Shown here: positions 1 through 64,000 of the stretch, piece by piece
Numbering within the stretch: position 1 is the stretch's first letter
How the letters are laid out: every line of letters begins with the position of its first letter
DNA from: Ancylobacter novellus DSM 506
Lineage (GTDB): Bacteria; Pseudomonadota; Alphaproteobacteria; Rhizobiales; Xanthobacteraceae
NCBI RefSeq assembly: GCF_000092925.1
Contig: NC_014217.1
Coordinates: 3,472,001-3,536,000 of the forward strand
Direction: 5' to 3'
Length of the DNA: 64,000 nt
Translations under genes and position numbers: made by a program
The notes under the pieces: model-generated
What the model was told of the DNA's origin: nothing
The model's database searches: none
Seen by the model: the letters and a program-made list of their open reading frames with translations, nothing else

Positions 1-1494
<1,494 letters not shown>

Positions 1495-1556
1495 GCATTC
1501 CACGAAACTCGAGGAGAGCCGGCCACCGGGCCGGCGAACGGTGAGGAAGAAAGAGC

Positions 1557-2810
1557 ATGGCCACCGAGATCCGCGTTCCGACGCTGGGCGAATCGGTCAC
1601 CGAAGCGACGATCGGCAAGTGGTTCAAGAAGGCCGGCGAGGCGGTTGCGGCCGACGAGCCGATCGTCGAGCTGGAGACCGACAAGGTCACGATCGAGGTG
1701 CCCGCGCCGGCGGCCGGCGTGCTCTCCGAGATCGTCGCCAAGGACGGCGAGACCGTCGGCGTCGGCGCCCTGCTCGGCTCGATCGGTGAAGGCAGCGGCG
1801 CCGCCAAGGCGGCCCCCGCCGCGGCGCCTGCCCCGGCCAAGGCCGAAGCTCCCAAGGCCGAGGCGCCCAAGCCTGCGGCGGCTCCGGTTCCTGCGGCGCC
1901 CGCCGCTGCGCCGGCCGGCGCCAACGGCCCGGCGGTCGCCAAGCTCGCCAGCGAGAGCGGCATCAACCCGGCCATGCTCGCCGGCACCGGCAAGGACGCC
2001 CGCGTGACCAAGGGCGACATGCTCGCGGCCATCGCTACCGGCGTCTCCGCGCCGGCGGCCGCGCCGAGCGCCCCGGTCGTCGCCCGCGCGCCCTCGGCGC
2101 CGGACGATGCCTCGCGCGAAGAGCGCGTGAAGATGACCAAGCTGCGCGTCACCATTGCGCGCCGCCTGAAGGAAGCCCAGAACGCCGCTGCCATGCTCAC
2201 GACGTTCAACGACGTCGACATGTCGGCGGTGATGAGCCTGCGTGCGCAGTACAAGGACGTGTTCGAGAAGAAGCACGGCGTGAAGCTGGGCTTCATGGGC
2301 TTCTTCACCAAGGCGGTGATCCAGGCCCTGAAGGACGTGCCGGAGGTCAATGCCGAGATCGACGGGCAGGACCTCGTCTACAAGAACTACTACCACATCG
2401 GCATCGCCGTCGGCACCGACAAGGGCCTCGTCGTGCCGGTGGTGCGCGACGCCGACCAGATGTCGATCGCCGAGATCGAGAAGACCATCGCCGGCCTCGG
2501 CCGCAAGGCGCGCGACGGCAAGCTCGGCATCGAGGACATGCAGGGCGGCACCTTCACCATCACCAATGGCGGCATCTACGGTTCGCTGATGTCGACGCCG
2601 ATCCTCAACGCGCCGCAGTCGGGCATCCTCGGCATGCACCGCATCGAGGAGCGCCCCGTCGTGGTGAAGGGCCAGATCGTCGCCCGGCCGATGATGTACC
2701 TCGCGCTGAGCTACGACCACCGCATCGTCGACGGCAAGGGCGCGGTGACCTTCCTGGTCCGCGTCAAGGAAGCGCTGGAAGACCCGACCCGGCTCGTGCT
2801 GGACCTCTGA
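1557..2810 (+). CDS. sucB: Dihydrolipoyllysine succinyltransferase (E2 of 2-oxoglutarate dehydrogenase)
   Basis: E2 core enzyme that transfers the succinyl group from lipoyl-lysine to CoA in the 2-oxoglutarate dehydrogenase complex. The domain order is standard. An N-terminal lipoyl domain (residues 1-78) carries the lipoylation motif ETDKV with Lys43. A long Ala/Pro/Lys linker follows (about 80-120), then a peripheral-subunit-binding domain (about 122-158) and a C-terminal catalytic domain ending with SYDHRIVDG, where His388 and Asp392 are the expected catalytic residues. Its length of 417 residues is normal. Start: ATG at 1557, with AAGAAAGAGC just upstream as a weak ribosome-binding site. 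It lies directly downstream of sucA and is followed by a strong hairpin terminator. Confidence 0.97.
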
Positions 2811-2831
2811 CGCAGCCGACGCCCGACAGAC

Positions 2832-2870
2832 AAAAAAAGCCCCCGCGACCGGCCGGTCGCGGGGGCTTTC
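2832..2870. terminator. Bidirectional rho-independent terminator between sucB and lldP
   Basis: A perfect GC-rich inverted repeat (AGCCCCCGCGACC / GGTCGCGGGGGCT) around a short GGCC centre has a run of seven A on the left and CTTTCTC on the right. It can therefore terminate both sucB (rightward) and the convergent lactate permease gene (leftward). This is read directly from the sequence. Confidence 0.9.
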
Positions 2871-2882
2871 TCGTTCAGGCCC

Positions 2883-4550
2883 TCACGGATGGATGACCAT
2901 CAGCGTGAAGGGGTGGACATAGGCCTGCAGCATCACCAGGCAGCCGACCAGGCAGGCCAGCACGATGGAGTGCCAGAACACGAAGCGCAGGATCGAGCCT
3001 TCATGGCCGAACCAGTTGGTGGCGGTGGAGGCGACGACGATGGACTGCGCATCGATCATCTTGCCCATGACGCCGCCCGACGAGTTCGCCGCGCCCATCA
3101 GTATGGGCGAGAGGCCGAGCTGCTCGGAGGTGATCTTCTGCAACCCGCCGAACAGTACGTTGGACGCCGTGTCCGAGCCCGTCAGCGCCACGCCGAGCCA
3201 GCCGAGCAGCGTGCCGAAGAAGGGATAGAGCACCCCGGTCGCCGCGAAAGCCAAGCCCAGCGTGGCGTCGAGGCCGGAGAAGCGGGTCAGCGTGCCGATG
3301 GCCAGCATCGAGGCGATGGTGGCGAGCGAGGCGCGCAGGATCCAGATGGTCTGGAGGTACTCCCTGAACAGCCGCACCGGCGAGAAGCGGATCACCGCGC
3401 CATAGATCAGCGCCGCGATCAGCATCGCCGTGCCGGTGTAGGACAGGTAGGTGAAGGAGAAGATCGCGCTCTCGGTCGCGGGCTTGGCCACCACCGGCGG
3501 CACCTTCTGCACCATGTTGTGCAGGCCCTCGACCGTATAGTTCCAGGTGAAGATCGGGTTCACCAGGTTCTTGAACCAGCCCGAGCCCCAGATCAGCAGC
3601 AGCACGCAGACGATGATCCACGGCAGCAGCGCGCTCCACACCTCCGCGCGCGTCGGCTTCACCAGCGGCTCGGCGGAGACCGGCGGCATGGTGCCGGCGG
3701 ATTCGTCGTGCGTGCGCAGCGCCGGGGACAGCCACAGCTTCTTGGGCTGCCACACCTTGAGGAACAGGATCAGCGCCGCCATCGAGATCAGCGAGGCGCC
3801 GATGTCGACGATCCACGGATTGATGAAGTTCGAGATGACGAACTGGGGGATGGCGAAGGAGAGCGCGCAGACCAGGATCGCCGGCCACACCTCCTTCATG
3901 CCCCGCCAGCCGGCGAAGGCGCACACCACCCAGAACGGCACGATCATCGAGAAGAAGGGCAGCTGCCGGCCGACCATGGCGCCGAGCATATAGGGGTCGA
4001 GCCCGGTCACGCTGGCGAGGCCGACGATCGGCGTTCCAAGGGCTCCGTAGGCCACCGGCGCCGTGTTGGCGATCAGCGACAGGCCGGAGGCGGCGAGCGG
4101 CGAGAAGCCGAGACCCATCAATATGGCGCCGGTCACCGCCACCGGCGTGCCGAATCCCGAGGCGCCCTCGAAGAAGGCACCGAAGGAAAAGGCGATGAGG
4201 AGGAGCTGCAACCGCCGGTCCGGCGTCACCCCGCCGATGGCCTGTTCGAGAATCTTGAACCGGCCGGTGGCGACGGTGAGGCGGTAGAGGAAGATGACGT
4301 TGAGGACGATCCAGCCGATCGGGAAAAGGCCGGTCACGATGCCGAGAATGGCGGCACGTATGGCGAGGCCGGCCGGCATGGTGAAAATGGCGACCGAGAT
4401 CAGTATAGCAACGACGAGGGCAATGACGGCGGCCAGATGTGCCTTGATCTTGCCCGACGCGATCATCACCAGCAGAAGAACGACAGGTATCGCCGCGGCA
4501 GCCGTGGACAATACCATGCTATTCAAGGGATTGTAGACCTGACTCCACAT
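2883..4550 (-). CDS. lldP: L-lactate permease (LctP/LldP family)
   Basis: A 555-residue integral membrane protein of the lactate permease family, expected to import L-lactate (and possibly glycolate) with protons through the inner membrane. The sequence is almost entirely hydrophobic helices. It has the family block SFGAFFEGASGFGTPVA near residues 124-140, a second conserved region NTAPVAYGALGTPI, and SSGGVMGKMIDAQSIVVA near the end. Length and motifs match full-length members. Start ATG at 4550 is preceded at good spacing by AGGGGAAGG. It sits in reverse orientation between sucB and lpdA, where the 2-oxoglutarate dehydrogenase genes would usually be adjacent, and shares a terminator with sucB. 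No lactate dehydrogenase gene is visible next to it. Confidence 0.93.
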   Translation of the reverse strand: MWSQVYNPLNSMVLSTAAAAIPVVLLLVMIASGKIKAHLAAVIALVVAILISVAIFTMPAGLAIRAAILGIVTGLFPIGWIVLNVIFLYRLTVATGRFKILEQAIGGVTPDRRLQLLLIAFSFGAFFEGASGFGTPVAVTGAILMGLGFSPLAASGLSLIANTAPVAYGALGTPIVGLASVTGLDPYMLGAMVGRQLPFFSMIVPFWVVCAFAGWRGMKEVWPAILVCALSFAIPQFVISNFINPWIVDIGASLISMAALILFLKVWQPKKLWLSPALRTHDESAGTMPPVSAEPLVKPTRAEVWSALLPWIIVCVLLLIWGSGWFKNLVNPIFTWNYTVEGLHNMVQKVPPVVAKPATESAIFSFTYLSYTGTAMLIAALIYGAVIRFSPVRLFREYLQTIWILRASLATIASMLAIGTLTRFSGLDATLGLAFAATGVLYPFFGTLLGWLGVALTGSDTASNVLFGGLQKITSEQLGLSPILMGAANSSGGVMGKMIDAQSIVVASTATNWFGHEGSILRFVFWHSIVLACLVGCLVMLQAYVHPFTLMVIHP

Positions 4551-4612
4551 GACGAAACCTTCCCCTAAGTAATGTAAATATTCTTGCGAACTAAGCCTGC
4601 ACTGGTGAAATA

Positions 4613-4624
4613 AAGTTGCAACTT
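4613..4624. promoter_or_regulatory. Perfect 12-bp palindrome upstream of lldP
   Basis: AAGTTGCAACTT is a perfect palindrome 63 bases upstream of the lldP start, inside a locally AT-rich stretch (about 4560-4660) in otherwise GC-rich DNA. The position and symmetry fit an operator for a dimeric repressor such as a GntR/LldR-type regulator. That regulator identity is inference only; no regulator gene is adjacent. Confidence 0.4.
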
Positions 4625-4835
4625 AGACGAAAGTTGAATAATTACTTTACGTATCGTCAGGCTCCGCCGAAAACGCGCAGCAGGCGCGCCCTGAGGGCAG
4701 GTGACTTCCGGTCATGGGGTGTGTAGTTTCCGGCGCGTTCGAGCGGCTCACCCGCCTGCACCCGCGCCTTGAAAACGCTCGCGCAGGGGTCCCCCGCAGG
4801 CACTTTCCCAGCAGGCAATCCACGAGAAGATGAGC

Positions 4836-6236
4836 ATGTCCTACGACCTGATCGTCATCGGCACCGGCCCCGGCGGCTATGTGTGCGCCATCCGCGCCTC
4901 CCAGCTCGGCCTCAAGGTCGCGGTGGTCGAGAAGCGCGCCACCTTCGGCGGCACCTGCCTGAACATCGGCTGCATCCCGTCCAAGGCGCTGCTGCACGCC
5001 TCGCACCTGTTCGACGAGGCCGGCCACCGCTTCGCCGAGATGGGCATCGGGGTGGGCGCGCCGACGCTCGACCACAAGGCGTTTCTGGGCTTCAAGGACA
5101 AGGCGGTGGACGGCAACACCAAGGGTGTCGCCTTCCTCATGAAGAAGAACAAGATCGACACCTATCACGGCACCGCCTCGATCCCCGCGCCCGGCAAGGT
5201 CGACGTCGCCATGGCGGACGGGTCGCAGCAGACGCTGGAGACCAAGGCGATCGTCATCGCCACCGGCTCGGACGTGGCCAAGCTGCCGGGCATCGAGATC
5301 GACGAGACGCGCATCGTCTCGTCCACCGGCGCCATCGCGCTGGAAAAGGTGCCGGGCAAGCTGCTCGTGGTGGGCGCCGGCGTGATCGGGCTGGAGTTAG
5401 GGAGCGTGTGGCGGCGCCTCGGCGCCGAGGTCACCGTGGTCGAATATCTCGACCGCATCCTGCCGGGCATGGACCTCGACGTGGCGAAGTCCTTCCAGCG
5501 CATCCTCGAAAAGCAGGGCATCGCCTTCAAGCTCGGCTCGAAGGTCACCGGCGTCGACAGCAAGGGCAAGACGCTCAAGGCGTCCGTCGAGCCCGCCGCC
5601 GGTGGCGCTGCCGAGACGCTGGAAGCCGACGTCGTCCTCGTCGCCATCGGCCGCGTGCCCTACACCGAAGGGCTGGGGCTGGAAGCGCTGGGCGTCGAGA
5701 AGGACAAGCGCGGCCGCGTCGTCACCGACCATTACTACCGTACCAACGTGCCCGGCATCTTCGCCATCGGCGACGCCATTGCCGGCCCGATGCTCGCCCA
5801 CAAGGCCGAGGACGAGGGCGTGGCGCTGGCAGAGCTGCTGGCCGGACAGGCCGGCCATGTGAATTACGACGTGATCCCGGCGGTCGTTTACACCTCGCCG
5901 GAAGTCGCCTCGGTCGGCAAGACCGAGGAGGAGCTGAAGGAAGCCGGCGTCGCCTACAAGGTCGGCAAGTTCCCCTTCCTCGCCAATGGCCGCGCCAAGG
6001 CGAACGACGAGACCGACGGCTTCGTGAAGATCCTTGCGGATGCGACGACGGACAAGGTGCTGGGCGCCCACATCATCGGCGTCGAGGCCGGCGAGATGAT
6101 CCACGAATGCGCCGTGCTGATGGAGTTCGGCGGCTCGTCCGAGGACCTCGCCCGCACCTGCCACGCCCACCCGACCCGCTCCGAGGCGGTGAAGGAAGCG
6201 GCGATGGCGGTGGAGAAGCGTGCCATCCACATGTGA
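4836..6236 (+). CDS. lpdA: Dihydrolipoyl dehydrogenase (E3)
   Basis: Flavoprotein disulfide reductase that reoxidises dihydrolipoamide in 2-oxoacid dehydrogenase complexes, passing electrons to NAD+. Visible are the N-terminal FAD motif [11 protein letters not shown], the redox-active disulfide [16 protein letters not shown] (Cys41 and Cys46 from this start), a central NAD-binding motif [15 protein letters not shown], the second FAD motif [20 protein letters not shown], and the C-terminal catalytic block [10 protein letters not shown]. Start choice: ATG at 4836 lies six bases after GAGAAG, whereas the in-frame ATG at 4830 abuts it, so 4836 is preferred (466 residues). It probably serves the sucAB complex upstream, but has its own leader region because lldP intervenes. 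Confidence 0.96.
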
Positions 6237-6258
6237 GGCGGGCGCGCCGAAACGAACC

Positions 6259-6360
6259 ATCCTTCGAGGCCCGGCGATGCCGGGCACCTCAGGATGACGT
6301 TGCTCCCTTGAGGCATCTCGTCATGCTGAGGTGCGAGCGCAGCGAGCCTCGAAGCACGCA
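6259..6360. repeat. Palindromic intergenic repeat, family A (two copies)
   Basis: Two copies of a palindromic element lie between lpdA and the small gene at 6442. The first has the outline ATCCTTCGAGGC - variable palindrome - GCACCTCAGGAT. The second runs in the opposite sense, TCATGCTGAGGTGCGAGC...GCCTCGAAGCA. The same outer arms recur at 16.9, 27.4, 30.3 and 46.7 kb, always between genes. The inner hairpin sequence varies while remaining complementary, as in REP-type elements. Confidence 0.85.
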
Positions 6361-6380
6361 GGCCCGTAGCCAAACACAAA

Positions 6381-6406
6381 ACGGCCCGGAGTCGCCTCCG
6401 GGCCGT
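6381..6406 (-). terminator. Rho-independent terminator for the 42-residue peptide gene
   Basis: Perfect 10-bp stem (ACGGCCCGGA / TCCGGGCCGT) with a six-base loop. Read leftward it is followed by TTTTGTG, so it fits as the terminator of the reverse-strand gene at 6442-6570. It may also stop leftover transcription from lpdA. Confidence 0.7.
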
Positions 6407-6441
6407 GTCATGTTCAGGGGGAAGAACCTGGCGGCCCGCCG

Positions 6442-6570
6442 TCAGGAGCCCTTGCTGTCGGTCTGCACGGGCTTCGCCGCGGCATGACCCTGCGAACAAT
6501 CGGCGAAGGCGGCGCTGGAGATCGCGCCGGTGAATGCGAGCGCGCAGAAGACGAGGACGATACGCTTCAT
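6442..6570 (-). CDS. Small secreted peptide of unknown function (42 residues)
   Basis: A 42-codon gene supported by an excellent ribosome-binding site (AGGAGG six bases before ATG at 6570) and a terminator just after its stop. The product has a clear Sec signal peptide: MKR, a hydrophobic stretch (IVLVFCALAFTGAISSA), then an AFA-D cleavage site. This leaves a mature peptide of about 19 residues rich in Ala, Lys and Ser with a single Cys. I do not recognise a family. Comparable tiny exported peptides are common in Rhizobiales and are often missed by gene callers. Confidence 0.6.
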   Translation of the reverse strand: MKRIVLVFCALAFTGAISSAAFADCSQGHAAAKPVQTDSKGS

Positions 6571-6682
6571 CGAATGCCTCCTCTGGAGTGGTCCCGGTGA
6601 GGCAAGTCTTGCCCAGCTTACCCAAGGTGAAAAGCCCGCCGCCGGTCCCGGAGTGCCGCAATGGTAGGCATTTCGGCCGGTC

Positions 6683-7117
6683 TCACGCATCCGTGTAGGT
6701 GAGCGCCTCGATCTTCCAGCCGTCGGGATCGAACAGGAAGGCGGCATAGTACCCCTCGCCATAATGCGGCCGGAGCCCCGGCGCCCCCTCGTCGCGCCCG
6801 CCCGTGGCGATGCCGGCGGCGTGGAAGGCGTCGACCGCCTTGCGCGAAGGCGCCATGAAGCAGAGATGGAAGCCGGGCACCGGCGCGATCCTGTCGGCCC
6901 GGTGCTGGATCCAGAACGGTGCCGCGCCGGGCGTGCCCTCCGGCGAGGGTGCCTCGCCCGGCGGTCCCCAGCAGGCCGATTCCCCCTCCGGCTCGGGATG
7001 CGCCCACACCCGCACGAAGCCCAGCGGCGCCAGCACCGCGTCGTAGAAGGCGAGCGAGCGCCGATAGTCCGAAACGCCGATCGACATGTGCTCGATCATC
7101 GGCTGGATGGGCTTCAT
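6683..7117 (-). CDS. VOC (glyoxalase/bleomycin-resistance) family protein
   Basis: A small cytoplasmic protein of about 144 residues with the vicinal oxygen chelate fold. It has the N-terminal pattern IEHMSIGVSDYRRSLAFYDAVLAPLGF, a central HLCFMAPSRKAVDAFHAA helix region, and the C-terminal FLFDPDGWKIEALTY block seen in lactoylglutathione lyase-like proteins. His residues and the C-terminal Glu are plausible metal ligands, but the substrate cannot be told. GTG at 7120 and ATG at 7117 are adjacent. The AAGGGGG upstream is better spaced for the ATG. It lies just downstream of xerC on the same strand, 45 bases away. Confidence 0.85.
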   Translation of the reverse strand: MKPIQPMIEHMSIGVSDYRRSLAFYDAVLAPLGFVRVWAHPEPEGESACWGPPGEAPSPEGTPGAAPFWIQHRADRIAPVPGFHLCFMAPSRKAVDAFHAAGIATGGRDEGAPGLRPHYGEGYYAAFLFDPDGWKIEALTYTDA

Positions 7118-7162
7118 CACGTCCCCCTTGTCACCGCGCCCGCGGATGCGCCGCGCCTGTCC

Positions 7163-8149
7163 CTAGCGGGCGCGCGGATGCGCCGCGCGCCAGGCGGCCA
7201 TCAGCGCCGCCGAATCCACCGCCGCATAGATCTGCGTGGTGGAAAGCGAGGCGTGGCCGAGAAGTTCCTGGATCGAGCGCAGGTCGCCGCCGCGCCCGAG
7301 CAGATGGGTGGCGAAGGAATGGCGCAGCGCGTGCGGCGTGGCGCTGTCCGGCAGGCCGAGCCCGCCGCGCATGCGCTCCACCGCCAGTTGCACGATGCGC
7401 GGCGAGAGCGGCCCGCCCTTGGCGCCGCGGAACAGCGAGCTCGAAGGCTCCAACTCGTAGGGGCAGGCGCAGACATAGGCGTCGACCATCTCCGCGACCT
7501 GCCGCAGCACCGGTACCATGCGGGTCTTGCCGCCCTTGCCGTGGACGACGATCTGGTCGCCGCGCCCGGGCTCGGGCATGTCGCGGCGCATCAGCCCCAG
7601 CGCCTCGGAGATGCGCAGGCCCGAGCCGTAGAGCAGTGCGATCACCGCCGCGTCGCGCATCAGCACCCAGGGCTCGCGCTCCTCGCCCGCGCGGGTGGCG
7701 GGGTCCGCCATGGCGCGGGCATCCGCCGGCGAGAGCGGGCGCGGCAAAGTGCGGGCAATGCGGGGCGCGCGCACGGCGGTGAGCGCGCCGACCTTGCCCA
7801 GCCCCTCGCGTTCCATGTGCCGGCCGAAGGAACGGGCGGCGGCGAGGAAGCGCATCTGCGTGCGGGCCTCGATGCCCTCCGCGCGGCGGGCGGCGATCAC
7901 CGCCCGTACCTCGCGCGGCGAAAGGTTCGCGAGATCGGCGATCTCCGGCTGCCGGCCGATCTGGCGGGCGAGCAGGCCGAGGAAGATCGACATGTCGCGG
8001 GCATAGGCCTCGCGGGTCTTGGGCGAGAGCCGGCGCTCATGGCCGAGCCGGGCCAGCCAGCCCTTCAGCGCGACGGCCACGTCCGGCGCCGCGCCGGCGA
8101 GCAGCGCTATCTCCGCCCGCGCCGCCTTCTGCGCATCGGTGCTGGCCAT
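7163..8149 (-). CDS. xerC: Tyrosine recombinase XerC
   Basis: Site-specific recombinase that acts at dif sites with XerD to resolve chromosome dimers. There is a SAM-like N-terminal core-binding domain (about residues 20-105) and a C-terminal catalytic domain. The catalytic set is visible: Arg in GSGLRISEALGL, Lys in VHGKGGKTR, His and Arg in HALRHSFATHLL, a second His in LGHASLSTTQIY and the Tyr at the end of that block. 328 residues is slightly long because of an alanine-rich N-terminus. It is divergent from priA, a neighbourhood common in Rhizobiales. It is a chromosomal Xer protein rather than a phage integrase; no attachment-site repeats are near. Confidence 0.92.
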   Translation of the reverse strand: MASTDAQKAARAEIALLAGAAPDVAVALKGWLARLGHERRLSPKTREAYARDMSIFLGLLARQIGRQPEIADLANLSPREVRAVIAARRAEGIEARTQMRFLAAARSFGRHMEREGLGKVGALTAVRAPRIARTLPRPLSPADARAMADPATRAGEEREPWVLMRDAAVIALLYGSGLRISEALGLMRRDMPEPGRGDQIVVHGKGGKTRMVPVLRQVAEMVDAYVCACPYELEPSSSLFRGAKGGPLSPRIVQLAVERMRGGLGLPDSATPHALRHSFATHLLGRGGDLRSIQELLGHASLSTTQIYAAVDSAALMAAWRAAHPRAR

Positions 8150-8233
8150 GTTCCTGCCTCGGCTTCGTCTTGACAGCCCTGCTAGATTGGCCGCCCTAGC
8201 CCTTCCCGAGCCTTAACGAGTCTAGCCGATTCC

Positions 8234-10423
8234 ATGTCCCTCTTCCCGCCGCGCGAGAGTGTCGTCGACGTGCTGCTGCCCGTGGCGGTCGGCTCGGCCT
8301 ATTCCTATCGCGTGCCGGAGGGCATGGAGGTGGCGCCCGGCGACATCGTCGTGGTGCCGCTCGGGCCGCGTATGATGCTCGGCTGCGTCTGGCCGCCGGC
8401 GGAGAACCCGAAGCCGGTGGATCCCGCCAAGCTCAAGCCGATCCACCGCAAATATGATGTCGCGTCGCTCTCGCCGGCGATGCTCGCCTTCATCCGCTGG
8501 ATCGCCGACTACACGGTGACGCCGCCGGGCATGGTGCTGCGCCTCGCGCTGCGCCATGACGAGAGCGCCGGCATTTCCCGCGAGCGCACCGGCGTGCGCC
8601 TCACCGACCAGCGCCCGCAGCGCCGCACCGCTGCCCGCGAGCGGGTGATCGAGGCGCTGGCCGACGGCTTCGTCCGCTCCAAAACGGATGCGGCCCGCGA
8701 GGCCGGCGTCTCCCCTTCCGTGGTCGACGGGCTGGTGGACGACGGCGTGCTGGAGACGGTCGTGCTGCCGCCCGAGCCCGCCGCCGAGAGGCCCGACCCC
8801 GACCATTCCGCGCCCGAGCTGCTGCCGGCGCAGCGCGACGCCGCCGATCGCCTCGTCGAGGCGGTGAAGGCCCGCGCCTTCCGCCCCTATCTCATCGATG
8901 GCGTCACCGGCTCCGGCAAGACCGAGACCTATTTCGAGGCGGTGGCGGAGACGATCCGGCAGGGACGGCAGGTGCTGATCCTGATGCCGGAAATCGCCCT
9001 CACTCAGGCCTTCCTCGACCGCTTCGCCCGCCGCTTCGGCGTCAAGCCGGCGGAGTGGCATTCCGCGGTCGGCACCAAGCGGCGCGGGCGCGTCTTCAAG
9101 GGCGTGTCCTCCGGCGAGGTGAGCGTGGTCGCCGGCGCGCGCTCGGCGCTGTTCCTGCCCTTCCGCGACCTCGGCCTCGTCATCGTCGACGAGGAGCACG
9201 ACAGCGCCTACAAGCAGGAGGACGGCGTCCACTACCACGCCCGCGACATGGCGGTGGTGCGGGCGCGGCTGGAGGAGGCGCCGGTCGTCCTCGTCTCGGC
9301 GACGCCCTCCATCGAGACCGAGGTGAACGCAAGGCGCGGGCGCTACAGCCGCCTGCATCTGCCCGAGCGCTTCGCCGGCACCAAGGTCCCGCGGCTCGAG
9401 CCCATCGACCTGCGCAAGGAAGGCCCGCCGCGCGGCCAGTGGATCGCCCCCCGCCTCGCCGCGGAGATGGAGCGCACCATCGAGGCAGGCGGGCAGGCGC
9501 TCTTGTTCCTCAACCGCCGCGGCTATGCCCCGCTGACGCTCTGCCGCGCCTGCGGCCACCGCATACGCTGCCCGTCCTGCTCGAGCTGGCTGGTCGAGCA
9601 CCGCTTCCGCCGCCGGCTCGAATGCCACCAATGTGGCTATGCCACGCCGGTGCCGAACGAATGCCCGAACTGCCATGAGCCCAATTCGCTCATCCCCTGC
9701 GGCCCCGGCGTCGAGCGGCTGCATGAGGAGGTGGCGAAGCTCATGCCGAACGCCCGGCTTCAGGTGCTCTCCAGCGACCTCGCCGGCGGGGTGGAGCGGC
9801 TGCGCGCCGAACTCAAGGCGATCGAGGATGGCGCGGTCGACGTCATCGTCGGCACCCAGCTCGTCGCCAAGGGCCATAATTTCCCCGGCCTCGCCCTGGT
9901 CGGCGTCATCGATGCCGATGTCGGGCTGGGCCATGGCGATCCGCGCGCGGCCGAGCGCACCTTCCAGCTCCTGCACCAGGTCGCCGGCCGCGCCGGTCGG
10001 CACGAGAAGGAGGGCCGGGCCTTCCTCCAGACCTACATGCCCGAGCATCCGGTGATGCAGGCGCTGGTCGCCGGCGACCGCGACGCCTTCTATGACCGCG
10101 AGATCGGGGTGCGCGAGGAGGCGCATCTGCCACCCTTCGCCCGCTTCTGCGCGCTCATCGTCTCGGGAACGGACGCACATGCCGCGCAGGCGCATGCCCG
10201 CGCGCTGGCGGCGTGCTCGCCGTTGTCGAACGAGGTGCGCGTGCTCGGCCCGGCGGAAGCCCCGCTGGCGCTGGTGCGCGGGCGCCACCGCTACCGCCTG
10301 CTGGCCCGCTCGGACCGCGGCTTCGACCTCTCCAACTATGTCCGCGCCTGGATGGCCGGCGCCCCGCGCGCGACGGGCAATCTGCGGGTCGAGATCGACA
10401 TCGACCCGCAGAGCTTCTTGTAG
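8234..10423 (+). CDS. priA: Primosomal replication protein N' (PriA helicase)
   Basis: DEAH-type 3'-5' DNA helicase that restarts collapsed replication forks. In order there are an N-terminal DNA-binding domain (about 1-110), a winged-helix segment, Walker A GVTGSGKTETY (about residue 222-232), the Walker B box VIVDEEHDS, and a zinc-binding insertion. The insertion has eight cysteines arranged as CRACGHRIRCPSC and CHQCGYATPVPNECPNC. Helicase motifs IVGTQLVAKGHNFPGL and QVAGRAGRHEKEG follow. 729 residues is the usual length. It reads rightward from a short intergenic region shared with xerC and is followed by family B repeats. Confidence 0.96.
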   Translation: MSLFPPRESVVDVLLPVAVGSAYSYRVPEGMEVAPGDIVVVPLGPRMMLGCVWPPAENPKPVDPAKLKPIHRKYDVASLSPAMLAFIRWIADYTVTPPGMVLRLALRHDESAGISRERTGVRLTDQRPQRRTAARERVIEALADGFVRSKTDAAREAGVSPSVVDGLVDDGVLETVVLPPEPAAERPDPDHSAPELLPAQRDAADRLVEAVKARAFRPYLIDGVTGSGKTETYFEAVAETIRQGRQVLILMPEIALTQAFLDRFARRFGVKPAEWHSAVGTKRRGRVFKGVSSGEVSVVAGARSALFLPFRDLGLVIVDEEHDSAYKQEDGVHYHARDMAVVRARLEEAPVVLVSATPSIETEVNARRGRYSRLHLPERFAGTKVPRLEPIDLRKEGPPRGQWIAPRLAAEMERTIEAGGQALLFLNRRGYAPLTLCRACGHRIRCPSCSSWLVEHRFRRRLECHQCGYATPVPNECPNCHEPNSLIPCGPGVERLHEEVAKLMPNARLQVLSSDLAGGVERLRAELKAIEDGAVDVIVGTQLVAKGHNFPGLALVGVIDADVGLGHGDPRAAERTFQLLHQVAGRAGRHEKEGRAFLQTYMPEHPVMQALVAGDRDAFYDREIGVREEAHLPPFARFCALIVSGTDAHAAQAHARALAACSPLSNEVRVLGPAEAPLALVRGRHRYRLLARSDRGFDLSNYVRAWMAGAPRATGNLRVEIDIDPQSFL

Positions 10424-10481
10424 CGGCGGCCCTTGTTGCATGTCAGACGGCGCGCTGAAGCGCCGCCTCGACTTGGAAGCT

Positions 10482-10578
10482 CGTCATGGCCGGGCTTGGC
10501 CCGGCCATCCACGCCTTCGGTTCGTCTCGGCGCGCCCGGCAAGTCGTGGATCCCCGGGCCAAGCCCGGGGATGACGGT
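10482..10578. repeat. Palindromic intergenic repeat, family B (inverted pair)
   Basis: GTCATGGCCGGGCTTGGCCC...CCATCCACGCC is followed about 60 bases on by its near-inverse, GTGGATCCCCGGGCCAAGCCCGGGGATGAC. Each half is itself a hairpin (CCGGGCTTGGCCCGG), so the element is a palindrome of palindromes. Related pairs lie at 13.7, 17.1 and 50.1 kb, and a single arm at 53.2 kb. Confidence 0.85.
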
Positions 10579-10632
10579 CATCCAGGGACCCGGGCTACGG
10601 ACCTCCCAAGTTGAAGGCAACCGCGAAACGAA

Positions 10633-10658
10633 ACGGCCGGGACCTGCGCCCCGGCCGT
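10633..10658 (-). terminator. Terminator for the collagen-like lipoprotein gene
   Basis: Nine-bp perfect stem (ACGGCCGGG / CCCGGCCGT). On the reverse strand it is followed by TTCGTTTCG, just downstream of the stop codon of the gene at 10680-11198. Confidence 0.65.
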
Positions 10659-10679
10659 CGCGTCGGCATCAGGCCACGC

Positions 10680-11198
10680 TCACTTCCTGGCGCAGATCAG
10701 CACCATCAGCGGGGCGCGGGAGGCGTCGGCGGGCTTGGGCGCGAAGCGCACCTCGCGCTCGCTGAGGATGATGGTCTCGCCCTCATGCGGCGCCAGATAG
10801 GCGTTCACCACCGCTTCGTCCGGCTCGCAGGTCAGGCGGCAGCCTTCCGGCGAGAAGCACTCGCGGCGGGTATAGACGCGCACGGCGCCGGGCGCCTCGG
10901 CCGCCCGGCCGGCTTCGCCGGCCTCGCCCTTCGCGCCGGCAGCACCCGCGACACCGGCGGGGCCGGGTGGGCCCGCAGGACCGGCAGGGCCAGCCGGACC
11001 GGCGACGCCGGCTTCACCCTTGGCGCCGGCAGGACCGGCAGGACCCGCGGGGCCGGCCGGGCCAGCGGGGCCCGCAGGACCGGCGGCGCCGGTTTCACCC
11101 TTCGGACCGGCGGGACCGGCAGGGCCGGGAGTCGGTTCGCCGCACGAGGCGACGAGCAGCGCGGAGGCGAGCGCGAGGCTCACATAAAGCAATCTCAT
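10680..11198 (-). CDS. Collagen-like Gly-X-Y repeat lipoprotein
   Basis: A 172-residue predicted lipoprotein. The N-terminus ([19 protein letters not shown]) is a lipoprotein signal with lipobox VASC, so Cys19 should be acylated and the protein anchored in the envelope. From about residue 24 to 100 it is built from Gly-X-Y triplets, mostly GPA with some GAK, GEA and GPP, the pattern of bacterial collagen-like stalks. The C-terminal globular part (about 105-172) has four cysteines ([15 protein letters not shown] and ICARK) and may form disulfides or a trimerisation head. An upstream in-frame start at 11294 would bury the lipobox, so ATG 11198 is chosen. A terminator follows. Function unknown; trimeric stalk is an inference. 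Confidence 0.8.
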
Positions 11199-11468
11199 CG
11201 GTTCTTCCCCAGACTGGATGACGGCATCTTCTTGGCCGTGGTCACCGGCCGATCCTCGGCCGCCCGGCAAAGGGAAGCCTGACGCCGGGCGCACGCAGCG
11301 TCAATCGAAATACCCGCGCCGGACGACGCCCGCGCGACGATCCGCGCGCGCGCCGCCACGGGGAGTCGCGCAGGGTTCGCCGCAACGCGTCATGACTTTG
11401 CGGCAGGCGCGGACTTAAGCTCCGGCGGCGGTATCGGGCACCCGTCCGTCGCCCATTGGTGATCCCTC

Positions 11469-11624
11469 ATGATGAGCCTCCCCTTCTTCGGCCTCCTTGT
11501 CGCCCTCGCCTTCACCGGCACGGGCCATCGCGGCCTCGCCGTGCTGTTCTGGCTGCTCTCGATCGCCGTGCTGCTGGCGCTGTTCCGCCTGCATGCCACC
11601 GATCCGCTCGACATCGTGCTGTGA
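11469..11624 (+). CDS. DUF5993-like small membrane protein
   Basis: A 51-codon gene starting ATG ATG at 11469. It encodes two short hydrophobic segments (PFFGLLVALAFTGTG and GLAVLFWLLSIAVLLALF) and the ending HATDPLDIVL. I recall this size, topology and ending as typical of DUF5993 proteins, which often sit immediately upstream of a DsbB-like gene. That is the case here, with only 8 bases between its stop and the next ATG. The family name is from memory and the function is unknown. A role as partner of the adjacent disulfide-forming protein is suggested only by the pairing. Confidence 0.65.
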   Translation: MMSLPFFGLLVALAFTGTGHRGLAVLFWLLSIAVLLALFRLHATDPLDIVL

Positions 11625-11632
11625 GGCCGGCG

Positions 11633-12232
11633 ATGGACACGCAAGCCCCGCGCGGCTTCCTCACCCCCGAGCTCTCGCGCACGCTCAACGCGCTCGGCCT
11701 CCTCGCCATCGGCGTGGTGCTGCTCTTCGCCTTCTATGACCAGTTGGTCGGCGGCGAGCTGCCCTGCCCCTTATGCATCCTGCAGCGCGCCGGCTTCGTC
11801 GGCGTCGGGCTCGGCCTCGCGCTCAACCTGCGCTTCGGGCCGCGGCCGAGCCATTATGCCATCGCCATCCTCTCGGCCATGGCGGGCGGGGTGATCTCGA
11901 CGCGGCAGGTGCTGCTGCACATCGTGCCGGGCAGCGGCACCTTCGGCGCCGACTTCCTGGGCCTGCATTTCTACAGCTGGGCGCTGGTGCTGTTCATCGT
12001 CATCGCCGCCGGCTGTGCCGTGCTGCTGCTGTTCGACCGGCAATTCGCGCCGGGCACCGCCCGATACAGGCTCGGCGGACTCGCGCTCGCCGCCTTCGCG
12101 CTGATCGCGCTGCTGGCGCTCGGCAACGGCGTCTCGACGGTTCTGGAATGCGCCGGCGGCCTCTGCCCGGACAATCCGACGACCTATCAGCTGCTGGAGG
12201 AAGCGCCCGACGCGCCGCCATCGACGCCCTGA
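11633..12232 (+). CDS. DsbB-family disulfide bond formation protein, atypical form
   Basis: A 199-residue inner-membrane protein related to DsbB, which reoxidises periplasmic disulfide donors using quinone. The first periplasmic loop carries the expected CPLC pair (Cys45, Cys48) followed by the family-typical Gln-Arg. The usual second cysteine pair is missing from the loop after the third helix, which reads IVPGSGTFGADFLGLHF. Instead there is an extra fifth helix followed by CAGGLC (Cys173 and Cys178) near the C-terminus. It is probably co-transcribed with the DUF5993-like gene. The start is ATG at 11633; the longer open frame back to 11456 overlaps that gene. A canonical DsbB is encoded at 26.7 kb, so this is a second, divergent copy. 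Confidence 0.8.
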   Translation: MDTQAPRGFLTPELSRTLNALGLLAIGVVLLFAFYDQLVGGELPCPLCILQRAGFVGVGLGLALNLRFGPRPSHYAIAILSAMAGGVISTRQVLLHIVPGSGTFGADFLGLHFYSWALVLFIVIAAGCAVLLLFDRQFAPGTARYRLGGLALAAFALIALLALGNGVSTVLECAGGLCPDNPTTYQLLEEAPDAPPSTP

Positions 12233-12369
12233 CCGGCGAAGCGAACAAGGCGCGGTTCCCGGCCATTGACGCCGCGCGAGCACGCGCCTAGCTTGCCGGC
12301 CATGAAGATGGTCACGAGCGAGAGCGGGCGCAAAGACACGTTTCTGCGCCCCGGGCTGCGAATTCGTCG

Positions 12370-12392
12370 CCCGGCCGACAGGTTCGGCCGGG
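12370..12392. other. Strong hairpin in the leader of the 12441 gene
   Basis: A perfect nine-bp stem (CCCGGCCGA / TCGGCCGGG) with five-base loop CAGGT, followed by ATTTCTGACG, lies 49 bases before the next gene. It overlaps the end of a possible 32-codon reading frame beginning at 12302. It might be an attenuator or a terminator for the DsbB-like gene; the sequence does not decide. Confidence 0.35.
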
Positions 12393-12440
12393 ATTTCTGA
12401 CGCGCGCCTTCCCCAATACTCTCGTCATCGGACGCTAGCC

Positions 12441-12737
12441 ATGACCGCCGGCCTTTTCCGCCATCGCCTCGTCGTCGAGGCCGATGCCCATCCCAATCTC
12501 ATGCTCCGCCTGCTCGAACCCTTCGCCGTCAACGACGTTCAGCCGACCCGCATCCGGCTCGACGGCCCGGCCGACGGGCGCGCGGACATCCTCAATCCCG
12601 GCGACATGCGGGCGGAGATCGCCTTTCTTGCCACCCACGAGCTCGCCGAGCGCCTGTGGGCGCGTATCGACGTGATGGTGCCGGTGCGCACCTCCCACCT
12701 CGTCTCGAGCGCCCTGACCGAAGAAGCGGCGGCCTAA
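12441..12737 (+). CDS. Small hypothetical protein with ACT-like pattern
   Basis: A 98-residue soluble protein, not confidently assigned. Its alternation looks like an ACT-type beta-alpha-beta-beta-alpha-beta fold: strand RLVVEA, helix PNLMLRLLEPFAVN, strand PTRIRLDG, strand MRAEIAFLA, helix THELAERLWARIDVM, strand VRTSHLV. ACT domains bind amino acids and regulate enzymes, so a sensory or regulatory role is possible. This fold assignment is my inference from pattern only. The stop is 6 bases before the AEC transporter start, so the two are likely co-translated. The leader contains a hairpin at 12370-12392. Confidence 0.6.
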   Translation: MTAGLFRHRLVVEADAHPNLMLRLLEPFAVNDVQPTRIRLDGPADGRADILNPGDMRAEIAFLATHELAERLWARIDVMVPVRTSHLVSSALTEEAAA

Positions 12738-12743
12738 GCCGTC

Positions 12744-13688
12744 ATGCTGGCCCAGCTCGGCGCCATCGCGCTCGTCGTGGCGCCGGTCTTTGGGCTGATC
12801 GGCATCGGCTTCCTCGCCTCGCTCTCCGGCCATTTGCGCGAGCGCGCCGCCGAGGGCCTGTCCGAATACGTGTTCGGGCTGGCCGTGCCGGTGCTGATCT
12901 TCAAGACGCTGGCCGAGGCGGCGCTGCCGCAGGAGGGCCAGCCCTGGGGCTACTGGGTCGCCTATTTCACCGGCGCCTTCATCGTCTTCGCCATCGGCAT
13001 GGTGACGGCGCAGCGCGTCTTCGGCCGCAACCACGCCGAGGCGGTGATCCAGGGCTTCGCCTCCGGCCAGGCCAATACGGTGTTCGTCGGCGTGCCGCTG
13101 ATCCTGCAGGCCTTCGGGCCGCAGGGCGCGGTGCCGCTGTTCCTGCTCATCGCGGTCCACCTGCCGGTGATGATGGTGGTGGCGACCGTGCTGGCCGAAG
13201 GCGCCGCCGCCGGCATTTCCGTCGCCACCTTCAAGCGGCTCGGGCGGATGCTGGCCTTCAACCCGATCCTGCTCGGCATCTATGCCGGCGCCATCGCCAA
13301 GGTGGTCGGCTATGTGCCGACCGGCGTGCTGGACCAGACGGTCGACATGCTCGCGGCCTCCGGCGTGCCCTGCGCGCTGGTCTCGCTCGGCCTCGCTTTG
13401 CACCGCTACCCGATCCGCGGCGACCTCGGCCCCGCCGTCGTCATCACCACGCTCAAGCTGGTGGTGCACCCGCTCATCGTCTACGCCCTGACGCGGGTGC
13501 TGCCCATGCCGCCGGTGTGGGCGGACGTGGCGGTGGTGTTCGCCGCCATGCCCTGCGGCATCAACGCCTATCTGCTGGCCCAGCGCCACCGGACCGGCGT
13601 CACCGCCTCGGCCAGCGCCGTGTCGCTGTCGACCGCCGCCAGCCTGTTCACCATCACGGCGTGGTTCCTGATCCTCGGGGTGAACTGA
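12744..13688 (+). CDS. AEC-family transporter (auxin efflux carrier type)
   Basis: A 314-residue inner-membrane protein of the AEC family, whose bacterial members move organic acids such as malate or malonate. The whole length is ten or so hydrophobic helices with family features: an N-terminal PVFGLIGIGFLASL segment, FASGQANTVFVGVPLILQAFG (the conserved N-x-x-F/x-G-x-P block), NPILLGIYAG in the middle, and a C-terminal AAMPCGINAYLLAQ stretch with VSLSTAASLFTI. Substrate is unknown. It follows the small ACT-like gene by 6 bases, which suggests a sensor-transporter pair, and is followed by a family B repeat. Confidence 0.88.
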   Translation: MLAQLGAIALVVAPVFGLIGIGFLASLSGHLRERAAEGLSEYVFGLAVPVLIFKTLAEAALPQEGQPWGYWVAYFTGAFIVFAIGMVTAQRVFGRNHAEAVIQGFASGQANTVFVGVPLILQAFGPQGAVPLFLLIAVHLPVMMVVATVLAEGAAAGISVATFKRLGRMLAFNPILLGIYAGAIAKVVGYVPTGVLDQTVDMLAASGVPCALVSLGLALHRYPIRGDLGPAVVITTLKLVVHPLIVYALTRVLPMPPVWADVAVVFAAMPCGINAYLLAQRHRTGVTASASAVSLSTAASLFTITAWFLILGVN

Positions 13689-13710
13689 GGCGATTCACCT
13701 GCGTCGCGGC

Positions 13711-13798
13711 GTCATGCCCGGGCTTGGCCCGGGCATCCACGACTTGGGCCCGGCGCGACGCAGAAGACGTGGATGGCCGGGCCAAGCCCGGCCATGAC
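13711..13798. repeat. Palindromic intergenic repeat, family B (inverted pair)
   Basis: GTCATGCCCGGGCTTGGCCCGGGCATCCACG and, 26 bases further, its inverse CGTGGATGGCCGGGCCAAGCCCGGCCATGAC. It separates convergent genes (AEC transporter and glycerophosphodiesterase). Confidence 0.85.
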
Positions 13799-13815
13799 AG
13801 TCCTCTTGCTCCCCC

Positions 13816-15060
13816 TCAATCCAGCTTCATGCAGTTGGCGTAGAAGGTCGTGGTCGCCGGCCAGTCGGAGAACACGCCGATGACGCCGATCTGCTTCGCC
13901 AGCACGTCGAGCAGGGCCAGCGTGTCGCCGTCGCGGTCGGTGATCGACTTGATCGACTGGTAGTAATAGCCGCCGCCCGAGGTCAGCGGGCCGGAACGCT
14001 CCAGCGACCAGGCGATCAGGCCGAGCCCGGCCTTCTTCGCCTCCTGCGCATAGACGGAGGGGACGATCTTGCCGTCCTTCGCGGTGACCAGCATCCACAG
14101 CGGCGGGGCGAGAATCTTCACCCCCTTGTCGGCCAGCTCCTGCATGGAGGGCTTCCAGGTCTCCGGCTTCATGTTGTCGAACGCCTTGTCCTCCTCGTCG
14201 CGGCCGTCGAGGAACACCGCCTGCGCGCCGAAGGCCGGCTCGGCCTTGAGCCAATACTCGACATCGCCGAGATGGAAGGACTGGGGATAGACGTCCTTCG
14301 GGTCGACGCCGGCTTCCTTGTATTCGTTGATCAGCTGCTGGGCGTAATCTTCCTGCGTGTAGCGGCCCTCGAAGGGCATCGGCACTTCCGGGCCCTTCAG
14401 CTCGGGGGTGAACTTCAGCCCCAGCGACTTGACCAGCTCGATATATTCCTTGTGCGTCACCAGCGTCGCGCGGTCGACATAGAGGTCGGTGCGCCAGCTC
14501 GGCGTGCCGTTCATGTAGCCCTCGACCGTGGTGGCGTTGGTGTCGGCGCCGTCCATCTTCGGGTGCAGCGACTTGAACTCGGCCAGCGTCAGGTCGCTGG
14601 TGCAGCACTTGGCGCTGGCCTTGCGGCCCGTCGCCGGATCGGCCGGCTCGAAGCCCCTGGAGCATTTCGACGCCAGCTCCGGCCGGGCGAGGATGTCGGT
14701 GGTGGTGTGGAGGTCGCACTGGGCGTGGCGGCACACGAGCTGCAGGTCCTTGGTGAAGGCGATGTCGCATTCCATCACGCCGGCGCCCATGCGCGCAGCG
14801 GCGACATAGCCCTCGCGCGTGTGCTCGGGGAACTGCAGCGGCGCGCCGCGATGCGAGATCGAGAAATTCTTCGTCGAGAACGGGCCCTTGCACTGCGCAA
14901 GCTGCTGCTTGAGCGGGCCGTCCTCCATCTGATCGACGAGATAGAAGGGCCGCGGGCCGAGCTCGGCGGGGCCGCCCGGTGCCTGCGCGGCGGCGCTGCC
15001 GGCGAGGGCAAGGGAGACGCCGAGCGAAGCGGCGAGAAGGGCGATGGCGGGGGTCTTCAT
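13816..15060 (-). CDS. Periplasmic glycerophosphodiester phosphodiesterase-like protein
   Basis: A 414-residue exported GDPD-family hydrolase, expected to split glycerophosphodiesters into glycerol-3-phosphate and an alcohol. A Sec signal peptide ends near SAAAQA (residue about 26). The catalytic start block is [17 protein letters not shown] (His-Arg and the PE pair), followed by the metal-binding pair in [12 protein letters not shown] and the second catalytic His in [10 protein letters not shown] large insertion (about residues 140-200) with several Cys distinguishes it from short GlpQ forms. Start: ATG 15060 with GGAG upstream gives the signal peptide; the longer frame to 15123 does not. 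Near the end, [16 protein letters not shown] closes the barrel. Substrate range unknown. Confidence 0.85.
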
Positions 15061-15186
15061 CGGGGGCTCCGTCCTGCGGCGGCTGGGAAAACGTGCGCCA
15101 TGGCTAGCCGTTCCCGGTGACACGGATGTTACGCGCAGTAGAGAGGTATTCGGCTACGCGTCAGGCGCGCGCCGGAAGGAATGGCG

Positions 15187-15900
15187 TCAGTTGCGCGGCC
15201 GCGCCGGTGCGGGATCGCGGCCGCCGGCGGCCTTGGCGGCGATCCAGATCACATGCCGCGCTCCGCCGCCCTTGCCGTTGGCGCGGACCCGCGCCTCCTC
15301 CACGGTGAACCCGGCCCGGCGAAGGCGGGCGGTGAAATCGCGGTCCGGCCCGGACGACCACACGGCGAGAACGCCGCCGGGACGCAGCGCCGCGCGGGCG
15401 GCGCGCAGGCCGCTCGCGTCATAGAGCCCGTCATTGGCGGCGCGCATCAGCCCGCCGGGGCCGTTGTCGACGTCGAGCAGGATCGCGTCATAGGCCGCCC
15501 CGCCGGTGCGGATCAGGTCGCCGACATCGCCCTCGAACAGGCTGACGCGCGGATCGGTCAGGCTGGTCCCGAAGATGCCCGCCATTGGCCCGCGCGCCCA
15601 GGCGACGACAGCCGGGACCAGCTCCGCGACGACGATCTCCGCCTCAGGCCCGGTCTCGGCCAGCGCCGCGCGCAGCGTGAAGCCCATGCCGAGCCCGCCG
15701 ATCAGCAGGCGCGGCCTGGCGACCGGCCCGAGCCGAGCGCAGGCCAGCGCGGCCAGCGCCTTCTCGGAGCCGCTGAGGCGGCTGTTCATCAGCTCGATGG
15801 CGCCGGACATGATGGAGAATTCTTCGCCGCGCCGCATCAGGCGCAGCTCGCCGAAGCCGTCGGGCACTTTCGCCGTATCGAGTAGGGACCAGGGAATCAT
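15187..15900 (-). CDS. Spermidine synthase-like methyltransferase-fold protein
   Basis: A 237-residue protein resembling the polyamine synthase (SpeE-like) group. The N-terminal strand region ELRLMRRGEEFSIMSGAIELMNSRLSGSE is typical of the truncated SpeE-like proteins of Rhizobiales. The Rossmann core has LLIGGLGMGFTLRAAL as the nucleotide-binding loop and a VVAELVPAVVAWAR acidic strand. DAILLDVDNGPGGLM sits where the catalytic Asp lies in spermidine synthases. The N-terminal beta-hairpin domain is short, so true aminopropyl transfer is uncertain. GTG at 15981 is possible, but ATG 15900 (MIPWSLLDTAK) matches the usual N-terminus. It follows gluQ on the same strand. Confidence 0.8.
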   Translation of the reverse strand: MIPWSLLDTAKVPDGFGELRLMRRGEEFSIMSGAIELMNSRLSGSEKALAALACARLGPVARPRLLIGGLGMGFTLRAALAETGPEAEIVVAELVPAVVAWARGPMAGIFGTSLTDPRVSLFEGDVGDLIRTGGAAYDAILLDVDNGPGGLMRAANDGLYDASGLRAARAALRPGGVLAVWSSGPDRDFTARLRRAGFTVEEARVRANGKGGGARHVIWIAAKAAGGRDPAPARPRN

Positions 15901-15983
15901 CGGCCACTCGTATCGCCGTTCGCCGGGCCGGAACAAGAGGCCTCGCGCGCAGGCGCCTGCCCGAGACCGCACGACCGGCACGG

Positions 15984-16847
15984 CTAGAGCCCGGCCAACC
16001 GGCGAACCTCCTCCGGCGTCGCGCCGTTGGCGCGTAGGTCCTGCAGGCTCTGCGAGCCGAGCGACTTGGAGAGCTTGCGCCCGTCGGCGTCGGTGAGCAG
16101 CGCGTGATGGGTGTAGAGCGGCGCCGGCAGGCCGAGCAGCGCCTGGATCACCCGGTGTACCGAGGTCGCAGCCTTCAGATCAGCGCCGCGCACCACATGG
16201 GTGACGCCCTGCAGCGCGTCGTCGACCACGACGGCGAGGTGGTAGCTGGTCGGCACCTCCTTGCGCGCGATCACCACGTCGCCCCAGGCGGGCGGATCGG
16301 CGGCGACGGTCTCCCCAATGGGCTCCGGCCAGCCGATCTCCCGCCAGCTCAGCGGACCGGCGAGCGCCGCCGCCTTCGCCATGTCGAGCCGCAGCGCATA
16401 GGGCTCGCCCGCCTGCATCCGGCGGGCACGCTCCTCCTCGCTCATCGCCGTGCGCGGGAAGGGGAAGAGCGGCGCGCCGTCCGGGTCGCGCGGCCAGCCG
16501 GCCTCCTCCTCGACGGCGCGGCGGATATCGGCGCGGCTTTCGAAGCTGGCATAGACCACGTCCAGCGCGGCGAGCTTTTCCAGCGCGGCGCGATAATCCG
16601 CCATGTGCTCGGACTGCCGGCGCACCGGCTCTTCCCACGCGATTCCGAGCCAGCTCAGGTCGGAATAGATAGCCGCCTCATATTCCGGGCGGCAGCGCGT
16701 GGCGTCGATGTCCTCGATGCGCAGCAGCAGGCGGCCGCCGGCGCGGCGCGCCATCTCGAGATTGATCAGCGCCGAGCGCGCATGGCCGAGATGCAGCAGG
16801 CCGTTCGGGCTGGGGGCGAAGCGGAAGACGGGGCGGGAATCGGACAT
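15984..16847 (-). CDS. gluQ: Glutamyl-Q tRNA(Asp) synthetase
   Basis: Truncated glutamyl-tRNA synthetase paralogue that attaches glutamate to queuosine in tRNA(Asp). The class I signatures are present: VFRFAPSPNGLLHLGHARSAL (HIGH-like, LGHA) at the start and a KLSKS motif (DGRKLSKSLGSQS) near residue 250. The anticodon-binding domain of GluRS is absent and the length is about 287 residues, as expected. ATG 16847 gives MSDSRPVFRFAPSP, the normal short N-terminus. ATG 16883 would add 12 residues and begins at the edge of a family A repeat, so it is less likely. No clear ribosome-binding site is seen for either. Confidence 0.9.
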   Translation of the reverse strand: MSDSRPVFRFAPSPNGLLHLGHARSALINLEMARRAGGRLLLRIEDIDATRCRPEYEAAIYSDLSWLGIAWEEPVRRQSEHMADYRAALEKLAALDVVYASFESRADIRRAVEEEAGWPRDPDGAPLFPFPRTAMSEEERARRMQAGEPYALRLDMAKAAALAGPLSWREIGWPEPIGETVAADPPAWGDVVIARKEVPTSYHLAVVVDDALQGVTHVVRGADLKAATSVHRVIQALLGLPAPLYTHHALLTDADGRKLSKSLGSQSLQDLRANGATPEEVRRLAGL

Positions 16848-16886
16848 GGAAGGAGAAGACACGGGTGGGTCGACGACGTCCATCCG

Positions 16887-16995
16887 TCATGCTGAGGTGC
16901 CGGCCGGAACGGCCGGCCTCGAAGCACGCAGGCGAGAGCGACACGGACCGTCTGCGTCCTTCGAGGCTCGCTGCCGCTCGCACCTCAGGATGACG
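16887..16995. repeat. Palindromic intergenic repeat, family A (inverted pair)
   Basis: TCATGCTGAGGTGCCGGCC...GGCCTCGAAGCACGCA is followed by GTCCTTCGAGGCTCGC...GCACCTCAGGATGAC. The outer arms match the copies at 6.3, 27.4, 30.3 and 46.7 kb, and the inner loops differ. Confidence 0.85.
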
Positions 16996-17057
16996 GGGTT
17001 TGCTCTGCTGTAGGAACGGCATCCGTCTTCAGAGCCCGACCCGTAACTCCACTTCCC

Positions 17058-17147
17058 TCATCCCCGGGCTTGACCCGGGGACCCAGCCTTTCCACCCCAC
17101 CGGGTGCACCCGGTCACTAGGTGGCCGGGTCAAGCCCGGCCATGAGG
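17058..17147. repeat. Palindromic intergenic repeat, family B (inverted pair)
   Basis: CTCATCCCCGGGCTTGACCCGGGGA and its inverse GGCCGGGTCAAGCCCGGCCATGAG are separated by a GTGCACC-centred spacer that is also partly palindromic. Same family as at 10.5, 13.7 and 50.1 kb. Confidence 0.85.
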
Positions 17148-17193
17148 GCGAGAGGATGGCACTCGCGAGGTCAGGCAGCCGTAACCCCGCCCC

Positions 17194-17976
17194 TCAGAAC
17201 TGCCGCGCCACCATCAACTTCTTGATCTCGGCGATCGCCTTGGCCGGGTTCAGGCCCTTCGGGCAGGCCTTGGCGCAGTTCATGATGGTGTGGCAGCGAT
17301 AGAGCCGGAACGGGTCTTCGAGATCATCCAGGCGGTCGCCGGTGGCTTCGTCGCGGCTGTCGATCAGCCAGCGATAGGCCTGCAAAAGCGCCGCCGGGCC
17401 GAGATAGCGGTCGCCGTTCCACCAGTAGCTCGGGCAGGAAGTCGAGCAGCAGGCGCACAGGATGCACTCATACAGCCCGTCGAGCTTCTCGCGGTCGCCG
17501 CGCGCCTGCCGCCACTCCTTCTCGGGCGCCGGCGTCTCGGTGTGCAGCCAGGGCTCGATGGAGGCGTGCTGGGCGTAGAACTGCGTCATGTCCGGCACCA
17601 GATCCTTCACCACCGGCATGTGCGGCAGCGGGTAGATCTTCACCGCCGAGGCGTCCACGTCGTCCATGCTCTTGAGGCAGGCGAGCGTGTTGGTGCCGTC
17701 GATGTTCATGGCGCAGGAGCCGCAGATGCCCTCGCGGCAGGAGCGGCGGAAGGTCAGGGTCGGGTCGACCTTGTTCTTGATCCAGATGAGCCCGTCCAGC
17801 ACCATCGGGCCACAGTCGTCGCGGTCGACATAATAGGTGTCGACGCTCGGGTTCTTCCCGTCGTCCGGGTTCCAGCGGTAGATCTTGTACTCGGTCAGCC
17901 GGTTGGCGCCGGTGGGCTTGGGCCACACCTTGCCTTCGGTGATCTGCGAGTTCTTCGGCAGGGTCAGCTGGACCAT
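17194..17976 (-). CDS. sdhB: Succinate dehydrogenase iron-sulfur subunit
   Basis: The 260-residue iron-sulfur subunit that carries electrons from SdhA to ubiquinone. Cluster ligands are all visible: the [2Fe-2S] set in [22 protein letters not shown], the [4Fe-4S] set in [16 protein letters not shown], and the [3Fe-4S] set in [21 protein letters not shown]. Length is normal. Its ATG at 17976 has no well-placed ribosome-binding site: upstream reads GATAGGTTAATTCTAAAATG. That DNA belongs to the AT-rich ORF inserted between sdhA and sdhB. Translation of SdhB therefore probably depends on coupling to the preceding ORF, whose TAA ends 7 bases before the ATG. Confidence 0.96.
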
Positions 17977-17983
17977 TTTAGAA

Positions 17984-18457
17984 TTAACCTATCGCTCTGA
18001 CTTGGTCGTCGACTTCTCTTATTTTACTATTAAGTTCATTTATCTCAGAAATCAGATTTCTTGCTATTTCTGCAATCTCTTTCTTATCCCCGGTGAGCAT
18101 GAGGGTGAAAAATATGGCATTAAATCCACCCCTAATGCCGCCCTTCATCGAGGCCACCTCTCTCAGCTTCACAACCATTTCGATACTCAGGCCCAAATTG
18201 GTTGCGACTGATTTCGAAGTTAAGAAATTGATCTCTTTTTGAATCTCGTCTTCATTCTTTATGTAGGGAGCAGCTTCAATTATTATCTTCCTAGGATCTT
18301 CTTCAGCCGCCAGTCTCTCTAGAAGAGCCAGTAATTCATCAGGATAGAAATAAATAATTCTAAGTGCTCTTGCTACATGCCTGCGCTCTGCCGGATCTAA
18401 AAAGTTAATTGCTTTAATAATCTGCCCAAATATAGAGCCTACTGTTTCAGGCCCCAA
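17984..18457 (-). CDS. AT-rich ORF of unknown function inserted in the sdh operon
   Basis: A 157-codon reading frame lying between sdhA and sdhB. Its base composition is very unlike its surroundings (roughly 35-45% GC by eye, with many A/T-ending codons such as AAA, ATT, TTA and GAA, in DNA otherwise near two-thirds GC). This suggests recent acquisition. It appears to start with TTG at 18457, preceded by GAGGAGG at ideal spacing. That site overlaps the sdhA stop codon and probably once served sdhB. The predicted protein is soluble and mostly helical: an N-terminal part with [17 protein letters not shown], a central charged part, and a C-terminal stretch ([16 protein letters not shown]) that could form a short coiled coil. 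I do not recognise a family, signal peptide or catalytic motif. Confidence 0.75.
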
Positions 18458-18467
18458 TTTCGCCTCC

Positions 18468-20333
18468 TCAATACACCCGCTTGCGCGGCTCGATGTACTG
18501 GATGTCGTTCGACAGCGTGTAGGTGTGCACCGGCCGGTCGTCGAGGCGCACGCTGCGCTTGTCGAAGTCGACGAAGGCCAGCGTGTGCTTCATCCAGTTG
18601 GCGTCGTCGCGCTCGGGATAGTCCTCGCGCGCATGGGCGCCGCGGCTCTCGGTGCGGGCCGCCGCGCCTTCCATGGTGACGGTGGCAAGGCCGATCAGGT
18701 TGTCGTATTCGAGCGTCTCGATGAGGTCGGAGTTCCACACCAGCGAGCGGTCGGTGACGTCGATGTCGTCGGTGCCGGCGAACACCTCGGCGATCAGCTT
18801 GCGGCCCTCCTCCAGCACCTCGCCGGTGCGGTAGACCGCGCAATTGTTCTGCATCACCTTCTGCATCTGCAGGCGCAGCTCCGCGGTCGGCGTGCCGCCA
18901 TCCGCATTGCGGAAGCGGTCGAGCCGGGAGATGGCGGCATCGGCCGAATCGGCCGGCAGCTCGCGCTGCTTCTCGCCGGAGGTGAGCAGCTCGGCGCAGC
19001 GCAGCGCCGCCGCGCGGCCGAACACCACGAGGTCGGTCAGCGAGTTCGAACCGAGCCGGTTGGCGCCGTGCACGGAGACGCAGGCGCATTCGCCCACCGC
19101 CATCAGGCCGGGCACCACATGGTCGGCATTGCCGCCCTTCTTGGTCAGCACCTCGCCGTGGAAGTTCGTGGGGATGCCGCCCATGTTGTAGTGCACGGTC
19201 GGCAGCACCGGGATCGGCTCCTTGGTCAGGTCGACGCCGGCGAAGATGCGCGCGCTCTCGGAGATGCCGGGCAGGCGCTCATGCAGCACCGCCGGATCGA
19301 GATGATCGAGGTGCAGGTAGATGTGGTCCTTGTTCTTGCCCACGCCCCGGCCCTCGCGGATCTCCATGGTCATGGAGCGCGAGACAACGTCGCGGGAAGC
19401 AAGGTCCTTGGCCGAGGGGGCATAGCGCTCCATGAAGCGCTCGCCCTCGGAATTGGTGAGGTAGCCGCCCTCGCCGCGCGCGCCCTCGGTGATCAGGCAG
19501 CCCGCGCCGTATATCCCCGTGGGGTGGAACTGCACGAACTCCATGTCCTGCAGCGGCAGGCCGGCGCGCAGCACCATGGCGTTGCCGTCGCCGGTGCAGG
19601 TGTGGGCGCTCGTTGCGGAGAAATAGGCCCGGCCATAGCCGCCGGTGGCGAGGATCACCATCTGCGCGCGGAAGCGGTGCAGCGTGCCGTCGTCCATCTT
19701 CAGCGCGACGATGCCGCGGCAGCGCCCGTCCTCGTCCATGATCAGGTCGAGGGCGAAATACTCGATGAAGAATTCGGCCGAGTGCTTCAGCGCCGCGCCG
19801 TAGAGCGTGTGCAGGATGGCGTGGCCGGTGCGGTCGGCCGCGGCGCAGGTGCGCTGCGCGGTGCCCTTGCCGTAGTCGGTGGTCATGCCGCCGAAGGGGC
19901 GCTGATAGATCTTGCCTTCCTCGGTGCGCGAGAACGGCACGCCCCAGTGCTCGAGCTCGTAGACCGCGGCGGGGGCCTGGCGCACGAGATATTCGATCGC
20001 GTCCTGGTCGCCGAGCCAGTCGGAGCCCTTCACCGTGTCGTACATGTGGAAGCGCCAGTCGTCCCGGCTCATATTGCCGAGCGAGGCGGCGATGCCACCC
20101 TGCGCCGCCACCGTGTGCGAACGGGTGGGGAAGACCTTGGTCACGCAGGCGGTGCGCAATCCCGCCTCGGAGCAGCCGACCACGGCACGAAGCCCCGCGC
20201 CGCCGGCGCCCACCACCACGACGTCGTAGGAATGGTCGGTGATCGGATAGGCCGCGCCGTTGAAGCCGGGGGCCGCACCGTTGGCGTGACCCGCCCCGTT
20301 GGAAGCGCCATTGGCGGAGATGGTCTCGGCCAT
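18468..20333 (-). CDS. sdhA: Succinate dehydrogenase flavoprotein subunit
   Basis: Catalytic FAD subunit of complex II (succinate to fumarate) on the cytoplasmic face of the inner membrane. After a low-complexity N-terminal leader rich in Asn, Gly and Ala (about residues 1-30) come the FAD dinucleotide motif [13 protein letters not shown], the flavinylation site SHTVAAQGG (His), the capping domain, and [19 protein letters not shown] near residue 405. About 621 residues. ATG 20333 is chosen because GGAGGC lies seven bases upstream; a longer frame to 20387 overlaps sdhD. The stop TGA overlaps the GAGGAGG that now drives the inserted ORF. Part of sdhCDAB. Confidence 0.96.
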
Positions 20334-20337
20334 CGGT

Positions 20338-20748
20338 TCAGCCTCCGAAACTGATCTTGAGGATGGCGAACGCCCCGGCGAAGCCAACCGCTGTCGTGAA
20401 GAAGGTATTGGCGATCAGCGCGAGCACCTTCACGCCCTCGGCATGGACGTAGTCCTCGATGACCACCTGCATGCCGATGCGCATGTGCATGCAGACGGAG
20501 AGCAGCAGCAGCAGCAGCACGATGGCGACCAGCGGGTTGCCGAGCGTCGCCACCACCCCCGCATGGCCCTCGCCGGCGACGGCGATGACGATCGGCAGGG
20601 CGATGATGACGAGGATCAGGTTGGATAGCGCGGTGACGCGCTGCAGCCAGAAATGGCCGGTGCCCGAGCGCGCCGAGCCGAGGCCGGCGACGCGCCGGCG
20701 CGGGGTGCGCATGGAAGCGGACGAGCCGGAGCCGGAAGCGGTACTCAT
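20338..20748 (-). CDS. sdhD: Succinate dehydrogenase membrane anchor subunit
   Basis: A 136-residue membrane anchor of complex II that helps bind haem b and ubiquinone. Three transmembrane helices are apparent (about residues 35-55, 65-85 and 110-132). The signature [21 protein letters not shown] contains the His and Asp/Tyr positions of SdhD. The N-terminus [28 protein letters not shown] is typical of alphaproteobacterial SdhD. It begins three bases after sdhC and ends five bases before the sdhA start, as in a single operon. Confidence 0.93.
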
Positions 20749-20751
20749 CGT

Positions 20752-21144
20752 TCAGCCCTTCACCAGCCAGATGATGATCCACAGAAGGACGGTCAAGCCG
20801 ATCGAGCCGCCTATGGTGGCCCTGGCCATCCATTCGCGCGCCTGCGGGCCGAAGCCGGCGCCGGTGTCCCAGATGAAGTGGCGTATGCCGCCGAGCGCGT
20901 GGTGGATCAGCGCCCATGAGTAGCCGACCAGCACGAGAAGGCCGATCCAGCTGCCATAGAGCCCGTTCACCGTGTCGAAGGCGGCGGGCGAACTCGCCGC
21001 GGCGACCAGCCAGATGACGAGCAGAAGCGTGCCGAAATAAAGCGCCACGCCGGTGATGCGGTGCACGATGGACATCATCATCGTGAGCATCGGGCGGTAG
21101 ATTTGCAGATGCGGGGAAAGGGGCCGCTCGGCCGCTCCTGCCAT
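20752..21144 (-). CDS. sdhC: Succinate dehydrogenase cytochrome b556 subunit
   Basis: A 130-residue cytochrome b subunit of complex II. Family motifs are clear: RPLSPHLQIYRP near the N-terminus, SIVHRITGVALYFG (quinone-site Ser and Arg), and SWALIHHALGGIRHFIWDTG, which carries the haem-ligand His. Three transmembrane helices cover about residues 25-50, 65-85 and 108-128. First gene of the sdhCDAB operon; its upstream region contains an inverted repeat (21197-21213). Confidence 0.94.
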   Translation of the reverse strand: MAGAAERPLSPHLQIYRPMLTMMMSIVHRITGVALYFGTLLLVIWLVAAASSPAAFDTVNGLYGSWIGLLVLVGYSWALIHHALGGIRHFIWDTGAGFGPQAREWMARATIGGSIGLTVLLWIIIWLVKG

Positions 21145-21461
21145 GTCCGTGTCCCGGGCTTTTCTCAGTGCTTATATCTGTGTGCGTAGCGGAAACGATT
21201 GCAGTTCGCAATCATTCCAAAGGCGCGCTCTATCGATTCCTCCCGCGGCGCCAACTCTTCCGGTTGCGCCGCAACAACCCCACCCTAGCGCCGGCGGCTG
21301 GCCCGCGCATCCCCCCTTCCGGCGGTATCCCGGCGCGCGCCTCAAACCCCAGCACGGCCGAGCGCTCACCAGCCATTAACCATCTCTGCCTTTTAATTGA
21401 CGGAAATCCGCGTTCTGTACGGGTTTCCGCGCAAACCCGACGAGTTGAGGTTGCGTAGCTT
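21145..21461. other. Divergent promoter region between sdhC and the exported esterase
   Basis: A 317-base stretch without a gene. Near the sdhC side are a GATTGC-N5-GCAATC inverted repeat and, on the reverse strand, a TATAAG hexamer (near 21171) that could be a -10 element. The right end (about 21380-21440) is locally AT-rich (CTTTTAATTGACGG) and probably holds the promoter of the gene at 21462. No terminator or RNA gene is apparent. Confidence 0.5.
21197..21213. promoter_or_regulatory. Inverted repeat GATTGC-N5-GCAATC upstream of sdhC
   Basis: A six-bp inverted repeat with a five-base centre lies 53 bases before the sdhC start. Its TTGC-N5-GCAA shape loosely resembles iron-regulator (Fur/Mur) sites of alphaproteobacteria, and sdh operons are iron-regulated in several bacteria. 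The assignment is a guess from shape and place. Confidence 0.35.
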
Positions 21462-22865
21462 ATGCGTTTCGCGAAACCCAGCGTCCTGATTGGCGCAATG
21501 TTGCTGGCCGCCGCCGTGCTGCCGCCGGCTCTCCCGCTCCTCGCCACCCCGGCCTCGGCCCAGGCGGTCAACACCGAGCGGACCGTCGTGTCGGGCGGGC
21601 TCCGGCGCGAATACATCCTGCACGTCCCGCGCAACGCCCCGCCGGGGCCGAAGCCGCTGGTGATCGCGCTGCACGGCGCCTTGCAGCCGGCCGGCATGAT
21701 GCAGCGCTATCTGGACCTCGACCAGGTGGCCGACCGCGAGGGCTTCGTCGTTGCCTATCCCAAGGGCATGAACCTTTTGTGGAACGACGGGCGCAGCTCC
21801 ATCGCCGGCTTCATCCCGCTGCTGCACCGGCGCGACGACGCCCGCTTCGTCATCGACGTGATGGACAGGCTGGTCGCCGACGGCATCGCCGACCGCTCGC
21901 GCTCCTATCTGATGGGCTTCTCCAATGGCGGCTTCCTCACCGCCTTCGTCGCCTGCCGCTATGCCGACCGCTTCGCCGCCTTCGCCACCATGATGATGAC
22001 GGTGCCGGTCGGCTACCAGCAGTCCTGCAAGCCGTCGAAGCCGGTGCCGATCCTCTTGATGAACGGCACCTACGATCCCATCGTGCCGATGTTCGGCCGG
22101 CCGACGCCCGGCGCGCAGCTCATGTCGGCCGGCTCCACCGCCTCGCTCTTCGCCCGGCTCGACGGCTGCAAGGCGCCCGAGCAGGTCAGCGCGCCGAACG
22201 CCCGCATCTGGCGCTGGAAGCGTTGCGCCCCGGGCGGCGAGGTCGCCTATTACGAGATCGCCGGCGGCCACCAGCCGCCCTCGAGCTCCACCGGCGTGAC
22301 CGACGCGCTCGCCAGCGTGCTGCTCGGCCCGCGCCGCAGCGGGCTCGACGCGCCCGAGGAGATTTGGTCCTTCTTCAAGCGTTATGGCGGGCCGCGTCCG
22401 GGCCAGCCGATGGAGGCCGAGCCGCAGATCGCGGCCGCCGGCGCGCCAGCCCCTGCCGGCTCGCCTGCCGCTTCCGCCGCGCTCGCCGAGGGGCCCGCGC
22501 TTGCCATGGTGCCGCTGCCGCCGCCGCGTCCGGCGATCGACGCCAAGCCAAGCGCAGCTCAGCCGATCGTAGCCCAGGCGGTGACCGCCCAACCAACCGT
22601 CACCAAGCCGATCCTGTCCCACCCGGATTCGGCCGCCACGGCCTGGCAGGGCATCGCTCCCACCGACGCGCAGCCGGCGGCCACGACGGTCGCGGTGGCG
22701 CAGGAGCCGCTCCCCGAAGCGCAGATTCCCGCCCTGCACCGGCCGATGGTGGCCGGCGCGACGATGCCGCTTCAGACCGGCTCCTTCGTGCCGGCGGACG
22801 CCTCGGCCTCGGCCGCGACCCAGCTGGCGGCGGCGCCGCGGCCGCCCCGCGCGCCGGTGCGCTAG
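21462..22865 (+). CDS. Exported polyhydroxybutyrate depolymerase/feruloyl-esterase-like hydrolase with Pro/Ala-rich tail
   Basis: A 467-residue secreted alpha/beta hydrolase of the LpqC/PHB depolymerase-like group. It has a signal peptide ending near ATPASAQA (about residue 35) and the oxyanion region PLVIALHGALQPAG. The nucleophile elbow is GFSNGG (Ser154), with Asp205 in NGTYDPIVP and His270 in AGGHQ, giving a complete catalytic triad. Cys residues at 189, 236 and 255 could form disulfides. After about residue 320 the protein becomes a long low-complexity Pro/Ala/Gln tail of roughly 145 residues, unusual for the family and perhaps a cell-wall or surface linker. Substrate (polyester, feruloyl ester or other) cannot be decided. 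It is divergent from sdhC. Confidence 0.8.
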   Translation: MRFAKPSVLIGAMLLAAAVLPPALPLLATPASAQAVNTERTVVSGGLRREYILHVPRNAPPGPKPLVIALHGALQPAGMMQRYLDLDQVADREGFVVAYPKGMNLLWNDGRSSIAGFIPLLHRRDDARFVIDVMDRLVADGIADRSRSYLMGFSNGGFLTAFVACRYADRFAAFATMMMTVPVGYQQSCKPSKPVPILLMNGTYDPIVPMFGRPTPGAQLMSAGSTASLFARLDGCKAPEQVSAPNARIWRWKRCAPGGEVAYYEIAGGHQPPSSSTGVTDALASVLLGPRRSGLDAPEEIWSFFKRYGGPRPGQPMEAEPQIAAAGAPAPAGSPAASAALAEGPALAMVPLPPPRPAIDAKPSAAQPIVAQAVTAQPTVTKPILSHPDSAATAWQGIAPTDAQPAATTVAVAQEPLPEAQIPALHRPMVAGATMPLQTGSFVPADASASAATQLAAAPRPPRAPVR

Positions 22866-23183
22866 CAGGCCGCCAGCGTGCAATAGACCTCCACGGCGGC
22901 GGCGGAAAAAACCGCGCCGCCATGCTTTTGCCGTCACACCGGGCTTTACATCGCGGTCCCGTGAGGATCGAGCGATTCGATTTTTGCGCGGGTTGACGGC
23001 ATTAGTCCGGGACGGCATCGTCGCGGCCTCGCCCTTCCGGGGGTATTGCCGAACCATTGTGTCGTTGCGTCCGCCCCGGCGGGCGCCAAGCCGTACAGTG
23101 CGCCCGGGGCCGAACGTCGGCCGCTTCCGGACGTGGGGGAACGTGGGGAACGCTTTTTGGAGACAAGGCGCGGACCTGCCGGC
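22866..23183. other. 318-base gap before the M23 peptidase gene
   Basis: No gene is supported. Near the left end is a GC-rich imperfect hairpin, GGCGGCGGCGG-AAAAAA-CCGCGCCGCC (22896-22925), that may terminate the esterase transcript. A TTGACG hexamer at 22992 could be a -35 element but has no convincing -10 partner. An in-frame extension of the next gene back to 23046 is possible but judged unlikely. Confidence 0.5.
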
Positions 23184-25124
23184 ATGAGGCGCTCCCATGT
23201 CGCGGCGTTCGACCTCGGCGACGAGCCCCCGCTTGGCGTCGACGGCGATGCCGAGGAGCCCATCAACCGGCGCCGTATCTCGATCCGCTGGCTCATGGCC
23301 ACGCTGCTCACCGGCATTTGCGGCGCGGCCCTGATGGGCGGCGCGGTCTATGCCGCGCTCGACGGCGAGTACCGTTTCGCCCAGACCCCGGAGACGGTGC
23401 GCTCGGCCCTGCGCGGCGCGCTGGCCGCCGGCGAGCGCCCCTCCAACGTCGCCCGCAAGGGCGACCGCATGTCGATCCTCTCCGAGAGCTTCAGCGCCAA
23501 GCAGACGCTGCGCCTCTCCACCACGGCGAAGGAGGGCGACCGCGAGGTCATCCGCGTGCGCGCCGTCACCAAGGTCGCCACCAACCTTGCCCAGTCGGTC
23601 ACCTCCGCCTCGGTCGACGTGCCGCGCTTCAACCCGGCCAAGCTGATCGCCGAATCCTCCGTCGACGAGGATGCCGACGCCCAGGCCGAGCCAACCGGCG
23701 AGCTCACCATCGTCATGCGCGACCTCGCCAGCCTGCCGCCGAGCACCAAGTTCGCGGCCGAGCTGCCGATGGAAGACGTGCTGATGAAGGTGCGCGAGAC
23801 CGCCGAGTTCAGCATGCCGACCGCCGACGCCCGCGCCCCGGCCTTCGCCGGCATCGGCGGCGTGATGGCCTATGCGCCGGCCGGCGCCGCCGACCCGCTG
23901 AACGGCGCGCTGCAGCAGCCCGAGAACGTCTCCTCGATCGACAAGTCGGCCGAGGACGCTTCCGGCGGCAATGACTGGTCCGAGCGCACCGTCGTCGCCA
24001 AGTCGGGCGACACCATCGCCTCCATCCTCATGGATCTCGGCGTCGCCGAAGTCTCCGCCCGCGCCGCCTCGACCGCCTTCGCCTCGCGCGAATTGCAGGG
24101 CGCGCTCACGCCCGGCCTGCGGCTGAAGGTGCTGCTCGACAATGCCGGCGGCGGCGTGGTGCCGCTGCGCGTGGCGGTGTTCGGCGACAGCGGCAACCAG
24201 GGCACGGTGGCGCTGTCCGACATCGGCAAGTTCCTGCCCGTGCAGGAGCCCGCCGACATGCAGGTCGCCGACGTGACGCCCGAGGACGGCGACGACGAAG
24301 GCAACGGGCGCATCACGCTCTATGACAGCATCTGGGAGACCGCGCTGCGCCACGAGGTGCCGCGCCCCGTGATCGAGAACATGATCCGGGTCTATTCCTT
24401 CGACGTCGACTTCCAGCGCCGGGTGCGCGCGGGCGACAGCTTCGAGGTGCTCTACGAGCCCGACGAGGCGGGCGGCGCCGGCGGCGTCCTCTATGCCGGG
24501 CTGACCGTCGGCGGCGAGGAGCGGCGCTATTACCGCTACCAGACGCCCGACGACGGGCTGATCGACTTCTATGACGACGACGGCAAGAGCGCGAAGAAGT
24601 TCCTGGTGCGCAAGCCGATCTCCGCCGGCCAGCTTCGTTCGGGCTTCGGCATGCGCCGCCACCCGATCCTCGGCTATTCGCGCCTGCATTCCGGCGTCGA
24701 CTGGGCCGACCGCACGGGCACGCCGATCTACGCCGCCGGCAACGGCACCATCAAGAAGGCCGCCTGGACCTCCGGTTATGGCCGCCGCATCGAGATCCAG
24801 CACGCCAACGGCTACGTCACCACCTATTCGCACCAGTCCGGCTTCGCCAAGGGCATCCGTGAAGGCATGCGCGTGCGGCAGGGCCAGCTGATCGGCTATA
24901 TCGGCTCGACCGGCCTCTCCACCGGCGCACATCTGCACTATGAGGTGCTGGTGAACGGGCGCTTCGTCGACCCGATGCGCATCCGCCTGCCGCGCGGCCG
25001 GGCGCTCGACGGGCGCATCCTCGCCGGCTTCGAGGACGAGCGCGAGCGCGTCGACCAGCTCCTGAACCACAACGCCCCCGCCAAGGTCGCCGCCGGCGCC
25101 GCCGCCCTGCGCGACACCAACTGA
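23184..25124 (+). CDS. M23 family metallopeptidase (membrane-anchored LytM-type)
   Basis: A 646-residue cell-wall peptidase-like protein. One transmembrane anchor follows a short cytoplasmic N-terminus (about residues 40-60, RWLMATLLTGICGAALMGG). A long periplasmic part includes a LysM/OapA-like segment (VVAKSGDTIASILMDLG). The C-terminal M23 domain has LRSGFGMRRHPIL, the zinc motif RLHSGVDWADRTGTPIYAA (His and Asp) and the second motif STGLSTGAHLHYEV (HLH). All ligands are present, so it is likely an active endopeptidase that cleaves peptidoglycan cross-links. ATG 23184 (MRRSHVAAFDLGDEPPL) gives the N-terminus usual for rhizobial homologues; 23046 would add 46 residues of unlikely composition. 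Confidence 0.87.
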   Translation: MRRSHVAAFDLGDEPPLGVDGDAEEPINRRRISIRWLMATLLTGICGAALMGGAVYAALDGEYRFAQTPETVRSALRGALAAGERPSNVARKGDRMSILSESFSAKQTLRLSTTAKEGDREVIRVRAVTKVATNLAQSVTSASVDVPRFNPAKLIAESSVDEDADAQAEPTGELTIVMRDLASLPPSTKFAAELPMEDVLMKVRETAEFSMPTADARAPAFAGIGGVMAYAPAGAADPLNGALQQPENVSSIDKSAEDASGGNDWSERTVVAKSGDTIASILMDLGVAEVSARAASTAFASRELQGALTPGLRLKVLLDNAGGGVVPLRVAVFGDSGNQGTVALSDIGKFLPVQEPADMQVADVTPEDGDDEGNGRITLYDSIWETALRHEVPRPVIENMIRVYSFDVDFQRRVRAGDSFEVLYEPDEAGGAGGVLYAGLTVGGEERRYYRYQTPDDGLIDFYDDDGKSAKKFLVRKPISAGQLRSGFGMRRHPILGYSRLHSGVDWADRTGTPIYAAGNGTIKKAAWTSGYGRRIEIQHANGYVTTYSHQSGFAKGIREGMRVRQGQLIGYIGSTGLSTGAHLHYEVLVNGRFVDPMRIRLPRGRALDGRILAGFEDERERVDQLLNHNAPAKVAAGAAALRDTN

Positions 25125-25137
25125 TGCGGGCCTGACC

Positions 25138-25797
25138 ATGCTCGATGACCCGCGCCTCGCCCCCCGCTCGGGCAACAAGGCGACCTCGCTCGTCGTGCTG
25201 CTGCACGGCTACGGCGCCGACGGGCGCGACCTGATCGACCTCGGCGAGTACTGGGCGCCGCTGCTGCCCGACGCCGCCTTCGCCTCCCCGCACGCACCCG
25301 AGCCGCTGGCCATCGCGCCCGTCGGCCGGCAGTGGTTCGGCTACACCGAGCGCGACGACCGCGAGCGCTGGATCGGCGTGCAGAGCGCCAACGCCGCGCT
25401 CGACGGCTTCCTCGACGCCGAGCTCGCGCGGCTGGACCTGCCGGGCGGACGGCTCGCTCTGGTCGGCTTCAGCCAGGGCACGATGATGGCGCTGCACACC
25501 GGGCTGCGCCGCAAGGTGGCGCCCGCCGGCATCGTCGGCTTCTCCGGCATCCATGTGCTGCCGCCCGCGGCCGGCATCGACGCCTTCGACGCCGAGATCA
25601 CCAGCCGCCCGCCGATCCTGCTGATCCATGGCGACGCGGATGCCGTGGTGGCGCCGGACTACCTGCCGCGCGCGGTGGAGAGCCTGCAGGCGCGGGGCAT
25701 GAATGTGCGCGCCCACATGACCCGCGGCCTCGGCCACGGCATCGACCGGACCGGCCTGACGCTGGCCGGCAATTTCCTGCAGGAAGTGCTCGACTGA
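25138..25797 (+). CDS. Phospholipase/carboxylesterase family protein
   Basis: A 219-residue cytoplasmic alpha/beta hydrolase of the acyl-protein thioesterase/carboxylesterase type. Visible are LVVLLHGYGADGRDLIDL near the start, the nucleophile motif GFSQGTMMAL (Ser about 115), the acid in IHGDADAVVAPDYL, and the catalytic His in GLGHGID. It starts 13 bases after the M23 peptidase stop and is likely in the same transcript, though a link in function is not evident. Natural substrate unknown. Confidence 0.88.
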   Translation: MLDDPRLAPRSGNKATSLVVLLHGYGADGRDLIDLGEYWAPLLPDAAFASPHAPEPLAIAPVGRQWFGYTERDDRERWIGVQSANAALDGFLDAELARLDLPGGRLALVGFSQGTMMALHTGLRRKVAPAGIVGFSGIHVLPPAAGIDAFDAEITSRPPILLIHGDADAVVAPDYLPRAVESLQARGMNVRAHMTRGLGHGIDRTGLTLAGNFLQEVLD

Positions 25798-25916
25798 CCG
25801 GCTGGGACGGTCTTGCGCAGCCTCCGAATGGATGCAGGCGCTTCACAAGATTGACACGCTAAATATAGAGTATCGCGGTGCGTCGCGCGGCGCCGAGTCG
25901 CTGGCACGACGCCCCT

Positions 25917-25964
25917 GAGCATGTTCCGCAGAAATCGGACGGCTTCTGCGACGAGAACATGCTC
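25917..25964. repeat. Large imperfect palindrome, family E
   Basis: Outer arms GAGCATGTTC / GAACATGCTC and inner arms GCAGAA / TTCTGC give a nested palindrome of 48 bases in the leader of the HNH gene. Only this copy was noticed in the window. The outer arms resemble mobile intergenic elements common in Rhizobiales (recollection, not tested). Confidence 0.6.
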
Positions 25965-26017
25965 CGGCTTTGCAACGGGAGCCGTTTCCGCTGGGAAATG
26001 GCTCCGGCAGGGAGCGA

Positions 26018-26578
26018 GTGTTGACGGCGACATTGTCACCGGGTGCCTGGCCTGCCCTTGTGCTCAACGCCGATTTCAGGCCGCTGAGCTATTACCCCTT
26101 GTCGGTCTGGTCCTGGCAGGATGCGATCAAGGCGGTGTTCCTCGACCGGGTGAACATCGTCGAATATTACGAGCGGCAGGTCTCCAGCGCGACCTTCCAG
26201 ATGCGCCTGCCGAGCGTCGTCTCGCTGAAGACCTTCATCCGCCCCGCCCGCCAGCCGGCCTTCACCCGCTTCAACGTCTTCCTGCGCGACCGCTTCACCT
26301 GCCAGTATTGCGACGCGCGCGAAGAGCTGACCTTCGACCACGTCATCCCGCGCTCGCGCGGCGGCCAGACCACCTGGGAGAACGTCGTCGCCGCCTGCTC
26401 GCCCTGCAATCTGCGCAAGGGCGGGCTGATGCCGGCGGAGGCACACATGATCCCGCGTCAGCGCCCGTTCCAGCCGACCGTGTTCGACCTGCACCAGAAC
26501 GGCCGTCACTTCCCGCCGAACTACCTGCACGACAGCTGGGTCGACTATCTCTACTGGGACACCGAGCTGGATCCGTGA
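26018..26578 (+). CDS. HNH endonuclease family protein
   Basis: A soluble protein of about 186 residues with a single HNH domain. There is an N-terminal conserved region (ALVLNADFRPLSYYPLSVWSWQDAIKAVF). The nuclease motif has zinc-binding CQYC and CSPCN around TFDHVIPRSRGGQTTWENVV, which holds the catalytic His and Asn. It matches a widely conserved chromosomal HNH family in alphaproteobacteria whose role is not defined; it is not next to phage or restriction genes. Start: GTG 26018 with AGGGAG upstream is preferred; TTG 26021 or ATG 25970 are alternatives. The leader contains a large palindrome (25917-25964). Confidence 0.82.
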   Translation: MLTATLSPGAWPALVLNADFRPLSYYPLSVWSWQDAIKAVFLDRVNIVEYYERQVSSATFQMRLPSVVSLKTFIRPARQPAFTRFNVFLRDRFTCQYCDAREELTFDHVIPRSRGGQTTWENVVAACSPCNLRKGGLMPAEAHMIPRQRPFQPTVFDLHQNGRHFPPNYLHDSWVDYLYWDTELDP

Positions 26579-26585
26579 GGCGCTT

Positions 26586-26700
26586 CCTCCCTCTCCCCGT
26601 GGGGGAGAGGGTTGGGGTGAGGGGCCTTTTGCGGCTCCGCGATCGTGTCACCCCTCACCCGCCGCTACGCGGCGACCTCTCCCCGTCGGGGAGAGGTGAA
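26586..26700. repeat. Intergenic repeat, family C (CTCTCCCC-type)
   Basis: CCCTCTCCCCGTGGGGGAGAGGG followed by GGTGAGGGGCC, then an inverse arrangement CACCCCTCACCC and CCTCTCCCCGTCGGGGAGAGG. Two hairpins flank a CGCTACGCGG palindrome between the convergent HNH and dsbB genes. Only this locus carries it in the window. Confidence 0.8.
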
Positions 26701-26708
26701 GGTGTCGC

Positions 26709-27239
26709 TCAATCCCGAGCGGCGGCGCCCCACATCGCCACCACCGTCAACGCGCTGCCGATGAAGGCGTTGTAGCCGGCGAGCGACAGGCCGAAGAGCC
26801 GCCACGGCGCCTCGTCGCAGCGCACCACGCGGGCTTGTTGCAATCCTTCGAGCAGATTGCCGCCGCCCACCACCGGCCCGGTGCCCGAGCAGGTGGCCGG
26901 CCCGGCCCAGAAGCCCCATTCGACGCCGGCGTGGTAGACCGCGAGGAAGGCGGAAAGCGCCATCAGCGCCCCGGCGAGCCCGAGCGCCACGCGCGCCAGC
27001 CCGGCCTTGCCGCCCACCACGCAGACGATGGCGATGAGCGCGATCGGCACGCCGACATAATAGGGAACGCGCTGCTCCAGGCAGAGCGGGCACGGCGCAA
27101 GGCCGACCACCAGCTGGAAATACCACGCGCCCGCCAGCGCGCCGGCGGCACCGATGGCGACGATGAGCGCGGCGGTGATCTGGCGCGAGCGCACGGCGGG
27201 GCTCAAGGTCGCGCGAGGGGCGGGGGACGTGTGGGTCAT
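26709..27239 (-). CDS. DsbB-family disulfide bond formation protein, canonical form
   Basis: A 176-residue, four-helix inner-membrane protein that would pass electrons from periplasmic thiol oxidase to quinone. Both expected periplasmic cysteine pairs are present: CPLC in the first loop (Cys50, Cys53, followed by the family-typical Glu-Gln-Arg) and Cys116 with Cys140 in the second loop (ATCSGTG and VVRCDEAPW). The end FGLSLAGYNAF is typical of the alphaproteobacterial form. ATG 27239 (MTHTSPAPRA) is preferred over an upstream frame to 27320. Unlike the copy at 11.6 kb, this has the classical cysteine layout. Confidence 0.9.
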   Translation of the reverse strand: MTHTSPAPRATLSPAVRSRQITAALIVAIGAAGALAGAWYFQLVVGLAPCPLCLEQRVPYYVGVPIALIAIVCVVGGKAGLARVALGLAGALMALSAFLAVYHAGVEWGFWAGPATCSGTGPVVGGGNLLEGLQQARVVRCDEAPWRLFGLSLAGYNAFIGSALTVVAMWGAAARD

Positions 27240-27355
27240 GCAGGCACCGGATCGTGAGTGTCGCGCTACAACTAGCCCGTCGCTCGGCCCGCGCAAATGG
27301 GGCCGAACATCACGTCTCAATCACGCTCATGCGATTTCGCGAGATGGAGGCGTCT

Positions 27356-27468
27356 GCGTGCTTCGAGGCTCGGGCGCTGCCCGAGCGCCTCAGCATGAGG
27401 AACCTTGGTTGAATCTCCCGGGACCACCTCATCCTGAGGTGCGAGCGGAGCGAGCCTCGAAGGATGCG
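27356..27468. repeat. Palindromic intergenic repeat, family A (inverted pair)
   Basis: TGCGTGCTTCGAGGCTCGGGCG...GCCTCAGCATGAGG and CTCATCCTGAGGTGCGAGCGGAGCGAGCCTCGAAGGATG, facing each other between two leftward genes (dsbB and the esterase). Confidence 0.85.
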
Positions 27469-27481
27469 CGCTGCGCGCAAC

Positions 27482-28318
27482 CTAATCCGCCAGCGCGAAG
27501 CGCAGCGCCCGCGCCATCGCCGCCGGCAGGATGGAGGCATGGTCCTCGCCCGGCATGACCTCGAAATGGACCCGCGCGCCCGGCCACGCCGTCCGCACCC
27601 GGTCGGAGAAGCCACGCGCCCGGTCGACCATCGCCCGCCGCGCGCGGCGGGCCGCCATCTCCGCCGCCTCCGGCCGCGCTGCCTGCCAGGGCGAGAGCGC
27701 CTGCTCCCACTCCCCGACCATGATCGCCAGCCGCCGCCCGGCGCCGTCCGCCCGCTCCAGCCCCTCGACGAGCCGCGCCTCGTCCCACCAGATGGACGGG
27801 CTGACCGCGACATGGGTGCGGAAGCTGCCGGGATCGCGCGCCATCGCGTCGAGCACGAACCAGCCCGCCAGCGAATGGCCGAACAGGGTCTGGTTCGCCG
27901 CATCGACTGGCACCTCCCGCGCGATGCGAGGCTTGAGCGTGTGCTCGATGAAGGCGAGGAAGGCGTCGCGCCCGCCGGTCGCCCGCTCGTCGCGCCCTGC
28001 CCCTTCGGCGCCCGGCCCGGCGGTGTAGTCGAAGGTGCGCCGCGCGCGATGATCCTCGCCCTCGGGATAGCCGATGCCGACGATCACCGAAGGCGCGATG
28101 CCGGTCGCCTGCGGCCGCACCGCGCCGCGCCGCATCACCTCGACGAAGGTGGAAAATCCCGCATTGGCATCGAGCATGGTGACGACCGGAAAGCCGCCCG
28201 GCGGCGGCTCGCCCTGCGGCCGCGCGAGGAAGATGCGCCAAGGGGCGTGCGGATCGGCGCCGCGGTCCTCGGGCGCGAGGTCGAACCATTCGGCATCTGG
28301 CAGGGTGACGGGGTTCAT
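27482..28318 (-). CDS. Siderophore esterase-like alpha/beta hydrolase (Fes/IroE-like)
   Basis: A 278-residue cytoplasmic hydrolase of the esterase family that includes enterobactin esterases. The features seen are PVVTMLDANAGFSTFVE near the N-terminus, SVIVGIGYPEG, the nucleophile elbow FGHSLAGWFVLDAM (Ser about 148), SPSIWWDEARLV, and the catalytic His in MPGEDHASI near the end. The combination of GIGYP, GHSLAG and SPSIWW is characteristic of the IroE/BesA-like group that hydrolyses tri-serine or related siderophore backbones. It is divergent from the siderophore permease genes, with a 147-base shared upstream region, which supports a role in releasing iron from the imported catecholate. No signal peptide is seen, so cytoplasmic action is likely. 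Confidence 0.82.
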   Translation of the reverse strand: MNPVTLPDAEWFDLAPEDRGADPHAPWRIFLARPQGEPPPGGFPVVTMLDANAGFSTFVEVMRRGAVRPQATGIAPSVIVGIGYPEGEDHRARRTFDYTAGPGAEGAGRDERATGGRDAFLAFIEHTLKPRIAREVPVDAANQTLFGHSLAGWFVLDAMARDPGSFRTHVAVSPSIWWDEARLVEGLERADGAGRRLAIMVGEWEQALSPWQAARPEAAEMAARRARRAMVDRARGFSDRVRTAWPGARVHFEVMPGEDHASILPAAMARALRFALAD

Positions 28319-28380
28319 CGGCTCGGGTCGTGCGGCGGGAGGTCAAGCACTAGCCCATGCGCGCGCGAGCGCAAGCACGG

Positions 28381-28397
28381 CGTTCGAAAATGGAACG
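28381..28397. promoter_or_regulatory. Small inverted repeat in the esterase/permease divergent region
   Basis: CGTTC-N7-GAACG followed by ACTCTAAGGAATTTC lies between the divergent esterase and FecCD genes. This is the only AT-rich part of the spacer, so it is the likeliest site for promoters and an iron-responsive operator. No known consensus is matched with confidence. Confidence 0.3.
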
Positions 28398-28465
28398 ACT
28401 CTAAGGAATTTCCCTCTCCTTACAGGAGCTTGACCCCTCCTCCGGGCTCATGCAGAACCCTTGCC

Positions 28466-29521
28466 GTGAGCGAGCTTCCCCCCCACACGCAGCAACTCTC
28501 GGCCTATGCCAGGCTGGTGCGCTGGCGCGTGCTCATCGTCGCCGGGCTCGGCGCGCTGATGCTGGTGGCGATGCTGTTCGACATCGCCACCGGGCCGTCC
28601 AACTTGGCCGTAGCCGACGTCGTCTCCGGCATCCTCTCCCCCTCCTCGCTCGACGCGCCCTCCCGCGTGATCATCTGGGAGGTGCGCCTGCCCTATGCGC
28701 TGATGGCGGTGCTGGTGGGTGCCGCGCTGGCGCTGGCCGGGGCGGAGATGCAGACCATCCTCAACAACCCGCTGGCGAGCCCGTTCACGCTCGGCGTCTC
28801 CTCCGCCGCCGCCTTCGGCGCGGCACTGGCGCTGGTGCTCGGGATGAGCCTGCCCTTCATCCCCGCCGAGTGGAACCTGCCGGCCTTCGCCTTCCTCTTC
28901 GCCTTCGCCTCCGTGCTGCTGCTTCAGGCCATGGCGCGGCTGCGCGGCACGGGGGTGGAGACGCTGGTGCTGTTCGGCATCGCGCTGGTCTTCACCTTCA
29001 ACGCGCTGGTGGCGCTGGTGCAATATGTCGCCAGCCAGGAGGCGCTGCAGCAGCTCGTCTTCTGGAGCATGGGCAGCCTCGCCCGCTCCAGCTGGACCAA
29101 GCTCGGCGTGCTCGGGCTGGTGACGCTGATCGTCGTGCCGTTCTCGCTCAAAGCCTCCTGGCGGATGACGGCGCTGCGGCTCGGCGAGGACCGCGCGCGC
29201 AGCTTCGGCATCTCGGTGGCGCGGCTGCGCTTCTTCTCGCTGCTGCGGGTCAGCCTGCTCGCCGCCACCTCGGTCGCTTTTGTGGGCACCATCGGCTTCA
29301 TCGGGCTGGTGGCGCCGCACATCGCCCGGCTGCTGGTCGGCGAGGACCACCGCTTCTTCCTGCCGGGCAGCATGCTGGCGGGCGCCGTCATCATGTCGCT
29401 CGCCTCGGTCGCCTCGAAGACCATCGTGCCCGGCGCGCTGCTCCCCGTGGGCATCGTCACCTCACTGATCGGCGTGCCCTTCTTCATCGCCCTCATCTTC
29501 TCCCGGCGCGAGCGGCTGTGA
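28466..29521 (+). CDS. FecCD-family iron-siderophore ABC transporter permease
   Basis: A 351-residue inner-membrane permease of the FecCD/BtuC family, importing ferric siderophore. Several hydrophobic helices are present with family signatures: EVRLPYALMAVLVGAALALAGAEMQTILNNPLASPFTLGVSS near the N-terminus and VGTIGFIGLVAPHIARLLVGEDHR, followed by LLPVGIVTSLIGVPFFIALI at the end. The start is GTG 28466 (VSELPPHTQQ); the longer open frame to the left is noise. Its stop overlaps the ATG of the ATPase by one base (TGATG). Only one permease gene is present, so it would act as a homodimer. The binding protein of the system is probably the gene at 40240-41373. Confidence 0.92.
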   Translation: MSELPPHTQQLSAYARLVRWRVLIVAGLGALMLVAMLFDIATGPSNLAVADVVSGILSPSSLDAPSRVIIWEVRLPYALMAVLVGAALALAGAEMQTILNNPLASPFTLGVSSAAAFGAALALVLGMSLPFIPAEWNLPAFAFLFAFASVLLLQAMARLRGTGVETLVLFGIALVFTFNALVALVQYVASQEALQQLVFWSMGSLARSSWTKLGVLGLVTLIVVPFSLKASWRMTALRLGEDRARSFGISVARLRFFSLLRVSLLAATSVAFVGTIGFIGLVAPHIARLLVGEDHRFFLPGSMLAGAVIMSLASVASKTIVPGALLPVGIVTSLIGVPFFIALIFSRRERL

Positions 29522-30303
29522 TGGGCACGCCGAAGCTTTCCATCGAAGCGCTGTCGGTCGGCTACGGCCGGCGGAAGATCATCGAGAATCTCTCGCTTCC
29601 CGCCATTGCCGGCGGCGCGGTGACGGCGCTGATCGGGCCCAACGCCGCCGGCAAGACCACGCTGCTGCGCGCGCTCGCCGGCCTCGTCCCGGCCAAGGGA
29701 TCGATCCACCTCGACGACACCGAGCTGACCTCGCTCTCGGTCGCGGGCCATGCGCGGCACGTCACCTACATGCCGCAGGCGCTGCCGCAGCGCGTGGCGC
29801 TCACCGTGTTCGAGGCGACGCTGTCGGCGCTGATGTCGGCGCGCGACGACGCCATCTCCACCGCCGAGGCGCATGAGCGCGCGCTGCACGCGCTGGACCG
29901 GCTCGGCATCGCCGACCTCGCCTTGCGCGGGCTGGATGAGCTGTCCGGCGGCCAGCGCCAGCTTGCCAGCCTCGCCCAGTCCATCGTGCGCGAGCCGACC
30001 GTGCTGCTGCTGGACGAGCCGACCAGCGCGCTCGACATCCACCATCAGCTGCGCGTCATGCAGCTCGTCGCCGAGGTGGCGCGCGAGCGCGGCATCATCG
30101 TCGTCATCGTGCTGCACGACATCGCCCAGGCCGCCCGCTACGCGCAGCGCATCGTGCTCCTGGAGCAGGGCGCGATCGCCGCAGATGGCCCGCCCGACGA
30201 GGCGATCACGCCGGCGACGCTGGCTCGGGTCTACAAGGTCGAGGCGCGCGTCGAGCGCTGCTCGCATGGAACCTTGCAGGTGATCGTAGATAGGGCGGTG
30301 TAG
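29521..30303 (+). CDS. Iron-siderophore ABC transporter ATP-binding protein
   Basis: A 260-residue ABC ATPase of the FepC/FecE type that powers ferric siderophore import. Motifs in order: Walker A GPNAAGKTT (about residue 39-47), Q-loop in TYMPQALPQ, ABC signature LSGGQRQ, Walker B VLLLDEPTSALD and the H-loop VLHDIAQA. The start codon overlaps the permease stop, so the two are translationally coupled. It converges with the siderophore biosynthesis genes (entA side), with family A repeats between. Confidence 0.94.
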   Translation: MGTPKLSIEALSVGYGRRKIIENLSLPAIAGGAVTALIGPNAAGKTTLLRALAGLVPAKGSIHLDDTELTSLSVAGHARHVTYMPQALPQRVALTVFEATLSALMSARDDAISTAEAHERALHALDRLGIADLALRGLDELSGGQRQLASLAQSIVREPTVLLLDEPTSALDIHHQLRVMQLVAEVARERGIIVVIVLHDIAQAARYAQRIVLLEQGAIAADGPPDEAITPATLARVYKVEARVERCSHGTLQVIVDRAV

Positions 30304-30331
30304 CTTCGCTTTGCCGTTCTCCACTGAGCCA

Positions 30332-30439
30332 CCTCATCCTGAGGTGCCCGGCCATCGGCCGGGCCTCGAAGGATGCTCGTCCGGGGGCGCTTAAGCGAGC
30401 ATCCTTCGAGGCTCGCTACGCTCGCACCTCAGGATGAGG
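30332..30439. repeat. Palindromic intergenic repeat, family A (inverted pair)
   Basis: CTCATCCTGAGGTGCCCGGCC...GGGCCTCGAAGGATGC and CATCCTTCGAGGCTCGC...GCACCTCAGGATGAGG sit between the convergent transport and biosynthesis operons. Each arm forms a hairpin, so this may also act as a bidirectional transcription end. Confidence 0.85.
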
Positions 30440-30463
30440 TCGTTCTCAAGATAAACGCGCAGA

Positions 30464-31240
30464 TCACCCCCGCATCGTCGCGCCGCCGTCGACATAGAGG
30501 TCGGCCATGGTGATGTGCCCCGCGCGGTCGGAGAGCAGGAACACCACGGCATCCGCTACGTCGTCCGGCGTCGCCAGCTTGGCGAGCGGGATGCCGGTCT
30601 TGAAGGTCTCAAGCGAGCCGGCGATCACGCGCGCGGCGCCGTCCGCGTCCGCCCACATGGCGGTCTGCATCGGGGTCAGCGTCGAGCCGGGGGCGACGAT
30701 GTTGCAGCGGATGCCGTGCGGCGCCAGTTCCAGCCCGAGGCAGCGGGTGAACATGGTCGCTGCCGCCTTGGAGGCCGCATAGGCCGCCATGGCATGGCGC
30801 GGAATGCCGGCGGCATTCGACGACACCGTGACGATGGCTCCCCGCGCCCGCTCCTGCATCGCCCGCGCCACCGCCCGCGAGACGCGGAACACGCCGGCCG
30901 CATTGATGTCGAGCACGCGCTCCCATTCATGGTCGGAGAGGCTGACGACCGGCTCGTAGGACAGCACGCCGGCGACATTCGCCAGCAGGTCGATCGGGCC
31001 GATGTCCCGCTCCACGCGCGCGACCAGCGTATCCACCGCCTCGGTCGAGCGCACGTCGAGCAGCACCGCATGGACCCTGCCGCCGAGCTCTCCGGCAAGC
31101 CGCGCCACCGCGCCCTCGTCGATGTCGGTCGCCACCACCGTCACCCCTTCGAGGTGAAGCTGGCGCACCACCGCGGCGCCGATGCCGCCCGCGGCTCCCG
31201 TCACCAGCGCCACCTTGCCGCTCAGACCGCTGTCGCGCAT
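30464..31240 (-). CDS. entA: 2,3-dihydro-2,3-dihydroxybenzoate dehydrogenase
   Basis: A 258-residue short-chain dehydrogenase expected to oxidise 2,3-dihydro-2,3-dihydroxybenzoate to 2,3-dihydroxybenzoate with NAD+. SDR features: nucleotide loop [18 protein letters not shown]-type motif (LANVAGVL), catalytic Ser in [11 protein letters not shown] and the YAASK catalytic pair. [13 protein letters not shown] and [30 protein letters not shown] are typical of EntA/DhbA. It overlaps the end of the NRPS gene by 19 bases and is the last gene of the leftward siderophore series. The assignment rests on both motif style and context. Confidence 0.9.
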
Positions 31241-34200
31241 GAGGCGCTCTCCTTTTCAGCTTCCGCCAGTGCCCGCGCCAGCACCGGGGCGATGGATTGC
31301 GAGGCTTCCGGCCCGGTGAGGAAGGCGTGCAGCGAGGCGATGTCGGTCACCTCGATGCCCGCAACATAGGGCCGCCACTGCTCGGGGAGCAGGTCGCGCC
31401 CCTGATGATCGAGCGCGGCGCGGAAATAGGTGACCGGCCCGTCATAGAAGCGATGGAAATGCCCGCGCACCAGCGCGCTGTTGCCGGAGACGACGCGCAC
31501 CACGCCGTCAAGCGCCGCATCGGGCAGCAGGCCGAGCGGGCTGTCGGAGGCGCGCAGGAAAGCCAGCACCGACTTGCGGTTCAAGGCGAGCGCCGGCAGG
31601 CGGTCGGGATCATGCCCGGCAATGGCGATCATTGCCTTCAGCGCCGCGCCCTCGTCCGGCTCCGGCTCGGCGCGCCAGCAATCGGCGGGGTAGGAATCGA
31701 GCATCGCCACCACCCCGACCTCGGCGCCGATCTCCTTCAGCCGCACCGCCATGGCCTGGGCGATGATGCCGCCGACCGACCACCCGACGAGGTGGTAGGG
31801 GCCGTGCGGCCGAACGTTGCGGATGCGCGCGACATAGTCGGTGGCGAGGGCTTCCAGGCTCGTAGGCGTCGGCACGTCGGGCGACAGCGCCGGCGCCTGC
31901 ACGCCATAGACGGTGCGGCGGGGCGAGAGCGCGCGGGCGAGCCGCCCATAGCACCAGGAGATTCCGCCGGCCGGATGAATGGCGAAAAGCGGGGGAAGGG
32001 TCGGATCGCCCTCGACCAGCGTGATGATCGGCCCGAGGCCGGCATCCCGCTCCGGCTCCTCGGCGTCGATCAGCCGGGCGAAGCCTTTGAGCGTCGGCTG
32101 AGCGAACAGCGCCCCCAAGCCGGGATCGCGGCCCCATTCCTCGCGCACGCGCAGCAGCAGCGCGACGGCGGCGAGCGAATCGCCGCCGAGCGAGAAGAAA
32201 TCGTCCTCGGCGAAGACCGGCGACGTCAGGCCGAGCTGTGCGGTGAAGAGTTCGGCGAGGCGCTGCTCGGTCGGCGTCTCCGGCGGGCGCGACCCGGTGC
32301 CGGCGAAGTCAGGCGCCGGCAGGGCAGCACGGTCGAGCTTGCCATTGGCATTCACCGGCAGGACATCGAGCGCGACGAAGGCGGCCGGCACCATGTAATC
32401 GGGCACGCGGGCGGCGACATGGGCCTTCAGATCGGCTAGGTGGGCGCCCTGCTCCGGCACCACATAGGCGACGATGCGCTTCGATCCGCCATCCTCGCGG
32501 GCGACGATGCCGGCCTGCTTTACCAGGCCGGAGGCCATCACCGCCGCCTCGATCTCGCCAAGCTCGATGCGCAGGCCGCGGATCTTCACCTGATGGTCCG
32601 AGCGGCCGAGGAACACCACCGCCCCGTCCGGTCGCCACAAGGCGAGGTCGCCGGTGGCGTAGATGCGCTCCCCCGGCCGGAACGGATCGGGGAGGAAGCG
32701 CTCCTGCGTCAGGTCCGGCCGGCCGAGATAACCCCGCGCGAGCTGCACGCCGCCGAGATACAGATGACCCGGCACATTCGGCGGCTGCGGGCGGCCCTTC
32801 TCGTCCAGCACATAGAGCCGCGTGTTCCACACCGGAAAGCCGATGGGCACGGGCAGCGAAGGATCGTCCGGCCCGGCCGGCCAGTAGCTCACATCCACCG
32901 CCGCTTCGGTCGGCCCGTAGAGATTGTGCAGCTCGGACGACACCGTGCGGTGGAAGCGGTCGCGCAGGTCCGCCGGCAGTTCCTCGCCGGAACAGAAGAT
33001 TCGGGCGAGCGACAGGCCGCGCACGCTCGGCTCGGCGAGGAAGGCCGCGAGCATGGAGGGCACGAAATGCGCGGTGGTGATTTTCTCCTCAGCGATGATC
33101 TTCGCCAAGGCCACCGGGTCGCGATGCGCCTCGGGCGGGGCGACGACGAGGCAGGCGCCGGAGAGGAAGGGCAGGAAGAACTCCCACACCGAGACGTCGA
33201 AGGTGGCGGGCGTTTTCTGCAGGATGCGGTCGGCGGGCGAGAAGCCGTAGTGCTCGCGCATCCAGACGAGCCGGTTGACGATGGCCCGGTGCTCGATCAC
33301 CACGCCCTTCGGCTCGCCGGTCGAGCCGGAGGTGTAGATGACATAGGCTGCGTCGCCGGGCCGGGGCGAAGGGAGCGCTGCGCCGGCCGGCCGGGCGCTC
33401 CAGTTCTCCGGCGTCAGCACATCAACTTTGCCGGCAAAGCGATGGGCGTCCCCTTGCTGGGCCAGCACCAGAATCGGCTTCGCCGAGGCGAGTATGCGGT
33501 CGATCCGCGCGTCGGGCTGGGCGAGGTCGAGCGGCAGATAGGCGGCGCCCGCGCGCAGGATCGCGATCAGCGCGATGACCAGATCGAAAGAGCGCGGCAG
33601 CGCCACGGCGACGATCCGATCCGGTCCCGCCCCCGCCGCGCGCAACTGCTCGGCCAGCGCCCGGCTGCGGGCGTCGAGCGTCGCATAGTCCATCGTCGCG
33701 CCGTCAAAGCGCAGCGCCGGCGCGTCGGGCGTCGCGCGCAGCGTCCCTTCGATCAGCGCGGCGAGCGTGGTGTCCGGCACCGGATGGTCGGTGGCGTTGA
33801 GCGCGAAGAGATGCCGCTCCGCCTCATCGGGCGTCGCCGTCGGCACCTCGTCGAGCGTTTCCACCGCGCTCGCCGCCTCGATGAAGTGCTTCAGCCGCGT
33901 GGCATGCGCCTCGACCGTGCCGATGTCGTAGAGGTCCGGGTTGGCGTCGACCTCCAGCCGCAACCCGTCCGTGCCGTGCAGGCGGAAGGTGAAGGTGATG
34001 TCCTCCACCGGGCCGGTGGACAGGACCTCCAGCCGGCTCTCCAGCCCGTGGAAGCGCGGCGTCTCGTCGAACGGCAGCAAATTGATGAGCGGCCCGTGCA
34101 GCCGGCGCTGGCCGCCGATCAGCTTGAGGTCGCGACGCAGCTGCTCGGAGCGGTAGCGGCCGTGCCGCCGGGCGCTAGTAAGACTCTTAGCCACCGCACC

Positions 34201-35124
34201 GAGAAAATCATCCAGCGGCCCATCAGGGGCGGCCACGCGCAGTGGCAGCACGTTCATCAGCATGGCCGGCACCCGCGCCGCCGCGCTGCCGAGCCGCGCC
34301 ATGAAGGGCACGCCGAGGATCACCTCGGGCGTTCCGGTGTGGCGCTGGACATAGGCGGCGGAAAGCCCGGTGACGACGTCCGGCCAGGGGATGCTGGTGC
34401 GCTCACCTATCGCCTTCAGCCGGGCGAAGGCGCCGGCGTCGATCTCCACCGCGCGGCGATGGAAGCCCGGCGCGCTCACCGGATTGCCCGGCGCGAGGCT
34501 CGCCACCTCGGGGCGATCCGCGAACAGCTCGCGCCAGTAATCGCCATCCTTCGCCCGCTTTTCCGAAGTGCGATAGGCGGCGTCCTCCGCCAGCACCACG
34601 GCGAAGCCTGGCGGCGGCGCGCCGGCCTCCGTCCCGCGCAGGCGGGCGTTGTAAAGCTCGGCCACGCGCTGGGTGAGCAGGATCATCCCATAGCCATCGA
34701 TGGCGAGGTGATGGATACGCTGCTGCCAGATATGGCGCTTCGGCCCCAGCACGAAGAGCCGCTCGGCCGAGAGCTTCTCGCGCGTCGGGTCGATCGGGGT
34801 CGCCATGTCGCGGGCGATGTCGGCCTGCGCCGCCGCCAGCGGATCGGGGGCTTCCGAAACGTCGATGATGTCGAGAACGGGCCGGTTGGCCGGATCGATG
34901 AACTGCAACGGCCCTGCGGGATCGTCGATCATGCGCAGCGCCAGCGCGTCGGCTTCCTCAACCGCCCGCGCCAGCGCCGCCTCGAAGGCGATGAGGTCCA
35001 GCGGGCCGGCAAGCTCGATATACTGCCCGGTATTGAACAGCGGGTTCACCGGGTCGAGCCGCTGCGCGTACCACAGGCCCGACTGCGCCTCGGTGAGCGG
35101 ATGCGCCTCCCCCGGGACCTCCAT
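31222..35124 (-). CDS. Single-module NRPS (C-A-T-TE), EntF-like, predicted to use serine
   Basis: A 1300-residue non-ribosomal peptide synthetase with the EntF layout. The condensation domain (about 8-430) has the catalytic HHLAIDG at 138-144. The adenylation domain (about 450-945) contains IYTSGSTGEPKG, NLYGPTEAAVD, ATGDLALW and NANGKLDR. The thiolation domain has its phosphopantetheine Ser in FFSLGGDSLAA (about 981), and the thioesterase (about 1060-1300) has nucleophile motif GWSVGG (about 1115). Aligning by eye, the specificity residues read D-V-W-H-F-S-L-V-D-K, the serine code of EntF. With entA, entB, entC, entE and the free carrier next door, it should condense 2,3-dihydroxybenzoate with serine and release an oligomer or cyclic triester. 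No MbtH-like gene is adjacent. Confidence 0.93.
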   Translation of the reverse strand: MEVPGEAHPLTEAQSGLWYAQRLDPVNPLFNTGQYIELAGPLDLIAFEAALARAVEEADALALRMIDDPAGPLQFIDPANRPVLDIIDVSEAPDPLAAAQADIARDMATPIDPTREKLSAERLFVLGPKRHIWQQRIHHLAIDGYGMILLTQRVAELYNARLRGTEAGAPPPGFAVVLAEDAAYRTSEKRAKDGDYWRELFADRPEVASLAPGNPVSAPGFHRRAVEIDAGAFARLKAIGERTSIPWPDVVTGLSAAYVQRHTGTPEVILGVPFMARLGSAAARVPAMLMNVLPLRVAAPDGPLDDFLGAVAKSLTSARRHGRYRSEQLRRDLKLIGGQRRLHGPLINLLPFDETPRFHGLESRLEVLSTGPVEDITFTFRLHGTDGLRLEVDANPDLYDIGTVEAHATRLKHFIEAASAVETLDEVPTATPDEAERHLFALNATDHPVPDTTLAALIEGTLRATPDAPALRFDGATMDYATLDARSRALAEQLRAAGAGPDRIVAVALPRSFDLVIALIAILRAGAAYLPLDLAQPDARIDRILASAKPILVLAQQGDAHRFAGKVDVLTPENWSARPAGAALPSPRPGDAAYVIYTSGSTGEPKGVVIEHRAIVNRLVWMREHYGFSPADRILQKTPATFDVSVWEFFLPFLSGACLVVAPPEAHRDPVALAKIIAEEKITTAHFVPSMLAAFLAEPSVRGLSLARIFCSGEELPADLRDRFHRTVSSELHNLYGPTEAAVDVSYWPAGPDDPSLPVPIGFPVWNTRLYVLDEKGRPQPPNVPGHLYLGGVQLARGYLGRPDLTQERFLPDPFRPGERIYATGDLALWRPDGAVVFLGRSDHQVKIRGLRIELGEIEAAVMASGLVKQAGIVAREDGGSKRIVAYVVPEQGAHLADLKAHVAARVPDYMVPAAFVALDVLPVNANGKLDRAALPAPDFAGTGSRPPETPTEQRLAELFTAQLGLTSPVFAEDDFFSLGGDSLAAVALLLRVREEWGRDPGLGALFAQPTLKGFARLIDAEEPERDAGLGPIITLVEGDPTLPPLFAIHPAGGISWCYGRLARALSPRRTVYGVQAPALSPDVPTPTSLEALATDYVARIRNVRPHGPYHLVGWSVGGIIAQAMAVRLKEIGAEVGVVAMLDSYPADCWRAEPEPDEGAALKAMIAIAGHDPDRLPALALNRKSVLAFLRASDSPLGLLPDAALDGVVRVVSGNSALVRGHFHRFYDGPVTYFRAALDHQGRDLLPEQWRPYVAGIEVTDIASLHAFLTGPEASQSIAPVLARALAEAEKESASCATAV

Positions 35125-35127
35125 GCG

Positions 35128-35418
35128 TCAGCCCGCCCGCGCGGCCTGTTTGCGCGACACGAGCTCCCACCAGCCGTCCAGCGTCGGGTTCTCGGCGAAT
35201 TCGGAGAATTCGAGCTCCAGCCCGCCCTCGCTCCACAGCAGCACGAGGTTCATCGCTCGCATGGAATCGAGGCCGAGATCGATCAGGCTGTCCTCGCCGT
35301 CGATCTCTTCCGGGTCCTCGTGCAGCATCTTCGCGATGTCCGCGCGCATCTTCTCGCGCGTCACCGGCGCCACGGGCGTGACGATGCGCTTGATGTCGCC
35401 GGGCTCGATGGCCATCAC
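35128..35418 (-). CDS. Free-standing aryl carrier protein
   Basis: A 96-residue acyl-carrier-type protein matching the C-terminal ArCP domain of EntB. The phosphopantetheine site is LIDLGLDSMRAMNL (Ser about residue 52), and the ending ENPTLDGWWELVSRK closely mirrors the EntB tail. It would carry 2,3-dihydroxybenzoate, loaded by EntE and delivered to the NRPS. In enterobacteria this domain is fused to isochorismatase; here it is a separate gene whose start overlaps the stop of the isochorismatase gene by 4 bases (ATGA). It ends three bases before the NRPS start. Confidence 0.92.
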   Translation of the reverse strand: MMAIEPGDIKRIVTPVAPVTREKMRADIAKMLHEDPEEIDGEDSLIDLGLDSMRAMNLVLLWSEGGLELEFSEFAENPTLDGWWELVSRKQAARAG

Positions 35419-36071
35419 AGCACCTCCAATATGGCCGCCGTCATCAGCGGCACGGCGCAGACATCGGCGGCATAGGAAAGCGCGAGGTCGTGCTTGGCGC
35501 GGGAGAAATCCGCCAGCGCGTCCGCCGCCATGAAGGGCTCAATGTCGCGCATGAAGGCGTCGGCGGCGGTGAGCGTGCAGCCGATATGGGCATAGACGCC
35601 GCAGATGATCAGCTGGTCGCGGCCGCGCGCGCGCATCAGCGCCTCCAGATTGGAGCGCTGGAAGGCGCTGTAGCGGTGCTTGACCAGCACGAAGTCGCCC
35701 GGCTCCGGCGCCAGAGGCGCGACGACGGGCTGATGCTCCGGCGCCGCGCTCATGCCCGGCCCCCAGAGGTCGGCCTGAAGCCCGCGGTCGCGGCGGTCCT
35801 GATTGCCTTCCTGCGCGGTGTAGAACACCGGCACGCCCGCCGCCCGCGCGGCTTTCGCCAGCGCCGCGATATTGGCGATGACCGGCGCGATGGGTGCGGC
35901 ATCGGCGTCGAAGATGCGCAGGAAATAGTTCTGCATGTCGTGGATCAGCAGCGCGGCGCGGTCGCGGTCCAGCTTCCACGGCGCGCGCGGCTTCGGCAGC
36001 TCGTCCGCGCGGGGGAGATCGTAGGGGGCGACGGTCGGCAGCCCGGGTTTTCCGCCCAGTTTGGCAGTCAT
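35415..36071 (-). CDS. entB: Isochorismatase (2,3-dihydro-2,3-dihydroxybenzoate synthase)
   Basis: A 218-residue enzyme that removes pyruvate from isochorismate. Family blocks: ALLIHDMQNYFLRIF with the catalytic Asp, YTAQEGNQDRRDRGLQADLWGPGM, VLVKHRYSAFQRSNLEALM with the Lys, and CGVYAHIGCTLTAADAFMRDI, which in EntB-type isochorismatases is nearly invariant. It lacks the C-terminal carrier domain of E. coli EntB; that function is in the next gene. ATG 36071 has GGAGAAG five bases upstream and lies two bases after the entE stop; the longer frame to 36284 is inside entE and is not used. Confidence 0.93.
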   Translation of the reverse strand: MTAKLGGKPGLPTVAPYDLPRADELPKPRAPWKLDRDRAALLIHDMQNYFLRIFDADAAPIAPVIANIAALAKAARAAGVPVFYTAQEGNQDRRDRGLQADLWGPGMSAAPEHQPVVAPLAPEPGDFVLVKHRYSAFQRSNLEALMRARGRDQLIICGVYAHIGCTLTAADAFMRDIEPFMAADALADFSRAKHDLALSYAADVCAVPLMTAAILEVL

Positions 36072-36073
36072 GT

Positions 36074-37705
36074 TCACTTCTCCGCCTCGGCGGCTTCGAG
36101 GAAGCGCCGGCGCAGGCTGGCGCGCAACTCCTTGCGGCTCACCTTGCCCACCGCCGTGGTCTCGAAGGCGTCGACGAAGACGACCTGGTCCGGCACCTTG
36201 AAGTCGGCAAGGCCGCGCGTGCGCATCCACGCCTTCAACGCTGCCGCCTTGGGCTTCTCGCCCTGCGGGATCACGAAGGCGCAAGAGCGCTCGCCGAGGA
36301 ATTCGTCCGGCAGCGAGACCACTGCCGCATCGAACACGCCGGGATGGGCGAGGAGATGATCCTCGATCTCCTCGGCCGAGATCTTCTCGCCGGCGCGGTT
36401 GATGTGGTCGGTCGCCCGCCCCTGAACGACGAGATAACCGTCGGGCGTGCGCTTCACCACGTCGCCGGTGCGGTAGAAGCCGTCCGGCGTGAAGGAGCGG
36501 GCATTCGCCCCGTCATCATTGTGATAGGCGCGGATCGTGTAGGGGCCGCGCGTCAGCAGGTTGCCGGCCTCGCCCTCGGGCACGGGGTTGCCCTCGTCGT
36601 CGAGGATCAGCACCTCGTCGTCGGGGCTGATCGGCCGGCCCTGCGTGGAGACGATGCTCTCCTCGTCGTCGTCCAGGCGGGTGTAGTTCACCAGCCCCTC
36701 GGCCATGCCGAACACCTGCTGGAGCGTGCAGCCGAGCACCGGCTTCACCCGGCGGGCGGATTCGGTGAGGAACTTGGCGCCGCCGACCTGCAGCACCTGC
36801 AGCGAGGAGAGGTCGTGCGCGGTGCTCGGCGCCGCCTGCAGCCAGAGCAGCGCGAGCGGCGGCACAAGGCCGGTGATGGTCACGCCCTCGCGCGCGATCA
36901 GCGGGAAGGCGACCTCCGGGCTCGGCGAGGGCGAGAGCACCACGCGCGAGCCGGCATAGAGCGCGCCGAACACGCCGGGCGATGACATCGGGAAATTATG
37001 AGCGACGGGAAGCGCGGCGAGATAGACGCTCTCGGGCGTTAGCTTGCATATCTCGGCGCTGGCGCGGAACGAGTAGATATAGTCGTCATGCGTGCGCGGG
37101 ATGAGCTTGGAGAGCCCCGTCGAGCCGCCCGAGATTTGCAGGAAAGCGACCTCGGACGGATCGGCATCCTCTGGTAGCGCGATCTCCCTGCCCGCCGGCA
37201 GCGCGTCGAGCGCGGTGAACGGCCCGCCTTCGCCGACCACCACGACATGCTCCACCGCGGGTACCTGCTCGCGCACCTCCTGCGCCAGCGTGCGGTAGTC
37301 GAAGCCGTCATGGCTGGCGGCAATGAGGTAGCCGCGCGCCTCAGCGGTGTGGGCGAAATGGGTGATTTCGACGATGCGGTGGGCGGGGAGCGCATAGACC
37401 GGGATGAGCCGGGCGCGGAACAGGCCGAACACCACGGAGAGGAATTCGGCGATGTTCGGAAGCTGCACCACCACCCGGTCGCCGGGGTTCAACCCCAGCA
37501 CCAGCAGGCCGCGGGCGATGTTTTCCGCGCGGGCTTCGAGCTCGGCGAAGGTCCAGCGGTGTTCACCGCCGACCACGGCGAGATGGTCCGGCAGCTCGGC
37601 CGCGCGGGCGCGCAGGAAGGAGGAGAAGGTCTCGCCGCGCCAATAGCCCTTGGCGCGGTAGCGGGCGGCGAAGTCGTCCGGCCAGACCTGCGACAGAGGC
37701 TTCAC
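36074..37705 (-). CDS. entE: 2,3-dihydroxybenzoate-AMP ligase
   Basis: A 543-residue stand-alone adenylation enzyme that activates 2,3-dihydroxybenzoate and loads it on the aryl carrier. ANL-superfamily motifs: [18 protein letters not shown] (P-loop-like), [18 protein letters not shown], the acid-binding region [43 protein letters not shown], and the C-terminal catalytic Lys in [10 protein letters not shown]. The SSPG and QVFGMAEG blocks are those of DhbE/EntE rather than salicylate or general acyl-CoA ligases. Its start overlaps the entC stop by four bases, so translation is coupled. Confidence 0.95.
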
Positions 37706-38961
37706 GCCCGTGGCTCCCCGGCCGCGCGGCCGTCCTCGTCGATACCGAAGGCGCCGAGCAGCGCGGCGAACTTGGCGGAGGTCTCCTCGCCTTCCGCGAC
37801 CGGATCGGAACCCGGCACGATGCCGGCACCGGCATAGAGCCGCGCCTCGTTGCCGGCGATCTCGGCGCAGCGTATCGCCACATGCCAGGCGCCGTCGCCT
37901 CCCTCGTCCACCCAGCCCGCCGCGCCGGCATAGAAGCCACGCTCATAGCCTTCGAGTTCCGCGATCGTGCGGGCGGCGGCCTCGCGCGACGTGCCGCAGA
38001 CGGCCGGCGTCGGGTGCAGCAGGGCGGCGAGGTCGAGCGCGGACATGGCTTCGTCGCGCAGCCGGCCCTCGATGCGGGTGCCGAGGTGCCACATGGTGGC
38101 GGTGGCGGAGAGTTGCGGCTCGCCGGGATGGGCGAGCGCAGCGCAGTGCGGCGTCAGCAGGTCGAGAATGGCGGTGACGACCTCCGCATGTTCGCGGCGG
38201 TCCTTGTCCGAGGCCATCAGCGTCTGCGCCGCCGCGCGGTCAGCGCCCGCGTCGGGCAGGCGCCGGGCGGAGCCGGCGAGCGGGTGCGAGATGACATCCA
38301 ATCCCTGCCGGGCGACCAGCAGTTCGGGCGTGGCACCGACCAGTGCACGGCCGCTCGGTCCGCCAGCCAGCGGCACGCAGAAGGCGGTGACGTGCGCGTC
38401 CTGCGCCAGCGCACGCAGTAGCGCGCTCGCCTCGATCGGCCGGTCGGAGAGAAGGCGCAGGCTGCGCGAGAGGACGACCTTGCGCAGGCCCTCCTCGCCG
38501 CGCGCCATGCGCGCCAGCACCTCGGCCACCGCAACACGGTAGGCGGCGAGCGGCGGCTCGGCCTCGACGCGCCATTGCAGCGCCGGCACGGCCGCGCGCA
38601 CCAGCGCCGGAGGAAAGGCCGCGGCGAGGCGCGAACGCCCGGCGCTGCGGGCGATCTCCGCCGGCTGGTAGAGATGCGCCGGCGCGCCCGCCGCGAAGGG
38701 CAGCGCGCCGACGATGATGCGGGGACCGGACGCCTGTTCCGCGAAGAAGGCCCGCGTCCGCGTGCCGGAGGATTCGCCGGAAGACTTGCCGGCCTCCCCG
38801 ACGAGGCGCAGGCAGCCGCGGCCGACCAGCGTCTCGCGGTTCGACACAAGCGCGAAGGGCAAGGCGGGCACGAACGCCGCCTCGGCCGCCTCATTCGCGG
38901 CATTACGCATGCGCATCGCTCCGCTCGGCACTGTCATCGGGAAAACCGGCTCCGGGGTCAC
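37702..38961 (-). CDS. entC: Isochorismate synthase
   Basis: A chorismate-using enzyme of up to 419 residues that makes isochorismate, the first committed step to 2,3-dihydroxybenzoate. The C-terminal chorismate-binding domain has the expected blocks: [69 protein letters not shown] and [15 protein letters not shown]. The start is uncertain. GTG 38961 follows the previous stop by four bases, and ATG 38937 gives a protein 8 residues shorter. The overlap with entE and the downstream order make this part of one leftward operon. Confidence 0.93.
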
Positions 38962-38965
38962 GCGG

Positions 38966-40177
38966 TCACGGCTTGATCAGCGTGACGCTGTCGCCGTAGG
39001 GGTCGACCATCGGCACCGGGCGGGCGCGCTCGCCAGCCGGCGGTGCCGACGGAGCCGCAGCGGGCGTCGCGGCGGGAGCGGCGGCAGCGGGCGCCGGAGC
39101 GGCGGGCGTCGCGCCGGGAGCAGCAGCCCCGGCGGGCGGCGCCGGCGGGCGCGGGCGGCCGGCGGTCTTCAGCTTGTTGGTGACATAGGCGTTGCCGGTG
39201 GCGGCATCGACCGCGACGGTCTGCGGCATCGAGCCCGTCACCACATTGGCGATCGGCTCCAGCGTCTTGGTGTCGATCAGGCTGACGAAGCCGGCGGTGC
39301 GGTTGGCGACGTAGAGGATGCTGCGCTCGGGATCGATGGCGACGCTCAGCGCGCCGCCGCCGGTCGGGATCTTCTTGATCACCGAGCCGTCCTTGGCATC
39401 GAGCGCCGTGACCTCGCCGGAGCCCTGATTGGCGACGAACACCTGGTCGCCAGAGGCGTCATAGACGAGGTTGATGGAACCCTCGCCGCCCGACGGGAAG
39501 CGGTTCGTCACCTTCTTGGTGGCGAGGTCGACCACGACGACCTCGTTGGCCTGCAGCGCCGAGAGGAAGAGACGGTTGTTCCTGGCATCGAGCGAAATGC
39601 CGGCGATGCCGCCCGCGAGGTCGTCGATGCTGTCGACGATCTCCTTCTTGGCGCCGTCGACGATCCAGACCGCGCTCGGCTTGTCGCGCATGCCGAGCAC
39701 CGTCACATAGGCGCGGTCATTGGCCTCGTCGACCGCGACCTCGCGCACATGCGCCTTCTCGCCCTTGGCGAGCTTGGCCACCGGCTTGCCGGTGGTCAGG
39801 TCGATCACGGCCAGCGAGCCGTCGCGGGTCTGGGTGCCGTAGAGCGTCCTGGTCTTGTTGTTGATGCCGAGGCCGAAGACCGGATCGTCACCGAGCGCGA
39901 TCGTCTCCTTGGTCTCCAGCGTCGCCGGATCGAGCCCGTAGACGAAGGTCTCGCTCGCCCCGCGGGTGCCGGCGGCGGCGACATAGACCCGGTTCATCAC
40001 GGGGCTGAAGACGATCTCGTAGAGCCCGGCGCCCGGCTTCACGGACTTCACATATTGCGGCTCGGCAGCGGCGGTGCCGGCGAGCGCCGCCCAGGCGAGG
40101 GCGGCAAGAGTGGCGGCAAAGGGCGCTAAACGCAGCAGCTTCGGGCGGGGCCGGGCAACGGGCGCTTCGATCGGCAT
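38966..40177 (-). CDS. YncE/YVTN-family beta-propeller protein with Pro/Ala tail
   Basis: A 403-residue exported protein. A signal peptide (about residues 1-37, ending GTAAAEP) precedes seven or so repeats of about 42 residues with the YVTN style: NRVYVAAAGT, RTLYGTQTRDG, DRAYVTVLG, NRLFLSALQ, DQVFVANQGSG, SILYVANRTAG, GNAYVTNKLK. They should form a periplasmic beta-propeller. The C-terminus (about 335-385) is a Pro/Ala/Gly low-complexity stretch, then a short conserved end (PYGDSVTLIKP). ATG 40177 has GGAGA at good spacing. It lies between the binding-protein gene and entC in the siderophore operon, so a role in siderophore handling is suggested by context; the molecular function is unknown. 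Confidence 0.85.
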   Translation of the reverse strand: MPIEAPVARPRPKLLRLAPFAATLAALAWAALAGTAAAEPQYVKSVKPGAGLYEIVFSPVMNRVYVAAAGTRGASETFVYGLDPATLETKETIALGDDPVFGLGINNKTRTLYGTQTRDGSLAVIDLTTGKPVAKLAKGEKAHVREVAVDEANDRAYVTVLGMRDKPSAVWIVDGAKKEIVDSIDDLAGGIAGISLDARNNRLFLSALQANEVVVVDLATKKVTNRFPSGGEGSINLVYDASGDQVFVANQGSGEVTALDAKDGSVIKKIPTGGGALSVAIDPERSILYVANRTAGFVSLIDTKTLEPIANVVTGSMPQTVAVDAATGNAYVTNKLKTAGRPRPPAPPAGAAAPGATPAAPAPAAAAPAATPAAAPSAPPAGERARPVPMVDPYGDSVTLIKP

Positions 40178-40239
40178 GGTCGTCTCCATTGATGACAGCG
40201 GCGGGAGGAATGCGAACCGGCCCCGGCGACCGGCGCGCA

Positions 40240-41373
40240 TCAGTCGAGATCGATCCAGTTCGGCCCCTCGACCGGCACGGCGAGGAAGCGGGAGTTCACT
40301 TCGTCGACGGTCTTGTCCACGTCGAGATCGGCAAAGCGTTCGGGATGGATCCACTTCGCCAGGATCTCGACGGTGAAGAGATCCAGCGGCGAATTCAGCA
40401 TCTGGTGCGACAGGCCGTGGACGCGCTTGTCGCGCACCGCCGCCAGCCCGGCGAAGCCTGGCCGCGCGATGACGCGCGCCAGCGTCTCGCGCGCCCGCTC
40501 GGGGCTGTATTCCGGCCCGATCAGCAGCCCGGCGGTGCCCTCCATATGGCTGCCGCCGGTGGCGATGTAGACCTGCGGGTCCTGCGAGATGACGTATTCG
40601 AGGTTCAGCTTGCCGAAGGCGCGCGGGATGACCGCCGCGCCGATATTGGTGCCGCCCACCGCCTCGATGATGTCGCCGACATTGCCGCGGCCGGGAGAAT
40701 TGCAGCAATCGGCGGTCATGGCGGCGTGGGGTTCGAGGAAGACGCGCGGACGCTCGCTGTCCTTCAGGCCGGCGAGCTTGTCCTTCACCACGTCGAGATG
40801 GGCGCGGCGGAAGGCGAGGAAGGCCGCGGCCTGCTCCTCGCGTCCGGTGGCCTTGCCGAGCAGCGTGAGGCTCGGCTCCAGATTGGTCAGCGGATGGGTG
40901 AAGAAGTCGATCACCACCACCGGGATGCCGGCCGCCTCGATGCGGGCGCGCTCCTCGTCGGAGGGCTGCGAGCCGAGCGAGAACACGGCGAGGTCGGGCT
41001 TGGCCGCCACCACCTGCTCGACCGAGAGCGCGCCAGCCGAGCTCGCCACCTTGGCGAGGCCGTCTATGGCGGGGAACCTGGCCTTGTAGGCCTCATAGGT
41101 GCGCTTGCCGATGCGGTTGATGTCGCGCGGCCAGGCGGCGATCACGCTCACCGGGTCGGGATGGATGAGCGAGAGCGCGATGAGGAAGCGCCCGTCATCG
41201 ATCAGCAGCCGCTTGGCCGGCGCGGCAATCTTCACCTCGCGGCCGGTGACGTCCTTCAGCGCGATGTCGGCGCTCGCCGGCCGCGCGGCGAGAAGAACCA
41301 GCGCCAGCGCCAGCATCAAGCCGCTCCAGGCGACGACAGGCCGGCGAACAGGGTAACGGGAGCCGAAGTGCAT
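40240..41373 (-). CDS. Periplasmic ferric-siderophore binding protein (FecB/BtuF type)
   Basis: A 377-residue ABC substrate-binding protein. A signal peptide ends at RPASA (about residue 36). It continues with IALKDVTGREVKIAAPAKRLLI, the N-terminal lobe typical of the PF01497 group, then VEQVVAAKPDLAVF and IPVVVIDF, a long connecting helix region, and a second lobe ending in SPLDLFTVEILAKWIHPERF. An unusual CC pair (TADCCNSPG) lies in the middle. It would present ferric siderophore to the permease and ATPase encoded at 28.5-30.3 kb. It is first in the leftward series with 63 bases before the beta-propeller gene. The exact ligand is inferred from context. Confidence 0.88.
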   Translation of the reverse strand: MHFGSRYPVRRPVVAWSGLMLALALVLLAARPASADIALKDVTGREVKIAAPAKRLLIDDGRFLIALSLIHPDPVSVIAAWPRDINRIGKRTYEAYKARFPAIDGLAKVASSAGALSVEQVVAAKPDLAVFSLGSQPSDEERARIEAAGIPVVVIDFFTHPLTNLEPSLTLLGKATGREEQAAAFLAFRRAHLDVVKDKLAGLKDSERPRVFLEPHAAMTADCCNSPGRGNVGDIIEAVGGTNIGAAVIPRAFGKLNLEYVISQDPQVYIATGGSHMEGTAGLLIGPEYSPERARETLARVIARPGFAGLAAVRDKRVHGLSHQMLNSPLDLFTVEILAKWIHPERFADLDVDKTVDEVNSRFLAVPVEGPNWIDLD

Positions 41374-41789
41374 GAGCGAAAAACACCGGACGAAGGAATG
41401 TCTTGCTGCGGCGTAATCCCCCTTCGGCGGCGATCATGTCAACTAAACATTTTGTAATTGCTTGTTTTTAATTAGTCTAATGTGGAACTATTGCCTATCT
41501 GATATCAATTTTACTTAGGATTAACTGATATGACTTGACGTCGCGTCATCAATTCGCCGTGTGAGCTGCGCGCGCCGCCGCGCAGGGCCGCCCGCCAGCC
41601 GCGCCGCCTGTCGCGAAACCGATACAGAATCCTGCCATGGGTCGAGTTCGCGCGTCCGTGCGCCCGAGGCCGCGTGGCCTTCCCTTGCGCCTTCCCTCTC
41701 GAAATGGGCCGCGCGATTGGCTAAAGGGGCGGTGAAGCCCGAGCGCGGTCGTGTCGATCGCAGCCGGGAGCCTGGATTGAGAGTGCTCC
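41374..41789. other. 416-base divergent regulatory region between siderophore operon and ugd
   Basis: No gene is supported. The middle (about 41440-41545) is strikingly AT-rich and is the most promoter-like stretch in the locus. Leftward there is a TTGACA hexamer (reverse strand, 41437-41442), a good -35 candidate for the siderophore operon. ATTAG-T-CTAAT (41471-41481) is a perfect inverted repeat, CTGATAT occurs twice 26 bases apart (41499 and 41525), and TGACG-TCG-CGTCA (41536-41548) is another inverted repeat. The right part (41550-41789) is GC-rich leader before ugd with nothing recognisable. Confidence 0.55.
41471..41481. promoter_or_regulatory. Inverted repeat ATTAG-T-CTAAT, candidate iron-regulatory operator
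   Basis: A perfect palindrome about one odd base, 98 bases upstream of the siderophore-operon start and next to a TTGACA-type -35. Siderophore operons in Rhizobiales are controlled by iron regulators (Fur/Mur, RirA or Irr). Which one, if any, binds here cannot be read from the sequence. Confidence 0.35.
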
Positions 41790-43106
41790 ATGCGCGTTGC
41801 GATGATCGGTACGGGCTATGTCGGCCTGGTCTCCGGCACCTGCTTCTCCGACTTCGGCCACGAGGTCACCTGCATCGACAAGGACGCCGCCAAGATCGAG
41901 CGCCTCAAGGCCGGCGAGATGCCGATCTTCGAGCCGGGCCTCGACGACCTGGTGCGCCGCAACGCCGCCGCCGGCCGGCTGCAGTTCGACACCGACCTGA
42001 CGCATGCCGTGCGTGAGGCGGAAGTGGTGTTCATCGCCGTCGGCACGCCCTCGCGGCGCGGCGACGGCCATGCGGACCTCTCCTATGTCCACGCGGCGGC
42101 GCGCGAGATCGCCCGCGCGGCGGACGGCTTCACCGTCGTCGTCACCAAGTCGACCGTGCCGGTCGGCACCGGTACCGACCTCGAGCACATCATCCGCGAG
42201 GAGGCGCCGAACGCCGACATCGCCGTCGTCTCCAACCCGGAATTCCTGCGCGAAGGCGCGGCGATCGAGGACTTCAAGCGGCCGGATCGCATCGTCATCG
42301 GCACCGGCGACGAGCGCGCCCAGCACGTGATGGCGGCGCTCTACCGCCCGCTCTCGCTCAACGCCGCGCCGCTCATGTTCACCGAGCGCAACACCGCCGA
42401 GCTGATCAAATACGCCAGCAACGCCTTCCTCGCGATGAAGATCACCTTCATCAACGAGATCGCCGACCTGTGCGAGAAGGTCGGCGGCGACGTGCAGGAA
42501 GTGGCGCGCGGCATCGGCCTCGACCGGCGCATCGGGCCGAAGTTCCTGCACGCCGGCCCCGGCTATGGCGGCTCCTGCTTCCCCAAGGACACGCTGGCGC
42601 TGATGCGTACGGCGCAGGAGGCCGGCACGCCGCTGCGCCTCATCGAGACCGTCACCACGGTCAACGACAGCCGCAAGGCCGCCATGGGAAGGCGGGTGCT
42701 CGACGCGCTGGAGGTCCCGGCGCGCGGCGCGACCGTCGGCGTGCTCGGCCTCACCTTCAAGCCGAACACCGACGACATGCGCGACAGCCCGGCGATCCAC
42801 ATCGTGCAGTCGCTGCTCGACCGCGGCGTGCGCGTGCGCGCCTACGACCCGGCCGGCATGGAGGAGGCGAAGAAGGTGCTGCCGGACGGCATCGACTACG
42901 CGTCGAGCCCCTATGACTGCGCCGACGCGGCGGACTGCCTCGTCATCGTCACCGAATGGGACGCCTTCCGCGCCCTCGATCTCGACCGGCTGAAGACGCT
43001 GCTGAAGAGCCCGATCGTGGTCGACCTGCGCAACATCTACCCGCCGGAAGACCTGATCGAGCGAGGCTTCAAATATGTCGGCGTCGGCCGCGGCAACGGC
43101 GACTGA
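41790..43106 (+). CDS. ugd: UDP-glucose 6-dehydrogenase
   Basis: A 438-residue cytoplasmic enzyme that oxidises UDP-glucose to UDP-glucuronate for polysaccharide synthesis. NAD-binding motif MIGTGYVGLVSGTCFSDFGH is at the N-terminus. Other family blocks are VFIAVGTPSRRGDGHADLS, NPEFLREGAAI, ELIKYASNAFLAMKITFINEI and the active-site Cys block GYGGSCFPKDT. The C-terminal GLTFKPNTDDMRDSPA completes the pattern. Length is typical. It has its own promoter region and a likely weak terminator after it. No sugar-polymer genes are next to it in the window. Confidence 0.96.
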   Translation: MRVAMIGTGYVGLVSGTCFSDFGHEVTCIDKDAAKIERLKAGEMPIFEPGLDDLVRRNAAAGRLQFDTDLTHAVREAEVVFIAVGTPSRRGDGHADLSYVHAAAREIARAADGFTVVVTKSTVPVGTGTDLEHIIREEAPNADIAVVSNPEFLREGAAIEDFKRPDRIVIGTGDERAQHVMAALYRPLSLNAAPLMFTERNTAELIKYASNAFLAMKITFINEIADLCEKVGGDVQEVARGIGLDRRIGPKFLHAGPGYGGSCFPKDTLALMRTAQEAGTPLRLIETVTTVNDSRKAAMGRRVLDALEVPARGATVGVLGLTFKPNTDDMRDSPAIHIVQSLLDRGVRVRAYDPAGMEEAKKVLPDGIDYASSPYDCADAADCLVIVTEWDAFRALDLDRLKTLLKSPIVVDLRNIYPPEDLIERGFKYVGVGRGNGD

Positions 43107-43119
43107 GGTTTTCAGAACG

Positions 43120-43153
43120 CCCCGCCGGCGACCGGCGGAAAGCTCCGGCGGGG
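43120..43153 (+). terminator. Possible terminator after ugd
   Basis: CCCCGCCGG and CCGGCGGGG form a nine-bp perfect stem with a 16-base loop. Only two T follow, so efficiency is doubtful. Confidence 0.4.
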
Positions 43154-43185
43154 TTGACCGGCCGGGCTCATACCCTTGATCATAG

Positions 43186-43821
<636 letters not shown>

Positions 43822-43825
43822 GCCT

Positions 43826-44965
43826 ATGGGACGGGCCATGGCCGCGGCGGACACGCGCGACAAGCGGGCCATATGGAGCGCGGCCCTCTGCGGCGCGGCA
43901 ATCGGGGCGTATGCCAGCTCCGCCTTCCGCCCCGCCCTCCGCCAGGATTCGGAGGCCGGTGTCGCTGGTGATGGCGCGCATGACCCCGTGGACCACCGCC
44001 TCGGCGGCATCACCGCGCTTGATCCGGGGCGCGGCCGCGTCGCCGAAGCGCCGACGCAGATCCCCTATCGCGGCTGGCGCGACATCCTCATCCGCACCTT
44101 CAACGAATTCTTCGCCGACCGCGTGCTGAGCCTGTCGGCCGGCGTCACCTTCTACACGCTGCTCGCCATCTTCCCGGCGCTGGCGGCGTTCATCTCGCTC
44201 TATGGCCTGTTCCTCGATCCGGCGAGCATCCAGAGCCAGCTGGAGGCGGCCTCCTGGTTCCTGCCGGCGGGCGCCGTCGAGGTGATGCGCGACCAGATCG
44301 CGCGCCTGCTGGCGAACGGCCCGTCCAGCCTCGGCCTGCGATCCTTCTTCAGCCTCGCCCTGGCGCTATGGAGCGCCAATGCCGGCACCAAGGCGGTGAT
44401 CGAGGCGCTCAACATCGCCTATGAGGAGGAGGAGCGGCGCTCCTTCGTCAGACTCACCCTCACCACCCTCGGCTTCACCCTCGCCGCCATCCTCTTCGCG
44501 GTGGTGGCGCTCGCGGCCGTGGTGGCGCTGCCGCTGGTGCTGAAGGTGCTCTATCTGCCGAGCGGCACGGAGTGGCTGATCTCGCTGCTGCGCTGGCCGG
44601 CCCTCGCCGTGGTAGTGGCCTTCGTCATCACCGTCGTCTACCGCTTCGGCCCCTGCCGCCAGCGCCCGCAATGGCGCTGGGTCAGCATGGGCAGCGCGGT
44701 CGCCGCCGTGCTCTGGCTGGCGACGTCCGTCGGCTTCTCCTGGTATGTGAGCCGCTTCGCCTCCTATGAGCAGACCTACGGCTCGCTCGGCGCCGTCGTC
44801 GGCTTCATGGTGTGGATCTGGCTCTCGGTGACAGTGGTCCTGCTCGGCGCCGAGCTGAACGCCGAGATCGAGCACCAGACGGCGCTCGACACTACCACGG
44901 GGCCGCCGCTGCCGATGGGCGCACGCGGCGCCGAGATGGCGGACACGCTCGGCGCGACGCAGTGA
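43826..44965 (+). CDS. YihY/BrkB-family membrane protein
   Basis: A 379-residue inner-membrane protein of the YihY/virulence factor BrkB family. After a soluble N-terminal region of about 90 residues come the family signature DRVLSLSAGVTFYTLLAIFPALAAF and about six hydrophobic helices. SLALALWSANAGTKAVIEALNIAYEEEE and SLGAVVGFMVWIWLSVTVVLLGAELNAEIE near the end are the most conserved blocks. Function is not established, despite the old ribonuclease BN name. Start at ATG 43826 or 43838; neither has a strong ribosome-binding site. The N-terminal extension with a short hydrophobic stretch is longer than in many homologues. Confidence 0.85.
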   Translation: MGRAMAAADTRDKRAIWSAALCGAAIGAYASSAFRPALRQDSEAGVAGDGAHDPVDHRLGGITALDPGRGRVAEAPTQIPYRGWRDILIRTFNEFFADRVLSLSAGVTFYTLLAIFPALAAFISLYGLFLDPASIQSQLEAASWFLPAGAVEVMRDQIARLLANGPSSLGLRSFFSLALALWSANAGTKAVIEALNIAYEEEERRSFVRLTLTTLGFTLAAILFAVVALAAVVALPLVLKVLYLPSGTEWLISLLRWPALAVVVAFVITVVYRFGPCRQRPQWRWVSMGSAVAAVLWLATSVGFSWYVSRFASYEQTYGSLGAVVGFMVWIWLSVTVVLLGAELNAEIEHQTALDTTTGPPLPMGARGAEMADTLGATQ

Positions 44966-44977
44966 GCGCCGCCGGCG

Positions 44978-45481
44978 TCAGGGGCAGCGCGAGAGGATGC
45001 GCCGCGTCGCCGCGGTGACCCCGTCCAGCGAGAACACGTAGCTGGTGTCGTTGCCGCGCGCCGAGGTGGCGCTGATCGCCATTTCCGAGCCGCTGCGCAG
45101 CGCCTCCAGGAAGGCCGGCTCGCGCTCGGTCCGGCGCAGCCAGGCGCCCTTGCCGTCGGTGAACATGGTGAAAGTGTCCTCGCCGATGCTGGCGATGACC
45201 TTGGAGCCCTGGGCGAACTCATAGCCGGTCTGGAAGCTGACCTCGGTGCGCGACGGGCTGCGCTCGGTCGCCGTGACGAAGAAGGAGACGTCGCCATGGT
45301 TGAGGTTTGCCGGCCACTTCGCGCTCGGCCAGCTGATGGCATAGCACTCCGACTTCCCGTCCACCTTGTAGGTATAGGCGCTCCAGTCCTTGAACTGGCC
45401 CATCTCGGCCACCTGGGCGGCCATGGCGTCGGCAGCGGCGAAGGCCAGCAGGCCGAAAGCGAGGGCAGTTCTTGCGATCAT
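44978..45481 (-). CDS. Invasion-associated locus B (IalB)-like periplasmic protein
   Basis: A 167-residue exported protein. The signal peptide (ARTALAFGLLAFAAADAMAA) is followed by the pattern of IalB-like proteins: FKDWSAYTYKVDGKSECYAISWP near the mature N-terminus, then DVSFFVTATERSPSRTEVSFQTGYEF, DTFTMFTDGKGAWLR and ATSARGNDTSYVFSLDG near the C-terminus. This family is common in alphaproteobacteria and named after a Bartonella locus; its biochemical role is unclear. Two Cys (CYA and the final RCP) could form a disulfide. It is convergent with the YihY-like gene. Confidence 0.8.
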   Translation of the reverse strand: MIARTALAFGLLAFAAADAMAAQVAEMGQFKDWSAYTYKVDGKSECYAISWPSAKWPANLNHGDVSFFVTATERSPSRTEVSFQTGYEFAQGSKVIASIGEDTFTMFTDGKGAWLRRTEREPAFLEALRSGSEMAISATSARGNDTSYVFSLDGVTAATRRILSRCP

Positions 45482-45658
45482 CGGGCTCGAAGCTCCTGTC
45501 GTTACGAGTGTGACAGAGGCAAACTTGCGAGCGTGGCTTAAGAAAAGGTTAAGGTCGATCCCCAGCGGGGTGCCGCCAAATTGCCGGCATGCGCGAAAAT
45601 CCAGGCCGCTCGGCGGGCAGCGCCGGAGGGGAAAACTTCTGAATTTTCGGTGAGGGCC

Positions 45659-45734
45659 TGGTGGAGCCGAGGGGATTTGAACCCCTGACCTCTGCAGTGC
45701 GATTGCAGCGCTCTCCCAACTGAGCTACGGCCCC
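45659..45734 (-). tRNA. tRNA-Ala (anticodon CGC)
   Basis: The reverse complement folds as a full cloverleaf of 76 bases: acceptor GGGGCCG paired with CGGCTCC, D-arm GCTCAGTTGGGAGAGC, anticodon stem CTGCA/TGCAG with loop ATCGCAC (anticodon CGC, reading GCG alanine codons), and T-arm AGGGGTTCGAATCCCCT. ACCA follows, so the CCA end is encoded. Confidence 0.95.
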
Positions 45735-45905
45735 AGGCTGTCAGGCCGCGCCTTGTACGGTCGCGGCCCGCCCGCTGTCAAGGCGAGTTCGTGCCCTCGC
45801 GCAAGGAGCATGTGAATGAGGGTTGCCGCAATGCGGCAGCGCCTTTAAGCATCTTGGCGGCGCACCCTTCCGTTGCGCGCCGACGCCCCCGTTCCGAGGC
45901 TCGCG

Positions 45906-46190
45906 ATGTACTCGCTTCTCTGGCTGTTCGACACGATCATCACGCTCTACGTCTGGATTCTCATCGCCTCGGCCATCCTGTCGTGGCTGGTGGCGTTCAA
46001 TGTCGTCAACCCGCACAACCCGTTCGTCCGCAATGTCGGCGAGTTCCTCTGGCGGGTGACCGAGCCGGTGCTGGCGCCGATCCGCCGCATCCTGCCCAAT
46101 CTTGGCGGCATCGACATCTCGCCGGTCATCCTGATCATCCTGCTCTACTTCATCCGCAACCTCGTCTTCGAGGTCGTGGCGGGCGCGTGA
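45906..46190 (+). CDS. YggT-family membrane protein
   Basis: A 94-residue inner-membrane protein. Two hydrophobic helices flank the family block [38 protein letters not shown]. YggT proteins are linked to osmotic or ion homeostasis and, in other lineages, to organisation of membrane complexes, but the mechanism is unclear. ATG 45906 has GAGG six bases upstream. Its stop overlaps the start of the DUF167 gene (GTGA), a pairing conserved across proteobacteria. Confidence 0.9.
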
Positions 46191-46507
46191 GCGCACCGCT
46201 TCCCTGGACGCTCGCGCCCGACGGGCTCGTGGTGACCGTGCGGGCGACGCCGCGCGGCGGGCGCGACGCCATAGACGGGTTTGTGGAGCTCGGCGACGGG
46301 CGGACGGCGCTGAAGGCGCGCGTCTCCGTCGCGGCGGAGGACGGCAAAGCAAACGCCGCGCTGGGCAAGCTCCTCGCCAAGGCCGCCGGCATCGCCCCCT
46401 CGCGGGTGGACCTCGTCTCCGGCGCCACCGGAAGGACGAAGGCTTTCAAGCTGAACGGCGACGCCGCCGAAATCGCCGCGCGGCTGCAGGCGCTGATCGG
46501 GGAGTGA
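46187..46507 (+). CDS. DUF167 (YggU) family protein
   Basis: A 106-residue soluble protein beginning at GTG 46187, which overlaps the yggT stop by four bases. The DUF167 pattern is clear: [64 protein letters not shown]. The fold is known from YggU structures, but the function is not. The tight overlap argues for joint expression with YggT. Confidence 0.88.
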
Positions 46508-46547
46508 GGCGGGACGCCTCCTCGCCGTCATCGACCTACCCGTTAGC

Positions 46548-46649
46548 CGTCATCCCGGAATTGCCGCAGGCAATATCCAGGATCGCTCTCCCCTAAAGGC
46601 GCAATCGGCACGCGATCCCGGCTCTCGCTCCGCTCGACCGGAATGACGG
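46548..46649. repeat. Intergenic repeat, family D
   Basis: GCCGTCATCCCGGAATTGCCGCAGGCAAT...GATCCCGGCTCTCGCTCCGCTCGACCGGAATGACGGC: long outer arms (GCCGTCATTCCGG type) with internal small palindromes. One copy only in the window. Such sequences resemble widespread palindromic elements of Rhizobiales (recollection). Confidence 0.7.
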
Positions 46650-46685
46650 CTTCATGGAAGCCGGCCAGCGAGCGCGCCCGCGCGA

Positions 46686-46727
46686 CCATCCTTCGAGGCC
46701 GCCTGCGGCGGCACCTCAGGATGAGGT
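46686..46727. repeat. Palindromic intergenic repeat, family A (single copy)
   Basis: CATCCTTCGAGGCCGCCTGCGGCGGCACCTCAGGATG, a single hairpin copy of family A with a CGCCTGCGGCG core, between convergent DUF167 and GNAT genes. Confidence 0.85.
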
Positions 46728-46769
46728 TTTATTGTGGGAGAGCGAAGAAGACAGCGGGCCGCCTAGGGC

Positions 46770-47279
46770 TCACCCGTTCCAGCCGAAGGCCAGTTTCTCC
46801 AGCGTGCGCTCGCCGAAGGTCTCGGTCGAGCGGGCGACGCCGGTGCCGCCCATGGCGCGGTAGAAGCCCAGCGCTGGCTCGTTGGCGGCCAGCGCCCATA
46901 CCGCCAGCCCCTCGAAGCCGGCCGTGACGAGCTCCTTGCGTGCATCGGTGAACAGGCGGCGGCCGAAGCCGAGCCCCTGATATTCCGGCCGCAGATAGAG
47001 CTCGTAGATCTCGCCCTCATAGGGAAGGCCGCGGGCGCGGTTGCGCCCGACATTGGCGTAGCCGGCAATCGCGTCGCCGAAGGTGAGCACCACCACCCGG
47101 GAGCCCCGCCGCAGCGCCGTCTCCCACCAGGCGGGACCGCGCCGCTGGATCATCTTTTCCAGCTCGGCACCGGGGATGAGACCGCGATAGGCCGTGCGCC
47201 ACGCCGAGTCATGGATCTCGGCGATGTCGGCGGCATCGGCCGGGCGAGCCCGGCGCGTCTCGATAAGAAGCGTGCTCAT
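46770..47279 (-). CDS. GNAT family N-acetyltransferase
   Basis: A 169-residue cytoplasmic acetyltransferase. The acetyl-CoA-binding motif A is IYELYLRPEYQGLGFGRRLFTDARKEL (Q-x-x-G-x-G/R). It is preceded by AIHD-type helix (DIAEIHDSAWRTAYRGLIPGAELEKM) and followed by LAVWALAANEPALGFYRAMGG, with ETFGERTLEKLAFGW at the end. The acceptor cannot be predicted. ATG 47279 gives the normal N-terminus (STLLIETRRARPADAADI); an upstream start at 47315 is less likely. Confidence 0.88.
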   Translation of the reverse strand: MSTLLIETRRARPADAADIAEIHDSAWRTAYRGLIPGAELEKMIQRRGPAWWETALRRGSRVVVLTFGDAIAGYANVGRNRARGLPYEGEIYELYLRPEYQGLGFGRRLFTDARKELVTAGFEGLAVWALAANEPALGFYRAMGGTGVARSTETFGERTLEKLAFGWNG

Positions 47280-47407
47280 CGATCTAATGGGAGCAAATGC
47301 GCTCCCTTCGATCAAGGGCTTTCATCGTCAAAAGCACGTTCGATCCACCAGGGCGTTGCGCGGACGCCACGCCGGGGAACCGAGCGGACAGGCGTCGAAG
47401 GCCAGAA

Positions 47408-47425
47408 CGCCCGCAGTTGCGGGCG
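47408..47425 (-). terminator. Possible terminator after typA
   Basis: CGCCCGCAGTTGCGGGCG is a hairpin with an effective four-base loop; the reverse strand continues TTCTGG. The typA stop is 15 bases away, so it is well placed but has a weak T-tract. Confidence 0.45.
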
Positions 47426-47439
47426 CCCTCGGCTTCGGC

Positions 47440-49266
<1,827 letters not shown>

Positions 49267-49381
49267 ATGGAAACACCAAAAAGCGGGCCCGAGACGGACC
49301 CGGACCCGCGTGAATTTTGCGGCGCACTATACTCAGAAAGCCTGCGAAGGCAACGACGGCGCCGCACGGCCTGTCGGCGGG

Positions 49382-49615
49382 TCAGTGATCCTGCCGCAGC
49401 TCCCACAGGCGCCGGATCTGCGGCGGCTTGAGGATGTCGCCGTCCGGGGTGCGCAGCCAGGCGACCTCGCGGTTCGCCGGCGACTGGGTCATGGCGAAGG
49501 CGACGGCGTCCTCCACCGAGTTGAACTCATAGGAATCGGGCCAGTGGTCCGGCGCATCGACGGCATGGGACGGCGGCCAGTATTGCAGCCGGACGGGTTC
49601 CTGATCGGGCGTCAT
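49382..49615 (-). CDS. Small conserved-looking hypothetical protein
   Basis: A 77-residue soluble protein with a very strong ribosome-binding site (GAGGAGGAAGG before ATG 49615). Composition is balanced, with W, Y and P (LQYWPPSHAVDAPDHWPDSYEF), then a helix-forming stretch SVEDAVAFAMTQS and a strand-like AWLRTPDGDILKPPQIRRLW. It looks like a folded alpha+beta domain rather than a chance frame, and codon use matches neighbours. No family or function is recognised. Confidence 0.7.
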   Translation of the reverse strand: MTPDQEPVRLQYWPPSHAVDAPDHWPDSYEFNSVEDAVAFAMTQSPANREVAWLRTPDGDILKPPQIRRLWELRQDH

Positions 49616-49753
49616 GAACCTTCCTCCTCGAAGACGGGACGAGCGACAAGCGCCGCGCCCCGCGCGAGGACGCGACGGTGGCTGAAAACGCGCGGCAGGA
49701 CGAAAAGTTCCACCATTGCGAAAATACCGGTCGCGGCGCGGCGCGGGCCTTGA

Positions 49754-50047
<294 letters not shown>

Positions 50048-50060
50048 GGCTTCAGGTTCC

Positions 50061-50155
50061 GTCATCCCCGGACTTGGTCCGGCCATCCACGTCCTCGGCC
50101 CGGCCGGTGCAAGCCGACCAAGGTGTGGATCCCCCGGATCAGGCCGGGGATGATG
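50061..50155. repeat. Palindromic intergenic repeat, family B (inverted pair)
   Basis: GTCATCCCCGGACTTGGTCCGGCCATCCACG with its inverse GTGTGGATCCCCCGGATCAGGCCGGGGATGATG, between convergent genes. Slightly degenerate relative to the copies at 10.5 and 13.7 kb. Confidence 0.8.
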
Positions 50156-50186
50156 GCGCACCAGGCCGTTCACCCCTGAGCAGCCC

Positions 50187-51299
50187 TCACCCTGCCGGCT
50201 TCTTCGCCCAGGGGCCGAAGCGCCCTTCCGGCTGCGCGGCGCGCAGCATCATCATCTCGCCGACATTCTCCGGCGACAGCAGCCCGACCAGCCTGCCGCC
50301 CGCATCGACGACGCCGACCACCGGCGCGCCGCTCTCGGTGATGAGCTTGAGCGCGCGGTCGAGTGGCGAGCGCACCGGCACGGTCGGCGCCTCCGCCATC
50401 GCCTCGATGACCGAGGCGGTTGGCCCCTTCGCCTGCAAGGCATGGATCATGGCGTCGCGCGTGAGCACGCCGCGCAGATGCGTCGCGCCGTCGACGACGG
50501 GGAACTCTTTCTGCGTGGTGCGGATCAGCGCCTCGGCGGCGTCGCCGACGCTCGCCTGCGGCCCCAGCGTCTCGAACTGGGTGATCATCGCATCCTCGAC
50601 CAGCAGCCCCTGCGCCGCCTGCTTCATCTGCACCGCCCCCGCCTCGCTGGAAGCGGCGAGGAAGACGAAGACGGCGATGATGATCAGCATCGGGTTGCCG
50701 AAGATGCCGAGCAGGCCGAAGCCGATGGCCAGCGCCTGACCGATCGAGGCGGCGGTCTGCGTCGCCTGGGCGTGGCTCATATTCATGGCGAGGATGGCCC
50801 GCAGCACCCGCCCGCCATCCATCGGGAAGGCGGGGATGAGGTTGAACACCACGAGGAAGATGTTGGCCGCCGCAAGCTTCGCCAGCAGGCTGGTGTTGGG
50901 ATTCTCGATGCTCTCTATGTGCTCCATGCCGATCTGGCCGCCAAGGAAGATGAGCAGCACGAGCGCGATGACCACGTTCACCGCCGGCCCGGCCAGCGCC
51001 ACGATCAGCTCCTCGGACGGCTTCTCGGGAATGCGCTCCAGCCGGGCGATGCCGCCGAAGGGCCACAGCGTCACCTCCGGCGTGTTCACGCCGTAGCGGC
51101 GCGCCGCGAAGATGTGCCCGAACTCGTGCAGCAGCACGCAGAGGAACAGCAGCGCCACGAAGGCGACGCCCTCCCAGGCCGCCCCCGAGCCGCCCCGCTG
51201 GTAATAGGCGGCCCAGATCCAGATCAGAAACAGTAGGAAGGTGACGTGGATGCGGACCGCGGTGCCATAGACATGTCCGACGGTGAGCGACCAGGGCAT
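50187..51299 (-). CDS. Site-2-protease-like M50 metalloprotease with CBS domains
   Basis: A 370-residue membrane protease. The zinc motif HEFGH lies in a membrane segment (LCVLLHEFGHIFAARRYG, about residue 57-72) and the second metal motif is FNLIPAFPMDGGRVLRA (about 155-170), both as in rhomboid-independent S2P proteases. Several further hydrophobic helices are present. The C-terminal half has a tandem CBS pair (AMITQFETLGPQASVGDAAEALIR and TRDAMIHALQAKGPTASVIEA), which may sense adenylates and gate activity. Substrate unknown, perhaps an anti-sigma or stress regulator. Homologues are often annotated as site-2 protease family protein. Confidence 0.9.
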   Translation of the reverse strand: MPWSLTVGHVYGTAVRIHVTFLLFLIWIWAAYYQRGGSGAAWEGVAFVALLFLCVLLHEFGHIFAARRYGVNTPEVTLWPFGGIARLERIPEKPSEELIVALAGPAVNVVIALVLLIFLGGQIGMEHIESIENPNTSLLAKLAAANIFLVVFNLIPAFPMDGGRVLRAILAMNMSHAQATQTAASIGQALAIGFGLLGIFGNPMLIIIAVFVFLAASSEAGAVQMKQAAQGLLVEDAMITQFETLGPQASVGDAAEALIRTTQKEFPVVDGATHLRGVLTRDAMIHALQAKGPTASVIEAMAEAPTVPVRSPLDRALKLITESGAPVVGVVDAGGRLVGLLSPENVGEMMMLRAAQPEGRFGPWAKKPAG

Positions 51300-51450
51300 A
51301 GGAATCTCCTAGGGCGTGCTGCGTACAGCATAACCGCACCACCGTGACAGGACAGCGGATTTGCCCGTGCTTCGCGAGCGCTTAACAGGGAACCGGCCTT
51401 CCGCCGGCCGTGTTGCCCCTGAGATCACGGCACACGCCAAGGAGGCCCCC

Positions 51451-51948
51451 ATGGACCACAAGACCACCGAAGAGGCCATCGACCATGTCTGGGAGATGAT
51501 GGAGGACATCCGCACCTGCATGCTGGTGACCAAGCAGGGGCTCACCCTGCGCGGCCGGCCGATGCATGCCTTCCCCTCGCGCGAGGAGGGCTGCATATGG
51601 TTCCTCACCGACCGGCGCGGCCATGCCGACGACGAGCTCCGGCGCGACCCGCAGGGCGCGCTCACCTTCGCCAACGCCTCGAAGAACGACTTCCTGTCGG
51701 TGTCGGGCGAATGCGAGGTGAGCGACGACCGCGCCAAGGTCGACGAATTGTGGAACGACGCCGCCCGCGCCTACTGGCCGGAGGGCAAGGGCGATCCCAA
51801 CATCCGCGTGCTGCGCTTCCTGCCAAGCGACGCGGAATATTGGGACGGCACGGCCAGCTCGATCATGATCACGCTGAAGATGGCCGCCGCGCGCCTCAAG
51901 GGCGAGCGCGCCGATCTTGGCGACAACCGCAAGGTGCCCCTGGAGTAG
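51451..51948 (+). CDS. Pyridoxamine 5'-phosphate oxidase-like general stress protein
   Basis: A 165-residue protein of the split-barrel FMN-binding superfamily. ATG 51451 has AAGGAGG five bases upstream. The pattern DIRTCMLVTKQGLTLRGRPMHAFP, then GCIWFLTDRRGHADDELRRDPQGALTFANASKNDFLSVSGECEV, fits the general stress protein 26-like subgroup, which binds flavin but whose reaction is mostly unknown. DELWNDAARAYWPEGKGDPNIRVLRF is the typical C-terminal block. It is divergent from the M50 protease gene. Confidence 0.87.
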   Translation: MDHKTTEEAIDHVWEMMEDIRTCMLVTKQGLTLRGRPMHAFPSREEGCIWFLTDRRGHADDELRRDPQGALTFANASKNDFLSVSGECEVSDDRAKVDELWNDAARAYWPEGKGDPNIRVLRFLPSDAEYWDGTASSIMITLKMAAARLKGERADLGDNRKVPLE

Positions 51949-52017
51949 GCGCCAACCCGTGACTGCGGAGCGAGGCGATGGTACCGTTGCGGGAGATGAT
52001 CCTGCGACGGTGCGCCC

Positions 52018-53196
52018 ATGAACGTTCCCGCAGTAGTCCAGCCCGCGCCGGTTCCGGCGACCGTCAGTCGCGCGAGGCGCCGGGCCGTCATCTTCGTTCC
52101 CGGCCTCAAGCGGCGCGAGCGCAACCAGCAGCGGGACGCGCTGGTCGAGAACCTGCTCTTGAACGAGGACGTCCCGCTGCGCCGCTCGGCGAGCGACGGC
52201 GACGAGATCAAGATCGCCGGCACGGCCGGCGTCAGGCTGAAGGCCGCCAGGACCGGCACCGAAACCGACCCGCCGGCGCCGGGTGAGATCGACATCTTCG
52301 AGGCCTATTGGGGCGACCAGCTTCCGGTGGACGCCGAACAGCAGCCGCTGCGGCGCATGACCCGCGGCCTCGCCCTGCTGCGCTACTGGTTCGTCAGCCC
52401 GATGTGGGGCGCCTTCTCCAGCACGAGCTGGCAGATACCGGCCGGGCTGCTGCTCGGCGGCGGCGCACTGGTGCTCTGGTATCTGTCGCTGCTGGCGACG
52501 TTCGCGGGCCAATGGCTGGACCCGGCCTCGGACCTCACCGCGCAGGCGAAGCAGCTCATGTCCTTCGCCCCGTGGCTCGCCGACTGGCTCGCCGTGCCCA
52601 TCGCCTATGTCGCGAGCTGGAGGATCTGGCCGCTGATCTCGCTGCTGCTGCCGATCACGCCGATCATGGTGATCGTCGACCATGCGCAGGCGGTCCGCCT
52701 CCTCCTGACCAACGCCATGGACGAAAAGGGCATCGGCCGCCGGGCGCGGGTGCGCAAGGCGGTCGCCGACGTCCTCAGCGCCGCGGCGGAGGCCCGCACG
52801 TCCGACGGCGAGCCGGCCTATTCGGAGATCGTCATCGTCGGCCACAGCTTCGGGACGATCATCCTGATCGACGTGCTCGCCGACTGGCCCTACGAGGCGG
52901 AGCTCGCGAAGCTGTCGGTGGTCACGCTGGGCTCGCCGCAGAGCGTGCTGGCGCGGCGCTCCTCCTGGCTGAAGGAGGAGACCCGCCGCCTGATGCAGGA
53001 GCGGCGTGTATCGGCATGGACCGACATTTCCGGCGAGGACGACTATCTGAGCGCGCCCATCGACGGCCACAAGGCCGCCTATGGCACGGCCTGCGCCCTG
53101 ACGCTGTCGCTGGAACAGTCCGGGCTGCCCTTCAGCACCAGCGCGCACGACGCCTATCTCGCATCCTACGAGGTGCTGCGGCTGATCGTGAGGTAG
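52018..53196 (+). CDS. Membrane-associated alpha/beta-hydrolase-like protein of unknown function
   Basis: A 392-residue protein. A serine-hydrolase-type first strand (RAVIFVPGLKRRE, about 22-34) is followed by a variable region (EIDIFEAYWGDQLP). Two or three hydrophobic segments lie around residues 140-165 and 195-225 (PAGLLLGGGALVLWYLSLLA and IWPLISLLLPITPIMVIV). Then comes a nucleophile elbow IVIVGHSFGTIILIDVLADWP (Ser about 279), and VVTLGSPQSVLARR. A late His (TSAHDAYLASYE) could complete a triad. This looks like a lipase-like domain split by a membrane hairpin. I do not recognise a named family. It stands alone upstream of argG with a family B half-repeat between. Confidence 0.7.
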   Translation: MNVPAVVQPAPVPATVSRARRRAVIFVPGLKRRERNQQRDALVENLLLNEDVPLRRSASDGDEIKIAGTAGVRLKAARTGTETDPPAPGEIDIFEAYWGDQLPVDAEQQPLRRMTRGLALLRYWFVSPMWGAFSSTSWQIPAGLLLGGGALVLWYLSLLATFAGQWLDPASDLTAQAKQLMSFAPWLADWLAVPIAYVASWRIWPLISLLLPITPIMVIVDHAQAVRLLLTNAMDEKGIGRRARVRKAVADVLSAAAEARTSDGEPAYSEIVIVGHSFGTIILIDVLADWPYEAELAKLSVVTLGSPQSVLARRSSWLKEETRRLMQERRVSAWTDISGEDDYLSAPIDGHKAAYGTACALTLSLEQSGLPFSTSAHDAYLASYEVLRLIVR

Positions 53197-53207
53197 CTCG
53201 GAAGAAC

Positions 53208-53240
53208 GTCATGGCCGGGCTTGACCCGGCCATCCACGCC
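53208..53240. repeat. Palindromic intergenic repeat, family B (half element)
   Basis: GTCATGGCCGGGCTTGACCCGGCCATCCACGCC, a single arm of family B between the hydrolase-like gene and the convergent argG; no inverted partner follows. Confidence 0.8.
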
Positions 53241-53250
53241 TTCTCGGCTG

Positions 53251-54477
<1,227 letters not shown>

Positions 54478-54569
54478 GTCACATTCCAGGAAAGAAGCCG
54501 AGGCCGAAAAGCGCGCGGACTATAGGCATGGCCGACATATGTGCAAGCCGCGCCTGCGCCGCACCATTC

Positions 54570-55115
54570 TCAGGGCGCGGGCGGACCCGCCGGCGGCGGT
54601 GACCCGGCAGTGGCGGCCGGCGGCGGGGGCGTAGTCGCCGCCGATGGCGGCAGCGATGTCGCGCGCCCGACGGGCTTCCAGAAGCCGGAGCTCCAGCCGG
54701 CGACCAGCCAGTAGGCCAGTCCGCCGGCGAGACCGGCCGCGACGATGTAGAGGTCGCCGTTGAAGTCGGAAGGCGCCCGGTCGTAGGGCGCGAAGACCGA
54801 GGTGGCGAGCCAGGCCGACACGGCGCCGTTCGCCACATGGAAGATCCAGCTGCGTATGGCAAAGGCCTCGGCGAACAATATGCCGATCGTCGCCACCGCC
54901 CACATGGAAAGTGAAACGATCATGAGCAGATAGCTCGCGACCGCCAGCGTGTCGAAGGTGGCGACGGCCTGGTCCGGCGAGATGTCGGCGAGCACGTCGC
55001 CGAGCCGCCAATAGCCGATCAGCACCACCAGCATGGTGGCGACAAAGCCGGCGACCATGCCGAGCGGCACCACGATCAGCCGCAGCAGGAGGCGCAGCAG
55101 CCAATCCATGTCCAC
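54570..55115 (-). CDS. Hypothetical four-helix membrane protein
   Basis: A 181-residue membrane protein of unknown role. Hydrophobic helices lie at about residues 7-33 (LRLLLRLIVVPLGMVAGFVATMLVV), 55-85 (TLAVASYLLMIVSLSMWAVATIGILFAEAFA), 90-107 and 123-142 (DLYIVAAGLAGGLAYWLVAG). The C-terminus is a Pro/Ala/Thr-rich tail (about 35 residues). It begins three bases after the rlmN stop on the same strand, an arrangement I believe is frequent in Rhizobiales, so it is likely co-transcribed with rlmN. Confidence 0.75.
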   Translation of the reverse strand: MDMDWLLRLLLRLIVVPLGMVAGFVATMLVVLIGYWRLGDVLADISPDQAVATFDTLAVASYLLMIVSLSMWAVATIGILFAEAFAIRSWIFHVANGAVSAWLATSVFAPYDRAPSDFNGDLYIVAAGLAGGLAYWLVAGWSSGFWKPVGRATSLPPSAATTPPPPAATAGSPPPAGPPAP

Positions 55116-55118
55116 CGC

Positions 55119-56348
55119 CTATTCCGCCGCCGCGGCCATGGCGCGCAGCGCGAGCCGCTCGCGGGCGGAGAGCTTCTCGGTCTCGCTCTTCAGCTGCCCG
55201 CAGGCGGCGAGGATGTCGCGCCCGCGCGGCGTGCGCACCGGGCTCGAATAGCCGGCGCGGAACACGATGTCGGAGAAGCGTTCGATGGTCTCCCAGTCCG
55301 AGCACTCGTACTTGGTGCCGGGCCACGGGTTGAACGGGATCAGGTTGATCTTCGCCGGGATGCCGGCGAGCAGCCGCACCAGCGCCTTGGCGTCGGCCGG
55401 GCTGTCGTTGACGCCCTTCAGCATCACATATTCGAAGGTGATGCGCTTGGCGTTCGACGCCGCCGGATAGGTGCGGCAGGCGTCGAGCAGATCCTTCAGC
55501 GGGTACTTCTTGTTGATCGGCACCAGCACGTCGCGCAGCTCGTCGCGCACCGCGTGCAGCGAAATGGCGAGCATCGGCCCGACCTCGCGGCCGAGCTTCT
55601 CGATCTCCGGCACCACACCGGAGGTGGAGACGGTGATGCGTCGCTTGCCGATGCCGAGGCCTTCGCCATCCGCCAGCACCTCGATGGCCCTAGCCACCGA
55701 GTCGTACGCGTAGAGCGGCTCGCCCATGCCCATGAAGACGATGTTGGTGACGAGCCGGTCGCCCTCGGTCGGCAGGCCCGGCCCGACGGCGCGCTCCTGC
55801 CCGGGATAGTCGCCGAGCCGGTCGCGAGCGACCATCACCTGCGCCACGATCTCGGCCGCCGTCAGGTTTCGGACGAGGCGCTGCGTGCCGGTGTGGCAGA
55901 AGGAGCAGTTGAGCGTGCAGCCGACCTGCGAGGAGACACACAGCGTGCCGCGGTCGCTCTCGGGGATGTAGACCATCTCGACATCGTGCGGCTTGTCGCC
56001 GGCAATGTCGGGCGGCAGGCGCAGCAGCCATTTGCGGGTGCCGTCATTCGATACCTGCTCGACCACCACCTCGGGTCGCGCCAGCGTGAAGGCTTCCTCG
56101 AGCTTCGCGCGCAGACCCTTGCCGACATTGGTCATCTCGTCGAAGGAGGTGACGCCGCGCAGATAAATCCAGTGCCAGAGCTGGGCAACGCGCATGCGCT
56201 GCTCGCGCTCGCTCACGCCGATCTCGGCCAGCGCCTCGGCGAGGCCGGCGCGGTCCAGCCCGGCGAGCGAGCGGCGCGTATCCGGGCGCGCCTCGACGGC
56301 GGGCCGCGCCCCGGCGGCAGCGGCCGCAGTGGTATCGATCAGGTTCAT
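55119..56348 (-). CDS. rlmN: 23S rRNA (A2503-C2)/tRNA (A37-C2) methyltransferase RlmN
   Basis: A 409-residue radical SAM enzyme that methylates C2 of adenosine 2503 in 23S rRNA and A37 in some tRNAs. The cluster motif is [13 protein letters not shown] (C-x3-C-x2-C). Upstream is [21 protein letters not shown]; downstream are [24 protein letters not shown] and [13 protein letters not shown], with the catalytic Cys near the end in [12 protein letters not shown]. An N-terminal Ala-rich leader of about 25 residues is variable. Length is usual for alphaproteobacteria. Confidence 0.95.
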
Positions 56349-56431
56349 CGCTTTATCGAAAAGTCAGTGTTTGCGCGCCTCATAGCACAGAGCGGCGGGC
56401 GTGGCGAATGCACGCCCCGCAGATCGGCCCT

Positions 56432-57178
56432 TCACTTCAGCGGCACCCAGATGTCGATCACCAGATCGTCCGGCGAGGTCGTGCGCGGGTCGGAGCGATA
56501 TTCCTCGACATAGAGGTCCTCCGCCTCGAGGTCCTTGGCGTCGAGCAGGTTGGCGATCTGCTCATAGGTCGGGTCCATCGCGTCATAGGGGCCGCGATGG
56601 GTGAAGCGCAGCGCCTTGCCGGCCGGCGAGGCGGAGAACTCGACGCCGCTCTGCGGCTTCTCGGTGGTCGCGCCTTCGAAGGGCACCGCCGCCTCGAAGT
56701 CGAAGCCGAGATCGTCCGTCGTCGTGTAAATGACGAAGGAAGCGCCGGCCGGCTTCAGCTTCAGCCGCGCCATCTCGGCGTCGATCTCCTTCAACGTGGC
56801 GACGATAGTCGGGAAGGCCTCGTCCCAGGTCGCGTGCGCCTTCTTCATCAGCACCGGCACCGGCTTCATCTCCGCCGGATCACCGAAGCCGTCCGGCCGC
56901 TTCAGCGGGTCCGTCATCGGGGAGATGGCCTGCGTCTCGACGCCTTTGGGGTCGACCACCGGCGGCGCCACCATGTTGTCGTCGCCGGACGGCGCCTGAC
57001 TGGGCGTATCTTGCGGCGGTGTCTCCGGAGCGCCCTGCGGCGCGGGCTGGGCTGCGGCCGGCGGGTCGGCGGGAACGGCGCTCTGGGCATGAAGCCCCGC
57101 CGGCGCCAGCAGAATCGCGAGCGCGAGCAGCACGGTCAGCCGTCGCACAAGGACGCGAGCGGGCGGTAGGTCGATCAT
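56432..57178 (-). CDS. Exported protein with C-terminal GyrI-like (effector-binding) domain
   Basis: A 248-residue secreted protein. A signal peptide ([22 protein letters not shown]) precedes a Pro/Ala-rich linker (about 35-95), then a folded domain of about 145 residues. The domain matches the GyrI-like/AraC effector-binding fold: [55 protein letters not shown], and the ending [11 protein letters not shown]. Such domains bind small cationic ligands in cytoplasmic regulators, so an exported form is unusual and could be a ligand scavenger or sensor. Function is inferred only from fold style. It stands between rlmN and the divergent dapF. Confidence 0.72.
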
Positions 57179-57359
57179 CTCAGGTCACCGGAAACAGCGC
57201 GAACGCAGCCGCTCTCTTAGCATCCTCCAATGCCGCCCGCACCGCCGACGGCACCATCGAACACAGGCTGATTCTGGCCGACAAGTCTGGCCAATCCTTG
57301 GCGCTTCGCCATATAAGGGCGGCAACCCTTCGGTCCACAGGTCTAAAGCCGCAACCGTC

Positions 57360-58241
57360 ATGGCCGCGTTGGAAAACCGTCCCTTCGTCAAGATGAACGG
57401 CCTCGGCAACGAGATCGTCGTCCTCGACCTGCGCGACGCGCCGCTCCCCGTGCCGCCGGCGGAGGCGCGCGCGCTGGCGCGCGAGGACGTGCTGCCCTTC
57501 GACCAGATCATGGCGCTCTATCCGCCGAAGAGCGAAGGCACGCGCGCCTTCGTGCGCATCATCAATGCCGACGGCTCGGAGGCCGGCGCCTGCGGCAACG
57601 GCACGCGCTGCATCGCGCTCTACGAGGCCGGCCGCACCGGCGACAACCATGTCGTGTTCGAGAGCGTCGCCGGCCTGCTGGACTGCACCGTGGCGCCGGA
57701 AGGGATCACCGCCGATATGGGCGTGCCGCATTTCGGCTGGCACGACATCCCCCTCGCCGGCCCGGTGGCCGACACCCGCGCCATCGAATTGCAGGCTGGC
57801 CCGGCGGAGGCGCCGGTGCTGCGCGCGCCCTCCGTGGTCAATGTCGGCAACCCGCACGCCATCTTCTGGGTGCACGATATCGAGGCGGTCGATCTCGGCC
57901 GCTACGGGCCGGAGCTGGAGCACCATCCCGTGTTCCCCGAGCGGGCCAACATCTCGGCGGCTCAGGTCGTCTCCCCCGACCACATCGTGCTCAAGGTGTG
58001 GGAACGCGGCGCCGGCCTGACCAAGGCTTGCGGCTCGGCCGCCTGCGCCGCCGCCGTGTCGGCCGCCCGCATCGGCCTCACCGGCCGGCGCGTCACCGTC
58101 ACCCTGCCCGGCGGCGACCTCGTGATCGATTGGCGCGAGAGCGACGACCACATCCTCATGACCGGCCCGGCCGTGTTCGAGTTCGACGGCCGGCTCACCG
58201 CCGCCATGCTGGACGCGCCCACCGGCGTCGGCGCCGCCTGA
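57360..58241 (+). CDS. dapF: Diaminopimelate epimerase
   Basis: A 293-residue cofactor-independent epimerase that converts L,L- to meso-diaminopimelate for lysine and peptidoglycan synthesis. Both catalytic Cys blocks are present: [16 protein letters not shown] and [16 protein letters not shown]. The N-terminal [15 protein letters not shown] and the NPHAIFW block are also as expected. Its stop overlaps the start of mtaB by one base (TGATG). It heads the dapF-mtaB-ftsY-yciB series. Confidence 0.96.
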
Positions 58242-59527
58242 TGTCGCAAGCCTCCACCGTCGAGGTCGTGACCTTCGGCTGCCGGCTGAACGCGCTCGAT
58301 TCCGCCACCGCCAGGGCGATGGCCGGCGCCGCCGGGCTGGAGCGCGCCGTCATCGTCAACACCTGCGCCGTCACCGGCGAGGCGGTGAAGCAGGCGCGCC
58401 AGGCGATCCGCCGGCTGAAGCGCGAGGACCCGGAACGGCGCATCGTCGTCACCGGCTGCGCCGCGCAGACCGAGCCGGCCGGCTTCGCCCGCATGGCCGA
58501 AGTCGACGGCGTGCTCGGCAATGAAGAGAAGCTGTCGCCCGAAAGCTGGGCGGCGACGCGCCGCGCACTCGACTTCGGTATCGACAATGAGGAGAAGATC
58601 CTCGTCGGCGACATCATGGCGGTGCGCGAGACCGCGCCGCATCTCCTCGACGGGCCGGCCGACACCATAGACGGGCACACCCGCGCCTTCGTGCAGGTGC
58701 AGAATGGCTGCGACCACCGCTGCACCTTCTGCATCATCCCCTATGGCCGCGGAAACTCGCGTTCCGTGCCGATGGGCGCAGTGGTGGAGCGGGTGCGCGC
58801 GCTCGTGGAACAAGGCTTCGGCGAGGTGGTGCTGACCGGCGTCGACCTCACCTCCTGGGGCGCCGATCTACCCGGCACGCCGCGTCTCGGCGCGCTGGTG
58901 CGCGCGCTGCTGAAGCATGTGCCGGAACTGCGGCGACTGCGGCTCTCCTCCATCGATTCCATCGAGGCCGATGGCGATCTCCTGCGCGCCTTCGCCGAGG
59001 AGGAACGGCTGATGCCGCATCTGCACCTCTCGCTGCAGGCCGGCAACGATTTGATCCTCAAGCGCATGAAGCGCCGGCACCTGCGCCGCGACGCCATTCG
59101 CTTCTGCGCCGAAGTGCGGCGCCTGCGGCCCGACATGGTGCTCGGCGCCGACCTCATCGCCGGCTTCCCGACCGAGACCGAGGCGCAGTTCCGCGCCTCG
59201 CTCGACCTCGTCGACGCATGCGGGCTGACGCATCTGCACGTCTTCCCCTTCTCGCCGCGCCCCGGCACGCCGGCCGCGCGCATGCCGCAGGTCGCCGGCG
59301 AGGTGATAAAGGACCGTGCCCGCCGCCTGCGCGAGAAGGGCGCGGAGGCGCTGCTGCGCCACCTCGCCGGCGAGGTCGGGATGAGCCGCGAGGTGCTGGC
59401 CGAGCGCGGCGGCATCGCCCGCACCGCCGGCTTCACTCCCGTCCGGCTGGGGCGCCCGCTCGCGCCCGGCACCCTCACCACTGTGCGCATCGCCGGCCAT
59501 GACGGCGCGCGGCTGATCGCGGCATGA
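58241..59527 (+). CDS. mtaB: tRNA (t6A37) methylthiotransferase MtaB
   Basis: A 428-residue radical SAM methylthiotransferase that adds a methylthio group to t6A37 of tRNA. N-terminal UPF0004 domain Cys ligands: FGCRLN (Cys14), VNTCAVT (Cys41) and VTGCAAQ (Cys70). The radical SAM motif is CDHRCTFCIIPYGRGNSRS. LHLSLQAGNDLILKRMKRRH and ADLIAGFPTETEAQF are typical of MtaB. The C-terminal TRAM domain is short. ATG 58241 overlaps dapF, and the stop overlaps ftsY by four bases. Confidence 0.93.
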   Translation: MSQASTVEVVTFGCRLNALDSATARAMAGAAGLERAVIVNTCAVTGEAVKQARQAIRRLKREDPERRIVVTGCAAQTEPAGFARMAEVDGVLGNEEKLSPESWAATRRALDFGIDNEEKILVGDIMAVRETAPHLLDGPADTIDGHTRAFVQVQNGCDHRCTFCIIPYGRGNSRSVPMGAVVERVRALVEQGFGEVVLTGVDLTSWGADLPGTPRLGALVRALLKHVPELRRLRLSSIDSIEADGDLLRAFAEEERLMPHLHLSLQAGNDLILKRMKRRHLRRDAIRFCAEVRRLRPDMVLGADLIAGFPTETEAQFRASLDLVDACGLTHLHVFPFSPRPGTPAARMPQVAGEVIKDRARRLREKGAEALLRHLAGEVGMSREVLAERGGIARTAGFTPVRLGRPLAPGTLTTVRIAGHDGARLIAA

Positions 59528-60480
59528 CCGATATGACCGACACGAACGACACCACGTCCCGCCCCGGTTTCTGGAAACGCCTGACGCAGGGCCTGACGCG
59601 CACCGCGTCCGGGCTCTCGACCGGCATCACCGACCTCTTCACCAAGCGCAAGCTCGACGCGACGACGCTGGAGGAGCTGGAGGACGTGCTGATCCGCGCC
59701 GATCTCGGCGTCGAGACCAGCGCCCGCATCGCCGAGGCGGTCGGCAAGGGCCGCTACGACAAGGGCATCGACCCGGAGGAGGTGCGCAACCTCGTCGCCG
59801 CCGAGATCGAGGCGGTGCTGACGCCCGTCGCCCACCCGCTGGCCTTCAACACCGGCGCGAAGCCCTTCGTGCTGCTGATGGTCGGCGTCAACGGCTCGGG
59901 CAAGACCACCACCATCGGCAAGCTCGCCTCGACGCTGCGGGCGCAGGGCAAGAAGGTCGTGCTCGCCGCCGGCGACACGTTCCGCGCCGCCGCGATCGAG
60001 CAGCTGAAGGTCTGGGCCGACCGCACCGGTGCCGCCATCGTCGCCCGGCCGCCGGGCGCGGATGCGGCGGGCGTCGCCTTCGACGGGTTGCAGCAGGCGC
60101 GCGAAGTCGGTGCCGACGTTCTCATCATCGACACCGCCGGCCGGCTGCAGAACCGTGCCGAGCTGATGGCGGAGCTGGAAAAGGTGGTCCGGGTCATCAA
60201 GAAGCAGGACGCTTCCGCCCCGCATGCCGTGGTGCTCACCCTTGACGCCACGGTCGGGCAGAACGCCTTGCAGCAGGTCGAGGCGTTCCGCCGCGTGGCC
60301 GGCGTCACCGGCCTCGTCATGACCAAATTGGACGGGACGGCGCGCGGGGGCATATTGGTGGCCATCGCCGCCAAATACGGCCTGCCGGTACACATGATCG
60401 GCATCGGCGAGGGCATCGACGACCTGCAGCCTTTCGCGGCCCGCGACTTCGCCCGCGCCATCGTCGGATTGGAGAACTGA
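59524..60480 (+). CDS. ftsY: Signal recognition particle receptor FtsY
   Basis: A 318-residue GTPase that docks SRP-ribosome complexes to the inner membrane. The N domain (about 15-95) and G domain are complete: P-loop GVNGSGKTTTIGKLA, DTFRAAAIEQL, IIDTAGRLQNRAELM and TKLDGTARGG. The long acidic A domain of enterobacterial FtsY is nearly missing, as in many alphaproteobacteria. Start ATG 59524 overlaps the mtaB stop (ATGA), and yciB follows after two bases. Confidence 0.95.
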   Translation: MTDMTDTNDTTSRPGFWKRLTQGLTRTASGLSTGITDLFTKRKLDATTLEELEDVLIRADLGVETSARIAEAVGKGRYDKGIDPEEVRNLVAAEIEAVLTPVAHPLAFNTGAKPFVLLMVGVNGSGKTTTIGKLASTLRAQGKKVVLAAGDTFRAAAIEQLKVWADRTGAAIVARPPGADAAGVAFDGLQQAREVGADVLIIDTAGRLQNRAELMAELEKVVRVIKKQDASAPHAVVLTLDATVGQNALQQVEAFRRVAGVTGLVMTKLDGTARGGILVAIAAKYGLPVHMIGIGEGIDDLQPFAARDFARAIVGLEN

Positions 60481-60482
60481 AC

Positions 60483-61091
60483 ATGGCCGACGCGCCCGCC
60501 GGAAACACTGCCGAGAACACGCCGCTGCGCCGCATGCACCCGGCGATGAAGTTCATCCTGGAGCTCGGCCCGCTGGTCGTCTTCTTCGTCGCCAATGGGC
60601 GCGGCGGGATTTATGTCGCTACCGCCGCCTTCATGATCGCCACGCTGGTGGCGCTGGCGGTGATGTGGATCATCGCCCGCAGGATCGCGGTCATGCCGCT
60701 GGTCTCGGCCGCCGTCGTGTTGGTGTTCGGTACGCTGACCATCGTCCTGCAGGACGATCACTTCATCAAGATGAAGCCGACCATCGTCAACGCCTTGTTC
60801 GGCCTCGCCTTGCTGGGCGGGCTGTGGCTGCGCAAACCGCTGCTGCCCTATGTGCTGGGCGACGTCTTCGTGCTCACCGAGCAGGGCTGGCGCGAGCTCA
60901 CGATCCGTTGGGGGACGTTCTTCCTCGTCATGGCGGTGCTGAACGAGGTGATCTGGCGCAGCGTCTCGACCGACACCTGGGTCGCCTTCAAGACCTTCGG
61001 CTATCTGCCGCTGACGCTCATCTTCGCCATGGCGCAGGTGCCGCTGATGACGCGGCACAACGCCGAACCGGCTGAAAAACCAGGCGAATAG
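60483..61091 (+). CDS. yciB: Inner membrane-spanning protein YciB (septation protein A family)
   Basis: A 202-residue membrane protein of the YciB/IspZ family, linked to cell-envelope integrity and septation. About six hydrophobic helices are seen, with family blocks KFILELGPLVVFFVANGRGGIYVATAAFMIATL near the N-terminus, FIKMKPTIVNALFGLALLGGLWLRKPLLPYVLG in the middle and LTIRWGTFFLVMAVLNEVIWR later. ATG 60483 has GGAG at good spacing and lies two bases after ftsY. Last gene of the rightward series; convergent with the aldo/keto reductase. Confidence 0.93.
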   Translation: MADAPAGNTAENTPLRRMHPAMKFILELGPLVVFFVANGRGGIYVATAAFMIATLVALAVMWIIARRIAVMPLVSAAVVLVFGTLTIVLQDDHFIKMKPTIVNALFGLALLGGLWLRKPLLPYVLGDVFVLTEQGWRELTIRWGTFFLVMAVLNEVIWRSVSTDTWVAFKTFGYLPLTLIFAMAQVPLMTRHNAEPAEKPGE

Positions 61092-61105
61092 GCGGGTCGC
61101 GCCGC

Positions 61106-62152
61106 CTAGGGGCTCGGATTGCCGCGCAGCTGGTGCACGGCGTCGATCTTCTCTTCCAGCTCCGCCGTGATGGTGACATCGATGGTGGCGATATCGGTGA
61201 CAAGCTGCTCCATGGTGGTGGCACCGATGATCACCGAGGTGACAAACTCGCGCGACAGGCAGAAGGCGATGGCCAGCTGTGCCGGATCGAGACCCGCCTC
61301 GCGGGCGATGCCGACATAGTCGGCGACCGCCGCGTCCACACCCGGCTTCTCGTAACGCTGGCCGCGCTCGAACAAAGTGGTGCGCGCGCCCGCCGGCCGG
61401 GCGCCGCCGAGATACTTGCCGGTGAGATAGCCCTGCCCCAGCGGCGAATAGGCCAGCAGCCCGCAATCCTCGCGCAGGCTCACCTCGGCCATCGCCGTCT
61501 CATAGGTGCGGTTGAGCAGGTTGTAGGCGTTCTGGATCGAGGCCGGGCGCGGGCCGCCGGTGCGCTCGGCCTCGGCGAGGAAGCTCATCGTGCCCCAGGC
61601 GCTCTCGTTGGAGAGGCCGAAATGGCGCACCTTGCCCTCCCTGATCAGCTCGCCGAAGGCGTCGAGCGTCTCGGCGATCGGCGTCTCCTCGCCGGGCGCG
61701 GACTTCCAGCGCGTCGGGTTGGAGCCGAAGCCCGATACCGGCCTGCCCGGCCAGTGCAGCTGGTAGAGGTCGATATAGTCGGTCTGCAGCCGCTTCAGGC
61801 TCTTGTCGATCGCCTCGCGCAGCTGGGCGCGGGTCGGGCGCGCCGGCGAACCGTCGTCGCGGAACCAGGTCATCTCCGACAGGCCGCAGGCCTTGCTGGC
61901 GAGGATCACCTTGTCGCGGTTGCCGCGGGCGCGGAACCACGTACCGATGACGCGCTCGGTCGAGCCCTGGGTCTCGGGCTTCGGCGGGATCGAATAGAGC
62001 TCGGCGGTGTCGAGGAAGTTGATGCCGCGGTCCAGCGCGTAGTCGAGCTGGGCGTGGCCCTCGGCCTCGCTGTTCTGCTGGCCGAACGTCATGGTGCCGA
62101 GACAGATGGCGCTGACCTCGAGGCCGGTGCGGCCGAGCGGGCGGTATTGCAT
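61106..62152 (-). CDS. Aldo/keto reductase
   Basis: A 348-residue NADPH-dependent oxidoreductase of the aldo/keto reductase superfamily (Tas-like). Catalytic tetrad positions: Asp and Tyr in FLDTAELYS, Lys in ILASKACG and His in DLYQLHWPG. Cofactor region GLLAYSPLGQGYLTGKY and VTSVIIGATTMEQL near the end. The Tas-like features (SIPPKPETQGSTERVIGTWF) make a substrate close to that of Tas possible, but it cannot be named. ATG 62152 is the family start; the open frame further upstream lies over the next gene and is not real. Confidence 0.92.
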   Translation of the reverse strand: MQYRPLGRTGLEVSAICLGTMTFGQQNSEAEGHAQLDYALDRGINFLDTAELYSIPPKPETQGSTERVIGTWFRARGNRDKVILASKACGLSEMTWFRDDGSPARPTRAQLREAIDKSLKRLQTDYIDLYQLHWPGRPVSGFGSNPTRWKSAPGEETPIAETLDAFGELIREGKVRHFGLSNESAWGTMSFLAEAERTGGPRPASIQNAYNLLNRTYETAMAEVSLREDCGLLAYSPLGQGYLTGKYLGGARPAGARTTLFERGQRYEKPGVDAAVADYVGIAREAGLDPAQLAIAFCLSREFVTSVIIGATTMEQLVTDIATIDVTITAELEEKIDAVHQLRGNPSP

Positions 62153-62247
62153 GGGATGATTTTCGGGAATGTCAGGGACGGGTAGGCACGGATGGTAGGC
62201 CCGAGCCTGCTGCCGGACAAGATGCCGGAAGCCGAACGCGGTGGCCT

Positions 62248-64000
62248 CTACAACCGCGATTTCGGCGCCATCCCCGCCGCCTGCTGGCTGCGCAGGCTGT
62301 CCTCGATGTCGGCGAAGGCCGCCGTCATCGCCGGCGCCAGGAAGCTGGCGCCATAGGCGGAGATATGGTCGCGGTCCATGTAATAGCTGCCGTTGCGGTC
62401 GCCCCAGATATAGCGCCCGTCGCGCTTGAAGGCCTCCTCCAGGGACAGCACCCAGACCCTGTCGCCCTTCAGCTTCTCCAGCACGCCCTTGGCGAAGGCC
62501 AGACGCTTCTCGGCCACCCCAATGGGCGTCGAGGTCTCGAAGATCGCCGCCTCGAACTGCTCGTCGGAAAGTCCGCTGCCGATCCCGAGCAGGGCGGCCT
62601 GCTGCAGGATCTTCTGCGGCAGCACCTGCTGTTCGGGCATCTGCTGGATCACGACCACCGCGACGCCGAGGTCGAGATAGTCCTTCACCGTGGCCGGCAC
62701 ATGCGAGGCGAAGGTCTCGCGCGAGGCGGCGAGCGAGGGGAAATAGGGGTCGCCTTCCGGCGACAGCGCGAAGGAGCGGGCAGTCCCGGCGTCGTCCCAG
62801 CCGGGATAGAGCGACCAGCGGGCGACCATCACGACGACGTCGTAATGCCCGTCCCGCACCGCCTGCATCTGCCGCCGGGTGACGTCCTCGCAGACACCGA
62901 TGTCGAACACGCCACGCTGGATGGAGGTGTGGTTGATCGGCGGGCAGCTGCCGACGCCGAAATGGTAGACGGCGTTCTCCTTGCCGATCTCGGCGAAGGC
63001 CGGAAGGATGGCGTAGGAATGGCTGTCGCCGACCACCAGGATGCGCAGCTTCGGGTCCTTCGGCATGTAGATGGGGCAGAGGTCGGCGCGCGTCGCCAGA
63101 TCGCCCGGCCGCCGGCACTTGACGGCGAGCGTATGGGTGCGCACCGACGCCAGCAGCCGAGCCTCGCGGCTGCTGAGCTCGGGATTGGCGAGGCGGCTGG
63201 GAATGCCGCCGCTCGCGCTCGCATAGACGCCCATCACGGCGAAGACGACGCCGGCCGCCGAACACGCCGCGAACACGGTGCGCCGGCCCGGCAGCAGCGG
63301 GATGGGACGGCGGCGGAACGGCTGCTCGACGAAGCGCCAGCTGAAATAGGCCAGCACCAGCGACAGCGCCGCGAGGGCGAGCAGCAGCATGTCCGACGGC
63401 TCGCCCATGCTGCGGATACGGGCGAAGGCGAAGAGCGGCTGGTGCCAGAGATAGGCGCTGTAGCTGATCAGCCCGATGCCGACGAAGAGCGGCACCGACA
63501 GCAGGCGCGCGACCCATGTGCCCTGATGGCCGTAGAGCACGATCAGCGCCGCCCCGCCGACCGGCACGAGCGCCAGAAGGCTGGGGAACGGCGTGTAGCG
63601 GTCGAAGCGGAAGATCGCGAACAGGATCATTCCGAGCCCGAGCGCGCTCAACAGGTTGTTCGGCCTGGGCGCCCGGCTGGTGGCGATGAAGCCGCAGAGC
63701 GAGCCGACGAGCAGTTCCCAGATGCGGAACTGCGGCAGGTAGAAATTCGCCGCCGGCGCATAGCGCCAGCCCCATTCGGTGGCGAGGAGGCTGAGGACGG
63801 CGGTGGCAGCCACGCACCAGAACAGGAGACGGCGGCCGAAGCGCCAGAACACGGCGAGGGTGAGCGGAGCGAACAGGTAATATTGCTCCTCCACCGCCAG
63901 GCTCCAGGTGTGCAGCAGCGGCTTCAATTCGGCGGCCGCGGCGAAATAGCCGCCCTCCTCCCTCCAGAACAGGAAGTTGGACACGAAGAAGACGACGGAG
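62248..64000 (-). CDS. Acyltransferase with C-terminal SGNH domain (OafA/YrhL type), N-terminus cut
   Basis: The C-terminal 580 or so residues of a membrane acyltransferase that probably O-acetylates a surface polysaccharide or cell-wall sugar. The frame stays open to the right edge (it reads VVFFVSNFLFW at the edge), so the start is outside. The acyltransferase 3 part has LLHTWSLAVEEQYYLFAPL and about seven further helices. After residue about 250 of the visible part comes a periplasmic SGNH hydrolase-like domain: catalytic Ser in ILVVGDSHSYAILPAF and the late Asp-His pair in MDRDHISAYG. All key residues are present. The typical full length is 650 or so, so perhaps 70-90 residues are missing. 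Confidence 0.9.
   Translation of the reverse strand, partial: SVVFFVSNFLFWREEGGYFAAAAELKPLLHTWSLAVEEQYYLFAPLTLAVFWRFGRRLLFWCVAATAVLSLLATEWGWRYAPAANFYLPQFRIWELLVGSLCGFIATSRAPRPNNLLSALGLGMILFAIFRFDRYTPFPSLLALVPVGGAALIVLYGHQGTWVARLLSVPLFVGIGLISYSAYLWHQPLFAFARIRSMGEPSDMLLLALAALSLVLAYFSWRFVEQPFRRRPIPLLPGRRTVFAACSAAGVVFAVMGVYASASGGIPSRLANPELSSREARLLASVRTHTLAVKCRRPGDLATRADLCPIYMPKDPKLRILVVGDSHSYAILPAFAEIGKENAVYHFGVGSCPPINHTSIQRGVFDIGVCEDVTRRQMQAVRDGHYDVVVMVARWSLYPGWDDAGTARSFALSPEGDPYFPSLAASRETFASHVPATVKDYLDLGVAVVVIQQMPEQQVLPQKILQQAALLGIGSGLSDEQFEAAIFETSTPIGVAEKRLAFAKGVLEKLKGDRVWVLSLEEAFKRDGRYIWGDRNGSYYMDRDHISAYGASFLAPAMTAAFADIEDSLRSQQAAGMAPKSRL

Follow-up and report, generated by a model that had tools for sequence, protein, structure and literature searches.

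The window analysed here, a 64,000-nt stretch of contig NC_014217.1 of Ancylobacter novellus DSM 506 (S. novella below), carries on its minus strand the genes sdhC, sdhD, sdhA, an additional ORF and sdhB, in this order (Table 1). The sdhB gene has a single match in its own genome at E ≤ 1e-20. The start of sdhA was set at the ATG at 20333, and a longer frame, starting with a TTG at 20387, is also open. Between the sdhA stop, which ends at 18468, and the sdhB ATG, which begins at 17976, lies a gap of 491 nt, and the additional ORF (insert ORF) leaves only 10 nt ahead of its start codon and 7 nt behind its stop codon.

Table 1. Features of the sdh operon in the window, in the direction of transcription.
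Feature	Position	Strand	Remarks
sdhC	20752-21144	-	operon start; Pfam Sdh_cyt, 1.6e-30
sdhD	20338-20748	-	Pfam Sdh_cyt, 5.2e-17
sdhA (flavoprotein), upstream neighbour of the insert	18468..20333	-	FAD_binding_2 9.4e-129 and Succ_DH_flav_C 5.3e-45, for 18468-20330
10-nt leader GGAGGCGAAA	18458..18467	-	joined to the sdhA stop gives TGAGGAGG, the strong Shine-Dalgarno sequence of the insert
insert ORF	17984..18457	-	AT-rich; starts with TTG; 157-aa product of a very rare family, all-helical by prediction
spacer, insert stop to sdhB ATG	17977..17983	-	7 nt; weak Shine-Dalgarno sequence for sdhB (-3.1)
sdhB (iron-sulphur subunit), downstream neighbour of the insert	17194..17976	-	Fer2_3 8.7e-34

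The initial annotation had described an AT-rich ORF of 157 codons that exactly fills the space between sdhA and sdhB, and the coordinates and composition bear this out. The G+C content of the insert ORF is 0.407 and its GC3 is 0.392, compared with a GC3 of 0.924 in sdhA and 0.939 in sdhB. When the window was scanned in sliding stretches of 474 nt at a step of 6, 5 of 10,588 had a G+C content as low as that of the insert ORF, and all stretches below 0.52 join into a single region around this ORF. The maximum-likelihood low-GC segment, fitted on window positions 15501-21000, is 17975-18475 and matches the insert ORF, in keeping with the AT-richness from the insert start to the sdhB ATG that had been proposed. 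The TTG start, which is consistent with the N-termini of homologues, indeed stands behind a GAGGAGG overlapping the sdhA stop: the calculated duplex energy of TGAGGAGG with the anti-Shine-Dalgarno sequence is -12.2 kcal/mol (duplex energy only, spacing apart). A spurious ORF or an assembly artefact is a negligible prospect. A study of this organism places the four SDH subunits on the consecutive tags Snov_3317-3320 (PMC3797975), from which the insert ORF seems to have been untagged in the original annotation. Doubt about coding is refuted by near full-length homologues of the insert protein, with 42–48% identity and E values of 1e-26 to 1e-32, and an artefact is contradicted by the genome being in one contig and by the match between the fitted low-GC segment and the ORF.

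Apart from the insert ORF, the only frame of at least 50 codons in the 491-nt gap is a 69-aa antisense frame, and there is no two-gene toxin-antitoxin layout. One exact 9-nt direct repeat (18004 and 18536) and a 9-nt inverted pair (17978 and 18355) were found at the insert edges and were judged to be chance; with edge repeats of at most 9 exact bases, the gene does lie there without flanking repeats, as first described. No integrase or tRNA was seen at the S. novella insert site, no phage genes were recognised beside it, and an Rfam scan across the operon gave 0 matches.

The sdhA-sdhB junction was compared among 30 genomes of the genus (S. novella included) and 296 genomes of the family (congeners among them). 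The gap measures 20–84 nt in 25 of the 30 genus genomes and exceeds 400 nt in five, S. novella being one of these. The insert ORF has 0 copies in the 29 congeners, and matches at E ≤ 0.01 in the family sample are confined to S. novella itself and one distantly related genome (G231). The nearest relative (G284), with 97.3% identity in sdhA and 98.1% in sdhB, has a GC-rich sdhA-sdhB spacer of 70 nt. None of the 9-mers from this spacer and three similar ones is retained in the S. novella gap, which together with the 70-nt spacer of the relative indicates that the insert ORF was gained recently, in place of the spacer. The identity of sdhA and sdhB to this relative shows no dip toward the insert, and thus a long co-transferred flank was not seen, tracts below about 100 nt being under the resolution of the comparison. 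The site is nearly empty in the nearest relative, no congener carries the gene, and the composition of the gene is not host-like, all of which supports the original proposal of a foreign gene captured into a core operon. The reading frame, its foreign composition and the empty sites indicate that the insert ORF is genuine and was acquired horizontally as an accessory gene. By eye, the 70–84 nt spacers of four congeners (L004, L005, L019 and L020) share a GC-rich inverted repeat, which is absent from the S. novella insert.

The other four enlarged gaps of the genus hold three unrelated inserts: an oppositely oriented methyltransferase gene (G258), a gene whose small product is unmatched and, as read from its sequence, appears to have membrane segments (G241), and a second methyltransferase (G272, scanned as the duplicate L033) with a homologue in G084. 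A wider comparison used 80 named loci, which are the best SdhB matches of at least 593 stretches and not a random sample; sdhA was out of reach in three, leaving 77 measured loci. Gaps above 200 nt occur at sdhA-sdhB in 19 of 77 loci, at sdhC-sdhD in 0 of 74 (one value, L066, is a mis-hit) and at sdhD-sdhA in 0 of 74 (Fisher p 1e-6, relatedness ignored). After the genus was added and the duplicates L033 and L034 (of L021 and L029) were dropped, 23 of 105 distinct sdhA-sdhB junctions exceed 200 nt, falling into 13 sequence groups defined by similarity of any frame of 50 codons. The L070 insert has no start-to-stop ORF of 50 codons, and the L072 and L102 groups have no clear Pfam gene. Some groups look vertical, such as an insert of 436–455 nt found in Mesorhizobium, Aminobacter and a MAG. 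Since some groups look vertical and some lack a clear gene or Pfam match, independent cargo events are fewer than 23.

Recognised cargo at sdhA-sdhB includes FkbM methyltransferases in Stappia and Roseibium, PIN-domain proteins in Methylocystis and Prosthecomicrobium, a DUF433/DUF5615 pair in Methylobacterium and a reversed glycosyltransferase in a Nitratireductor MAG. In this MAG (L048:2796-4854), the glycosyltransferase and an unmatched gene lie antiparallel to the operon inside the junction. The toxin-antitoxin-like PIN or DUF433/DUF5615 genes occupy the junction in three genera (L036, L046 and L077). They share the address and the operon orientation of the S. novella insert but belong to other families, and the latter is a single gene without a PIN domain.

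As controls, 25 ribosomal and 13 nuo junctions were measured in 29 genus genomes (own included), and none showed a mixture of inserts comparable to that at sdhA-sdhB. In the congener sdh set (n=29, own excluded), a median of 353 nt includes sdhD. One ribosomal junction with a median of 189 nt exceeds 200 nt in 3 of 29 genomes (201, 229 and 331 nt), and another measures 252 nt in all 29. Two nuo junctions have outlying low values (-4 and -54), one of which had the usual spacing when inspected in three genomes; the nuo gene list missed several small genes, and some constant nuo 'gaps' therefore hold genes. A 310-nt insert lies between genes read as nuoF and nuoG in 5 of the 29 genomes (L135, L146, L148, L149 and L155) and is absent from S. 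novella; it represents one 102-aa gene family, pentapeptide-repeat-like by our own reading. The junction ahead of it measures about 340 nt in 2 of 27 genomes, one of them among these five.

Many unrelated accessory genes are thus found between sdhA and sdhB, more than at the control junctions. Hotspots of horizontal transfer between adjacent core genes are already known, as described in PMC5635113. Fast-changing unrelated genes between one pair of core genes are common to those hotspots and the sdhA-sdhB junction. The latter differs in that its cargo, lodged within a core respiratory operon, usually consists of a single gene or a pair, with no integrase or tRNA seen in S. novella. Selection for complex II modulation, defence or self-maintenance, as suggested in the initial annotation, may lie behind the insertion in S. 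novella. The diversity of cargo argues that tolerance of the site matters.

A homologue of the insert ORF was found at the same address in a genome from another family of the order (G698; L123:7059-7535). It lies exactly between sdhA and sdhB, with 10 bases separating its start from the sdhA stop and 39 bases separating its end from sdhB. Its G+C content is 0.36, against 0.54–0.56 in sdhA and sdhB, and its GC3 is 0.31, against 0.60–0.62. The gene was found in this one of the six genomes of that family. The junction was read in three of the five relatives: just 12 nt separate sdhA and sdhB in G855 (98% identity in sdhB), and G805 and G776 carry other inserts. The insert of G805, a congener of G698, has a weak match, short of the Pfam cut-off, to the protease inhibitor Inh (L127:891-1415). 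The two sdh-borne proteins share 36% amino acid identity and are not sisters in a midpoint-rooted tree, in which long branches make this placement uncertain. Two distant members of the family lie elsewhere, one following a gene read as rpe (G231) and one preceding repABC genes (G720), with G+C contents of 0.45–0.46 beside genes of 0.66 and 0.58, respectively. The search for the same protein in other operons, as suggested in the initial annotation, therefore returned the sdhA-sdhB junction once more, and otherwise led to distant members near other genes. On a 3.9-Mb contig (L124:7451-12266), repABC-type replication and partition genes were observed with a distant family homologue upstream.

The shared address in two distant genera, together with the deep branches of the tree, would also suit an old operon member lost in most lineages, with no capture involved. 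We regard this as very improbable, considering the foreign composition in both hosts (GC3 0.39 beside 0.92–0.94 and 0.31 beside 0.60–0.62), the short gaps in relatives with 95–98% identity in sdhA and sdhB, and the absence of the gene from nearly all sampled genomes.

The insert protein belongs to a very rare family. A first search of 5.8 billion proteins retrieved three relatives, and a second, alignment-based search, in which the best 7999 candidates were scored, gave at least nine proteins, query included; in all, at least six close and about 20 remote relatives were found among the 5.8 billion. At E ≤ 0.001, the gene was matched in 1 of 385 genomes of the class sample (its own) and in 1 of 20 of the family of G720 (G720 itself). 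Three order samples, which overlap and whose counts are not additive, gave 3 of 397 (own, G698 and G720), 1 of 397 (G698) and 2 of 375 (own and G698). The close clade (A8) consists of the insert protein, L123, P0002-P0006 and P0008, which show near full-length homology with the motifs YF.PD and TS.SV.TNL in all eight. The eight sequences have 29 invariant positions, many polar (TSxSVxTNL, R29, R32, K104, R108 and N142, numbered from codon 2), and the polar ones among them fall within YFxPD, TSxSVxTNL and the last two helices, which suggests a putative binding or active site.

Profile-profile comparison, proposed along with structure prediction in the initial annotation, joined the family to the P0009 clade (MULTISPECIES hypothetical protein, Alphaproteobacteria), which has 20 members at E ≤ 0.01. 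The match covers most of the length with an hhalign probability of 75% and an E value of 2.4e-5, a moderate rather than strong link, and the A5 profile retrieves the insert protein among the loci at E 8.9e-5. The P0009 clade is similar in this profile match and in its helical model, and differs in an 11-residue insertion, an identity to the insert protein of only 19–25%, and the location away from sdh of both distant members with a readable context, of which one belongs to this clade and the other is more remote. The predicted structure of the insert protein, from an alignment of 28 sequences, is all-helical (mean pLDDT 85.5, pTM 0.72), likewise that of P0009 (mean pLDDT 73, pTM 0.70). Fold comparison of the former returned generic helical bundles only and no convincing match. 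In each of the 4 genomes that were read, the family member is AT-rich relative to a gene next to it, and the AT-richness of the distant members fits a mobile family.

No Pfam family above the curated cut-off, SDH subunits and assembly factors included, and no NCBIfam family matched the insert protein. Searched alone, it had no convincing match in PHROG. PADLOC gave 0 families at E ≤ 10 and thus no known defence family; the 28 family members gave four weak PADLOC matches, each in one member. The best weak matches among these 28, in Pfam (RP854, 6e-4, four members; Arg_decarbox_C, 0.0012, six members), NCBIfam (0.003) and PADLOC (0.0014), were treated as chance. PDB sequences gave 0 matches. The insert protein had no match in phage and plasmid records, nor P0009 in plasmids; no match was confirmed for A1 or P0009 in viral contigs, or for A1 in named genome contigs. 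In the titles and abstract openings of a library thin in subscription journals, no work was found on inserts between sdhA and sdhB, on a joint within sdhCDAB acting as a hotspot or on the family of the insert.

It had also been proposed that the insert took over the ribosome-binding site of sdhB. The genus genomes contradict this, as GGAGG after the sdhA stop is absent from the other 29, and the insert has a Shine-Dalgarno sequence that is new. In S. novella, the 70-nt spacer type of the relatives is gone together with its own Shine-Dalgarno sequence, and the one that sdhB retains ranks, by duplex energy, second weakest among the 30. The AGAGG that serves the insert in G698 does correspond to the Shine-Dalgarno sequence of sdhB in its empty relative G855. 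A scan of 17000-21400 gave 2 promoter-like sequences (1.0 expected) and 5 terminator-like sequences (2.7 expected), which is near chance; one promoter-like sequence (9/12 match) and one terminator-like sequence (9-pair stem, 3 GC) lie inside the insert on the operon strand. PMC3797975 reports the presence of complex II in S. novella under every condition tested, and on this account the operon works despite the insert.

We favour the view that a horizontally gained gene of a helical family sits between sdhA and sdhB and rides on sdh expression as a passenger, with a probability of about 55%; both the coupling and the functional class are inferred. A gene of this very rare alphaproteobacterial family would have entered the junction and displaced the spacer of about 70 nt. 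It would be carried on the sdh transcript from the sdh promoter, the promoter-like match inside the insert being at chance level, and translated from its own Shine-Dalgarno sequence, whose calculated strength suggests strong expression. Ribosomes could then pass to sdhB, seven bases downstream, by termination-reinitiation, so that loss of insert translation would be expected to cost SdhB. The junction, as the loose joint of sdhCDAB, may tolerate extra cistrons and for this reason act as a landing site; the C-D and D-A junctions mostly overlap or lie close. The absence from congeners, the lost spacer 9-mers, the unrelated inserts, the gaps enlarged at this junction but not at C-D or D-A, the AT-richness of the family, its distant homologue beside repABC and the working complex II all agree with a passenger. 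The product most likely has a passenger function, as self-maintaining or protective cargo, and is not a catalytic part of complex II. The insert protein, however, matches no known cargo or defence family, and random placement of so rare a family should not hit one junction twice.

Promoterless passenger genes of phages and operons are known as 'morons'. The insert resembles them as an AT-rich single gene between conserved genes that is extra to the job of the operon, but it lies in a bacterial chromosome, presumably on a host transcript, with no phage genes recognised nearby.

The recurrence in G698 argues against mere tolerance of the site. Although the close clade has eight members, both of those with readable context (S. 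novella and G698) lie at sdhA-sdhB, in two families of the order and at 36% identity without being sisters. This leaves room for a less probable reading, a family tied to complex II, in which a small helical protein would bind an assembly intermediate or tune the enzyme and the address would be kept for stoichiometric co-translational supply; the invariant polar positions, as in a binding or active site, would suit such a role. These are only two cases, however, and near relatives of both hosts manage without the gene. Unrelated genes fill the junction elsewhere, the two distant members lie beside an rpe-like gene and repABC, and no Pfam match links the protein to an SDH subunit or assembly factor. 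A role linked to complex II is therefore ranked second, behind a passenger on a tolerant joint. It is rather doubtful that the rare mobile family homes to, or is kept at, sdhA-sdhB as a spreading SDH modulator that acts during assembly and holds sdhB expression hostage.

Cargo of a more specific kind, a protein guarding against phage or plasmids or one half of an addiction module, might be locked in by the essential operon. The AT-rich, patchy family, the recurrence at this junction of PIN, DUF433 with DUF5615 and a weak DUF6290/RHH match below the cut-off, and the weak sdhB Shine-Dalgarno sequence would be in line with this, but the gene is alone without a partner and the PADLOC searches were as described above, and we consider it unlikely. 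The significance lies in a core respiratory operon, found once in the genome, of which one joint repeatedly takes foreign genes in relatives, a natural experiment on where core operons tolerate cargo. An uncharacterised family found twice at one address in distant hosts also makes a cheap, direct test of complex II modulation feasible, in a soil bacterium already studied by shotgun proteomics. Among the loci read, one further ORF (L117:3579-4706) has the beginning of an ABC ATPase linked to a peptidase S58 domain, possibly an assembly joint in a short contig.
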